Assembly: GCA_030917925.1 (NCBI GenBank)
Contig: JAUPTV010000162.1
Location: forward strand, 1-42,122
Direction: 5' to 3'
Length of the DNA stretch: 42,122 nt
From: Pseudomonadota bacterium
GTDB lineage: Bacteria; Pseudomonadota; Gammaproteobacteria; Competibacterales; Competibacteraceae
Shown here in pieces: positions 1 to 42,122 of this stretch. The translations under genes were made by a program, and so were the position numbers. Position 1 is the stretch's first letter. Each line of letters begins with the position of its first letter. The notes under the pieces were generated by a model, which saw nothing but the letters and a program-made list of their open reading frames with translations, did no database searches and was not told where the DNA came from.

Positions 1-2193
1 GGCGACAAGCCCGGCGGCAAGCGCTATGAAAGCGACAATAACTGGGCGATGGGCGATACCGGCCACTGCGGTCCCTGCTCGGAAAACATCTACGATCACG
101 GCCCGGAGATTCCCGGCGGCCCTCCCGGTTCCCCGGACGAAGATGGCGACCGCTATATCGAAATCTGGAATCTGGTGTTCATGCAGTTTGACCGGAGCGC
201 CGACGGGACGCTGGTTCCCCTGCCCAAACCCTCGGTGGATACCGGAATGGGGCTGGAACGGCTGGCGGCGGTCATGCAGGGCGTCCATAGCAATTACGAT
301 ATCGACCTGTTCCGCAACCTGATTCAGGCCGCGGCCAAGGCCACCGGTGCCACCGATTTAACGACCGGTTCGCTCCGGGTCATCGCCGACCACATCCGCG
401 CCACCGCGTTTTTAATCACCGATGGCGTGTTGCCGTCCAACGAAGGGCGTGGCTATGTGCTGCGGCGGATCATGCGCCGGGCCATTCGCCACGGTTATAA
501 ACTGGGTGCGGAAGGCGCGTTCTTCCATACCTTGGTCGGGTCGCTGGTGATGGAAATGGGCGACGCCTATCCCGAATTACGGACCGCCGCCGCGCAGGTG
601 ACTCGCGTCATTCAGCAGGAAGAAGAGCGGTTTGCGGAAACTCTGTCCCACGGCATGAAGCTGCTGGAGGAGGGCATCGCGGGCCTGTCCGGGACCATTA
701 TTCCCGGCGAAACGGTGTTCAAGCTCTATGACACCTACGGCTTCCCCGTTGATTTAACCGCCGACATTGCGCGGGAGCGCGGTCTGCAACTGGATATGGC
801 CGGGTTCGAGCGGGCAATGGCGGCGCAGCGGGCACGGGCGCGGGCTGCAAGCAAATTCTATGTTGAATTAACTGACACCATCTTAGCTTCCGATAACTTG
901 GAAGGAGAGGTTATCAGCGCAACGGATTTTCAAGGTTATGACCGGTTGGAGGAAGCGGCAACGGTGGTTGCACTGTTCCGCGACGGCCAGGCGGTTGAGG
1001 TGTTGAACGCGGGCGAAGAGGGCGTGGCCGTGCTGGATCACACGCCGTTCTATGCCGAATCTGGCGGTCAAGTCGGCGATACCGGCTGGCTGCGGGCAGA
1101 GGGTCTGGAATTTGAAATCCATGACACCCGCAAGCAGGGCGAAGGCGTCTTCACCCATATCGGCGCAGTCCAACAGGGTCAACTGCGGCGCGGCGCGACC
1201 GTGCTGGCCCAGGTGGATGCGGCGCAACGTCAGGCGACGGCGCTGCATCACTCTGCGACCCATTTAATGCACGCCGCGCTGCGCCAGGTGCTGGGAACTC
1301 ACGTCTCCCAGAAAGGCTCACTGGTCGATCCGCAACGACTGCGCTTCGATTTTGCCCATTTTGAACCAGTGACCCCGGAACAACTGGAGGCGGTGGAACG
1401 ACTGGTGAATGCGCAAATTCGCGGCAACGTCGCGGTCGACACCACCATCATGGCCCCGGAAGAAGCGATTGCTGCCGGAGCTATGGCCCTGTTTGGCGAG
1501 AAGTACGGCGACCGGGTGCGCGTGCTGCGTATGGGTGATTTCTCCACGGAACTGTGCGGCGGCACCCACGTTCGCCGGGTGGGCGACATTGGCCTGTTCA
1601 AGATCGTCGCGGAAAGCGGCGTGGCGGCCGGCGTGCGGCGCATTGAAGCCGTCACCGGCGAACGGGCGCTGGATTACATCGCCGCGTTGCAGGAACGCGC
1701 CAGACAAGCGGCGCACTTGGTCAAGGGCGACCGCGACAACTTCCCCGACAAAGTGCGGCAGTTAGTCGAACGCAGTCGGCAGTTGGAAAAGGAACTGGAG
1801 CAACTCAAGGGGCGACTCGCCAGCGGCCAGGGTTCCGACCTGCTCAGTCAGATGGTGGAGATCAACGGCGTCAAGGTGCTGGCAGCCCGGCTGGATGGCG
1901 TGGATGCGAAAACGCTGCGCGAGGCGGTAGATCGCTACAAGCAGCAACTCAAAGCAGCGGCGGTCCTGCTGGCTACCGTTGAAGATGGCAAGGTGCGGCT
2001 GGTGGCGGGTGTGACCCCGGCGGAAACAGCGCGGATCAACGCTGGTGAACTGGTGAATGTCGTCGCGCAGCAGGTCGGCGGCAAGGGCGGCGGACGTCCC
2101 GATATGGCCCAGGCCGGCGGTACCGATCCCACCCAACTCGATGCCGCCTTGCGCGCCGTGCCGGACTGGGTTCGCGCACAACTGGGGGCGTAA
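1..2193 (+). CDS. alaS: Alanyl-tRNA synthetase, 3' part (5' end outside window)
   Basis: Class II synthetase that charges tRNA-Ala with alanine and proofreads Ser/Gly mischarging in the cytoplasm. The frame is already open at base 1, and the first visible residues ([14 protein letters not shown]) are the conserved aminoacylation-domain segment, so the gene starts upstream. About 730 codons are visible of a family length near 870. The editing-domain zinc motifs are intact: HHSATH at 1246–1263 and CGGTHV at 1555–1572. The C-terminal C-Ala domain with the coiled-coil stretch before it (about 1680–1860) follows and ends in [13 protein letters not shown], the usual glycine-rich segment. lysC and csrA follow, the usual gammaproteobacterial order. 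The missing start is only a window-edge effect. Confidence 0.97.
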
Positions 2194-2241
2194 AAGCGAT
2201 TCTGACCGATTGTCCCTGCTAGAGATTGACGGGCCTTTCGC

Positions 2242-2247
2242 TATAAT
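2242..2247 (+). promoter_or_regulatory. lysC: Candidate -10 box upstream of lysC
   Basis: A perfect TATAAT lies 77 bases before the lysC ATG in the alaS–lysC gap. No good -35 sits at 16–18 bases; a TTGACG at 2226–2231 is only 10 bases upstream, too close. It could be a sigma70 promoter with a weak -35. A short inverted repeat (GCCCGA...TCGGGC, about 2262–2287) follows in the leader. Seen in sequence; function inferred. Confidence 0.4.
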
Positions 2248-2323
2248 CGCGCCTTTCGACAGCCCGAGGCATTCTGCTGCATCGGGCCAATTTCTCTCCC
2301 ACACTCTTCCGCAGAGATTTAGC

Positions 2324-3556
2324 ATGGCGTTGATTGTCCAGAAATACGGCGGCACCTCGGTGGGTACTATCGAGCGTATTGAAAATGTCGCCGACAAAGT
2401 GATCGGCTGGCGCGACCGTGGCCATCAAGTAGTGGTCGTTGTATCGGCCATGAGCGGCGAAACGGATCGACTGATCGGCCTGGCCAAAGGGATTACCGCC
2501 CGCCCTGAACCCCGCGAAATGGACGTGCTGCTATCGACCGGCGAGCAGGTCACGATTGCCCTGCTCTGCATCGCCCTGGAAAAGCGCGGTTGTCCGGCTC
2601 GCTCCTATACCGGTGGGCAGGTGCGCATCCTCACCGACAACGCTTTCAACAAGGCCCGCATTGAAGATGTCGAGATCGCCGCTATGCGCGATGATCTGGC
2701 ACAGGGGCGAATAATCGTGGTCGCAGGGTTCCAAGGGGTAGATAAAGATGGCAACATTACTACCCTCGGTCGGGGCGGTTCTGATACCACCGGCGTCGCG
2801 CTGGCTGCTGCGCTCAAAGCTGATGAATGCCAGATTTACACAGATGTCGATGGGGTCTACACCACCGATCCGCGCGTGGTTCCCGAAGCGCGCCGACTGA
2901 ACCGGATCACCTTTGAAGAGATGCTGGAAATGGCCAGCCTGGGGTCCAAGGTTTTGCAAATCCGCTCGGTGGAATTCGCCGGCAAACACAATGTCCCACT
3001 CCGGGTGCTCTCTTCTTTTCAGGAAGGCCCGGGCACGTTGATTACCTTTGAGGAAGCGCTTGAGGCGGAACCGATGGAGAAAGAACTGATTTCCGGCATT
3101 GCGTTCAACCGCGATGAAGCCAAGCTGACCGTGCTGGGGGTTCCTGATCGGCCCGGCATCGCCTCCAGCATTCTGGGTCCGGTGTCCGCCGCCAATATCG
3201 AAGTGGATATGATTATCCAGAATGTCAGCTACGATGGCACCACGGACTTCACGTTTACGGTTCATCGCAATGACTACGAGCGTGCGCTGGAGATTCTGCA
3301 AGAGCATACCGCTACCCTGGGTGCCCGCGAGGTGTCCGGCGACCTCAAAATCGCCAAGCTGTCGTTGGTGGGCATGGGTATGCGTTCACATGCCGGCGTG
3401 GCCAGCAAGATGTTTGGCGTCTTGGCGAAGGAAGGCATTAACATCCGGATGATTTCTACCTCGGAGATCAAAATTTCGGTCGTAATCGATGAAAAATATC
3501 TGGAACTCGGTGTGCGCGCTCTGCATGAAGCCTTTGAACTCGATAAGGCGGCCTGA
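2324..3556 (+). CDS. lysC: Aspartate kinase (aspartokinase)
   Basis: Phosphorylates L-aspartate, the first step toward lysine, threonine, methionine and diaminopimelate. The chosen ATG gives 410 residues beginning MALIVQKYGGTSVG, exactly the N-terminal kinase motif of the family; the frame is open further upstream but that extension overlaps the end of alaS and has no homology. The kinase domain covers roughly residues 1–245. Two ACT domains follow (around LTVLGVPDRPGIA and LSLVGMGMRSHAGVA), the usual allosteric module for feedback by lysine and/or threonine. The length matches the monofunctional Pseudomonas-type enzyme. It lies between alaS and csrA on the same strand and probably has its own promoter in the 130-base gap. 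Confidence 0.96.
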   Translation: MALIVQKYGGTSVGTIERIENVADKVIGWRDRGHQVVVVVSAMSGETDRLIGLAKGITARPEPREMDVLLSTGEQVTIALLCIALEKRGCPARSYTGGQVRILTDNAFNKARIEDVEIAAMRDDLAQGRIIVVAGFQGVDKDGNITTLGRGGSDTTGVALAAALKADECQIYTDVDGVYTTDPRVVPEARRLNRITFEEMLEMASLGSKVLQIRSVEFAGKHNVPLRVLSSFQEGPGTLITFEEALEAEPMEKELISGIAFNRDEAKLTVLGVPDRPGIASSILGPVSAANIEVDMIIQNVSYDGTTDFTFTVHRNDYERALEILQEHTATLGAREVSGDLKIAKLSLVGMGMRSHAGVASKMFGVLAKEGINIRMISTSEIKISVVIDEKYLELGVRALHEAFELDKAA

Positions 3557-3666
3557 ACCGCTCCCGTCAATGCCGATCCAGGCCAAAATGAACTGTTTAT
3601 CGAAGCGGATTGTCGAAAGCCGCACGATGACCCGGTGCAGTTAATGGAAAACAAGGAGTAGCTGAT

Positions 3667-3882
3667 ATGTTGATTCTGACACGTAGAGTTGGGGAAACGC
3701 TGATGATTGGCGACGAAGTGACCGTCACCGTCCTGGGCGTAAAAGGTAATCAGGTTCGCATTGGGGTCAATGCGCCTAAGGATATTGCGGTGCATCGCGA
3801 AGAAATCTATGAACGGATCAAACGCGAGCAGGATAATGTCGGGTCGGGAGCTGGGCCTGCGCCTGCCGGTTCTGAAGTTTGA
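3667..3882 (+). CDS. csrA: Carbon storage regulator CsrA/RsmA
   Basis: Small dimeric RNA-binding post-transcriptional regulator that binds GGA motifs in mRNA leaders. The protein has 71 residues and opens [16 protein letters not shown], the diagnostic CsrA N-terminus; the core [19 protein letters not shown], with the RNA-contacting arginine in HREE, is intact. The last dozen residues are a Gly/Ala/Pro-rich tail, as is variable in the family. A strong AAGGAG ribosome binding site at 3653–3658 fixes the start. Position between lysC and tRNA-Ser is typical of gammaproteobacteria. CsrA itself often binds near such GGA-containing sites, so autoregulation is possible but not shown. Confidence 0.97.
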
Positions 3883-3891
3883 AGCCGGGGC

Positions 3892-3920
3892 TTTACGGCA
3901 GCGGTTTCAAGCGGTATCCT
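3892..3920 (+). promoter_or_regulatory. Candidate promoter for the tRNA pair
   Basis: TTTACG (3892–3897), 17-base spacer, TATCCT (3915–3920), each matching four of six sigma70 consensus bases, located 36 bases before tRNA-Ser. A small perfect hairpin (TGCCCG...CGGGCA, about 3934–3950) lies between it and the tRNA. Position and spacing are good; the boxes are only moderate. Confidence 0.35.
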
Positions 3921-3955
3921 TAGCAATCTGACTTGCCCGCTGGTCGGGCAGTTAC

Positions 3956-4048
3956 GGAGAGATGGCCGAGCGGCTGAAGGCGCTCCCCTGCTAAGGGAGT
4001 ATGGGGCTTAAAACTCCATCGAGGGTTCGAATCCCTCTCTCTCCGCCA
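3956..4048 (+). tRNA. tRNA-Ser (anticodon GCU)
   Basis: Class II tRNA of 93 bases with encoded CCA. Acceptor stem GGAGAGA/TCTCTCC pairs perfectly, followed by discriminator G. Anticodon stem CTCCC/GGGAG encloses loop CTGCTAA, giving anticodon GCT for AGC/AGU codons. A long variable arm (around TATGGGGCTTAAAACTCCAT) and the T-loop GGTTCGAATCC are present. It lies directly downstream of csrA and is followed nine bases later by tRNA-Arg, so the two are probably co-transcribed. Confidence 0.97.
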
Positions 4049-4057
4049 ATCATTTAC

Positions 4058-4134
4058 GCGCCCGTAGCTCAGTTGGATAGAGTACTTGGCTACGAACCAA
4101 GGGGTCGGGAGTTCGAATCTCTCCGGGCGCGCCA
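4058..4134 (+). tRNA. tRNA-Arg (anticodon ACG)
   Basis: A 77-base tRNA with encoded CCA. Acceptor stem GCGCCCG/CGGGCGC is perfect with discriminator G. The D-arm has AGCTCAGTTGGATAGAGT, the anticodon stem CTTGG/CCAAG encloses CTACGAA (anticodon ACG, read as inosine ICG after TadA editing), and the T-arm contains GTTCGAATC. It forms a tandem with tRNA-Ser, the standard arrangement after csrA in this group. Confidence 0.97.
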
Positions 4135-4142
4135 TATCAAAC

Positions 4143-4173
4143 AAAGGCTTGGGAAAATACTCCCAGGCCTTTT
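4143..4173 (+). terminator. Terminator after the tRNA pair
   Basis: Inverted repeat of 12 base pairs (4143–4154 with 4161–4172, one T·G wobble) around the six-base loop AAATAC, followed by TTTTGTCGTTT, an imperfect T-tract. It sits between the tRNA-Arg 3' end and the convergent stop at 4197, so it may serve both directions. Confidence 0.7.
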
Positions 4174-4196
4174 GTCGTTTCATGCGTTGCCCTGTG

Positions 4197-6869
4197 CTAA
4201 TACCCCTCAAACACGAATCGTACCGAGCCAATCGTTAGCATATCGCCAGTCGCCAGCGCCAGCGCTTCATTGGTCGCCAGCCCGTGGCAGCCGATCCGCA
4301 CCGATGCTGAATCCGCCAGATTCTGAATCCAGTACATGCCATCCCGGAACAACAGTTCTGCATGATGCGGTTTCACATCCGGAGCCTGGATGCGCAAGCC
4401 ATCCCCCAGAGCGCTGCCGATGGGCAACCACTTGGGAACGTAGTAATGCTTGATTTGCTGGCTGGAAGCGTCATCACGTTCAAAGCAGGCGTACAGCAAC
4501 GCGCCAGGATTGCCGACGCCATTCAATTCAGCGACCCGATCCTGCATATGCATCAGATGGAGGTAACGTTTGCGGAGATTCGTGCGCAAGGCTGAATTGT
4601 CGGTCTGCTGGTCACGCTGATGCAGAACTTCGACCAGTTCCAGCAGATAGCGGCCAAACCGGTCACGGGGTTCCTGAGGATCCCAGTCCAGCGGCTCATG
4701 TTCTCCCCGGTAATCCCAGGTCAGAGAGAACTTTAGGTGGTACAGATCGCAAATATCCAGCACATCCCTGGATTCCAGCGGCTCCCAGCGCCGGGATTCC
4801 AGGCGGTGGCCATTGCGTCCGGTGTAGGTATAGCCCTGATCGCTGACCGCCATTAGCACCAATTGATCGCCCAGGGCGGACACCACGCAATGCATCCGGG
4901 AAATCCGGCTGTATTTGGGAACGAACCCCAGCGTGAAATCGCCAAAGCCCGTACTCGCGGCGGCGCTTTGTCGACCAAACACCATGAACGGCCGCGAGAC
5001 CAACTCAATGCGCGCCGGCGCCTGAGTAGGATCCACCGCCATCAACAACGCTCGTGTCAGCGGCGTACCGCGATTCAGCGTATGCTCATGGGTCGTACGC
5101 AGATACTGAGTTCGCTCAACATGTTCTTCCAGCTCCAGCGGCAAGGTGCTGCTGAGCGCTCCGCCGCCGTCCAGTAACCAGGCTCCGGCGTCAGGTTCGC
5201 CGAGGAAATCGAGCCAGAACCGGTCATGCGGTTTAGCGCCAGCCGCCAGTCGCCCACGATGCTGTCCGCCGCCGGCCCAGTCCAGGCGAATTTCCTGCTG
5301 GTTGCCATAAGCCGACCATTCCCCACGATGGTCGCAGAGTTCCAGTTCCAGCCACAAGGTCGCCGAAGCAGGTTCCTTATGCAGGCAGCGATAGGCTAAA
5401 TACACTGGATGAGCATCGTGACCGTCCAGTAGTCGAACCGCCGGAGCCTGGCCTTCATGGTCGAACGCCAGGTCAGGACTGTGCAGGCGCAAACGGATTT
5501 CCCGGTACAGCCACCAGGTCGGATTGATCAGCAACGCACAGAGAATGCCCTCTCGCTCCGGCGTCGCCAGCGTCGCCAGACTGACCAGCACCGGCTGATG
5601 GGTTTCCTGCAACCGGGCCATGCGCTGAGCGCAGGTGGCCAGCCATTCGGTATCGTCGCTCTCCAGCAACTGTAGATAGTGGTTGCAAAAATAGCGCAGA
5701 CCTTCCCGATCCCGGGCTTGGTGGCGATCCGCTTTGGTGCCCAGATCGGCGAGCAACTGCTTCAATTCAAGCAGCGCGGGAGATGTGCTCAGCGGCGGCA
5801 GCGGTGGGCGTGATTCGGTATGAGCAGGGACTGGCGCACTGACTGGCGGCTCGACCGGCGTTGCCTTGTCTGGGGATTCGGTTAACCAATCAACCTCGGG
5901 CAGATCCGCCAATTCGGATGCTGGCGCTGCATTAGCATCGGTTTTCAGCGTTTCTTCAAGATCGAAATCGAATCCCAGATCGGGAAAATCCAGCTTGAAG
6001 GCATTGGACTCGACCACCGGGGAAGCCGCCTCGCGCCGGGGGGCGGCAGAGGGATGCGGATCAAAAGACTCGTTGAGAAAACAACTTTTGGCTGCTTCAT
6101 CGACCAGCGCCGGCGTCAATGCGCCATCCAGTTCCAGACCAGCGAATAGTAACATCGTGTCGCATAACGTCGCGAGAATGCGCGGAACGCCCTGGCTATA
6201 CTGGATGATGCGTTCAATAACCGCCGACGCAGGTAATTCTCCGTTCCAGTGCTGAGCGGTTTCAAATTGATGGTGGATGAATAACGCCGTCTCGGCGTCG
6301 CTCAGCGGACCAAGACGATAGCGTGTCGTAATGCGGATCTGGAGTTGCTGCAACTCGGGTTGACGCAATTTAGCCTCAATCTCCGGCAACCCTGCCAATA
6401 CGACCTGCAAGCGCTGGGCCGGGATCGCGGGCATTTCGACGAAATCATGCAGGCGGCGCAATACGCCCACCCGCAAATGGTGAGCATCATCAATCAATAG
6501 GGCTACAATCTGATTGCGGCGGGCGCAGGCGGCCAACGCCTCCAGCAATAACCGGCTGCGCTGTCCAGCGTCCAGATGATCGGCAGGCAGTTCCAGACTG
6601 GCGCACAGATAATTGAGGATATCGGGAAAATCGAGGTCGGCGTTGGTCAATAGAATGAAACGAATATCGGGAGCCTCCGCCATGCAGCGCTGTAGCAAAA
6701 GCGTTTTGCCGACGCCCGTTTCCCCGGTTAACAGGATTATCCCGCGCAGCTCCCGAATGCCGTCCAGAATCCCGGCGCAGGCCGCGTCGAAAAGCGCATT
6801 ACGGTAAAAACGCCGTAGCTCTTTGGTTTTCAAGGGTGAGTGTTCAGACCCGGTATTGCCAGTACGCAT
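4197..6869 (-). CDS. ExeA/GspA-like AAA ATPase with two C-terminal FHA-like regions
   Basis: The protein has 890 residues from the ATG at 6869, chosen because GGGAGGGG precedes it closely; an upstream in-frame start adds 16 residues without a ribosome binding site. The N-terminus resembles the ExeA/GspA/TniB ATPase family: FYRNALFDAACAGILDGIRE, Walker A GETGVGKT at residues 49–56 and a Walker B-like ALLIDDAHH near residue 125. An Asp/Glu/Pro-rich linker follows (about 280–360), then a middle region I do not recognise. Near 628–725 there is an FHA-like segment (FGR...YSRISRMHCVV) and another at the C-terminus (about 815–890, LPIGSALGDGLRI...PHHAELLF). FHA domains bind phosphothreonine, so a signalling-controlled ATPase is plausible. 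There are no secretion genes beside it, so a role in a type II or type IV machine is not supported by context. Partner kinase unknown. Confidence 0.75.
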   Translation of the reverse strand: MRTGNTGSEHSPLKTKELRRFYRNALFDAACAGILDGIRELRGIILLTGETGVGKTLLLQRCMAEAPDIRFILLTNADLDFPDILNYLCASLELPADHLDAGQRSRLLLEALAACARRNQIVALLIDDAHHLRVGVLRRLHDFVEMPAIPAQRLQVVLAGLPEIEAKLRQPELQQLQIRITTRYRLGPLSDAETALFIHHQFETAQHWNGELPASAVIERIIQYSQGVPRILATLCDTMLLFAGLELDGALTPALVDEAAKSCFLNESFDPHPSAAPRREAASPVVESNAFKLDFPDLGFDFDLEETLKTDANAAPASELADLPEVDWLTESPDKATPVEPPVSAPVPAHTESRPPLPPLSTSPALLELKQLLADLGTKADRHQARDREGLRYFCNHYLQLLESDDTEWLATCAQRMARLQETHQPVLVSLATLATPEREGILCALLINPTWWLYREIRLRLHSPDLAFDHEGQAPAVRLLDGHDAHPVYLAYRCLHKEPASATLWLELELCDHRGEWSAYGNQQEIRLDWAGGGQHRGRLAAGAKPHDRFWLDFLGEPDAGAWLLDGGGALSSTLPLELEEHVERTQYLRTTHEHTLNRGTPLTRALLMAVDPTQAPARIELVSRPFMVFGRQSAAASTGFGDFTLGFVPKYSRISRMHCVVSALGDQLVLMAVSDQGYTYTGRNGHRLESRRWEPLESRDVLDICDLYHLKFSLTWDYRGEHEPLDWDPQEPRDRFGRYLLELVEVLHQRDQQTDNSALRTNLRKRYLHLMHMQDRVAELNGVGNPGALLYACFERDDASSQQIKHYYVPKWLPIGSALGDGLRIQAPDVKPHHAELLFRDGMYWIQNLADSASVRIGCHGLATNEALALATGDMLTIGSVRFVFEGY

Positions 6870-7038
6870 AACCCCTCCCGCCAGTCGCCAGGTTACAATT
6901 CTACACTCTTGCGTCAATTCTCAGCAGTCCCCGTTGAGATTCCCGGCGCAGCTTTCTCAGAGAGCTATACTGTTTTAACTCTGGCGGACGCCTCAGCCAC
7001 ACCTCTCACCTTTGGAACCTGCTTCTCGCGCCAGCCGC

Positions 7039-8742
7039 ATGGCCGAACAATCCCGTCAATCTACCGATTCGCCAGCGGCTGCCCCTCTGCCGGTCGCTGC
7101 AACGAAATGGCCGCTACCTAAACCGCCGGCGCGGCGCAGACGGCTGTTCCGGCGATTCCTGACCATTGCCGGTCAGTTGCTCGGTCTGTTGGCCGGGGGC
7201 CTGGTCGCCTACGTCCGCAGTCTGCCTCCCGAGTGGCGACGACGGCAGCGATTCCTGCGGTTGGCGGCGACGCTGGCCGAGTATGGCCTTGACCCGGCAT
7301 TGGTGCCTTTACCGTTCGCGGCCCAGTTCCGCTGCCGGTTGGAGCGATTAGGCCCGACTTACATCAAACTCGGTCAGATCATGGCGGTGCGTGAGGATAT
7401 GTTGCCCCATGCCATCACTAACGAATTAAAGCACCTGTTTGATGAAGCGCCCGCTGTGGCTTTTCCGGTGATCCGCGCCCTGATCGAAGCGGAACTGGGG
7501 CACCCGCTGGTCGAGTTGTTCCAGTCGGTCGAGGAACAGCCGCTGGGTTCAGCGTCGCTGGCACAAGTCCATCGCGCCCTCACCCGCACCGGCCAGTCGG
7601 TGGTGATCAAAGTCCTCAAGCCCGGTGTGCGCGAAACCGTGCTGGCGGATCTCAAGCTGTTGAGCGGGCTGGGGATGGTCGTCGGGCCGCTGATACCCCA
7701 ATATGAAATCGTGGCGATTATCGAGGAATTTCGCGACTACACGGTTCGCGAACTGGATTTGACGGTCGAGGCGGATAACGGCGATCTGTTTTCCGCGCAG
7801 TTCCACGATACGCCGGCGATTGTCTTTCCGACCATGTACCGGGAATTCAGCACCGCCAGTGTCCTGACCATGGAATTTCTGGAGGGTTTCAAACCCGGTG
7901 CACCCGCAACCTTCGCCCTGGACGAATCACAGCGTCTGCAAGTGGTCAATCTGGGCGCTGAGGCGATCCTGCGGATGCTGTATCAACACGGGTTCTTTCA
8001 CGCCGATCTTCATGCCGGCAACCTGCTGATCCTGCCGGGTTCAACGCTGCGAGTGGGTTTCATTGATCTGGGGATGGTGGGCCGTTTTGAGGAACAGACG
8101 CGCCGATTGTTACTGTACTACTATCATGCCCTGGTCAATGGCGATGTCGAAAAAGCCGCGCAGCATCTATGCGCGATTGCCCGACCAGGGCCGGGTGGCG
8201 GCGACTTGGCGGGCTTCCGGCGGTCGGTGGTGGAATTGTCGCGGCGGTTCCTGTTGCGGGTTGCCCGAGGTCAGTTCAGCATTGCCCGGCTGATTCTGGA
8301 ATCGATGCGGCTGGGTGGACGGCACCGGATGTATTTTCGGGTTGACCTGGTGCTGATGGTAAAGGCGCTGGTGACGTTTGAAGGCGTTGGGCGCATGGTC
8401 GATCCCGACCTGGATGTAGTAGCGGTTTCGCGGAAGCACATTGAGCGCATTTTTCGCGCCCAGTTCCAACCGGCGCGCATGGGCCGGGAGTTATGGCGTC
8501 ATGGCCCTGAATTGCTGGATTTGGTCGGGCGGTTGCCGGAATTATTGGCGCAATCCGGTCGCCTTTTGGAAGGTTCTGCGCCCTCCACGGCGGCAACGCA
8601 TCCACTGGCCGGGTTGCGGAGCGCTATTGTGGCCGCTGCCTGTATTCTTGGCGGGGTGCTGATCCTGGCGCAGACCGATGCCTGGCTGATGGGTAGCAGC
8701 CTGCTGCTGGTGGGGGGATGGATTTATTGGCGGGGGGGTTGA
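7039..8742 (+). CDS. ABC1/AarF/UbiB-family atypical kinase
   Basis: Membrane-associated protein-kinase-like ATPase family linked to ubiquinone biosynthesis or lipid homeostasis. The length is 567 residues from ATG 7039; a TTG at 7012 would add nine residues and neither start has a clear ribosome binding site. Family motifs are present in order: the KxGQ motif ([17 protein letters not shown]), the alanine/serine-rich nucleotide loop ([10 protein letters not shown]), the VAIK-type lysine (VVIKVLKPG), the catalytic loop FHADLHAGN and the metal-binding FIDLGMVG. The C-terminus carries two hydrophobic helices (around [16 protein letters not shown] and [16 protein letters not shown]). No ubiE/ubiJ neighbours occur, so UbiB proper versus a paralogue cannot be decided from context. 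It is divergent from the ATPase gene at 4197–6869. Confidence 0.85.
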
Positions 8743-8875
8743 AGCTGGAAAATGGGTCCTGTCTGTGAATTTTTCTGTGGTGGCCGCAAATGGATCAATT
8801 TGTTGTTTTAGTGGGCGGACTCGCTGGCTCCGGTTTTCCGTCTCCTGCGCCAGATGCCGAAGACTGCCAGTCCAG

Positions 8876-8884
8876 TGGTATGAT
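8876..8884 (+). promoter_or_regulatory. icmF: Candidate extended -10 promoter of icmF
   Basis: TGGTATGAT is an extended -10 (TGn plus TATGAT, 8879–8884), 28 bases before the icmF ATG. No convincing -35 is present, as is common for extended -10 promoters. Seen in sequence; activity inferred. Confidence 0.4.
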
Positions 8885-8911
8885 AGCGGCATAACAACCG
8901 AGGAGACTGTT

Positions 8912-11900
8912 ATGTCCGCTGCTGTGAGCACTCTCCGTCAACCCGCGCCTGGCGTTGACAAAGTTCAACCCCGTCATAAAGTCCGCTTCGTCACCGCCGC
9001 CAGCCTGTTTGACGGCCACGACGCTTCTATTAACATCATGCGCCGCATCCTGCAGGCCAGCGGCGCGGAAGTCATTCATCTCGGCCATAACCGGTCGGTC
9101 GAGGACATCGTGACCGCCGCCTTGCAGGAAGATGCTCAAGGCATCGCTATCAGTTCCTATCAGGGTGGCCACGTCGAATTTTTCAAATATATGATCGACC
9201 TGCTGCGCGAGCGCGGTGGAGCCAATATCAAAGTGTTCGGCGGCGGCGGCGGCGTCATCGTGCCCGACGAAATCCACGAACTGCATGAATACGGCGTGAC
9301 CCGCATCTTCTCGCCGGAAGACGGTCAGGCGATGGGCTTGCAGGGCATGATCGACCACATGATCGCGGTTTGCGATACCGATCCCGCCCAGTACGCGCCA
9401 CAATCGCTGGATGGCGTGAAGGCCGGCGACTGGCGGTCGCTGTCGCGTATGATCACCGCGCTGGAAAATCAGGTCATCGCGCCAGCACTGCGTCGGCAAC
9501 TTCTCGATGAGGCTCAGGCGACCGGCGTTCCGGTCCTCGGCATCACTGGCACCGGCGGCTCCGGCAAATCGTCATTGACCGATGAACTGGTGCGGCGCTT
9601 CCGGCTGGATCAGGATGATCGGTTAAAAATCGCCGTCATTGCCGCTGATCCCTCGCGGCGCAAAACCGGTGGGGCTTTGCTGGGCGACCGCATCCGCATG
9701 AATGCCATCGCCGGTTCCAACCTGTATATGCGTTCGCTGGCGACCCGTGCGGCAGGCAGTGAAGTGCCGGAAAGCCTGGGCGATATTCTGGCTGCCTGCA
9801 AGCTGGCCGGTTTCAATCTGCTGATTGTGGAAACCTCCGGCATCGGCCAGGGCGATGCTGCCATCGTGCCGCTGGTGGATCGGTCGCTGTATGTAATGAC
9901 CCCGGAATTTGGCGCAGCGTCGCAATTGGAAAAGATCGACATGCTCGACTTCGCTGACGCGGTGGCGATCAACAAGTTCGACCGCAAGGGCGCTGAAGAC
10001 GCGCTGCGGGATGTCCGCAAACAGGTGCAGCGCAATCACAAGGCGTTCGGCCAATCTCCGGATGAAATGCCGGTCTATGGCACCATCGCTGCTCGCTTCA
10101 ACGATGATGGCGTGACCGCGCTTTATCACGGCATCGCCGGCTTGCTGCGCGACAAAGGGTTGAAACTGGAAGCGGGGCGACTGGCGACCGTTCCCGGCAA
10201 GGCGTCCACGGGCAAAGCGGTCATTGTCCCGGCGGCCCGCGCCCGCTATCTGGCCGAAATTGCCGACACCGTGCGCGGTTACCACAAGCAGGTTGAAGAG
10301 CAGGTCAAACGGGTCCGGCAGCGCCAGCAATTGCGGGCGGTCATGGGCCTGTTGACGGCGGAAGGCAAATCCACGGCGGATTTGGAACCGCTACTGGAGC
10401 GCGTGGAAGGCGAGATCGATCCGCACGCCCGCAAATTGGTCGATATGTGGCCGCAAGTAAAAGCGAGTTACAGCGGTGATGAATATGTGGTGAAAATCCG
10501 CGATAAAGAAATCCGCACGCAGTTGACGACGCGCTCGATGTCCGGTTCGCGCATTCCCAAAGTGGCGCTGCCCGGCTTTGATGAGCATGGCGAATTACTG
10601 CGCTGGATGATGCGGGAAAATCTGCCCGGCAGTTTCCCCTATACCGCTGGCGTCTTTGCTTTCAAACGCGAAAATGAAGACCCGACCCGGATGTTTGCCG
10701 GCGAAGGCGACCCGTTCCGTACCAATCGCCGGTTTAAGAAACTGTCGGAACATGCGGAAGCGACGCGGTTATCTACGGCCTTTGACTCGGTGACGCTGTA
10801 CGGCTGCGATCCCGACGAACGCCCGGATATTTACGGTAAGGTCGGCAATTCCGGCGTATCCATTGCAACGCTGGATGATTTGAAGGTGCTGTATTCCGGC
10901 TTTGAGTTGTGCTGTCCCACCACCTCGGTGTCGATGACCATTAACGGCCCCGCGCCGATTATTCTCTCGATGTTTTTCAATACCGCTTTCGATCAGCAGA
11001 TTGAAAAATTTGAGCGCGATAATCACCGTCCGCCGACCGACGATGAAATTGACAAGATCCGGCAATGGGTATTAGCCAACGTGCGCGGCACGGTACAGGC
11101 GGATATTCTCAAGGAAGATCAGGGACAAAATACCTGCATCTTCTCCACGGAATTTGCCTTGAAAATGATGGGCGATATTCAGGAATATTTTGTCCATCAC
11201 AACGTCAAGAATTTCTATTCAGTCTCCATTTCCGGCTACCACATTGCCGAAGCCGGGGCCAATCCCATTTCGCAACTGGCGTTCACCCTGGCCAATGGCT
11301 TCACCTATGTGGAAGCTTATCTGGCGCGGGGGATGCACATTGACGACTTTGCGCCGAATCTGTCGTTCTTCTTCAGCAACGGCATGGACCCGGAATATTC
11401 AGTGATGGGTCGCGTAGCGCGGCGGATTTGGGCGACGGCCATGCGTTATAAATACGGCGCGAATGAGCGGAGTCAGAAGCTGAAATACCACATTCAGACT
11501 TCCGGTCGCTCCTTGCACGCCCAGGAAATGGATTTCAACGATATCCGCACCACCTTGCAGGCGCTGATCGCCATTTACGACAACTGCAATTCCCTGCACA
11601 CCAACGCCTATGACGAAGCGATTACTACGCCGTCTGAAGAATCGGTGCGGCGGGCGATGGCCGTGCAGTTGATCATCAACAAGGAATGGGGCGTCGCGAA
11701 GAATGAAAATCCCAATCAGGGCGCGTTCATCATTGATGAACTGACCCATTTGGTTGAAGAAGCGGTGTTGCAGGAATTCGAGCGCATCAGCGAACGAGGC
11801 GGAGTTTTAGGGGCCATGGAGACCGGTTATCAGCGCGGCAAGATTCAGGAGGAATCGCTGTATTACGAGACCCTCAAGCATGATGGATCGTTGCCCATTA

Positions 11901-12184
11901 TCGGCGTCAATACCTTCCGCAATCCTAAGGCCAAACATGAGGACGTGAAGATTGAATTGGCTCGCTCGACCGATGAAGAAAAGCAGAGTCAGTTGCAGCG
12001 GTTGCGGGAATTCCAGGAGCGGAATCAGCAACAGAGCAGCGCCATGCTGGCCCGGTTGAAACAGGCGGCGATCAATAACGAGAACCTGTTCGCGGTCTTG
12101 GTGGAAGCGGTGCGTTGCTGTTCGCTGGGGCAAATTACCACGGCGCTGTTTGACGTCGGCGGGCAGTATCGGCGGAATATGTAG
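8912..12184 (+). CDS. icmF: Fused isobutyryl-CoA mutase (B12-dependent, with G-protein chaperone domain)
   Basis: Adenosylcobalamin-dependent radical isomerase interconverting isobutyryl-CoA and n-butyryl-CoA; family members can also act on isovaleryl/pivalyl-CoA. The ATG at 8912 follows GAGGAGA and gives 1090 residues, the normal IcmF length. Domain order: B12-binding domain (about 20–150, with [13 protein letters not shown] and GGGGGVI), a MeaB-like GTPase (about 205–410, P-loop [12 protein letters not shown] near residue 210), a linker, and the mutase barrel (about 540–1085, with [19 protein letters not shown] and [15 protein letters not shown]). The GVFAF segment instead of the methylmalonyl-CoA mutase pattern argues for IcmF over MCM. 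No coenzyme-A pathway genes flank it, so its physiological substrate is not indicated here. It appears monocistronic. Confidence 0.93.
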
Positions 12185-12205
12185 GACTGGGCTTCCCATC
12201 CACCT

Positions 12206-12231
12206 CCCCTCTTCAGCCTTCTGGAGAGGGG
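12206..12231 (+). terminator. Hairpin downstream of icmF
   Basis: An 11-base-pair stem (12206–12216 with 12221–12231, one wobble) with the four-base loop CCTT lies 21 bases after the icmF stop. No T-tract follows, so it may be an mRNA-stabilising hairpin or a member of the CCCCTCT...AGAGGGG palindrome family seen elsewhere in the window rather than an intrinsic terminator. Confidence 0.4.
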
Positions 12232-12318
12232 ATTAACCACCGTTCCAGCCCTTGAATTTTATCCATTTGTCCCCACAACCAGTGGTTGAGACTCCCTACT
12301 TAGCCTGCGAGGTGCGCC

Positions 12319-12612
12319 ATGCCAATCTACGAATACCGTTGCCAGTCCTGCAACCACGACCTGGAAGTGATGCAGAAGCTCAGCGATCCCGAATTGAGCG
12401 ATTGCCCGTCCTGTGGCCAGCCGCAACTGAAAAAGCTGATCTCGGCGGTCGGCTTCCGCCTGAAGGGCAGCGGCTGGTATGAAACCGATTTCAAGAAAGG
12501 CAACCAGAAAAATGTCGCCAAGGACGAAGCGCCCGCCAGCGCCTCATGCAGCGCCTCAACCAGCGCGGGCGATGGCGGCGGCGGGTGTGCAGCCTGTCCC
12601 GCAGCGGCGTAG
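12319..12612 (+). CDS. FmdB-family zinc-ribbon protein
   Basis: Small putative regulatory protein of the FmdB family, whose members often lie upstream of aspS in proteobacteria, as here. The 97 residues begin MPIYEYRCQSCNHDLEVMQK, and the zinc ribbon is formed by CQSC and CPSC, about 20 residues apart. After the conserved part (residues 1–60) comes a low-complexity Ala/Ser/Gly tail containing four more cysteines (SCSAS, GGGCAAC). The molecular function of the family is not established. Ninety bases separate it from aspS on the same strand; co-transcription is likely. Confidence 0.9.
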   Translation: MPIYEYRCQSCNHDLEVMQKLSDPELSDCPSCGQPQLKKLISAVGFRLKGSGWYETDFKKGNQKNVAKDEAPASASCSASTSAGDGGGGCAACPAAA

Positions 12613-12701
12613 TGACGACCCGTCGCGGCGAATGGTTGACCTTTAGCCGGTAATCCTTAACCTTTCACCTTTCACTTCCAGCTTGCAGGAACCCAGACGC
12701 C

Positions 12702-14471
12702 ATGCGCAGCCATTATTGTGGCCAAGTCACCGACGCTTTTTTGGATCAGGACGTTACCCTGTGTGGGTGGGCGCACCGCCGCCGTGATCACGGTGGGGTG
12801 ATTTTTGTTGACCTGCGCGACCGTGAAGGTCTGGTGCAAGTGGTCATCGACCCCGACACCCCGGAGGCGTTCGCCAATGCCGAGCGGGTGCGCAATGAAT
12901 ATGTGCTGCGCATCACCGGGCGGGTGCGTCGCCGTCCGGAAGGTACCGAAAATCCCAATATGGCCACCGGGGCGATTGAGATTCTGGCCCGGAACCTGGA
13001 AATTTTGAACCGCGCCGAGCCGCTGCCCTTCCAGTTGGATGACGACGATACCTCCGAAGAAGTGCGGCTGCGCTATCGCTATCTCGATCTGCGTCGTCCG
13101 GTCATGCAGGAGCGGCTCAAGCTGCGCACCCGCGTCATCAGCACGCTGCGCCGCTTCCTCGATCAGCAGGGCTTTCTGGACATCGAAACCCCGATGTTGA
13201 CCAAGGCCACCCCGGAAGGTGCCCGCGATTATCTGGTCCCCAGCCGCACCCATCCCGGCAGCTTCTTCGCCCTGCCACAGTCGCCGCAGTTGTTCAAACA
13301 ATTGCTGATGATGGCCGGCATGGATCGCTATTACCAGGTGGTGCGCTGCTTCCGCGACGAAGACTTGCGCGCCGACCGCCAGCCGGAATTCACTCAGCTC
13401 GACATTGAAACCTCGTTCATGGATGAGCAGGCAATTACCGACCTGATGGAAGCCATGATCCGCGAAATGTTCAAAGAGGTGCTGGATGTCGATCTGCCCA
13501 ACCCGTTCCCCCGGATGCCTTACGACACGGCCATGCGCCGCTACGGATCGGATAAGCCGGATTTGCGCATTCCGCTGGAATTGACGGAACTGTCGGATTT
13601 AATGGCCGGCGTGGAATTCAAGGTGTTCGCCGGTCCCGCCAACGATCCCAAGGGGCGAGTTGCGGCGTTGCGCGTCCCGGAAGGCAGCAAGCTGACCCGG
13701 CGCGAGATTGATCTGTATACCGAATTTGTGGGTCGCTACGGCGCGAAGGGGCTGGCCTATATCAAGGTCAATGACGTTGCTACTGGCCGTGACGGGTTGC
13801 AAGCGCCGATAGTCAAATTCCTGCCCGACGAGACGCTGGCCAAGATTCTCACCCGCACCGGCGCGGAAAATGGCGACCTGATTTTCTTCGGCGCCGATTC
13901 CACCAAAGTGGTCAACGATGCGCTGGGCGCGTTGCGGTTGAAAGTCGGCCACGATCTGGGGCTGATCAAGAGCGCGTGGGCACCGCTGTGGGTGGTCAAT
14001 TTCCCGATGTTTGAATGGGATGAGCCGGAACAGCGCTGGAACGCCCTGCATCATCCCTTCACCGCGCCGCGCACCGACGATTCTGCCGAAGTCCGCGCCA
14101 ATCCCGGCCAGTGCCTGTCAAAAGCCTACGATATGGTGCTGAACGGCAGCGAAATCGGCGGCGGTTCTGTGCGTATTCATCGCCAGGAGATGCAGAACAC
14201 GGTGTTTGATCTGCTGGGCATTGATCCCGAAGAAGCTCGCGCCAAATTCGGCTTCCTGCTGGACGCGCTCAAGTTCGGCTGTCCCCCGCATGGCGGACTG
14301 GCTTTCGGCGTGGATCGGCTGGTCATGCTGATGGTTGGCGCGACCTCCATCCGCGACGTGATGGCCTTCCCCAAGACCCAGAGCGCCGCCTGTCTGATGA
14401 CCCAGGCCCCCGCCCCGGTCACCGAGGCGCAATTGCGCGATCTCAACATCCGCCTGCGGCGCACGCCCTGA
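12702..14471 (+). CDS. aspS: Aspartyl-tRNA synthetase, probably non-discriminating (Asp/Asn)
   Basis: Class IIb synthetase, 589 residues, bacterial type with the GAD insertion. The N-terminal OB-fold anticodon domain begins [13 protein letters not shown]; catalytic motifs include [52 protein letters not shown] (motif 2) and [13 protein letters not shown] (motif 3). In the anticodon-binding loop the sequence is [11 protein letters not shown] with His at residue 30, where the E. coli discriminating enzyme has Leu (RRRDLG). His at this site is the known signature of non-discriminating bacterial AspRS such as in Pseudomonas aeruginosa, which also charges tRNA-Asn and relies on GatCAB; this is inference from one residue. 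The nudB frame overlaps or abuts its stop, suggesting an aspS–nudB–apaH operon. Confidence 0.96.
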
Positions 14472-14515
14472 ACACGCAAAACCTCCCCCCATCCCCCTGG
14501 AAACGCCCTGAATCG

Positions 14516-14947
14516 GTGCTGGTGGTGGTTTACACCGCCCAGGATGAAGTCCTGGCGCTGTGCCGCTGCCAGCCCGCCGATTTCTGGCAATCAGTCACCG
14601 GCAGCCTGAACTGGGATGAAGTGGATCCGCTGGACACGGCGCGGCGCGAGTTGTTGGAAGAAACCGGGTTGGGCGAGGGCCTGAAGATCGTGAACTGCGG
14701 CCTCGTCAACCGCTTTCCGATCCTGCCCGCCTGGCGGCAGCGCTATGCCCCGGACGTGCGGGAAAATATCGAACATGTCTTCCGGGTGTGCTTGCCGGAA
14801 CGCGCCACAATTACCCTGAATCCCGAGGAACATCGTGACTATCTCTGGTTGCCACGCGTGGCGGCGGCAGCTCGCATGACTTCCTGGACCAACCGGGATG
14901 CGGTGCTGGCGCTGCCCGTTCCTCACCGCGACCCGGCAGATTCCTGA
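14516..14947 (+). CDS. nudB: NudB-like Nudix hydrolase (dihydroneopterin triphosphate diphosphatase), start uncertain
   Basis: Likely removes pyrophosphate from dihydroneopterin triphosphate in folate synthesis, as NudB does. The Nudix region reads FWQSVTGSLNWDEVDPLDTA then RRELLEETGL; the spacing between the first conserved Glu and the RE pair is eight rather than the usual seven residues, a one-residue insertion. The GTG at 14516 is the first ordinary start in the frame and gives 143 residues, but homology begins earlier: the codons just upstream spell WKRPE, matching the family's YKRPxSVLVV strand. A CTG at 14468 overlapping the aspS TGA stop would include this. So the true start is probably non-standard and upstream. 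Three bases separate its stop from apaH, and folA lies beyond, a folate-related context. Confidence 0.82.
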   Translation: MLVVVYTAQDEVLALCRCQPADFWQSVTGSLNWDEVDPLDTARRELLEETGLGEGLKIVNCGLVNRFPILPAWRQRYAPDVRENIEHVFRVCLPERATITLNPEEHRDYLWLPRVAAAARMTSWTNRDAVLALPVPHRDPADS

Positions 14948-14949
14948 CC

Positions 14950-15774
14950 ATGGCCGTTTACGCGATAGGCGATATTCAGGGCTGTTACGAGCCGTTCCAG
15001 CGGCTGCTGGATCGGCTGGGCTTTGATCCGTCCGTCGATGTGCTCTGGCTGGTCGGCGATCTGGTCAATCGCGGACCGCATTCGGTGGAAGTGCTGCGAT
15101 GGGTTCGCGATCTGGGCGAACGGGTGGTGACGGTGCTGGGCAATCACGATCTGACCCTGCTCGCGGTCGCCGCCGGTCAGGTTAAACCAAAACGTAAAGA
15201 TACCTTCCACCCGATTATCGACGCCCCGGACAGCAGCGAATTGTTGGACTGGCTGCGCCAGCGCCCGATGCTGCATCACGACGCCAAACTCGGCTTCACG
15301 ATGGTTCACGCCGGCCTGCCGCCACAGTGGGATTTGGCCTTGGCCCAACAGTGCGCTGCGGAATTGGAAGCGACGTTGCGCGGCCCCAAATGGCCCCGAT
15401 TCATGGGGAAAATGTTCGGTAGCGAACCGTGCAGTTGGCGGGACGATCTAATCGGCGACGACCGGCTCCGCTTCACGGTTAACGCTCTGACCCGGATGCG
15501 CTTTTGCACGACGGACGGTGCGCTCTCCCTGTCCGAAAAGGGGCCACCCGGCAGTCAGGACGCGAAACTGTTGCCCTGGTTTCAGGTTCCGCAACGCCGC
15601 AACGCTGATCTCAATATCGTCTTTGGCCACTGGGCCTCCCTCGGCTATTACCGTGCGCCCGGCCTTTATGCCCTCGACAGTGGCTGCGTCTGGGGTAACC
15701 GGTTAACCGCAATTCGGCTGGACGCCCCCGACGCCCCGGCCTTCAGCGTTCCGGCCGTGGAATCCCCAGCTTGA
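14950..15774 (+). CDS. apaH: Symmetrical diadenosine tetraphosphatase ApaH
   Basis: Metal-dependent phosphoesterase that hydrolyses Ap4A to two ADP and also removes Np4 caps from RNA. The 274 residues carry the calcineurin-type motifs in order: GDIQGCYEPF (residues 7–16), GDLVNRGP, LGNHD and the C-terminal FGHW and LDSGCVWG. Length is close to the E. coli protein (about 280). The gene starts three bases after the nudB stop, so translational coupling is likely. Its stop codon (15772–15774) falls within the terminal bases of the adjacent IS200/IS605-type remnant, so the last residues may have been altered when that element inserted. Confidence 0.95.
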   Translation: MAVYAIGDIQGCYEPFQRLLDRLGFDPSVDVLWLVGDLVNRGPHSVEVLRWVRDLGERVVTVLGNHDLTLLAVAAGQVKPKRKDTFHPIIDAPDSSELLDWLRQRPMLHHDAKLGFTMVHAGLPPQWDLALAQQCAAELEATLRGPKWPRFMGKMFGSEPCSWRDDLIGDDRLRFTVNALTRMRFCTTDGALSLSEKGPPGSQDAKLLPWFQVPQRRNADLNIVFGHWASLGYYRAPGLYALDSGCVWGNRLTAIRLDAPDAPAFSVPAVESPA

Positions 15775-16113
15775 CCTCCTCCCCGCCCTGAAGGACGGGG
15801 ATTCCTGACTTCACAATTAGGGTTTTCTGTTTCATAGAGGATTGCCCAGAGGAGTTAAGGCTTGGTTTTCGCCGATTCGATTCCCCAGAGTGGGGAGTCT
15901 TACGCGGTTTGAACCGCAGCCGGAAACTCCCCCAGGTCTCACATCCTCTCCACAGACTTCACATCCCGCCAGCCCGGCGGTAGGTCTTGAATAGGAGACA
16001 GTGGTGATGTTACCCAAAAACGCGGCGCTTCAACAGTCCACGCAAGGGGGACTGCCGCGCCGCCCGCTATCCCTCCCCGCCCTAAAGGGCGAGGTTTCTC
16101 GCGGAAAATCTTG
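15771..16113. mobile_element. IS200/IS605-type remnant E1 between apaH and folA
   Basis: A 343-base non-autonomous remnant filling the whole apaH–folA gap. Read on the minus strand, its left end (16113 leftwards: CAAGATTTTCCGCGAGAAACC, then the hairpin CCTCGCCC...GGGCGGGG at 16075–16094) is the same as those of the elements at 31249 and 37709. Its right end (hairpin CCCCGTCC...GGGCGGGG at 15781–15800, then GGAGGAGGTCAA) resembles ends of TnpB-carrying IS200/IS605 elements. The base next to the left end is preceded by TTCAT, the reverse of folA's ATGAA. The interior holds a tnpB-like 3' remnant. No transposase gene. Ends judged by comparison within this window and from memory of the family. 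Confidence 0.7.
15832..16017 (-). pseudogene. Possible tnpB 3'-end remnant
   Basis: A minus-strand open frame inside element E1 whose middle reads PTAGLAGCEVCGEDVRPGG, resembling the C-terminal zinc-ribbon region of TnpB (a CxxC pair followed by DVRPG). Only about 40–60 codons remain, with no RuvC catalytic part, so it is a decayed end. It stops just before the right-end hairpin, where TnpB genes of this family normally end and where their omega RNA lies. Small hairpins (CCCCAGAGTGGGG; GCGGTT...AACCGC) could be remains of that RNA. Assignment rests on a short motif. Confidence 0.45.
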
Positions 16114-16617
16114 ATGAACGCGCCGCTGACGCTGATCGTCGCCCTGGCGCACAACCGGGTGATTGGCATGAACAACCGCTTGCCCTGGCATTTACCGGCA
16201 GACCTGCGCTTCTTCAAGCAAACGACCATGGGCAAGCCGTTGCTGATGGGGCGGCGCACCTGGGAGTCTATCGGTCGCCCGTTGCCGGGGCGGCGCATGA
16301 TCGTGCTGACCCATGATCCAGCGTACTCAGCACTTGGTTGTACAGTAACGTATTCACTGGCAGAGGCGCTGACCAGCGCCGGACCGGTTCCCGAAGTCAT
16401 GGTGATTGGCGGCGCAACGCTGTATGCGCAAACCCTGCCGCTGGCCGTCCGGCTGTACCTGACCGTGGTCGAAGCCAACCTTCCCGGCGATGTCTGGTTT
16501 CCTGAATGGAACCGGCAGGACTGGCGACTGGACTGGGAAGAGGCGCGTCCCGCTGATGCTGATCACGTTTGGCCGTACCGCTTTCAGCGCTGGGAACGCC
16601 TTGGTCACGTCGGTTGA
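16114..16617 (+). CDS. folA: Dihydrofolate reductase
   Basis: NADPH-dependent reduction of dihydrofolate to tetrahydrofolate. The 167 residues start MNAPLTLIVALAHNRVIGMNNRLPWHLPADLRFFK, with the family's IGxxNxLPW-LPxDL motif (substrate Asp in PADL) and GRRTWESIGRPLPGR; VIGGATLYAQ is the conserved glycine pair of the cofactor site. ATG 16114 is preferred over an adjoining TTG at 16111. The ribosome binding site region (GGAAAATCTTG) belongs to the end of element E1, so the element supplies the present leader of this gene. NudB and ApaH upstream make a folate/nucleotide neighbourhood. Confidence 0.95.
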   Translation: MNAPLTLIVALAHNRVIGMNNRLPWHLPADLRFFKQTTMGKPLLMGRRTWESIGRPLPGRRMIVLTHDPAYSALGCTVTYSLAEALTSAGPVPEVMVIGGATLYAQTLPLAVRLYLTVVEANLPGDVWFPEWNRQDWRLDWEEARPADADHVWPYRFQRWERLGHVG

Positions 16618-16710
16618 CGGTCCAAACATCTTCATTTCCCGGAACCTTCCCGGCGTCAAACGCGACTATACAACAGCACTCCTGCCGTCCACTTTCTCCC
16701 GGAAGTCGCC

Positions 16711-18576
16711 ATGTCCTCACACTTGCACACCAACCATCTGATCCACGAAACCAGTCCCTATCTGCGCCAACATGCACATAATCCGGTGGACTGGCAGCCC
16801 TGGGGCGAAGCGGCTCTGGACCAGGCCCGCCGCGAAAGCAAACCGATTCTGCTGTCCATTGGCTATTCAGCCTGTCACTGGTGCCATGTCATGGCCCATG
16901 AGTCGTTTGAGGATGAAGCCACTGCTGCGGTGATGAACGAGTTATTCATCAATATCAAAGTGGATCGGGAGGAACGTCCGGATCTGGACAAAATTTATCA
17001 GACCGCCTTTCAACTGCTGCACCGGCGGGCCGGTGGCTGGCCGCTGACGATGTTCCTGACCCCCGATGACCACGTTCCCTTCGTCGGCGGCACCTATTTC
17101 CCGAAAACGCCCCGCTATGGTATGCCGGCTTTCACCGAGGTTCTGCGCCGGGTCAGCGATCACTATCGCCAGCATCCGCACGATATCCGCCAGCAAAATC
17201 AAGTGTTGCTGGACGCCCTGTGCCGCGATGCGCCCCCGGTTTCCCCCGAAGCCACGCTGACCGCTGCGCCGCTCCAGGCCAGCCGCGACCAACTGCTGAA
17301 CGACCTTGATCGAACGTATGGCGGTTTCGACGGTGCGCCCAAATTTCCCCACCCGGCCCGCCTGGAACAATTGCTGCGCCACTGGATCGCCAGCCAGCGC
17401 TGCGATGACTTCCAGTGCCAGGAACCGGATCGGGAAGCGGAAGCCGCGATCCGGCTGACCCTGGGCAAAATGGCACGGGGTGGGATTTACGACCATCTGG
17501 GCGGCGGGTTCTATCGCTACTCGGTCGATGCCGAATGGCAAATTCCGCACTTCGAGAAAATGCTTTACGACAACGGTCCACTCCTCGCCCTGTACGCCCA
17601 GGCCTGGCAAGCGACGGGCGATGCCCGGTTGCGCACGGTTGCGGAAGAAACCGGCGCGTGGCTGATCCGGGAAATGCAAGCGCCCGAGGGCGGCTACTAC
17701 GCCACTCTGGATGCTGACTCGGAAGGCGAAGAGGGCCGGTTTTATCTATGGACGCCTGAACAGGTTCGAGAATTGTTGAATGTCGAGGAATATGCGGCTT
17801 TGGCCGTCTGCTATGGGCTGGAGTTGCCGCCCAATTTCGAGGGCAGCGCCTGGCATTTGCGCTTGACTGCTGAACCGATGGAACTGGCGCAGCGGCTGCG
17901 CGTGGAGCCGACGCAGGTCAACGCCTGGTTGACGTCAGCCCGCAATGAATTGTTCACGGTCCGCTCACAACGCATCTGGCCGGGGCGGGATGAGAAAATT
18001 CTGACCGCCTGGAACGGTCTGGCGATTCGTGGGATGGCCGTGGCGGGACGCCTGCTGGAACGCAATGATTTTGTCGCCTCTGCCGAACGGGCGCTGGATT
18101 TCATTCAGACCCGGCTCTGGCAAAACGGTCGGTTACTGGCGGTTCACAAAGACGGCCAGAGTCGGCTAAACGCTTATCTGGATGATTACGCCTTTTTAAT
18201 CGATGGTGTGCTGGAACTGCGGGAATGCCGCTGCCGGGAAGGTGATCTCGACTTTGCCCAGGCGTTGGCGGATGTGCTGCTCGACCAATTCGAAGATCGG
18301 ACCGCTGGTGGGTTCTACTTCACCGCCCATGACCACGAACCGCTGATTCAGCGTCCCAAGCCGCCGCATGACGATGCGTTGCCCTCCGGCAACGGCGTTG
18401 CGGCGCAAGTGCTGCTGAAACTGGGTCGCCTGACCGGCGAAGATCGCTATCGGCAAGCGGCGGAACGCACCCTGCACTGGGCCTGGCCAACGCTGCGTCA
18501 GATTCCCACCGCCTGTAGCGCCCTGCTGATGGCGCTGGCCGACAATCTGGAACCGGCACCTACGAATGGGAAATGA
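16711..18576 (+). CDS. YyaL/SSP411-type thioredoxin-domain protein (DUF255)
   Basis: Protein of 621 residues belonging to the YyaL/spermatogenesis-associated-protein-20 family. The N-terminal thioredoxin-like domain (about 1–165) opens [20 protein letters not shown] and has the family motif [17 protein letters not shown]; the Cys-His-Trp-Cys pair is intact. The remainder resembles a six-hairpin (alpha/alpha) glycosidase-like fold, with [17 protein letters not shown] and [10 protein letters not shown] as recognisable blocks. The biochemical role of the family is not established. Start supported by GGAAG six bases before the ATG. No secretion signal. Ninety-three bases follow folA; co-transcription is possible. 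Confidence 0.9.
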
Positions 18577-18675
18577 CGCCGATAGCCGGATAATTTTTCA
18601 CTATACTGAGTAATAATCTACGATAATAAAGAGAATCGTTATTCCCTGTTGAAACCCTGGAGAGAGCACATCGCT

Positions 18676-19437
18676 ATGACCATCCATCTGTACTTTTCGC
18701 TGATCCCCGAAGCCCTGATCGCCTCTATGCTGCCGCCGGAGCAATTTGGCCAGTACTACGCCACCGGCCACAAATACAAGTCCAAGGGGCAGGCGATCTT
18801 CTTTGAAGTCGATCCGGCCTTCCGGCACGATTTTTTCAACATTGATGAAGGCATCGCTCGTTGTACGCCGCATCCTGACGGTACGCCGAAAAACTCGGTC
18901 TACATTTCGGTCTACCGGGTGCTCGAACATATCCCGGTCAGCGCCCTGGGCAAGCTGTACCTCAGCACGGCCTACGGCCACACCCTCGCCCTGGACCGCA
19001 GCGACGCCGCCCTGCCGCCGGCTTCGGGTCTGCACATGTACCAGGACTTGGCCCCGATCAACAGCCTGCTCGTCAGCACCCTGGGTCCCAGCGATTATTA
19101 CCATGGCGTGACCAGCCAGCCGGCCAAATTCATCCGTTTTCCTGGCCTGTGCTTTGTTGAACTGGGGCTGGGCGCATTGGCCACTGATCCTGAGAATGGC
19201 CCGGTCGGCGACCTGCCCTACTCCTTTATGCATCACTTGCGCGAAGCCCTGTTATTCCTGGGCGGCGACAAGACCAGTAAGCTGGTCCATCGGGTGCATT
19301 CTCTGGAATTCCCCTACCGGATGATCAAGAGCGGGTTCTACATGGGCAATGGCCCGGATCTGGCTTTCTATCCCATGCCGACCCACGAAGCGCTGCGCCG
19401 CGAGCACAATAGTTGGTGGCGGTCGGCTAATCTGTAA
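18676..19437 (+). CDS. Unrecognised conserved-looking protein, 253 aa
   Basis: I do not recognise this family. The ATG at 18676 is preceded by GGAGAGAG about ten bases upstream; the 253-residue product begins MTIHLYFSLIPEALIASMLPPEQFG. It has no signal peptide, membrane segment or nucleotide-binding motif. Notable features are many aromatic residues, a run SVYISVYRVLEHIPV, a Gly/Tyr-rich ending and a single-copy histidine-rich stretch (SFMHHLREALLF). Codon use is like its neighbours, so it does not look newly acquired. The 99-base gap after the YyaL-type gene is AT-rich with a TATACT near 18602, suggesting its own promoter. A perfect ten-base-pair hairpin follows the stop. Confidence 0.8.
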   Translation: MTIHLYFSLIPEALIASMLPPEQFGQYYATGHKYKSKGQAIFFEVDPAFRHDFFNIDEGIARCTPHPDGTPKNSVYISVYRVLEHIPVSALGKLYLSTAYGHTLALDRSDAALPPASGLHMYQDLAPINSLLVSTLGPSDYYHGVTSQPAKFIRFPGLCFVELGLGALATDPENGPVGDLPYSFMHHLREALLFLGGDKTSKLVHRVHSLEFPYRMIKSGFYMGNGPDLAFYPMPTHEALRREHNSWWRSANL

Positions 19438-19446
19438 AACCACTCA

Positions 19447-19476
19447 GGTAGCGAGTTGTCAACGCCACTCGCTACC
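19447..19476 (+). terminator. Hairpin between convergent genes
   Basis: Perfect 10-base-pair inverted repeat, GGTAGCGAGT (19447–19456) with ACTCGCTACC (19467–19476), loop of ten bases, starting nine bases after the upstream stop. No T-tract on either strand, so it may act as a 3' stabiliser or a Rho-dependent end rather than a classic terminator. Confidence 0.45.
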
Positions 19477-19534
19477 CACTCCTCCGTTACCCGCTATAGC
19501 CTGTTGTGATCGTTGCGGCCTTTTTCAGGCTTTT

Positions 19535-19891
19535 TCAGTACGGCGGCGGATTGTAGTAGCCGGGCGGTGGTCCCGAATAGCGCCGGTAATAGCGCGGCGG
19601 CGGGCTGGAATAATAGCCGTCATTGTAATAGCCGCCTCGGCGATTGATCTCCTGATTTTGATAATCCATCTGATTGCCGACCGCGCCGCCGATCAATGCG
19701 CCACCCAAGGCACCGGTCACTGCGCCGCCCGTCGGATCAATGGCGTGACCGACGGCAGCGCCCGCTGCCGCGCCCATCAGTACGCCGCCAGTGGTGTAAT
19801 AGTTCGGCGGAGCGCCAGGCGGCGGCGGCGCACACGCCGTAGTCAAACCCAGTGCGACGGCTAAAAGCGTCAACTTTAATGGCATACACAT
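19535..19891 (-). CDS. Glycine-zipper lipoprotein
   Basis: Predicted outer-membrane or periplasm-facing lipoprotein of 118 residues. Signal peptide KLTLLAVALGLTTAC ends in a lipobox with Cys. A glycine-zipper segment follows (GGVLMGAAAGAAVGHAIDPTGGAVTGALGGALIGGAVGNQ, written here in pieces: GGVLMGAAAGAAVG and GALGGALIGGAVG), then a Tyr/Pro/Arg-rich tail. Proteins of this type (OmpA-like glycine zipper, SlyB/YMGG-like) are linked to envelope integrity, but the specific role is not known. Two ATGs two codons apart compete; GGAGG lies 4 bases before the first and 10 before the second, so the start could be 19885. Confidence 0.85.
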   Translation of the reverse strand: MCMPLKLTLLAVALGLTTACAPPPPGAPPNYYTTGGVLMGAAAGAAVGHAIDPTGGAVTGALGGALIGGAVGNQMDYQNQEINRRGGYYNDGYYSSPPPRYYRRYSGPPPGYYNPPPY

Positions 19892-20068
19892 AAGTCCTCC
19901 CGAATATTCTGATTGGTGTGGAATCCCTCTGGAAAAAGCAGGCAGCGTTCGCTCGCGCCAAACGTATAGCTACGCCGCCTGTTGAAGACCCACCAACACC
20001 CCACATTGCTAACTCGTAGTATCAACCTGGCAAGATGAACATCGCCTGAATCTTTCAACAGAATTTAT

Positions 20069-20109
20069 CAGGTCTTGCGCGAAAGACCCCGTTCTTTAGT
20101 GCGGAGTAC
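20069..20109 (+). mobile_element. Degenerate left end of the same IS200/IS605-type family (E4)
   Basis: CAGGTCTTGCGCGAAAGACC followed by a decayed hairpin CCCCGTTCTTTAGTGCGGAG matches the terminal region of the elements at 37709 (CAGATGTTGCGCGAGAGACC) and 31249. It is preceded by TTTAT (20064–20068), close to the TTCAT of the other copies. Only about 40 bases remain, and the pseudopilin fragment begins directly after it. Confidence 0.55.
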
Positions 20110-20506
20110 GACGAATGTTTATGAACAAGGCAGGCTGCTGTACAACGACGTATCAGACCTGGCATTCAATGGCAACGCCAACTATAACGCCAGCGAAGAC
20201 ACCCTGATTCGCGTCGGCGAAGCTGCTGCTACCGAGATTACCCTGCGCAGCAACAGCGTCGGCAACGCCTGGCTGAGCTTCAAACCGACCGGTCGCCTGG
20301 CCGAAACCGAGGGCGCGGCGGTCTATGCGGTCTGCTACGACGGGGTATCAACCAGTCGCATACCGGGCCGCCAGATCACCGTAGACCTAACCACCCTGGC
20401 TTCTTATGGAGGACACGACGGGGGAGACGTATTCGGTGGTCGTGAACTCGCCGTCCGCACCCGCCCGACGCTATTGAGTATGATGTACCGCGCGTCTGGA
20501 GCATGA
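20075..20506 (+). pseudogene. Truncated FimT/GspH-type pseudopilin (C-terminal fragment)
   Basis: The open frame codes for a product whose middle (from VYEQGRLLYNDVSDLAFNGN through DTLIRVGEAAATEITLRSNS to AWLSFKPTGRLAETEG and PGRQITVDLTTL) matches the globular C-terminal domain of FimT/GspH minor pseudopilins. The N-terminal type IV pilin signal and helix (FTLxE) are missing: upstream sequence is instead the degenerate transposon end. The homology stops near 20400, after which the frame runs antisense through the end of the convergent intact fimT-like gene. The region with homology is therefore about 20118–20400. It looks like a gene cut by an insertion or rearrangement. A TTG is the only upstream start. 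Confidence 0.6.
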
Positions 20507-20976
20507 CACACCGTCAGTGATCCAGCCTGAAACCCGCCGCCAGCCAACCGGGAGAAACCGAGCGCATCATAGGACACATACTTCTGCACCGGGGTATTGC
20601 CCCTCAGCGTCATCCCGGTTGAAGCGCCTTGAAAGACGCGAATCACGGTCTCACCCGTTTCCACCACGGTATCCAGGTCCAGATGATCATCAAACACTAT
20701 CCAGCCCTGCTCATAGCCGCCGCTATCCGTGCATTCACGCCCATCTGCGCTTCGACACAAGGTGACGCGGTGATTGCGCTTGATCGCCTCGGAACGGGTC
20801 AAATGCATCGCCCCGATAAACTCGTTGGTCAGCGTCACCAGGCGACTATTACGAATCAGCGCCTGAAACGATGGAACACCCATGGTTAGCACGATGGCCG
20901 CCACTGCCAGGGTCACGATCAACTCAAGCAGCGTAAAACCTTTTTGCAAATGCACCACCGGAGCGCACACCATCAT
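20404..20976 (-). CDS. FimT/GspH-family minor pseudopilin
   Basis: Minor pilin-like protein of type IV pilus or type II secretion assembly, 190 residues. A short leader ends in QKG and is followed by FTLLELIVTLAVAAIVLTMG, the prepilin peptidase site with Glu5 and the hydrophobic helix. The GspH-type domain follows (SRLVTLTNEFIGAMHLTRSEAIKRN, then GWIVFDD). The start ATG overlaps the stop of the upstream zinc-ribbon/TPR gene by four bases, so translation is coupled. The final residues after LNSVGRVR (TASSRPPNTSPPSCPP) are unlike family ends and may be read-out created by the neighbouring rearrangement. No other pilus genes lie nearby. Confidence 0.88.
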   Translation of the reverse strand: MMVCAPVVHLQKGFTLLELIVTLAVAAIVLTMGVPSFQALIRNSRLVTLTNEFIGAMHLTRSEAIKRNHRVTLCRSADGRECTDSGGYEQGWIVFDDHLDLDTVVETGETVIRVFQGASTGMTLRGNTPVQKYVSYDALGFSRLAGGGFQAGSLTVCHAPDARYIILNSVGRVRTASSRPPNTSPPSCPP

Positions 20977-22904
20977 TCCCAGGTCCCGGCCGCCGCCGCC
21001 AGTTTACCAGCCGCTACCTGATCGCCCGCCGCCGCGACATCCCGCGCCAGATACAGCAACGTCCCTGACCGCCGGGCCGGATCGGGCAGCGCCTGCGCCT
21101 GCTTCAGCGCTGCGGCAAAATCCGTTCGGGCAATGGCCGTTTCCCCCCGGCTGGACAGATTTAACGCCAGCGCACTGAGCGCCTCTGCCTGATACTGGCC
21201 CAATATCGGCGACAACTGATCACTCTTTTTAGCCTTGCTCGCAATCTCCTTCAGCAAAGCTTTAGCGGCGACCGTATCGCCCGCCTCGGCCAACTGTTTC
21301 GCCAACTGCGCCTGCGCCTCCCACCGTCCACCGGTATTGGACATGGCCTTCACGGTTGCGGTGGCCTGATCAAACAGTGGCTGGGACTGATCCAACTGCC
21401 CGGTCTGCGCCAGATCGCGAGCTATCGCTCCCCATACCAGCGCTTGGCTGGACGGCTCGGCAATCAGGCGCGTCGCCTCAATCGCCCGTTTGAAATGTGC
21501 TTTGGCGGTTGACGGCTGTGCCTCGTAGAGTGTTCGGGCCAATCCACTCAGCGCCTGCGCCCGCTCGTCGGGCGTCGTCATCAGATTCGTCAAATTCGTC
21601 GCCCGCGTCCAGTACTCCTTCGCCGTCGCCGCATCGCGCTGCTGATGGTGCTGCTGGGCAATCCGCGCTCGCACCTCGACCTGCAACCGGTTAAACACAT
21701 CCAACTGACTGCTCGACAGATTGTTGCGCTCGCCGCTAAGCAATTGAACCGCCTGATCAATACTCCGGGACGCTGCTTTCAAATCCCCGGTTTGCATTTG
21801 GTACTGCGCCAGACTGGCCAGGATCTGTGGATTGCGGGCCGCCGCCTGACTTGCCGCTGCACTCGCCGGCGTCAACTGATCTACATTGAGCAATGGCGCG
21901 GGCCTTGACCCGGCGGGCATCGCTGCGTCACTGCTCCCATTGCCGCTTCCACCGCTACCTGATGCGGTTGCGGCCGCCGTAGTTGTCTTGCCAGCGCCTG
22001 CCGAGCCTGCCGCTGCCGGACCGGAATTGCCAACTGCTACATTTCCGGCTGCCCCTCCGGCTTCAGCCGCTTCCAATGCCTGGACGCTGCCCGGAACACC
22101 CTGCGGACTCGCACCCGCGACGCTGACCGACAATCCTGGCGGTGGCGCAATGGTCACCTGGACTCCCGGATTCACTGATTGGGCATCGATGGGTCTGGCA
22201 TTGGCAACCACCGGCTCCGGCGTTTCCTGAAACCATAACTGCCAGACCAGCAGACCGACTCCGACCAGGCCCACCGTCACACTGCCCAATAGCGGGTACA
22301 GAACATCCGGTTTAAGCAAAAACCGGAACTTGTGATAGAACCGGATATTGAGTTCTTTTTCTGCCTGACGACGAGCCTGATCCAGCAATCTCTGCTCAGC
22401 CAGCGCCCGACGCTTGGCCTCTTTGGCCTCGCGGGCCTCACGGTTATCATCTTCTTCGCCACCCTTGAGTCCCTGCAAGCGGCGGCGTTCCCGGTCTATC
22501 GCCGCCCGCAGATAGGCGGTTTCTTCATAGTTCCGGCCCACAATCCCGCACTGTTCACAGGTATCCAGCCGGCCATCCGTGGCCCGGGGTTGACTGTGGT
22601 AGCAGGCCGGGCAGCGATACCGTTCATCCTCAACCGGTCCCTCTTCAAGCGCGGCGAGGGTCAACTTCATCGGGTCGATGCGGCAATTAAGGCCGATCCC
22701 CGTTAGTTTATTGAACAGTGCCTCGGCTTTGGACTGCGGAATATCTTCCGCCAGTACCACGCGATGACTGATTGAGAGGCTGTGAAAAATATCTTCAAAA
22801 GCCGAAGCCGTGCACTTGAGCATGGGTTGTAGCGCAGCGCGCACGACTGACGATTCTTGACCCGATTGAATGCCAAGGGCGGAGACTTTGAACATCGATT
22901 CCAT
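20973..22904 (-). CDS. Zinc-ribbon, single-TM, TPR-like protein (unassigned)
   Basis: A 643-residue protein I cannot assign to a named family. The N-terminal region resembles a small ACT/ferredoxin-like domain (first 90 residues). A zinc ribbon follows: CPAC near residue 98 and CEQC about 18 residues later. A charged coiled-coil stretch rich in Arg/Glu/Ala (about 130–190) precedes a single membrane segment (LLGSVTVGLVGVGLLVWQLWF, broken here as VTVGLVGVGLLVW, about residues 205–225). After a Gly/Ala/Ser/Pro-rich linker (to about 330), the C-terminal half is helical with TPR-like repeats. The topology suggests a cytoplasmic sensor-like head and periplasmic TPR domain. It is coupled (ATGA overlap) to the pseudopilin gene, hinting at a shared role in pilus or secretion biology; that is inference. 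Confidence 0.75.
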   Translation of the reverse strand: MESMFKVSALGIQSGQESSVVRAALQPMLKCTASAFEDIFHSLSISHRVVLAEDIPQSKAEALFNKLTGIGLNCRIDPMKLTLAALEEGPVEDERYRCPACYHSQPRATDGRLDTCEQCGIVGRNYEETAYLRAAIDRERRRLQGLKGGEEDDNREAREAKEAKRRALAEQRLLDQARRQAEKELNIRFYHKFRFLLKPDVLYPLLGSVTVGLVGVGLLVWQLWFQETPEPVVANARPIDAQSVNPGVQVTIAPPPGLSVSVAGASPQGVPGSVQALEAAEAGGAAGNVAVGNSGPAAAGSAGAGKTTTAAATASGSGGSGNGSSDAAMPAGSRPAPLLNVDQLTPASAAASQAAARNPQILASLAQYQMQTGDLKAASRSIDQAVQLLSGERNNLSSSQLDVFNRLQVEVRARIAQQHHQQRDAATAKEYWTRATNLTNLMTTPDERAQALSGLARTLYEAQPSTAKAHFKRAIEATRLIAEPSSQALVWGAIARDLAQTGQLDQSQPLFDQATATVKAMSNTGGRWEAQAQLAKQLAEAGDTVAAKALLKEIASKAKKSDQLSPILGQYQAEALSALALNLSSRGETAIARTDFAAALKQAQALPDPARRSGTLLYLARDVAAAGDQVAAGKLAAAAGTWE

Positions 22905-23119
22905 GAATGGTAGGCCTCATATCAAGTTAATGCGATAATCAATACGCTAGATTAACAGCAAAGATACATTTAAGTATATCTGATGAGCAGGATAGTCTTC
23001 AATCAGAATCAGCGTATCAATCGCCGCTGAAATGGGGAGAGCAAGTCGCATCGGCATGGATCACCATGCCAGACCGAAACCGGGATCTAAGGGCGGTCTA
23101 AAAATGCCCCTCTCCCTTC
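22905..23119. other. Intergenic stretch without identified features
   Basis: About 215 bases between the murB stop and the zinc-ribbon/TPR gene start, both on the minus strand. The part next to the TPR gene is AT-rich (about 22919–22985) and could hold its promoter, but I see no convincing paired -35/-10 boxes, RNA gene or repeat. Confidence 0.5.
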
Positions 23120-24145
23120 TCACAACACCACCGGTTCCACTTCCAACTCCACCCCGAACTCCGCTCGCACCGATGCCTGAATGGCTTGCGCCAGCCGCAA
23201 CACTTCCTCACCTCGCGCCCCGCCGCGATTGACCAGCACCAGCGCCTGCTGCTCATAAACGCCCGCCGCGCCCAGACTTCGCCCTTTCCAGCCACACCGC
23301 TCGATCAGCCAGCCCGCCGCCAGTTTGAGCGTACCGTCCAGTTGCGGATAACGCGGTATATCAAGATAGCGTTCCGCGAGTTGGGCAAAAGTCGCAGCGT
23401 CCACGACCGGGTTCTTAAAGAAACTGCCGGCATTCCCGATCCGGGCTGGGTCCGGCAACTTGTGTGAACGAACTGCGATCACCGCTTCAGCGATCTGCCT
23501 CGCGGTCGGTTGGGAAATCTCTCGCGCTTCCAACTCCCGCGCCACATCCGCATAGCGGGTGAGGGGTTGCCAGCATTTGGGCAAGCGAAAGGTCACGTTC
23601 GTCACCAGATAGCGCCCGGCGGCTTCGCCCTTGAACCGGCTGTCCCGGTAGCCAAATGCGCAGGCGGCGCGGTCAAATACCACGCTCTCACCGGTATCCA
23701 AATCAACCGCCTCCAATTGCTGGAACCGCTCAGCCATTTCCAGCCCGTAAGCGCCAATATTCTGAATCGGCGCAGCGCCGACCGTGCCGGGAATCAGCGC
23801 CAGGTTTTCCAGTCCCGGCCAACCGCTATCCAGCGTCCAGATCACGAAGTTATGCCAGTTTTCCCCGGCCCCCGCCAGGACATACCACGCCTCGGCATCT
23901 TCCGCGATCAGTTGCCGTCCGGGAATCCTGACGTGCAGCACCAACCCGTTGAAATCACCGGTCAGCACCAGATTACTACCGCCGCCCAGGATGAAACGGG
24001 GCCAGGTGCGCCATTCCGACAACGCCATTAACGCTATCAGTTGCTCAGGCGTTTCAATCGCCGCCAACCTGGCAGCGCGGGCCGGCAGGCCAAAAGTATT
24101 CAGGCGTTGTAGAGAAATATCGCGTTGCAGTAAGCCGGTAGCCAT
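23120..24145 (-). CDS. murB: UDP-N-acetylenolpyruvoylglucosamine reductase
   Basis: FAD/NADPH-dependent second step of UDP-N-acetylmuramic acid synthesis for peptidoglycan. The start at 24145 gives 341 residues ([20 protein letters not shown]); its ATG shares one base with the ltaE stop (TGATG), so translation is coupled. The longer upstream frame merely overlaps ltaE. FAD-binding blocks [11 protein letters not shown] and [25 protein letters not shown] are present, the catalytic Ser lies in NAGSFFKNP and the C-terminal Glu in [11 protein letters not shown]. This is the E. coli-like type I enzyme. Having ltaE as partner rather than the mur/fts cluster is usual in some gammaproteobacteria. Confidence 0.95.
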
Positions 24146-25200
24146 CAGCGGACACCTGATGTCGAATCCAGGGCTTTTTGCAAAGCGTCGGCGAACTGAT
24201 CGACCGTTTCCGGGGACGTGTTCCAGGAACACATCAGCCGTGCGCCGCCGACGCCAATGAAGGTGTAGAACAGCCAGCCCTGGGTATGCAGCGCCTGAAT
24301 CACCGGTGGCGGCAACTCCAGAAAGACGGAATTGGCCTGCCGTGGGAACATGATGTTCACTTCAGGGATTTCCCGCAGACGCTGTTCCAGACGGGCGGCC
24401 ATGGCGTTAGCGTGGCGGGCGTTGCGCAACCAGGCACCGGTTTCCAGCAGTCCCAGCCAGGGGGCGGCGATAAAGCGCATTTTGGATGCCAGTTGCCCGG
24501 CCTGTTTGCAACGCCAGGCAAAATCGGTCGCCAGTTCCCGGTCGAAAAACAGAATTGCTTCGCCGACCGCCATGCCGTTTTTCGTCCCGCCCAGACACAG
24601 CACCTCGATCCCGGCCTGCCAACTCAGTTGCGCCGGGGTCAGGTCCAGTTCCGCCAGCGCATTCGCGAAGCGCGAGCCGTCCATTTGCATTTTCAATCCG
24701 TACTGATCAGCCAGTTTCCGCAAGGCGCGCAATTCGTCCGGGGTGTAAATCGTACCCAGTTCCGTGGTTTGAGTGACGCTGAGTACCTTGGGCTTGGGGT
24801 AGTGGATGTCCGAACGGCGGGTAATCAAGCGTTCCACGTCTGCCGGATCGAGTTTGCCTTGTGCGCCCCGCGCCAGCAGCAGCTTGGAACCATTGGAGGC
24901 GAATTCGGGACCGCCGCATTCGTCGGTTTCGATATGTGCGTTCTCATGGCAAATCACGCTGTGGTAGGACTGGCAAAGTGCCGCCAGCGACAGCGAATTG
25001 GCGGCAGTGCCATTGAAGACGAAGAACACTTCGCAATCGGTCTCAAACAGCTCGCGAAAGCAGTCCGTCGCCCGCTGGGTCCAGGCATCGTTGCCGTAAG
25101 CCGGCGCATCGCCCTGATTGGCTTCCAGTAAGTAGTTCAGGGCTTCCGGGCAGATCCCGGAGTAATTGTCGCTGGCAAGCTGCGTGACTGGCTGATTCAT
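24145..25200 (-). CDS. ltaE: Low-specificity L-threonine aldolase
   Basis: PLP-dependent enzyme cleaving L-threonine and L-allo-threonine to glycine and acetaldehyde. The 351 residues begin [21 protein letters not shown]; recognisable blocks are [41 protein letters not shown] and the PLP-lysine segment [15 protein letters not shown]. Its stop overlaps the murB start by one base. The gene starts 15 bases beyond the rpoH terminator, so its own promoter must lie within or before the rpoH 3' region or it depends on read-through. Confidence 0.93.
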
Positions 25201-25214
25201 AGGGAATTTCCCGT

Positions 25215-25238
25215 AAAAAAACCCGCCGGGCAGCGGGT
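25215..25238 (-). terminator. rpoH: Intrinsic terminator of rpoH
   Basis: On the minus strand ACCCGC (25238–25233) pairs with GCGGGT (25226–25221) around a short loop and is followed by a run of seven T (plus-strand A at 25215–25221). It lies about 45 bases after the rpoH stop: a canonical Rho-independent terminator, with the palindromic repeat at 25247–25276 between it and the stop. Confidence 0.85.
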
Positions 25239-25246
25239 CGATCAGT

Positions 25247-25276
25247 TCCCCCCTTTGTAAAAGGGGGGCAGGGGGG
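25247..25276. repeat. CCCCCCTTT...AAAGGGGGG palindromic repeat
   Basis: Inverted repeat CCCCCCTTT (about 25248–25256) and AAAAGGGGGG (25259–25268) followed by CAGGGGGGATTTTT. This kind of G/C-tract palindrome is a widespread dispersed repeat in bacteria with large repeat families; here only one copy is present. It lies between rpoH and its terminator. Confidence 0.55.
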
Positions 25277-25281
25277 ATTTT

Positions 25282-26163
25282 TCAAGCCGGCGCAGGCAGG
25301 GCGGCGCGCAGCTTTTTCATGGCGTTGTTTTCCAACTGCCGGATGCGTTCGGCGGACACCTTATATTCCGCCGCCAGTTGATGCAAGGTTGGCTTGGCGT
25401 CGCTCAGCCAGCGGCGTTGCACGATGTCCCGGCTGCGCGGATCGAGCCGTTCCAGCGCATCGCCCAGTTGACTGACCGCCTGTTCGTCCCAGTCATCGCG
25501 TTCCAGCGCCTCGGCGGGATTGGCCTGCTCATCGCGTAAATAAGCGGAAGGGGCGAAGCTCTCCGAATCGTCATCACCATCCGCATCCGTGAGGGGATCG
25601 AACGACACATCATAGCCGTTCAACCGGGATTCCATTTCCATGACATTCTCGGGAGTCACGCCGAGTTCCCGTGCGACGGTATTCACCTCGTCGTGATTCA
25701 GCCAGCCCAGGCGCTTTTTCGAGCCGCGCAGCTTGAAGAACAGCTTGCGTTGCGCCTTGGTGGTGGCGACCTTGACGATCCGCCAGTTGCGCAGAATGAA
25801 TTCATGAATTTCCGCCCGAATCCAGTGGACGGCAAACGACACCAGTCGCACGCCATGCTCCGGGTCGAAGCGCTTAACGGCCTTCATCAGACCGACATTG
25901 CCTTCCTGGATCAGATCAGCGAGCGGTAACCCGTAGCCGAGATAGCCACGAGCGATATGCACCACGAAGCGCAGATGGGCCACAATCAGGCGTTGCGCGG
26001 CATCCAGATCGTTGCGCAACCGCAACTGCTGGGCCAGTTCCTGCTCTTCTTCAGTGCTCAACATGGGTATCCGGTTGACCGTCTGGATATAGCTGTCCAG
26101 ACTGCCGACCAGAACCGGTAGATGATCAAGGCGGGGAACCAGCGCAGTCGTTGTCATCGTCAT
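25282..26163 (-). CDS. rpoH: RNA polymerase heat-shock sigma factor (sigma-32)
   Basis: Directs RNA polymerase to heat-shock promoters. The 293 residues include region 2 ([29 protein letters not shown], in pieces [14 protein letters not shown] and [18 protein letters not shown]), the RpoH-specific box QRKLFFKLR that mediates FtsH/DnaK control, and region 4 with the helix-turn-helix [23 protein letters not shown] five bases before the first ATG fixes the start. ftsY lies immediately upstream, but ftsE and ftsX, which usually sit between ftsY and rpoH in gammaproteobacteria, are absent. Its promoter sits inside a CIRCE-like operator (26196–26225), suggesting HrcA repression. Confidence 0.97.
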
Positions 26164-26195
26164 TCACTCCTCCATCAATTCAAGTATCTGGCGCT

Positions 26196-26225
26196 ATTTT
26201 AGCACTCCCTCGCTTGGAGTGCCAA
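26196..26225 (-). promoter_or_regulatory. rpoH: rpoH sigma70-type promoter overlapping a CIRCE (HrcA) operator
   Basis: In rpoH orientation TTGGCACTC-N9-GAGTGCTAA (26225–26199) matches CIRCE (TTAGCACTC-N9-GAGTGCTAA) with one mismatch and exact 9-base spacing. The same bases form a promoter: -35 TTGGCA (26225–26220), 18-base spacer, -10 TAAAAT (26201–26196), each five of six consensus bases. Bound HrcA would cover both boxes. It lies 33 bases before the rpoH ATG and just after ftsY. Confidence 0.85.
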
Positions 26226-26243
26226 ACCCGTTAGCGGTTCCGG

Positions 26244-27305
26244 TCAATCAGCGACTTCATCACCCAGCAGGGCCGTCACGAACTCGGCGGCGTCAAATGT
26301 GCGCAAATCCTCAATGCTTTCGCCGACGCCGATAAAGCGGATCGGTAAGCCCAGGCGGCGAGCGATGGCGAAAACAATGCCGCCCTTGGCCGTACCGTCC
26401 AGCTTGGTCAGAATCAGGCCGGTCACGCCGACCGCTTCGTGGAATTGCACCGCCTGATTCAAGGCGTTCTGCCCGGTGCTGGCATCGACGACCAGCAGCA
26501 CTTCATGGGGTGCCGTGGCGTCCAGTTTGCCAATGACCCGTTTGATCTTCTTGAGTTCCTCCATCAGATTTGCCTGGGTATGCAGGCGGCCAGCGGTATC
26601 CGCAATGACGACTTCGACCTTGCGGGATTGGGCAGCCTGAATGGCGTCATAAATGACCGAGGCCGAATCTGAACCACTCGGCTGGGCGATGACCGGAATC
26701 TGATTGCGTTCGCCCCAGACCTGTAGTTGCTCCACGGCCGCCGCGCGGAAGGTGTCGCCCGCCGCCAGCAACACGGAATGCCCCGCGTTTTGCAGCCACT
26801 GGGCCAGCTTGCCGATGGTGGTGGTCTTGCCAACGCCATTGACCCCGACGGTCAGAATGACGTAGGGGCAGGAGTCGCTGGGTCGCCACGGCTGCTGGCA
26901 GGGCGCGAGGATGGCCAGCAGGTCGTCATGCAGCGCCTGGAGCAGCGCGGGTACATCGTTTAACTGCTGGCGCGAGACCCGCTCGGTCAGTTGCTGAATC
27001 AGATGATTCGTCACCTCCACGCCGACATCGGCCATCAATAACCGGCTTTCCAGTTCCTCCAGCGCCGCATCGTCCAGCTTCCGGCCCTTGAACAAACTGG
27101 ACAGTCCCGACACCAGACTTTGGCGGGTGCGCCGCAGCCGGTCGCGTAACCGGGCAAAAGGTTTGGTTTCCGCCGGTTCTGTCGGCGCAACCGCCGCTTC
27201 TGCAACCGCATCCTTGCGGAAGGAGGGGAAGCGGATGGGCCGATTTAGCACTTCAAACAGGCTGGATTTTTTGGGAGCGGTCACAGCGGATTTGGGGTCA
27301 GTCAT
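26244..27305 (-). CDS. ftsY: Signal recognition particle receptor FtsY
   Basis: GTPase that docks SRP–ribosome complexes at the membrane for co-translational insertion. The start at 27305 gives 353 residues (MTDPKSAVTAPKKSSLFEVL); the much longer upstream open frame runs antisense into leuA and is not coding. The N-terminal variable region is short (about 60 residues). The NG domain shows GVNGVGKTTTIGKLAQ (G1), AGDTFRAAAVEQL, DTAGRLHTQ (G3) and TKLDGTAKGG (G4). Divergent from leuA; followed by rpoH after 80 bases, without ftsEX. Confidence 0.96.
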   Translation of the reverse strand: MTDPKSAVTAPKKSSLFEVLNRPIRFPSFRKDAVAEAAVAPTEPAETKPFARLRDRLRRTRQSLVSGLSSLFKGRKLDDAALEELESRLLMADVGVEVTNHLIQQLTERVSRQQLNDVPALLQALHDDLLAILAPCQQPWRPSDSCPYVILTVGVNGVGKTTTIGKLAQWLQNAGHSVLLAAGDTFRAAAVEQLQVWGERNQIPVIAQPSGSDSASVIYDAIQAAQSRKVEVVIADTAGRLHTQANLMEELKKIKRVIGKLDATAPHEVLLVVDASTGQNALNQAVQFHEAVGVTGLILTKLDGTAKGGIVFAIARRLGLPIRFIGVGESIEDLRTFDAAEFVTALLGDEVAD

Positions 27306-27414
27306 GGGCAGGTCCGGATTTGAGGTAGGAGGGTAACGACGGTGATGGATTGTAGTGCGTGACCGGAACTCCCCAAAGTGGGACCGGCTTTCCGGGTGAG
27401 TGTACTGGGTTAAA

Positions 27415-27426
27415 CCGAATATTCGG
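27415..27426. promoter_or_regulatory. 12-base perfect palindrome in the ftsY–leuA divergent region
   Basis: CCGAATATTCGG, perfectly symmetric, ends directly before the candidate leuA -35 box. A dimeric repressor or activator could bind here; no specific regulator can be named. Confidence 0.4.
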
Positions 27427-27454
27427 CTGACAAATTCGGCAAAATCGCCATAAT
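27427..27454 (+). promoter_or_regulatory. leuA: Candidate leuA promoter
   Basis: CTGACA (27427–27432), 16-base spacer, CATAAT (27449–27454), five of six consensus bases in each box, 79 bases before the leuA ATG. The leader is long enough for a leader peptide or attenuator, but I did not find a leucine-codon-rich small frame. Confidence 0.45.
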
Positions 27455-27533
27455 CGTCATCATTAGCCATCGCTGCCGCCCGCTGATCCTTTTCATCCCG
27501 GCGCGGCCGAAGAACCTGAGTGGAGAGCGCGGT

Positions 27534-29069
27534 ATGAACAAACTGATCATTTTCGACACGACCCTGCGTGATGGCGAACAAAGCCCTGGCGCGTCGATGA
27601 CCAAGGAAGAAAAAGTCCGCATCGCCAGGATGCTGGAGCGGATGCGGGTCGATATCATCGAGGCCGGGTTCCCGATTGCCAGTCCAGGCGACTTTGAAGC
27701 GGTGCGGGCGGTGGCACGGGCGATCAAGGACAGCGTAGTTTGTGGGTTGGCCCGCGCCGCTGATGTGGACATTGACCGGGCCGGTGAGGCGCTGAAAGAA
27801 GCGGCAGCCTGCCGGATTCACACCTTCATTGCGACGTCGCCGATCCACATGCAGATGAAGTTGCGGATGGAGCCGGATCAGGTGCTGGAGCGAGCCGTCG
27901 CCGCCGTGCGCCGCGCCCGACAATGGACGGATGATGTGGAATTTTCCGCCGAGGATGCGGGCCGTTCAGAACTGGATTTCCTCTGCCGAATTACTGAAGC
28001 GGTGATTGACGCCGGGGCGCGCACCATCAACATCCCGGACACGGTGGGCTACAACGTCCCCGATCAGTTCGCCCACACCATCCGCAGTCTGATCGAGCGG
28101 GTGCCGAATGCCGATAAAGCCATTTTCTCGGTGCATTGCCATAACGACCTCGGGCTGGCGGTCGCCAATTCACTGGCGGCGGTGCTGGCCGGGGCGCGAC
28201 AGGTGGAATGCACGATCAATGGGCTGGGTGAACGGGCCGGCAACGCCTCGCTGGAAGAAATCGTGATGACCGTGCGCACCCGCCACGATGTCTTTCACCT
28301 GGACACCGGCATTGATACCACGCAGATCGTCCCGGCTTCCCGACTGGTCGCCAACATCACCGGCTTCCCGGTGCAGCCCAACAAGGCCATTGTCGGGGCT
28401 AACGCCTTTGCCCACGAATCCGGCATTCATCAGGACGGGGTGCTCAAGCATCGGGAAACCTATGAAATCATGCGCGCCGAGGATGTCGGCTGGAGCGCGA
28501 ATCGCATGGTCATGGGCAAACATTCCGGGCGCAACGCCTTTCGTACCCGGTTGGAAGAACTGGGCGTCAGTTTTGCCTCCGAAGAGGAACTGAATGACGC
28601 TTTTGCCCGCTTCAAGGAGTTGGCGGACAAGAAGCACGAGATTTATGACGAAGATTTGCAGGCGCTGGTCACTGATGCCTATCTGACGGCGGAGAATGAG
28701 CGGGTCAAATTACGCTATTTGCGGGTGTGTTCCGAAACCGGGGAAACGCCACAGGCGCAGATTACGTTAGCCGTCGATGGTGAAGAACAACGGGCGACTG
28801 CTGAAGGCGGCGGTCCGGTGGATGCGGCGTTCAAGGCGATTGAAAGCATTCTGCACACGGGTAGCGACTTGCTGCTGTACTCGGTGAATAACATCACCAG
28901 CGGCACCGATTCGCAGGGCGAAGTCACAGTGCGCATTGCCAAAGGCGGGCGGATTGTCAATGGCCAGGGCGCGGATACCGACATCGTGATTGCCTCAGCC
29001 AAGGCTTATGTCAATGCGCTCAACAAGCTATTGCAACCGGTTGAGCGGGCGCATCCGCAATTGTTGTAA
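27534..29069 (+). CDS. leuA: 2-Isopropylmalate synthase
   Basis: Condenses acetyl-CoA and 2-oxoisovalerate, the committed step of leucine synthesis. The 511 residues start [20 protein letters not shown], the catalytic metal/DRE-TIM signature; further motifs are [32 protein letters not shown] and KHSGRNAF. The C-terminal LeuA allosteric domain (about 390–500) binds leucine for feedback inhibition. GGAGAG upstream of the ATG supports the start. No other leu genes are in the window. Confidence 0.97.
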
Positions 29070-29075
29070 TCCACG

Positions 29076-30068
29076 ATGGCCGCTAAACGCCCCTATCTGG
29101 AAGCCTTGGGCATCCCGCTGTGGACGCCGCGCCAGACCCTGGCTGTGCATCCGCAAATGGTGGTTGAAGCGCCGTTGGAGGAGCCAAACCACCCCGACCC
29201 TGCGGGCTGCGCCTCCTTAGCCAGTGAGTCAAACCACCCCGGCCCTACGGGCCACCCCTCCTTAACCAAGGAGGGGAATACCGGAGATTTGCCGCCAGTG
29301 GGAGAATCATCAGACTCCCCTCTCCCACCTGTGGGAGAGGGGTTGGGGGTGAGGGCCGATGCCTTGCCGCCGAATGACTGGGAGCCGCTGATGGATGACA
29401 ACTGGGAACCCGTGATGGAACTGGACACCACCGACTTTTCGCCGCCACCCGCGATCAGCCGGGCAGCGCGCATTACCCGGATGGACTGGGCGGAACTCAT
29501 GGCGGAAGCCCACCAGTGTCAGGCGTGTGGACTGTGTACGACCCGCACTCAGGTGGTTTTCGGCGTTGGCAACCGTCAGGCCGAATGGCTGGTGATCGGC
29601 GAAGCGCCGGGCGCGGATGAAGACCAGCAGGGCGAACCGTTCGTGGGACGGGCGGGTAAGTTACTGAATCCGATGCTGTTGGCGATTGGCCTGAAGCGGG
29701 AACAGGTCTATATCGCGAACATCCTGAAGTGCCGCCCTCCGGAGAATCGGGAACCTGCCCCGGAAGAAGCCGAAAAATGCCGGCCCTTTTTGGAACGGCA
29801 GATGGCATTGATCCGTCCGCGCATCATTCTCGCGGTCGGTCGGGTCGCCGCCCAGAATTTGTTGAACACCGATACGCCGATTGGCAAGCTGCGCGGCCAG
29901 GTGCATCGCTTTGGCCCCTCACGCATTCCCGTCGTCGTCACTTACCATCCCGCCTACTTGCTGCGCTCGCCACGCGAAAAACGTAAATCCTGGGATGATC
30001 TGCGCCTGGCCCGCCGAACGCTGGCGGCTGAACCGATGGATGCCGGCTGGGAACCGGCGGATTCATGA
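29076..30068 (+). CDS. Family 4 (Fe–S) uracil-DNA glycosylase with repeat-derived N-terminal insert
   Basis: Removes uracil from DNA. The catalytic domain (about residues 145–320) has [26 protein letters not shown] and [10 protein letters not shown]; four cysteines (CQACGLC, ILKC and EKCRPF) are placed as the 4Fe–4S ligands of this family. Residues about 37–93 are encoded by three palindromic repeat copies (29186–29229, 29231–29282, 29317–29355) that keep the frame open, giving low-complexity stretches such as [15 protein letters not shown] and [13 protein letters not shown] linker with repeated WEPLMDD/WEPVMEL follows. It starts six bases after leuA, and its stop overlaps the rimI start (ATGA). 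Confidence 0.9.
29186..29282. repeat. Tandem pair of CACCCCGGCCCT-type palindromic repeats inside a CDS
   Basis: Two adjacent copies, 29186–29229 and 29231–29282, share AAACCACCCCGRCCCT, CGGGC and the CCTCCTTA..CCA core; the second includes the full CCTCCTTaaccAAGGAGG hairpin. A third, diverged copy lies at 41313–41364. They are embedded in frame in the uracil-DNA glycosylase gene. Confidence 0.75.
29317..29355. repeat. CCCCTCTCCCAC...GTGGGAGAGGGG repeat, copy 1
   Basis: Perfect palindrome CCCCTCTCCCAC/GTGGGAGAGGGG around CT, followed by TTGGGGGTGAGGG. The same 39-base unit with one or two changes occurs at 32440–32478 in the same orientation. Here it encodes part of the glycosylase N-terminal insert. 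Confidence 0.8.
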
Positions 30069-30553
30069 CCCTATTGCCTGTCAGCGTAGCGCCGGAACTC
30101 GTCACCGGTGAATTCCGCAAGATGATTTACGCCGATTTGCGGGAAGTGATCCTGATCGAACACCGGGCCTATGAATTCTGCTGGACCGAGGGCATTTTTC
30201 GCGACTGCCTGCGGGCCGGCTATTACTGTCAGGTGCTGGCCGCGCCGAACGGGGGACGGATTCAGGGCTATGGCATTATGTCGGCGGCAGTGGGCGAGGC
30301 GCACATTTTCAATATTTGCGTGCGCCCGGAATTACAGGGACGCAGGTTAGCGCGGCGGGTTCTGGATCATCTGCTGGGGATTGCGCATACCGAGGCGGTT
30401 AAAACCGTGTTTCTGGAAGTGCGGGAATCCAATAAGCCCGCTCTGCGCCTCTACGCGGGGGCAGGTTTCTGCGAGATTGGTGTCCGTCCTGGCTATTACC
30501 CCGCCCCCAAGGGTCGTCGGGAAGACGCCATCATCATGGCCAGAGAACTCTAA
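30065..30553 (+). CDS. rimI: Ribosomal protein S18 N-alanine acetyltransferase-like (RimI, GNAT)
   Basis: GNAT-family acetyltransferase, 162 residues, of the RimI type that acetylates the N-terminus of S18. Motifs: DLREVILIEHRAYEFCWTEGIF near the N-terminus, acetyl-CoA-binding VRPELQGRRLARRVLDHLL (the Q/R-x-x-G/R loop) and ESNKPALRLYAGAGF, with GRREDAIIMAREL at the end. Its ATG overlaps the preceding stop by four bases, so it is coupled to the glycosylase gene. The stop overlaps the convergent bioD stop by four bases. Confidence 0.9.
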   Translation: MTLLPVSVAPELVTGEFRKMIYADLREVILIEHRAYEFCWTEGIFRDCLRAGYYCQVLAAPNGGRIQGYGIMSAAVGEAHIFNICVRPELQGRRLARRVLDHLLGIAHTEAVKTVFLEVRESNKPALRLYAGAGFCEIGVRPGYYPAPKGRREDAIIMAREL

Positions 30554-31248
30554 CCGCTCGCGGAAGCTGCCGCATCCACCGCGAATTCCCTTAACTTGGC
30601 CAACTGCAATGCACTGGCGGCCCGCACCGGACCGGTCCCGTAGGGCGTTATCCCTAGCAATGGCGCATCCAGCCGGGCGCACAGCGTCTCCACATTCGCT
30701 TCAAAGCGTACCATCGCCGGATCGATCCGGTTGGCGACCCAACCGGCCAGTCGTATGCCGCGTGACTGGATCGCCTCAACGGTCAACAGCGTGTGATTAA
30801 GGCAGCCCAGTCGCATCCCTACCACCAGAATCACCGGCAACGCCAGCGCCTGCACCAGGTCGGCCATATCCGTATGCTCGCCAAGCGGTGCCCGGAACCC
30901 ACCCACGCCTTCCACCCAAACGACTTCGGCCAATGCCTGCAACTGCTCGAAGGCTTGGCGAATCACCTCAATATCGATAGGACGCCCGGCTTCACGGGCG
31001 GCGATATGCGGCGATATGGGTGGAATGAACAAATAGGGATTGACCAGCGCCATCGGCGGCTGGATGGAACTGGCCGCCAGCAATTGGGTGATATCGCCAT
31101 TTTGCCCGTCATCCTCGACGCCTGCGGCAATCGGCTTCATGCCCACTGTCGTCAGACCTGACTGGCGGGTGGCGTGCAACAGGGCGCAGGCGACATGCGT
31201 TTTGCCGACGCCGGTATCGGTACCTGTTATGAAAAAAGCGTGTTTCAT
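30550..31248 (-). CDS. bioD: Dethiobiotin synthetase
   Basis: ATP-dependent closure of the ureido ring from 7,8-diaminopelargonate and CO2, the penultimate biotin step. The 232 residues begin MKHAFFITGTDTGVGKTHVA with the P-loop GTDTGVGKT; further blocks are KPIAAGVEDDG, EGVGGFRAPL and WVANRIDP. The ATGAA start is immediately preceded by the mobile element at 31249–31618, which now supplies the leader (GCGGAAAATCTG). Deleting the element would place bioD two bases after the bioC stop, so the element split a tight bioC–bioD junction. Confidence 0.95.
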   Translation of the reverse strand: MKHAFFITGTDTGVGKTHVACALLHATRQSGLTTVGMKPIAAGVEDDGQNGDITQLLAASSIQPPMALVNPYLFIPPISPHIAAREAGRPIDIEVIRQAFEQLQALAEVVWVEGVGGFRAPLGEHTDMADLVQALALPVILVVGMRLGCLNHTLLTVEAIQSRGIRLAGWVANRIDPAMVRFEANVETLCARLDAPLLGITPYGTGPVRAASALQLAKLREFAVDAAASASG

Positions 31249-31618
31249 CAGATTTTCCGCGAGAGACCCCGGCCTTCAGGCCGGGGAGGTAGAGCGAACC
31301 GTGCCACGCATGGTCAGCTTTTGATGTTAAGTGCCGGTCTTTCCCGGCTGTCCGCTCGTAAGAGCCTGGTCACGGAGCCTCGCGGCTCGCTCCCCTCGCC
31401 AAGGTTGCGTATCGGCATTTCGTCCCGATCCGTTTCGTGCTGACCCTGAGCGTGTCTGCAACCGGGACTTTCAGAGCCTGGGACTGAGGAAGCATCCCAG
31501 GGTGAGTCTTGAACCTATCCGCAACGTAGCCCCTTTTAACCTCCTTGTTAGGCGGGCTTAGGCTGGTCAACCGGGGCTTGCTCTCACAAGCCTCGCCCTT
31601 CAGGGCGGGGTAGTTGAC
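31249..31618. mobile_element. Non-autonomous IS200/IS605-type element E2 between bioC and bioD
   Basis: A 370-base element with terminal sequence CAGATTTTCCGCGAGAGACC followed by a GC-rich hairpin (CCCCGGCC...GGCCGGGG, about 31267–31286), and at the other end hairpin CCTCGCCC...GGGCGGGG (31591–31610) followed by TAGTTGAC. TTCAT (31244–31248) abuts the left end. About 245 bases of the interior match the element at 37709–38115. No coding sequence. It lies exactly between the bioC stop and the bioD start and disrupts neither. No target duplication is seen, as expected for IS200/IS605 transposition. Confidence 0.75.
31352..31618 (-). ncRNA. HEARO/IscB omega-RNA-like structured RNA in E2
   Basis: Interior block shared with E3. 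Three helices show compensatory changes between the copies: GCTC/GAGC (31354–31365) against GCCC/GGGC; CCTGGGA/TCCCAGG (31477–31501) against CTTGGGA/TCCCAAG; and a long-range GTTGCGTAT/ATCCGCAAC (31404–31525) against GTTGCGTAG/CTACGCAAC. On the minus strand it reads TGGGATGCTTCCTCAGTCCC, resembling HEARO/IscB omega RNA as I remember it. In that orientation the flank before it is the bioC end (guide position) and ATGA follows (TAM position). The nuclease gene is absent. Confidence 0.55.
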
Positions 31619-31620
31619 GT

Positions 31621-32490
31621 TCAATCTCCCTCGAATCTCTCACCCTGCCGCGTCGCGATCAGCCAAACGCCATCATAAGTCAGCGGGAGTCCCCTGGCTT
31701 CCCGTAACTGTTCGTAACGGGCGGTAATCGCCTGCCAGGCCGCACGACTGAACGGCGCAGGTCGCCGCTGTTCCACTTCGCGGGCGCCAACCGCCTTCAC
31801 CCGGCGTAATAAGGTACGCAAGTCGGGATAGTAGCGGCGCACCGGCTGCCGCTGCCAAAGCCGAACTTGCCACCCGCTGATTTGGCAGTTCGCCAGCAGT
31901 TGCTCAGGATCAGGAATCGCCAGTACATGACTGTAATCATCAATGTCCGCAAAAGCATGGTGCAACTCGGGAAAATTGTGAGTTCCCAGCGTCGCCACCG
32001 CCAGTATCCCGTCAGGTTTAAGCACCCGTCCAGCCTCGGTCAGGCATCGCATCGGATCGTTCCACTGCCAGGCCAAACTTGACCAGTACAGGTCAAATAG
32101 ACTCGCTGCGAACGGCAATGCCTCGATGTCGGCGCAAACCCGTCGCGCCTGGGGACTACGGGTATGTGAAGCAATTAACATGCCTGGAGCGAAATCAACG
32201 AGCGTCAGTTTGGCGTCCGGCCATTGTTGTTCCAGCCACTGAACGCCATAACCGGTGCCACAACCGGCATCGAGAATGGCGTCAGGGGAAGGAGCCAGGC
32301 CCGCTTGCGCGAAAGAGTGCGCCAACTGGTCGCACACCTCGCGCTGCACATCCGCCGCCTCGTCATAGGTGGTCGCTGCCTGATCAAAGGCTTGGCGAAT
32401 CCGCTGTTTACCCGGTAAAGCCGGGAGCAACCGTTCACTCCCCTCTCCCACAGGTGGGAGAGGGGTTGGGGGTGAGGGCGGTGGATTCAA
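31621..32490 (-). CDS. bioC: Malonyl-[ACP] O-methyltransferase BioC, start uncertain
   Basis: SAM-dependent methyltransferase that caps malonyl-ACP to start pimelate synthesis. Homology begins at KQRIRQAFDQAATTYDEAADVQ; the SAM motif is ILDAGCGTGYG, followed by DFAPGMLIASHTR and LYWSSLAWQWNDP. A TTG at 32490 overlaps the bioF stop (TTGA) and gives 289 residues; a GTG at 32451 would give 276; a longer frame to 32646 overlaps bioF. The region between start and homology is encoded by a palindromic repeat (32440–32478), so the native start has been blurred. No bioH-type esterase gene is next to it. Confidence 0.88.
   Translation of the reverse strand: MNPPPSPPTPLPPVGEGSERLLPALPGKQRIRQAFDQAATTYDEAADVQREVCDQLAHSFAQAGLAPSPDAILDAGCGTGYGVQWLEQQWPDAKLTLVDFAPGMLIASHTRSPQARRVCADIEALPFAASLFDLYWSSLAWQWNDPMRCLTEAGRVLKPDGILAVATLGTHNFPELHHAFADIDDYSHVLAIPDPEQLLANCQISGWQVRLWQRQPVRRYYPDLRTLLRRVKAVGAREVEQRRPAPFSRAAWQAITARYEQLREARGLPLTYDGVWLIATRQGERFEGD
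32440..32478. repeat. CCCCTCTCCCAC...GTGGGAGAGGGG repeat, copy 2
   Basis: Near-identical to 29317–29355 and in the same orientation, including the trailing TTGGGGGTGAGGG. It falls at the bioF–bioC junction and codes for the first residues of the bioC frame ([11 protein letters not shown] on the minus strand). Confidence 0.8.
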
Positions 32491-33674
32491 GACGGACTCG
32501 CCGGGAGAGGAGGGTGAGGGGTAGCACAGGCGCGTAACGCCGCCAGTAGCGCATCCACCTGTTCGACCGTATGCGCGGCGGACAACGAAATGCGCAAGCG
32601 GGCAGTCCCGGCAGGTACGGTCGGAGGACGAATCGCTGGAACCCACAGACCGTGCGTCAATAACTGATCCGCCAGCGTCAGGGCTGCCTGATTCTCGCCA
32701 ATAATCAGCGGTTGAATCGCTGTCAGCGAGGGCAGCAACTGCCAGGGTAATCCGGTCAGTCCGTCCCGCAACTGCGCAATCAGGTTTTGCAAATGCGCCC
32801 GCCGGTCATCACCGGCGGCGATGAGTTCCAGACTGGTCAACAGGGCGGCGGCAATGACCGGACTGGAAGCCGTGGTGAAAATGTAGGGGCGCGCCCGCTG
32901 CATCAGCCATTCGATCACGCGATGATCACCCGCCACGAACGCCCCGGACACGCCGGCGGCCTTGCCCAGCGTCCCCATCAGAATCAGGCGCGGTGAAGGC
33001 GGCAGATCAAAGTGGGCCAGACTGCCCTGCCCATGAGGACCGAGTACGCCGAAACCGTGGGCGTCATCGACCACCAGCCAGGCATCGAAGCGTTCCGCCA
33101 GTTCCAGCAATTCCGGCAAGGGTGCCAGATCGCCGTCCATGCTGAACACCGCATCGGTGAGAATCAGCTTGCGGCGGGCGCGACTCTGTTGCAGGCGGTC
33201 GGCCAGCAGATCCAGATCGCCATGGGGATAGCGGATATGCTCGGCGCGTGCTAATTGGGCGGCATCGATCAGCGAGGCATGATTGAGCCGGTCAGCGAAA
33301 ATGGCGTCATGGCGTTCAACCAGGGTTGGCGCTACGGCCAGATTGGCCATGTAGCCGGTAGTGAAGTACAGCGCCCGCTCCTGCCCGACGAAAGCCGCGA
33401 GCCGTTCTTCCAGTACTTCATGGGGCCGCAGATGGCCACTCACGACATGCGACGCGCCGCCGCCTACCCCCCAACGCGCTGCCGCATCCTGAACCGTAGC
33501 GATGAGTGCCGGATGGTTCGCCAGGCCGAGGTAGTCGTTGCTGCAAAAGGCGATGAGGCGCTGACCATCAATCACTGCTTCCGGGCCACAGGGCGAATCC
33601 AGAACCCGGCGACGGCGCAACAGGCCATCTGCCGCCAACCCGGCGAGGCCGGTTTCCAATTCATCCCAGATCAT
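32487..33674 (-). CDS. bioF: 8-Amino-7-oxononanoate synthase
   Basis: PLP enzyme condensing pimeloyl-ACP/CoA with L-alanine. The 395 residues show FCSNDYLGLANHP, GGGASHVVSGH, DDAHGFGVLGPHGQG and the PLP-lysine block MGTLGKAAGVSGAF. GGAGA lies 13 bases before the ATG, a long spacing. The C-terminal residues (ATPHPPLPASPS) run into repeat-like sequence and may be extended. bioC follows with overlapping stop/start. The cassette island is immediately upstream, so expression must come from a promoter in or beyond that island. Confidence 0.95.
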   Translation of the reverse strand: MIWDELETGLAGLAADGLLRRRRVLDSPCGPEAVIDGQRLIAFCSNDYLGLANHPALIATVQDAAARWGVGGGASHVVSGHLRPHEVLEERLAAFVGQERALYFTTGYMANLAVAPTLVERHDAIFADRLNHASLIDAAQLARAEHIRYPHGDLDLLADRLQQSRARRKLILTDAVFSMDGDLAPLPELLELAERFDAWLVVDDAHGFGVLGPHGQGSLAHFDLPPSPRLILMGTLGKAAGVSGAFVAGDHRVIEWLMQRARPYIFTTASSPVIAAALLTSLELIAAGDDRRAHLQNLIAQLRDGLTGLPWQLLPSLTAIQPLIIGENQAALTLADQLLTHGLWVPAIRPPTVPAGTARLRISLSAAHTVEQVDALLAALRACATPHPPLPASPS

Positions 33675-33710
33675 TAAAATCTAAGTCTCCAATCAACCGT
33701 GTTCCGGTTT

Positions 33711-33923
33711 TCATATAGCTAAGGGAATTTCCTCAAAATTTCTTTCTGCTTGTCTACGAGACTCTTCAATTCTCAATTCTAGAATATCAATAGCAGCTTC
33801 TTTTAAGCTAACCAGCAATTCTTCTTTTGTTCTTTCTTGAGCATTAGCGCCGGGTATTTCTTCAACCCAACCTAGCCACCAGTCGCCATCTTTTTTCACA
33901 ATAGCAGTGAATTCAGCTTTCAT
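33711..33923 (-). CDS. HicB-like antitoxin, orphan
   Basis: Small protein of 70 residues from the ATG at 33923 (MKAEFTAIVKKDGDWWLGWVEEIPGANAQERTKEEL, in part), matching the N-terminal HicB fold (partial RNase H-like), with LVSLKEAAIDILELRIEE after it. A longer frame starting at 34007 runs through the putative attC and is not preferred. AGGGGC lies upstream of the chosen ATG. No HicA toxin gene is adjacent, so it is an orphan or acts with a distant partner. AT-richer than the flanking bio genes; sits at the bioF end of the cassette island. Confidence 0.75.
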   Translation of the reverse strand: MKAEFTAIVKKDGDWWLGWVEEIPGANAQERTKEELLVSLKEAAIDILELRIEESRRQAERNFEEIPLAI

Positions 33924-33959
33924 ATTTATTAGCCCCTGTTTGCAAAATGAAAGTTTCTT

Positions 33960-34110
33960 GCTTAACGTTTTTGCCCACCGGGGTCGCGCCACTCGATGAG
34001 CTTTCAAATGCCAACACTAGCGGTGGCGCGGTCTCCGGTGCAGCAGCCAGTTACAATGAAAGTACGTCTTTCATTGTCGGGGGTGTCAAGATCTGGCATG
34101 ACTGTTAGGC
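33960..34110 (-). other. Probable integron attC site 2
   Basis: Bounded in cassette orientation by GCCTAAC (34110–34104) and GTTAAGC (33966–33960), matching RYYYAAC and GTTRRRY. The interior has an imperfect inverted repeat (CACCGGAGACCGCGCCAC with GTGGCGCGACCCCGGTG) and a separate perfect 10-base-pair hairpin (ACAATGAAAG/CTTTCATTGT). At 151 bases it is at the long end for attC, and its L boxes are weak, so confidence is moderate. The toxin gene stop lies just upstream, as expected for a cassette. Confidence 0.5.
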
Positions 34111-34116
34111 TCTAGG

Positions 34117-34386
34117 TTAAAGCCGCTTGAGTAGTTTGTCATATTCAGAATATGGGCCTATCCAAAACCAAACAATTTCGCTGTTATTTAAGATACCTAC
34201 TGCACGGTAATCGATATTGATCCTGGCAGAATATACAGGGTCGGTTGCGTGAATGCATTTAAATTGCAAGCTTGGATAATAAGGGTCTTCTAAAAACTGT
34301 CGATATGCAACTCTTGCCTGTGACCTGACAGAATCAGGTAGTTTTGAAAGCGCCTTACGAAAACTTTGTGTAGTGTGGGAAATCAT
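34117..34386 (-). CDS. RelE/ParE-family toxin
   Basis: 89-residue toxin-like protein with the RelE/ParE fold pattern: FRKALSKLPDSVRSQARVAYRQFLEDP, then YSARINIDYRAVGIL and the C-terminal VWFWIGPYSEYDKLL. RelE relatives cleave mRNA on the ribosome, ParE relatives inhibit gyrase; the subgroup cannot be decided here. Its ATG overlaps the antitoxin stop (34383–34386), so the two are translationally coupled with the antitoxin first. Cassette-borne TA modules are common in chromosomal integrons and help retain arrays. Confidence 0.85.
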   Translation of the reverse strand: MISHTTQSFRKALSKLPDSVRSQARVAYRQFLEDPYYPSLQFKCIHATDPVYSARINIDYRAVGILNNSEIVWFWIGPYSEYDKLLKRL

Positions 34387-34601
34387 AAACTGTCAGGATC
34401 AAGTAATCTAGTTTTGCCTGACCGATGTTCTGCCAGTGCTTCCTTAGCTAGCTGGCTTAGTAAATCTTGAGAATCACTAAATGATTTATCCCAACGCTGC
34501 TCCGATGCAATTTCCTCAAGCAACCAACGCGCAAAAGAATCTTGCTGTAGTTCAGGCAATTTAGAAACTTCACTAAATGCCTTTTCAAGAAGTTCTGTCA
34601 T
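34383..34601 (-). CDS. Antitoxin partner of the RelE/ParE-type toxin
   Basis: 72-residue acidic protein (MTELLEKAFSEVSKLPELQ...), containing SFARWLLEEIASEQRWDKSF and AKEALAEHRSGKTRLLDPD, a pattern I associate with small antitoxins paired with RelE-like toxins. No clear DNA-binding motif is visible. AGGAT lies nine bases before the ATG. It begins 53 bases after attC site 1, so this TA pair forms one gene cassette. Confidence 0.75.
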   Translation of the reverse strand: MTELLEKAFSEVSKLPELQQDSFARWLLEEIASEQRWDKSFSDSQDLLSQLAKEALAEHRSGKTRLLDPDSL

Positions 34602-34653
34602 AGCTGCTATCCTCGTGTAAATTTTTTAAAAATTACAAGATCGTTTTTCCACT

Positions 34654-34720
34654 GCCTAACGTGGAGTTGAGGTACCTGCGCGGCTTTACCACGCAGGTCG
34701 CCTCGAACGCAGGGTTAGAG
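34654..34720 (-). other. Integron attC site 1
   Basis: In cassette orientation: R'' CTCTAAC (34720–34714), CCTGC, L'' GTTCGAGG, inner stem ACCTGCG/CGCAGGT, L' CCTCAA, CTCCA, R' GTTAGGC (34660–34654). L'' TTCGAGG pairs with CCTCAA leaving one unpaired C, the same extrahelical base position as in typical attC sites. Length 67 bases. The HNH gene stop codon lies inside R'', as is common for cassette genes. Confidence 0.88.
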
Positions 34721-35413
34721 ATCATGGGTACCCTTTCCGCGATTGCATTCAAAACAGAGTGTCCACAAGTTGTTCTCGGCGTTTGTGCCGCCCTTTGCGA
34801 TGGCGATCTTGTGATCAATCTCTAGCCTGCTGCCTTCTTCGGCAGACGCCCCACAAATGCAGCACCGATATGAATCCCGTTTGAAGATCGCAAAGCGCTG
34901 AGTAACCGATATACCAGCCCGCACCTTTCCCTTCGCCTTAAATTCGGTGCAAGCCTCATCGAAGGCTAGGATCGCCTCAGATGCGGCACGCTTGAGGAGC
35001 AAGTAGCTTCTTATGTATTCGAGTGAACTCGTTGTCCGCGGGAATGATTGGTCACGCTCCACGTCACATGAAAAGTCACCAATTGGATCGTCGCGTTTGG
35101 TTTGCCGAAGAAGCCAACGGTAGAACTGACTCCTTGCGACCTTCTCAGCCTTAACGTCAGCGACTGCCTTCTCGGCAATGATGTTTTCGACATTGGATGG
35201 ACGGTGAAACTTTGAGTTTGGTTTTTTCGCGTAGCGCTCCCAAGATCGAAGTGACTGCTCGTATCTCTGTGCACGAGTTGAAACGTGATCGGCATCTTCA
35301 AAGTGCTGCGCAGGCTCGAACAAGTCGCAACGTGCGCAGTAGTACATATCTGACATTTCTTCATGATGGTCGCCATGCACGTAATAACGGGTATGTGCGG
35401 AGTGTTGGATCAT
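34715..35413 (-). CDS. HNH endonuclease with YozE/SAM-like domain (cassette gene)
   Basis: 232 residues. An N-terminal CARC pair (around residue 25) is followed by a charged region, then a YozE-SAM-like domain (FYRWLLRQTKRDDPIGDFSCDVERD..., about 95–160) and a C-terminal HNH domain (RFAIFKRDSYRCCICGA, LEIDHKIAIAKGG, NLWTLCFECNRGKG; about 172–232). The HNH residues and the zinc CxxC pairs are intact, so nuclease activity is likely; target unknown, possibly defence-related. A palindromic AT-rich region (35424–35459) directly upstream may hold its promoter. The stop sits inside attC site 1, making this the first cassette of the island. Confidence 0.88.
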   Translation of the reverse strand: MIQHSAHTRYYVHGDHHEEMSDMYYCARCDLFEPAQHFEDADHVSTRAQRYEQSLRSWERYAKKPNSKFHRPSNVENIIAEKAVADVKAEKVARSQFYRWLLRQTKRDDPIGDFSCDVERDQSFPRTTSSLEYIRSYLLLKRAASEAILAFDEACTEFKAKGKVRAGISVTQRFAIFKRDSYRCCICGASAEEGSRLEIDHKIAIAKGGTNAENNLWTLCFECNRGKGTHDL

Positions 35414-35423
35414 GATGATCTCT

Positions 35424-35459
35424 AAAATAAAGTAGGCATCATAAATGACGCCTTATTTT
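35424..35459. promoter_or_regulatory. AT-rich imperfect inverted repeat upstream of the HNH gene
   Basis: AAAATAA (35424–35430) and TTATTTT (35453–35459) flank GGCATCA/TGACGCC around TAAA. Adjacent GCGTC...GACGC hairpin at about 35459–35473. It could be an operator, a leader structure or part of a cassette boundary; GCCTAAT at 35474–35480 is one base from an attC R box. Confidence 0.4.
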
Positions 35460-35590
35460 GCGTCGAATTTGACGCCTAATCCGGCGCTATTGCGCCAACC
35501 GACTGATTGACCGAGCCACCCGCTGACCATTCACCTCGAAACCCGGCAGTAAACACCTACCGGCTGCCGAGCGTCCCGCATTCCAATAAG

Positions 35591-36910
35591 TCATGCCAGC
35601 GCCGCATCCAGCGCTGCGACCGCCTGTTCAGCCAGCAGCGCCGCATCCTGATCGTTAACCACATAGGGCGGCATGAAATAAATTGTCGTGCCCAGGGGGC
35701 GTAACAGGATCTCGCGTTGCAGCGCTTCACGGTAAAAGCGCAGCCGGAAATCCGGATCGCGGGTAGCAATATCCACCGCCCAGATCATGCCGCGCTGTCG
35801 AAAATGCCGCGCCTGGGGATGATTCGCCAGCGGTGCCAACAACCCGGTGAACCGTTCGGCGAACTGCTGGTTGCGTTCCAGCACCTGCTCCTCGGCGAAC
35901 AGATCCAGCGTGGCCAGCGCCGCCCGGCAGGCGAGGGGATTGCCAGTGTAGGAATGAGAATGGAGAAAACCACGGGTGATGGCATCGTCATAGAACGCGG
36001 TGTAGATCGTGTTCGTTGTCAACACCACGGACAGCGGCAGATAGCCTCCGGTCAGTCCCTTGGACAGACAGAGAAAATCTGGACGGATACCCGCCTGTTC
36101 ATGGGCGAATAACGTACCCGTGCGGCCAAAACCAACCATGATTTCATCAGCGATCAAATGGATGTTGTAACGGTCGCACAGTGCGCAGGCCAGGCGCAGA
36201 TACTCGGGGTCATACATCACCATCCCCCCGGCACCCTGCACCAATGGCTCGACGATCAACGCCGCCACCGAAGCATGATGTTCCGCCAGCATGGCTTCCA
36301 GGCCCCTCGCGGCTCGCTCGGCTACGTCCTCCGCCGTTTCCCCCGGTTCCGCCAACCGAGCGTCCGGCGAGGGAACCGTCATAGCCTCACGCATCAACGG
36401 GCCGTAGGCTTCCTTGTACAGCGCGACATCGCCGACGCCCAGCGTGCCCAACGTTTCCCCGTGGTAACTGCCCTTCAGGCAGAGAAACCGGCTTTTCCCC
36501 GGTCGGCCATGGTTGCGCCAATAGTGAAACGACATTTTTAGCGCAATTTCCACCGCCGACGAACCATCCGAAGCGTAGAAACAATGGCCCAGGCCGGTCA
36601 GGGCCGACAACCGTTCAGACAGTTCCACCACCGGCGCATGGGTGAAGCCGGCTAAAATCACATGTTCCAACCGGTCCAGTTGATCCTTGATTGCCGCGTT
36701 AATACGCGGGTGGGCATGGCCAAACAGGTTGACCCACCAGGAACTGATCGCATCCAGATAGCGCCGATCTTCGAAATCATACAGCCACGCTCCCGCACCA
36801 CGGGCAATCGGGATCAGCGGCAACTCGCCGGTCTCGTGCAGTTTCATCTGAGTGCAGGGATGCCAGACGGCGGCGCGGCTGCGGGCTAACCAGTCGGATT
36901 GATTCATCAT
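35591..36910 (-). CDS. bioA: Adenosylmethionine-8-amino-7-oxononanoate aminotransferase
   Basis: PLP enzyme transferring an amino group from SAM to KAPA to give DAPA. The 439 residues contain VWHPCTQMKLHE, SSWWVNLFGHAHPRINAA, YASDGSSAVEIALKMSFHYW, SYHGETLGTLGVGD, ADEIMVGFGRTGTLF and the PLP-lysine LCLSKGLTGGYLPLS. Start ambiguous by one codon (MM). It lies 21 bases after the EAL gene and 118 bases from the beginning of the cassette island, which separates it from bioF. Confidence 0.96.
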   Translation of the reverse strand: MMNQSDWLARSRAAVWHPCTQMKLHETGELPLIPIARGAGAWLYDFEDRRYLDAISSWWVNLFGHAHPRINAAIKDQLDRLEHVILAGFTHAPVVELSERLSALTGLGHCFYASDGSSAVEIALKMSFHYWRNHGRPGKSRFLCLKGSYHGETLGTLGVGDVALYKEAYGPLMREAMTVPSPDARLAEPGETAEDVAERAARGLEAMLAEHHASVAALIVEPLVQGAGGMVMYDPEYLRLACALCDRYNIHLIADEIMVGFGRTGTLFAHEQAGIRPDFLCLSKGLTGGYLPLSVVLTTNTIYTAFYDDAITRGFLHSHSYTGNPLACRAALATLDLFAEEQVLERNQQFAERFTGLLAPLANHPQARHFRQRGMIWAVDIATRDPDFRLRFYREALQREILLRPLGTTIYFMPPYVVNDQDAALLAEQAVAALDAALA

Positions 36911-36931
36911 CGAGCTAAATTCCGGTTTGTT

Positions 36932-37708
36932 CTACGAGGTTTCAAACACACTGGGCGAAACGGCGGGCAATGACTTAAATCCGGGTTTGGCGAAATAATA
37001 ACCCTGAAATAATTCAACTCCGAAATCGCGAAGAGTACCGAATTCTTCACGAGTTTCGACGCCTTCAGCAATCACTTTTACTGATAATTCCCGGCAGACT
37101 TGCAAGATACCCCGGACAATAATTTTCCGAGTGCGATCTTGGTCGATATTGCGTATTAAAGCCATATCCAGTTTAACAATATCTGTCTGTATCTCGCAAA
37201 GCAGATTGAGACCGGCATAACCCGCGCCAAAATCGTCGATGGCGGTCTGAAAACCACGCTGCTTGTAGTAATCAACGATTTCTCGAAGATGGATAAGATC
37301 ATCCACTTTCTCGCTTTCAACAATCTCGAAAATGATTTTATCAATGGGAAATCCAAAGATATCAGCCGCTTCCAGGGTCGTGCGGATACATCGCTCAGGT
37401 TGATAGACCGCATTGGGCATGAAGTTAATACTTAAGAGAGATGGAATTTTAAGATCAGCAGCGAGTTCAATGGCTTTAACGCGGCAACCCTGGTCAAACT
37501 GGTAGCGATTCTGATCATTAACCTGGGTAAAAATCTGTCCTGCTGATTCGTTATTGACACCACGAACCAGCGCTTCATAAGCGAAAACTTCTTTGGTTGC
37601 AGTGCTGACAATCGGTTGAAAAGCCATAGTAAAATCGAAGTCCAGCCCTGTTTCATTGGTGCATTTTCCACAACCGGACGAGCAACGATCTTTTTCCTGC
37701 GTATTCAT
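36932..37708 (-). CDS. EAL-domain cyclic-di-GMP phosphodiesterase with N-terminal Cys cluster
   Basis: 258-residue cytoplasmic EAL protein that probably hydrolyses c-di-GMP to pGpG. The EAL motif is YEALVRG; metal- and substrate-binding residues are present in SINFMPNA, FEIVESE, IDDFGAGYAG, VKLDMAL, VIAEGVET and FQGYYFAKP, so it looks catalytically competent. There is no GGDEF or sensory domain, but residues 9–16 form a CSSGCGKC cluster that could bind a metal or sense redox. The ATGAA start is abutted by element E3. Placement between the DHH gene and bioA, inside a biotin cluster, is unusual. Confidence 0.93.
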   Translation of the reverse strand: MNTQEKDRCSSGCGKCTNETGLDFDFTMAFQPIVSTATKEVFAYEALVRGVNNESAGQIFTQVNDQNRYQFDQGCRVKAIELAADLKIPSLLSINFMPNAVYQPERCIRTTLEAADIFGFPIDKIIFEIVESEKVDDLIHLREIVDYYKQRGFQTAIDDFGAGYAGLNLLCEIQTDIVKLDMALIRNIDQDRTRKIIVRGILQVCRELSVKVIAEGVETREEFGTLRDFGVELFQGYYFAKPGFKSLPAVSPSVFETS

Positions 37709-38115
37709 CAGATGTTGCGCGAGAGACCTCGCCCTTTAGGGCGGGGAGGGATAGCGCGGAACGCGAAGCGTTCCCCTGTTCTCGCTCTCCTGTTTTGTTA
37801 GCTATCAGGGTTAGATAGATGCAGGCTTTCCACCTGCCGGGTCGTGAGACTCTGCCCCGTAAAGGGCCTAGTGACGGAGCCTTGCGGCTCGCTCCCCTCG
37901 CCAATGTTGCGTAGCGGCATTACACCCTAATCCGTTTCGTGCTTACCCTTTGCGTGTCTGCAACCAGGGCTTCTAGAGCTTGGGACTGAGGAAGCATCCC
38001 AAGGTAGGTCTTGAACCTCTACGCAACGTAGCCCCTTTTAACCTCCCTGTTAGGCGGGCTTAGGCTGGTCAATCAGGCTCTTGCAAGCCTCGCCCTTTAG
38101 GGCGGGGTGATTGAC
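37709..38115. mobile_element. Non-autonomous IS200/IS605-type element E3 upstream of the EAL gene
   Basis: A 407-base element with left end CAGATGTTGCGCGAGAGACC plus hairpin CCTCGCCC...GGGCGGGG (about 37727–37746), and right hairpin CCTCGCCC...GGGCGGGG (38088–38107) followed by TGATTGAC. TTCAT (37704–37708) abuts the left end. The interior from about 37845 matches E2; the 37750–37845 part is different. No gene. It and the following 88 bases (38116–38203, with a perfect 8-base-pair hairpin at 38167–38187) fill the gap to the DHH gene. Confidence 0.75.
37850..38115 (-). ncRNA. HEARO/IscB omega-RNA-like structured RNA in E3
   Basis: Same fold as in E2 with compensatory differences: GCCC/GGGC (37854–37867), CTTGGGA/TCCCAAG (37979–38003) and long-range GTTGCGTAG/CTACGCAAC (37906–38027). 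An invariant GAGCC/GGCTC helix (about 37878–37891) is common to both. Minus-strand orientation places ATGAA, the EAL start, directly after the element and the sequence near 38116–38135 at the guide position. Identification is from motif memory plus covariation of two copies. Confidence 0.55.
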
Positions 38116-38166
38116 ACTATGAGTTCCCCACAAAGGTCAGGTTTTACAGCAAGGGACACTGAGATA

Positions 38167-38187
38167 GCTCCCTCATGGCGAGGGAGC
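38167..38187. terminator. Perfect hairpin after the DHH gene
   Basis: GCTCCCTC (38167–38174) and GAGGGAGC (38180–38187) around ATGGC, 17 bases beyond the DHH stop on the minus strand. No T-tract, so termination is not certain. Confidence 0.4.
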
Positions 38188-38203
38188 GAACAACAACACG
38201 CTT

Positions 38204-39130
38204 TTAACCGTCCTGATTAATGCGGGCAATCAATTCGGCCAGAACCGTATCGGCCTTATCATTATCAATCTGGCAAGTTCCGGCATTTTCATGGCCGCCG
38301 CCGTTATACTGCAACATCAACTCCCCGATATTGGTTTTGGAAGTCCGGTTCAGAATCGATTTGCCCGTGGCAAAGACCGTGTTTTGCTGCTGCAATCCCC
38401 ACATTTGATGAATCGAAATATTGGTGTCAGGGAACAGCGCATAAATCATGAAGCGATTGGTTGCCCAAATCGTTTCTTCATTGCGCAAATCCAGAACCAC
38501 CAGATTGTTGTAGACCTTGCTGCACCGCTGAATTTGTTCACGGGCCTTGGGTTCGTGTTCGAAATAGACTTCGACACGTTCATTAACGTCCGGCAATTGC
38601 AGAATTTCATCAATCCCGTGATTACGGCAATAGTCGATGAGATTCATCATCAACTGGTAATTGGAAATGCGGAAATCGCGGAACCGGCCCAGACCCGTCC
38701 GGGCATCCATCAGAAAAGACAACAATTCCCAACCCTTGGGTTCGAGAATATCGTCCTTGGAAAATCGGGCAGCGTCGGCTTTATCGACAGCAGCCATCAT
38801 CTCATCGCTAATCGAAGAGAAGCGGGTTTTGCCACCGTAATAATCAAACACGACCCGGGCGGCTGAAGGAGCTTTCGGATCAATAATATGATTATCGTGT
38901 TCCGCATTACGCAGAATTTCCGAAGAATGGTGATCGAAAGCCAGATACACGCCTGGCACATACGGCAGGTTGGTCGTAATATCCCGATTATTGATCTCGA
39001 TTTTGCCATCCTGCATATCCTTGGGATGGACAAACTTGATGTCGTTAATCAGTTTTAACTCATTGAGCAGCACCGCACAAACCAGGCCGTCCATGTCGCT
39101 GCGGGTCACCAGGCGGAATTGGTCAGTCAT
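38204..39130 (-). CDS. DHH/DHHA1-family phosphoesterase (exopolyphosphatase-like)
   Basis: 308-residue member of the DHH superfamily (nanoRNases, c-di-AMP/pGpG phosphodiesterases, exopolyphosphatases). The metal motifs are TRSDMDGLVCAVLL (DxD-type), FDHHSSE (the DHH motif near residue 67) and the C-terminal DHHA1 GGGHENAGTCQI. The family includes enzymes that degrade short oligonucleotides such as pGpG; the neighbouring EAL protein would make pGpG, so a c-di-GMP breakdown pair is an attractive but untested idea. GGAG seven bases before the ATG supports the start. It follows bioB by 31 bases. Confidence 0.88.
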   Translation of the reverse strand: MTDQFRLVTRSDMDGLVCAVLLNELKLINDIKFVHPKDMQDGKIEINNRDITTNLPYVPGVYLAFDHHSSEILRNAEHDNHIIDPKAPSAARVVFDYYGGKTRFSSISDEMMAAVDKADAARFSKDDILEPKGWELLSFLMDARTGLGRFRDFRISNYQLMMNLIDYCRNHGIDEILQLPDVNERVEVYFEHEPKAREQIQRCSKVYNNLVVLDLRNEETIWATNRFMIYALFPDTNISIHQMWGLQQQNTVFATGKSILNRTSKTNIGELMLQYNGGGHENAGTCQIDNDKADTVLAELIARINQDG

Positions 39131-39161
39131 GATGGATCTCCATTGAAAACCGGTTTTTTAT

Positions 39162-40154
39162 TCAGGCACCCTGTAAACCTAACTTCTCGAACAGCGCATT
39201 GTCGCGGTCGGCCTGGGCATTATTGGTGGTCAGCAACTTGTCGCCGTAGAAGATGGAATTGGCACCGGCCAGGAAGCACAACGCCTGTTCGGCCTCACTC
39301 ATCGCTTCCCGCCCGGCGGAGAGCCGCACATAACTGCGCGGCATGGTGATGCGGGCGGCGGCGATGGTGCGGACAAATTCAAAAATATCAATGGGATTGC
39401 TGTTGGCCAGCGGGGTACCAGGAATAGCGACCAGGTTGTTGATCGGCACGGATTCCGGCGCGGGGGCCAGATTGGCCAGCGTGGCAATCAGTCCGGCGCG
39501 ATGCAACCGCGATTCGCCCAGGCCGACGATGCCACCGCTGCACACTTTCAGGCCGGCCTCGCGCACGCTGCGCAGGGTATCGAGCCGATCTTCGTAGGTG
39601 TGGGTGGTGACCACCTCGTCGTAGAACTCCGGAGCGGTGTCCAGGTTGTGGTTGTAATAGTCCAGCCCGGCTTCGCGTAATTGCCCGGCCTGCCCCTCCT
39701 TGAGCATCCCCAGGGTCACACAGGTTTCCAGCCCCAGCGCCTTGACCGCACGCACCATGTCCAGCACCGGACCCATGTCCTTATCCTTGGGGCCACGCCA
39801 AGCGGCACCCATGCAGAACCGGGTCGCGCCCTTGTCCTTGGCGGCCTGGGCGGCAGCGACGACTTCTTCCAGTCTCATCAGGTTCTGCGATTCAAGTTCG
39901 GTTTGATGGCGCTTCGACTGAGAACAATAGCCGCAATCTTCCGAACAGTTGCCGGTTTTAATCGACAACAGCGAGGAGCGTTGCACCGCGTTGGGATCGA
40001 AATTGGCCCGCAGGACATCCTGGGCCTGAAACAACAAGTCGGCGAAGGGCAGTTCAAACAGCGCCAGCACGGCATCCAGGGTCCAGGAGGGGGTCTGAAA
40101 TACCGGCGGCTCGGCGGGCGACAGGGGAAGGGAGACAATGGCTGGGTTGTTCAT
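39162..40154 (-). CDS. bioB: Biotin synthase
   Basis: Radical SAM enzyme inserting sulfur into dethiobiotin. The start at 40154 gives 330 residues ([12 protein letters not shown]); a longer frame to 40271 lacks homology. The radical SAM cluster is [12 protein letters not shown] (CxxxCxxC); further family blocks are [33 protein letters not shown]-type [11 protein letters not shown] and [17 protein letters not shown]. Likely first gene of the minus-strand biotin cluster; the divergent azlC lies upstream. I see no BirA-type palindrome before it. Confidence 0.96.
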
Positions 40155-40283
40155 AGCGAGGGTTCCAGGGAGAAATTCAAGTGATTCCGAATGATTCTTA
40201 ATGCCGCTTAAGATAGCATTCCCGGCCTGAAATACCATACCGCTGAGTCGCGTTTCCTCCATCTCTGACACCTCTACCCACTT
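40155..40283. promoter_or_regulatory. Divergent bioB–azlC intergenic region
   Basis: 129 bases between divergent starts. On the minus strand TGCTATCTT forms an extended -10-like element about 55 bases before bioB; its -35 is poor. No biotin operator of the TTGTAAACC type is visible. Confidence 0.3.
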
Positions 40284-40976
40284 ATGCCTGATTCAATATT
40301 CCGGGAATTCCGGGCCGGACTGCTGGCGGTCGCGCCGTTGCTGGTCGGCGTGATCCCCTTCGGGATGATTTACGGGGCGCTGGCGCTAAGCCAGGGTCTC
40401 AGCCCTGCCGCCGCGCTGGCGATGTCCACGATTCTGTTTGCCGGATCGGCACAATTCCTTTTTTGTCAACTGGTTGGCGTGGGCGCTCCGGCGCTGGTCA
40501 CAGTGACCGAGGTCGGTTTGCTGAACCTGCGCCATGCCCTGTACAGCGCCGCGCTGGCCCCGCGTATCGCGCATTTGCCCCGGCGCTGGAAAGTGGCGCT
40601 GGCCTATCTGCTGACCGATGAAGCCTATGCGACGATAGCCCGGCGCGAGGCGTCCGGCGACGACCATGGGCCGAATCGGCACGGGTTCTATCTGGGCGCG
40701 GGACTGGGATTATGGGGGAGCTGGCAACTGTCCACGGCGGCCGGGGTCATGCTGGGCGCACGACTGCCGGCGGAATGGCCGCTGGATTTCGCGTTGCCGC
40801 TGACCTTCATCGCCATCGTCGTGCCGCTGATCCGTAACCGCACGATGCTGGCGGTCGCGGTGGTTTCCGGGATCGTGGCTGTGCTGGCGGTGGGGTTACC
40901 GTTCAAATTGGGCTTGATCCTGGCCGCATTGGCGGGCATGGCAGCAGGCTGGTGGTCGGCCGGGAGTGGGCGATGA
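40284..40976 (+). CDS. azlC: AzlC-family branched-chain amino-acid exporter, large subunit
   Basis: Inner-membrane protein of the AzlC/YgaZ family that exports branched-chain amino acids with a small AzlD partner. The 230 residues start [20 protein letters not shown]; the family signature [13 protein letters not shown] and [14 protein letters not shown] is clear, followed by [15 protein letters not shown]. About six hydrophobic segments are evident. The stop overlaps the azlD start (ATGA), so translation is coupled. leuA elsewhere in the window also concerns branched-chain amino acids. Confidence 0.93.
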
Positions 40977-41278
40977 ATGTCTGGTGGCTGATGGTCTTAT
41001 GCGGCGTGCTCACGTTCGCCATTCGCCTGTCGTTTATTGCCGCTGAGGGCAAAGTGACGTTCCCGCCCGGCTTTCGGCGGTTGCTGGCGTTTGTGCCGGT
41101 TGCAGCTTTGACAGCGCTGGTCATTCCCGAACTGTTGATGCCGCAGGGAACGTGGTGGCTGGCCTGGGAGAATGCCCGGCTGGTGGCTGGACTGGCGGCG
41201 ATAGTGATTGCTGCCGTAACCCGTAGTGTGTTGTGGACGCTGATCGGGGGCTTTGCCGTGCTGATGGTGTGCGCGTAG
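40973..41278 (+). CDS. azlD: AzlD-family exporter small subunit
   Basis: 101-residue membrane protein from the ATG at 40973, which overlaps the azlC stop by four bases. It begins [21 protein letters not shown], the typical AzlD/YgaH N-terminus, with LLAFVPVAALTALVIPELL and further hydrophobic helices. The upstream in-frame GTG would run into azlC without homology. Together the pair forms the exporter. Confidence 0.92.
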   Translation: MNVWWLMVLCGVLTFAIRLSFIAAEGKVTFPPGFRRLLAFVPVAALTALVIPELLMPQGTWWLAWENARLVAGLAAIVIAAVTRSVLWTLIGGFAVLMVCA

Positions 41279-41312
41279 CGTTTCGTCTTTCAAATCTGAG
41301 TCGCCGACATTG

Positions 41313-41364
41313 CGAACCACTCCGGCGCTTCGCGCCACCCCTCCTTGGCCAATGAGGGGAATTC
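41313..41364. repeat. Third copy of the AACCACYCCGG...CCTCCTT repeat
   Basis: AACCACTCCGGCGCTTCGCG followed by CCACCCCTCCTTGGCCAATGAGGGGAATTC (written in two parts) aligns with the repeats at 29186–29282. Here it is intergenic, between azlD and the RNase II-like gene. It keeps the internal palindrome CGGCGCTTCGCGCC. Confidence 0.65.
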
Positions 41365-41473
41365 GTAAATCCGGCTTTCACCAGAAAAGGCAATAATAAC
41401 CTTTGCTATGATAGCCGCCTGTTCCTTCCTCCATTCATCGCCCACAGGCCCGTCCCACGTTCCCCCGAGACTC

Positions 41474-42122
41474 ATGAACATCCCACAGAATAGTTTGGTG
41501 CTGTACAAAAATGGTCCCGCCCGGGTCGCTGCGCTCGGTGACAAGCTGGATATCGAACTGGAAGATGGCCGGTCGCTGCGGGTTCGGCCCAAGGATGTGC
41601 TGTTGCTGCATCCAGGGCCGTTGCGCTCGCCACGGGAACTGGGGGAGTTGCCTACCGGTGAAGTAGAGGCGGCTTGTGAGTTGCTGGAAGGCGGTCAGAC
41701 CACGTTGCTGGAACTGGCAGAGCTGATTTATGGCGCTTATACCCCGGCGACGGCCTGGGCAGCCTGGCGACTGGTGGACGAGGGATTGTACTTTCAGGGA
41801 ACGCCGGAAGTGATTAACGTGCGGCCGCTGGCGGAAGTGGAGCAGGAACGGCTGGTTCGGGAAGCGAAAGCGGCGGAACGGGAGGCTTGGAACGCCTTTC
41901 TGCAACGAGCCAAAGCCGGGCGCTGCGCCCCGGAAGATGCCCGTTATCTGCTGGAAATCGAGGAACTGAGTTGGGGCGAGCGTGAGCAAAGCCGGGTGTT
42001 GCAGGCGCTGGAATGCAATCAGACGCCGGAAAGCGCTCATGCGTTGCTGCTGCGGCTGGGCCATTGGAATGAATCGCACAACCCGTGGCCGCGCCGGATC
42101 GGGGCCACTCTGGGGCAGCCTA
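41474..42122 (+). CDS. RNase II/RNB-family exoribonuclease, N-terminal part (3' end outside window)
   Basis: Open frame of 216 codons from ATG to the window edge, starting MNIPQNSLVLYKNGPARVAALG. The DKLDIELEDGRSLRVRPKDVLLLHPGPL segment (in pieces DKLDIELEDG and RVRPKDVLLLHPGPL) and the following winged-helix-like region with LPTGEVEAACELLEGGQTTLLELAELIYG match the N-terminal region of the RNase II-like exoribonucleases of cyanobacteria, Deinococcus and some proteobacteria, which differ from E. coli RNase II. The catalytic RNB domain would lie beyond the window, so activity cannot be judged. Family length is about 640 residues. A TATGAT at 41407–41412 is a possible -10. Confidence 0.75.
   Translation, partial: MNIPQNSLVLYKNGPARVAALGDKLDIELEDGRSLRVRPKDVLLLHPGPLRSPRELGELPTGEVEAACELLEGGQTTLLELAELIYGAYTPATAWAAWRLVDEGLYFQGTPEVINVRPLAEVEQERLVREAKAAEREAWNAFLQRAKAGRCAPEDARYLLEIEELSWGEREQSRVLQALECNQTPESAHALLLRLGHWNESHNPWPRRIGATLGQP

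Follow-up and report, generated by a model that had tools for sequence, protein, structure and literature searches.

A non-autonomous HEARO/IscB-type element between bioC and bioD, and its family at start codons in a Competibacteraceae genome

In the genome of a member of the Competibacteraceae, bioC and bioD are separated by a 370-bp block that ends directly at the bioD start codon. What this block is, how it came to lie there and how the gene behind it might tolerate it are the questions addressed here, based on a stretch of 42,122 nucleotides (the window), its source genome and further genomes and plasmids. A preliminary description of the same DNA had proposed a HEARO/IscB omega RNA without its nuclease but with a matching guide and TAM. 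The block, here called E2, is a strong and real non-autonomous HEARO element, known in kind. Its parts, its neighbours and two further elements of the window are the following.

31249..31618, minus strand: E2, the whole non-autonomous HEARO/IscB-type element, 370 bp, in the bioC/bioD gap, delimited by the empty site in the congener G005 and by ends common to other copies
31384..31618, minus strand: HEARO / omega RNA scaffold of E2 (RF02033, 124.1 bits)
31619..31634, minus strand: predicted E2 guide, TCGAGGGAGATTGAAC, comprising the bioC end with its stop codon and native bioD leader
31243..31248, minus strand: predicted E2 TAM, ATGAAA, read from the sequence and also the bioD start
31591..31610, minus strand: subterminal hairpin at the guide-side end of E2, CCCCGCCCTGAAGGGCGAGG, read from the sequence
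31267..31286, minus strand: subterminal hairpin at the bioD-side end of E2, CCCCGGCCTGAAGGCCGGGG, likewise
31255..31258, minus strand: GGAA, a weak Shine-Dalgarno-like core in the E2 end, six bases 5' of the bioD ATG
30550..31248, minus strand: bioD, frame open from the ATG directly 3' of E2
31621..32486, minus strand: bioC, start coordinate provisional, stop codon within the predicted E2 guide
37709..38115, minus strand: E3, a second HEARO element, directly 5' of the start codon of an EAL-like gene
37886..38115, minus strand: E3 omega RNA (RF02033, 121.8 bits)
36932-37708: EAL-like gene behind E3, named from its translation
15775..16113, plus strand: E1, a related element with a near-identical right end, directly 5' of the folA start (16114), left boundary approximate

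Identity and exact insertion of E2

The Rfam model RF02033 matched the minus strand of E2 completely (model 1-211) with 124.1 bits and an E-value of 2.2e-25 (cmscan at the gathering threshold; cut-off 83), which bears out the HEARO identity proposed earlier, and the HEARO-like minus-strand motif that had been pointed out, TGGGATGCTTCCTCAGTCCC, falls within this match. The earlier start at 31352 is to be corrected, since this position is internal to the element, which extends to 31249, whereas the omega RNA match stops at 31384. On the minus strand E2 reads GTCAACTACCCC ... TCGCGGAAAATCTG, with one hairpin near each end, and it is flanked by CGAGGGAGATTGAAC (the bioC end, stop included) and then by ATGAAACACG (the bioD start). 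When 10 of the genome's 15 copies were aligned, 15 of the 51 consensus pairs carried pair-keeping changes on both sides, and the compensatory changes noticed in the helices of E2 and E3 are thus real. Since so many pairs are kept by double changes and the scaffold reaches 124 bits, the RNA has been under selection in the family of E2.

A relative with an empty bioC-bioD junction was looked for and found. BioD was searched in 40 genomes including the source genome, 35 of them gave a match, and the closest was that of G005, whose junction is empty and reads ...AAAGGGGATTGAAC|ATGAAACAC. Joining the flanks of E2 gives ...CGAGGGAGATTGAAC|ATGAAACACG, in agreement with the precise insertion at bioC-bioD that had been suggested. 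Empty leaders in G005 were alignable for bioD, sucC, corC and mdh; the remaining genes whose left flank is known had leaders that could not be aligned by eye. At sucC, the 29 bases 5' of the ATG are identical between the left flank of the element and G005, and among the last 16 leader bases 12 are identical at bioD, 13 at corC and 11 at mdh. Zero bases were gained or lost at these four sites, as would be expected from IS200/IS605-type elements, with which E2 shares exact insertion without target duplication as well as subterminal hairpins. HEARO matches were absent from five other genomes of the genus (two of them less than 80% complete). A conserved bioC-bioD leader is ruled out by the empty junction of the closest congener and by the HEARO count of 0/5 among the congeners.

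The source genome contains 15 HEARO matches, 13 of them above the cut-off, so that the further copies of the structure that were looked for do exist. A search for iscB elsewhere in the genome was equally successful: IscB exceeded the cut-off on three contigs with 450.7 bits (C157), 448.8 bits (C207) and 332.2 bits (C239, where the gene is cut by the contig end). On the first two, an omega RNA lies directly 5' of iscB, which is the arrangement of known elements. The description of E2 as lacking its nuclease therefore stands locally, as iscB is absent from its 370 bp, and falls genome-wide with two full-length iscB genes and one contig-cut copy. The IscB sequences contain what look like RuvC- and HNH-like motifs, and their nearest named relatives are from a Competibacteraceae and an unclassified gammaproteobacterial bin. 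There are also three Y1 transposase genes (on C38, C69 and C180), two of which adjoin ATAA and not ATGA; none of the three has ends exactly matching those of E2. Because the genome holds 15 HEARO matches, iscB genes and three Y1 transposases, E2 is to be regarded as non-autonomous and not as an orphan. An orphan RNA in a cell without any nuclease is ruled out by the iscB genes. Elsewhere in the window, 34706-34900 gives a weak IscB-profile match (44.6 bits, below the cut-off) that reaches into a 232-aa frame and is probably a generic HNH gene.

Start codons behind the elements

In all 11 elements of the source genome that are defined by omega RNA or iscB and whose right end is intact and on the contig, ATGA follows the element (11/11); the end finder required RTGA for these elements, and inspection by eye revealed no other intact end that had been missed. 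The count leaves out four contig-cut HEARO matches (L004, L006, L008, L014) and one remnant (L015), the last being among the decayed copies together with those on C154 and C162. The usual right end reads GCGGA(A/G)AATCTG|ATGA, and a right-end pattern search with at most 3 mismatches located 27 places, against 0 for a reversed-pattern control. As the pattern contains ATGA, this search cannot measure the preference for ATGA itself.

At 21 of the 27 right ends, the ATG of the ATGA itself begins an open frame of 60 aa or more, the genes (named from translations) including bioD, mdh, sucC, corC, leuB, nadE, gltX, a CoA-transferase and the EAL-like gene as well as others. One of the six remaining ends, L066 (55 aa), precedes a duplicate of the L081 gene, and beyond the 27 the iscB copy on C239 adjoins recD and E1 adjoins folA. 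Fifteen of the 21 starts are supported by an orthologue, residue 1 falling on a start codon in at least one of three congeners, which also holds for recD and folA; of the other six, L065 and L079 align only past residue 1 and four have no orthologue there. For comparison, 90 of 327 ATGA of any kind in the window open such a frame, and 12 of 35 noncoding ones do so under hand-edited gene calls. Against the noncoding expectation, 21/27 gives P 5e-6, an excess that rests partly on the frames of at least 60 aa, while the orthologue-verified starts alone (15/27) give P 0.02. Non-start ATGA in the sense direction within 60 bases upstream of a gene numbers three in the window, so that, on these small counts, a placement in sense direction, in a leader and outside genes would alone lead one to expect start codons for the most part. 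The HEARO family of the source genome sits at start codons, which goes beyond what the preliminary description had put forward.

Among related sequences of the window, E1 has no HEARO match and its left end differs. A degenerate right end at 20064-20116 (minus strand) is followed by ATAA instead of ATGA, as behind the Y1 genes on C69 and C180. The ATAA-flanked ends of those two contigs have CTTTCGC in place of CTCTCGC, with one exception on C95, and this replacement is possibly a guide-target covariation of the transposase. Two short repeat families occur at 29187-29279 and 41315-41362 and at 29314-29356 and 32437-32479; sequence resembling the first also precedes right ends at other places in the genome (L062, L066).

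A class-wide search with stricter filters covered 369 genomes, the source genome included, and gave HEARO matches in 14, of which G140 (129 matches), G255 (69) and G352 (37) were rich in copies. The 129 matches of G140 lie in a 3.7-Mb genome and fall into several subfamilies with GTGA and ATGA flanks. From five genomes we examined 61 loci, a subset of all copies (30 from G140, 16 of 69 from G255, 13 from G352). In G255, 9 of 15 ATGA ends begin a frame of 60 aa or more (P 0.002 against its own flanks), and one further end, with GTGA, has none. For G352, a subfamily end pattern applied to the 13 loci gave nine ends with ATGA, one with ATCA (L203) and three cut by the contig; seven of the nine ATGA ends open a frame, metH-, hupB-, accC- and kaiB-like starts (named from translations) among them, compared with 74 of 239 ATGA in the flanks with a frame of 60 aa or more. 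In G140 a frame opens at 3 of 7 ATGA-type and at 1 of 11 GTGA-type ends, the latter sole frame (L217) running through an apparent second element, and the GTGA type thus shows no start-codon bias. For 11 of the 30 loci in G140 and 10 of the 13 in G352 the automatic finder gave no right end, and a misplaced one (L218) in G140 was omitted. One locus each was examined from G009 and G257, with a frame opening at the end in either case (403 and 78 aa, respectively). The GTGA type of G140 (1/11) rules out that start-codon residence holds universally for HEARO.

Of 36 IscB loci on named contigs, 17 were examined in their downstream DNA and ten of these gave a reading. Seven adjoin a start (L085, L086, L087, L101, L113, L114, L115, with L085 and L114 identical in the sequence shown), and at L084, L090 and L096 the end is readable but no start adjoins it. 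In the Methylococcaceae contig of L087, a frame resembling a Y1 transposase follows iscB after 5602 and precedes the element end, and this locus is possibly a complete autonomous element. An IscB relative was also found in 80 plasmid records, 30 of which were examined; they represent 28 independent sites, 26 of them annotated. Judged by eye beside annotated starts and without empty sites, the annotated next gene starts at the apparent element end in 13 of the 26 (P 0.07; one ATGG), the other 13 having no start at the end and several of these lacking a recognisable end. Both records without local annotation show a frame at the element end (51 or 115 aa; 2/2). Two of the 13 annotated cases come from Deinococcus and Trichormus plasmids, and hence from two phyla, where iscB separates parA from parB, inserted at the start of the latter (L253, L255). 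Matches to E2 itself were partial in 7 plasmid records; phage records contained no E2-like DNA and viral contigs no exact core pattern.

Guide, TAM and element ends

A guide of about 17 nt on the 5' side and an NNRR TAM for OgeuIscB are given in PMC9640706, which also puts the need of OgeuIscB at about 14 TAM-proximal matches; PMC9581776 gives an NTGA-type TAM for DtIsrB and NTGA or NTG for several IsrB. The 3' flank of E2 is ATGAAA, the start codon of bioD, and the predicted guide would consist of the bioC end and the native ribosome-binding site. The proposed geometry of a 5' guide and a 3' TAM is consistent with these systems, as ATGA fits both NNRR and the NTGA type (PMC9640706 and PMC9581776). 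At the empty site the guide is followed by ATGA, and at the filled site by GTCA, which fits neither. In the original description of HEARO, the 3' flank is reportedly ATGA or GTGA. The guide differs from the empty bioD site of G005 by three mismatches within 14 bases, and cutting of that site across species is therefore unlikely. In the source genome itself, no second target with the 14-base guide end followed by ATGA was found at up to 2 mismatches, which rules out a second target of that kind in the genome. From the sequence, empty alleles of the own or a very close strain are plausible targets of E2.

The element end that now precedes each gene was compared with the 16S end. Predicted duplex energies are -3.5 kcal/mol for GGAA, -6.6 for GGAG and -9.5 for GGAGG, with a background mean of -3.3; the mdh and EAL copies have no GGA-type core (about +1.8 kcal/mol), and E2's own end has only GGAA, whose -3.5 kcal/mol is about the background mean. 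The three GGAGG ends belong to copies in which the 480 bases examined contain no intact omega RNA, and of the one on C154, 5' of a sugar-nucleotide gene, about the last 20 bases remain. Apparent fossils of roughly the last 20 bases lie directly 5' of an ATG at C154, C162, C17:2885, C290 and C109/C256 (loci L082, L061, L057, L079 and L081/L066, respectively), the frame behind those on C162 and C17 being short; these tails look as if they had been kept as a ribosome-binding site. Shine-Dalgarno-like ends occur in several phyla, a GGAG- or GAGG-like core being present at the equivalent place in G352, G257, G009, Methylococcaceae, a viral contig, Deinococcus, Trichormus, Chroococcidiopsis, Anabaena and Nostoc. 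It is absent from the Polaromonas, Cupriavidus, Pseudomonas and Allochromatium copies, in three of which the stop codon annotated for iscB and the following ATG share bases (TGATG). The idea of a universal ribosome-binding end is weakened by the mdh, EAL, Polaromonas, Cupriavidus, Pseudomonas and Allochromatium ends, which have no core. The ends may work in translation.

Mechanism, alternatives and meaning

Taken together, these data make it probable that E2 is mobilised in trans, that its guide RNA comes from a host promoter and lets IscB cut the empty site, and that the element end has replaced the leader. A Y1 transposase acting in trans would have placed E2 directly 5' of ATGA. As this ATGA is the bioD start codon, E2 is sense-oriented in the bioC-bioD leader, and the bioC promoter could therefore transcribe guide and omega RNA. 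IscB from another copy would bind the E2 RNA and cut empty bioC-bioD chromosomes beside the ATGA TAM, the filled site being spared because GTCA follows the guide there, and such cutting would favour the retention or spread of E2. The bioD-side end, with its purine-rich GGAA core and a terminal TG giving TGATG, would stand in for the displaced leader, keeping bioD translatable.

Several other explanations have to be weighed against this one. E2 could be an inert, MITE-like remnant that was moved by the transposase alone, its omega RNA unused and other sites purged by selection, which would agree with the decay of several copies (L015, C154, C162), with the need to avoid coding interiors and with noncoding ATGA falling at a start codon about one time in three by chance. 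However, 15 of 51 pairs kept by double changes and a scaffold of 124 bits, two full-length iscB genes in the genome and a start-codon fraction above the noncoding-ATGA expectation in the source genome argue against inertness, and we consider it unlikely. A domesticated cis-regulatory leader of bioD, riboswitch-like or an attenuator, would account for a structured RNA in the bioD 5' leader, but the same RNA lies 5' of the unrelated mdh, sucC, corC, leuB and EAL-like genes, the junction of the closest congener is empty and none of the five congeners has a match, leaving this the least credible of the explanations. Hardly more probable is a trans-acting regulatory guide, of which TldR guides are examples, by which IscB would bind and not cut at another promoter or leader. 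Such a role would suit a guide that equals leader sequence and could be permitted by the architecture of RNA and IscB; against it stand the lack of a second genomic site for the 14-base guide end plus ATGA at up to 2 mismatches and the RuvC- and HNH-like motifs of IscB, which were read without alignment.

The start-codon bias might also reflect target choice by the transposase, for example of single-stranded DNA at transcribed leaders, and not a need for a promoter, an explanation compatible with the rest of the proposed mechanism. Y1 transposases use single-stranded DNA, and the bias extends to copies without a Shine-Dalgarno-like end, but the GTGA family of G140 lacks it and the left flanks, by eye, show no target bases beyond ATGA; we regard target choice as a serious though rather unlikely explanation. 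The bias may stem from the purging of insertions elsewhere or from a preference of the transposase for certain targets.

Compared with the HEARO RNA RF02033 and IscB omega RNA, E2 has the same scaffold above the cut-off, the same guide in the 5' flank and ATGA in the 3' flank, and relatives 5' of iscB; it differs in that it has no iscB and in that, for most right ends here, ATGA is a start codon. With the IscB elements of the IS200/IS605 group it further shares subterminal hairpins and, at the four comparable sites, the absence of target duplication, and as far as the accessible parts of the papers on OgeuIscB (PMC9640706), IsrB (PMC9581776) and HEARO nucleases (PMC9755519) go, also the 5' guide and the NNRR/NTGA-type TAM. 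Unlike those elements, E2 is non-autonomous, and the same parts of PMC9640706, PMC9581776 and PMC9755519 describe neither start-codon residence nor ribosome-binding-like ends. No description of start-codon residence was found in the literature searched, a scope that the original HEARO, IscB and ISC papers fall outside. Ktedonobacter racemifer is said to carry standalone omega RNAs beside its IscB copies. Many guide RNAs with few nucleases would be common to both organisms, whereas in the genome analysed here transposon ends flank the RNAs and abut coding starts.

With regard to the family as a whole, HEARO/IscB elements may be promoter borrowers adapted to start codons, whose ends replace the ribosome-binding site or couple translation through TGATG and whose old copies persist as tails; we put this forward tentatively, leaning slightly against it. 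In this view the TAM/target ATGA would serve at once as start codon plus A, and the 5' guide would be host leader together with its ribosome-binding site. As the guide lies 5' of the scaffold, geometry implies that the promoter would have to come from flanking host DNA. A start-codon ATGA belongs to a transcribed leader and has the right orientation, so that residence there would supply the promoter. The element end or translational coupling would limit the damage to the host gene, and replacement ribosome-binding ends or TGATG coupling in many lineages could let essential genes tolerate the insertion. If true, this would settle from where the promoter of a 5'-guide omega RNA comes and explain why the TAMs of the HEARO/IscB group look like start codons. 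Further, it would show how such elements can live 5' of housekeeping genes, among them mdh, sucC, gltX and folA, and would provide experimental work with naturally occurring pairs of guide and target and with natural ribosome-binding ends.
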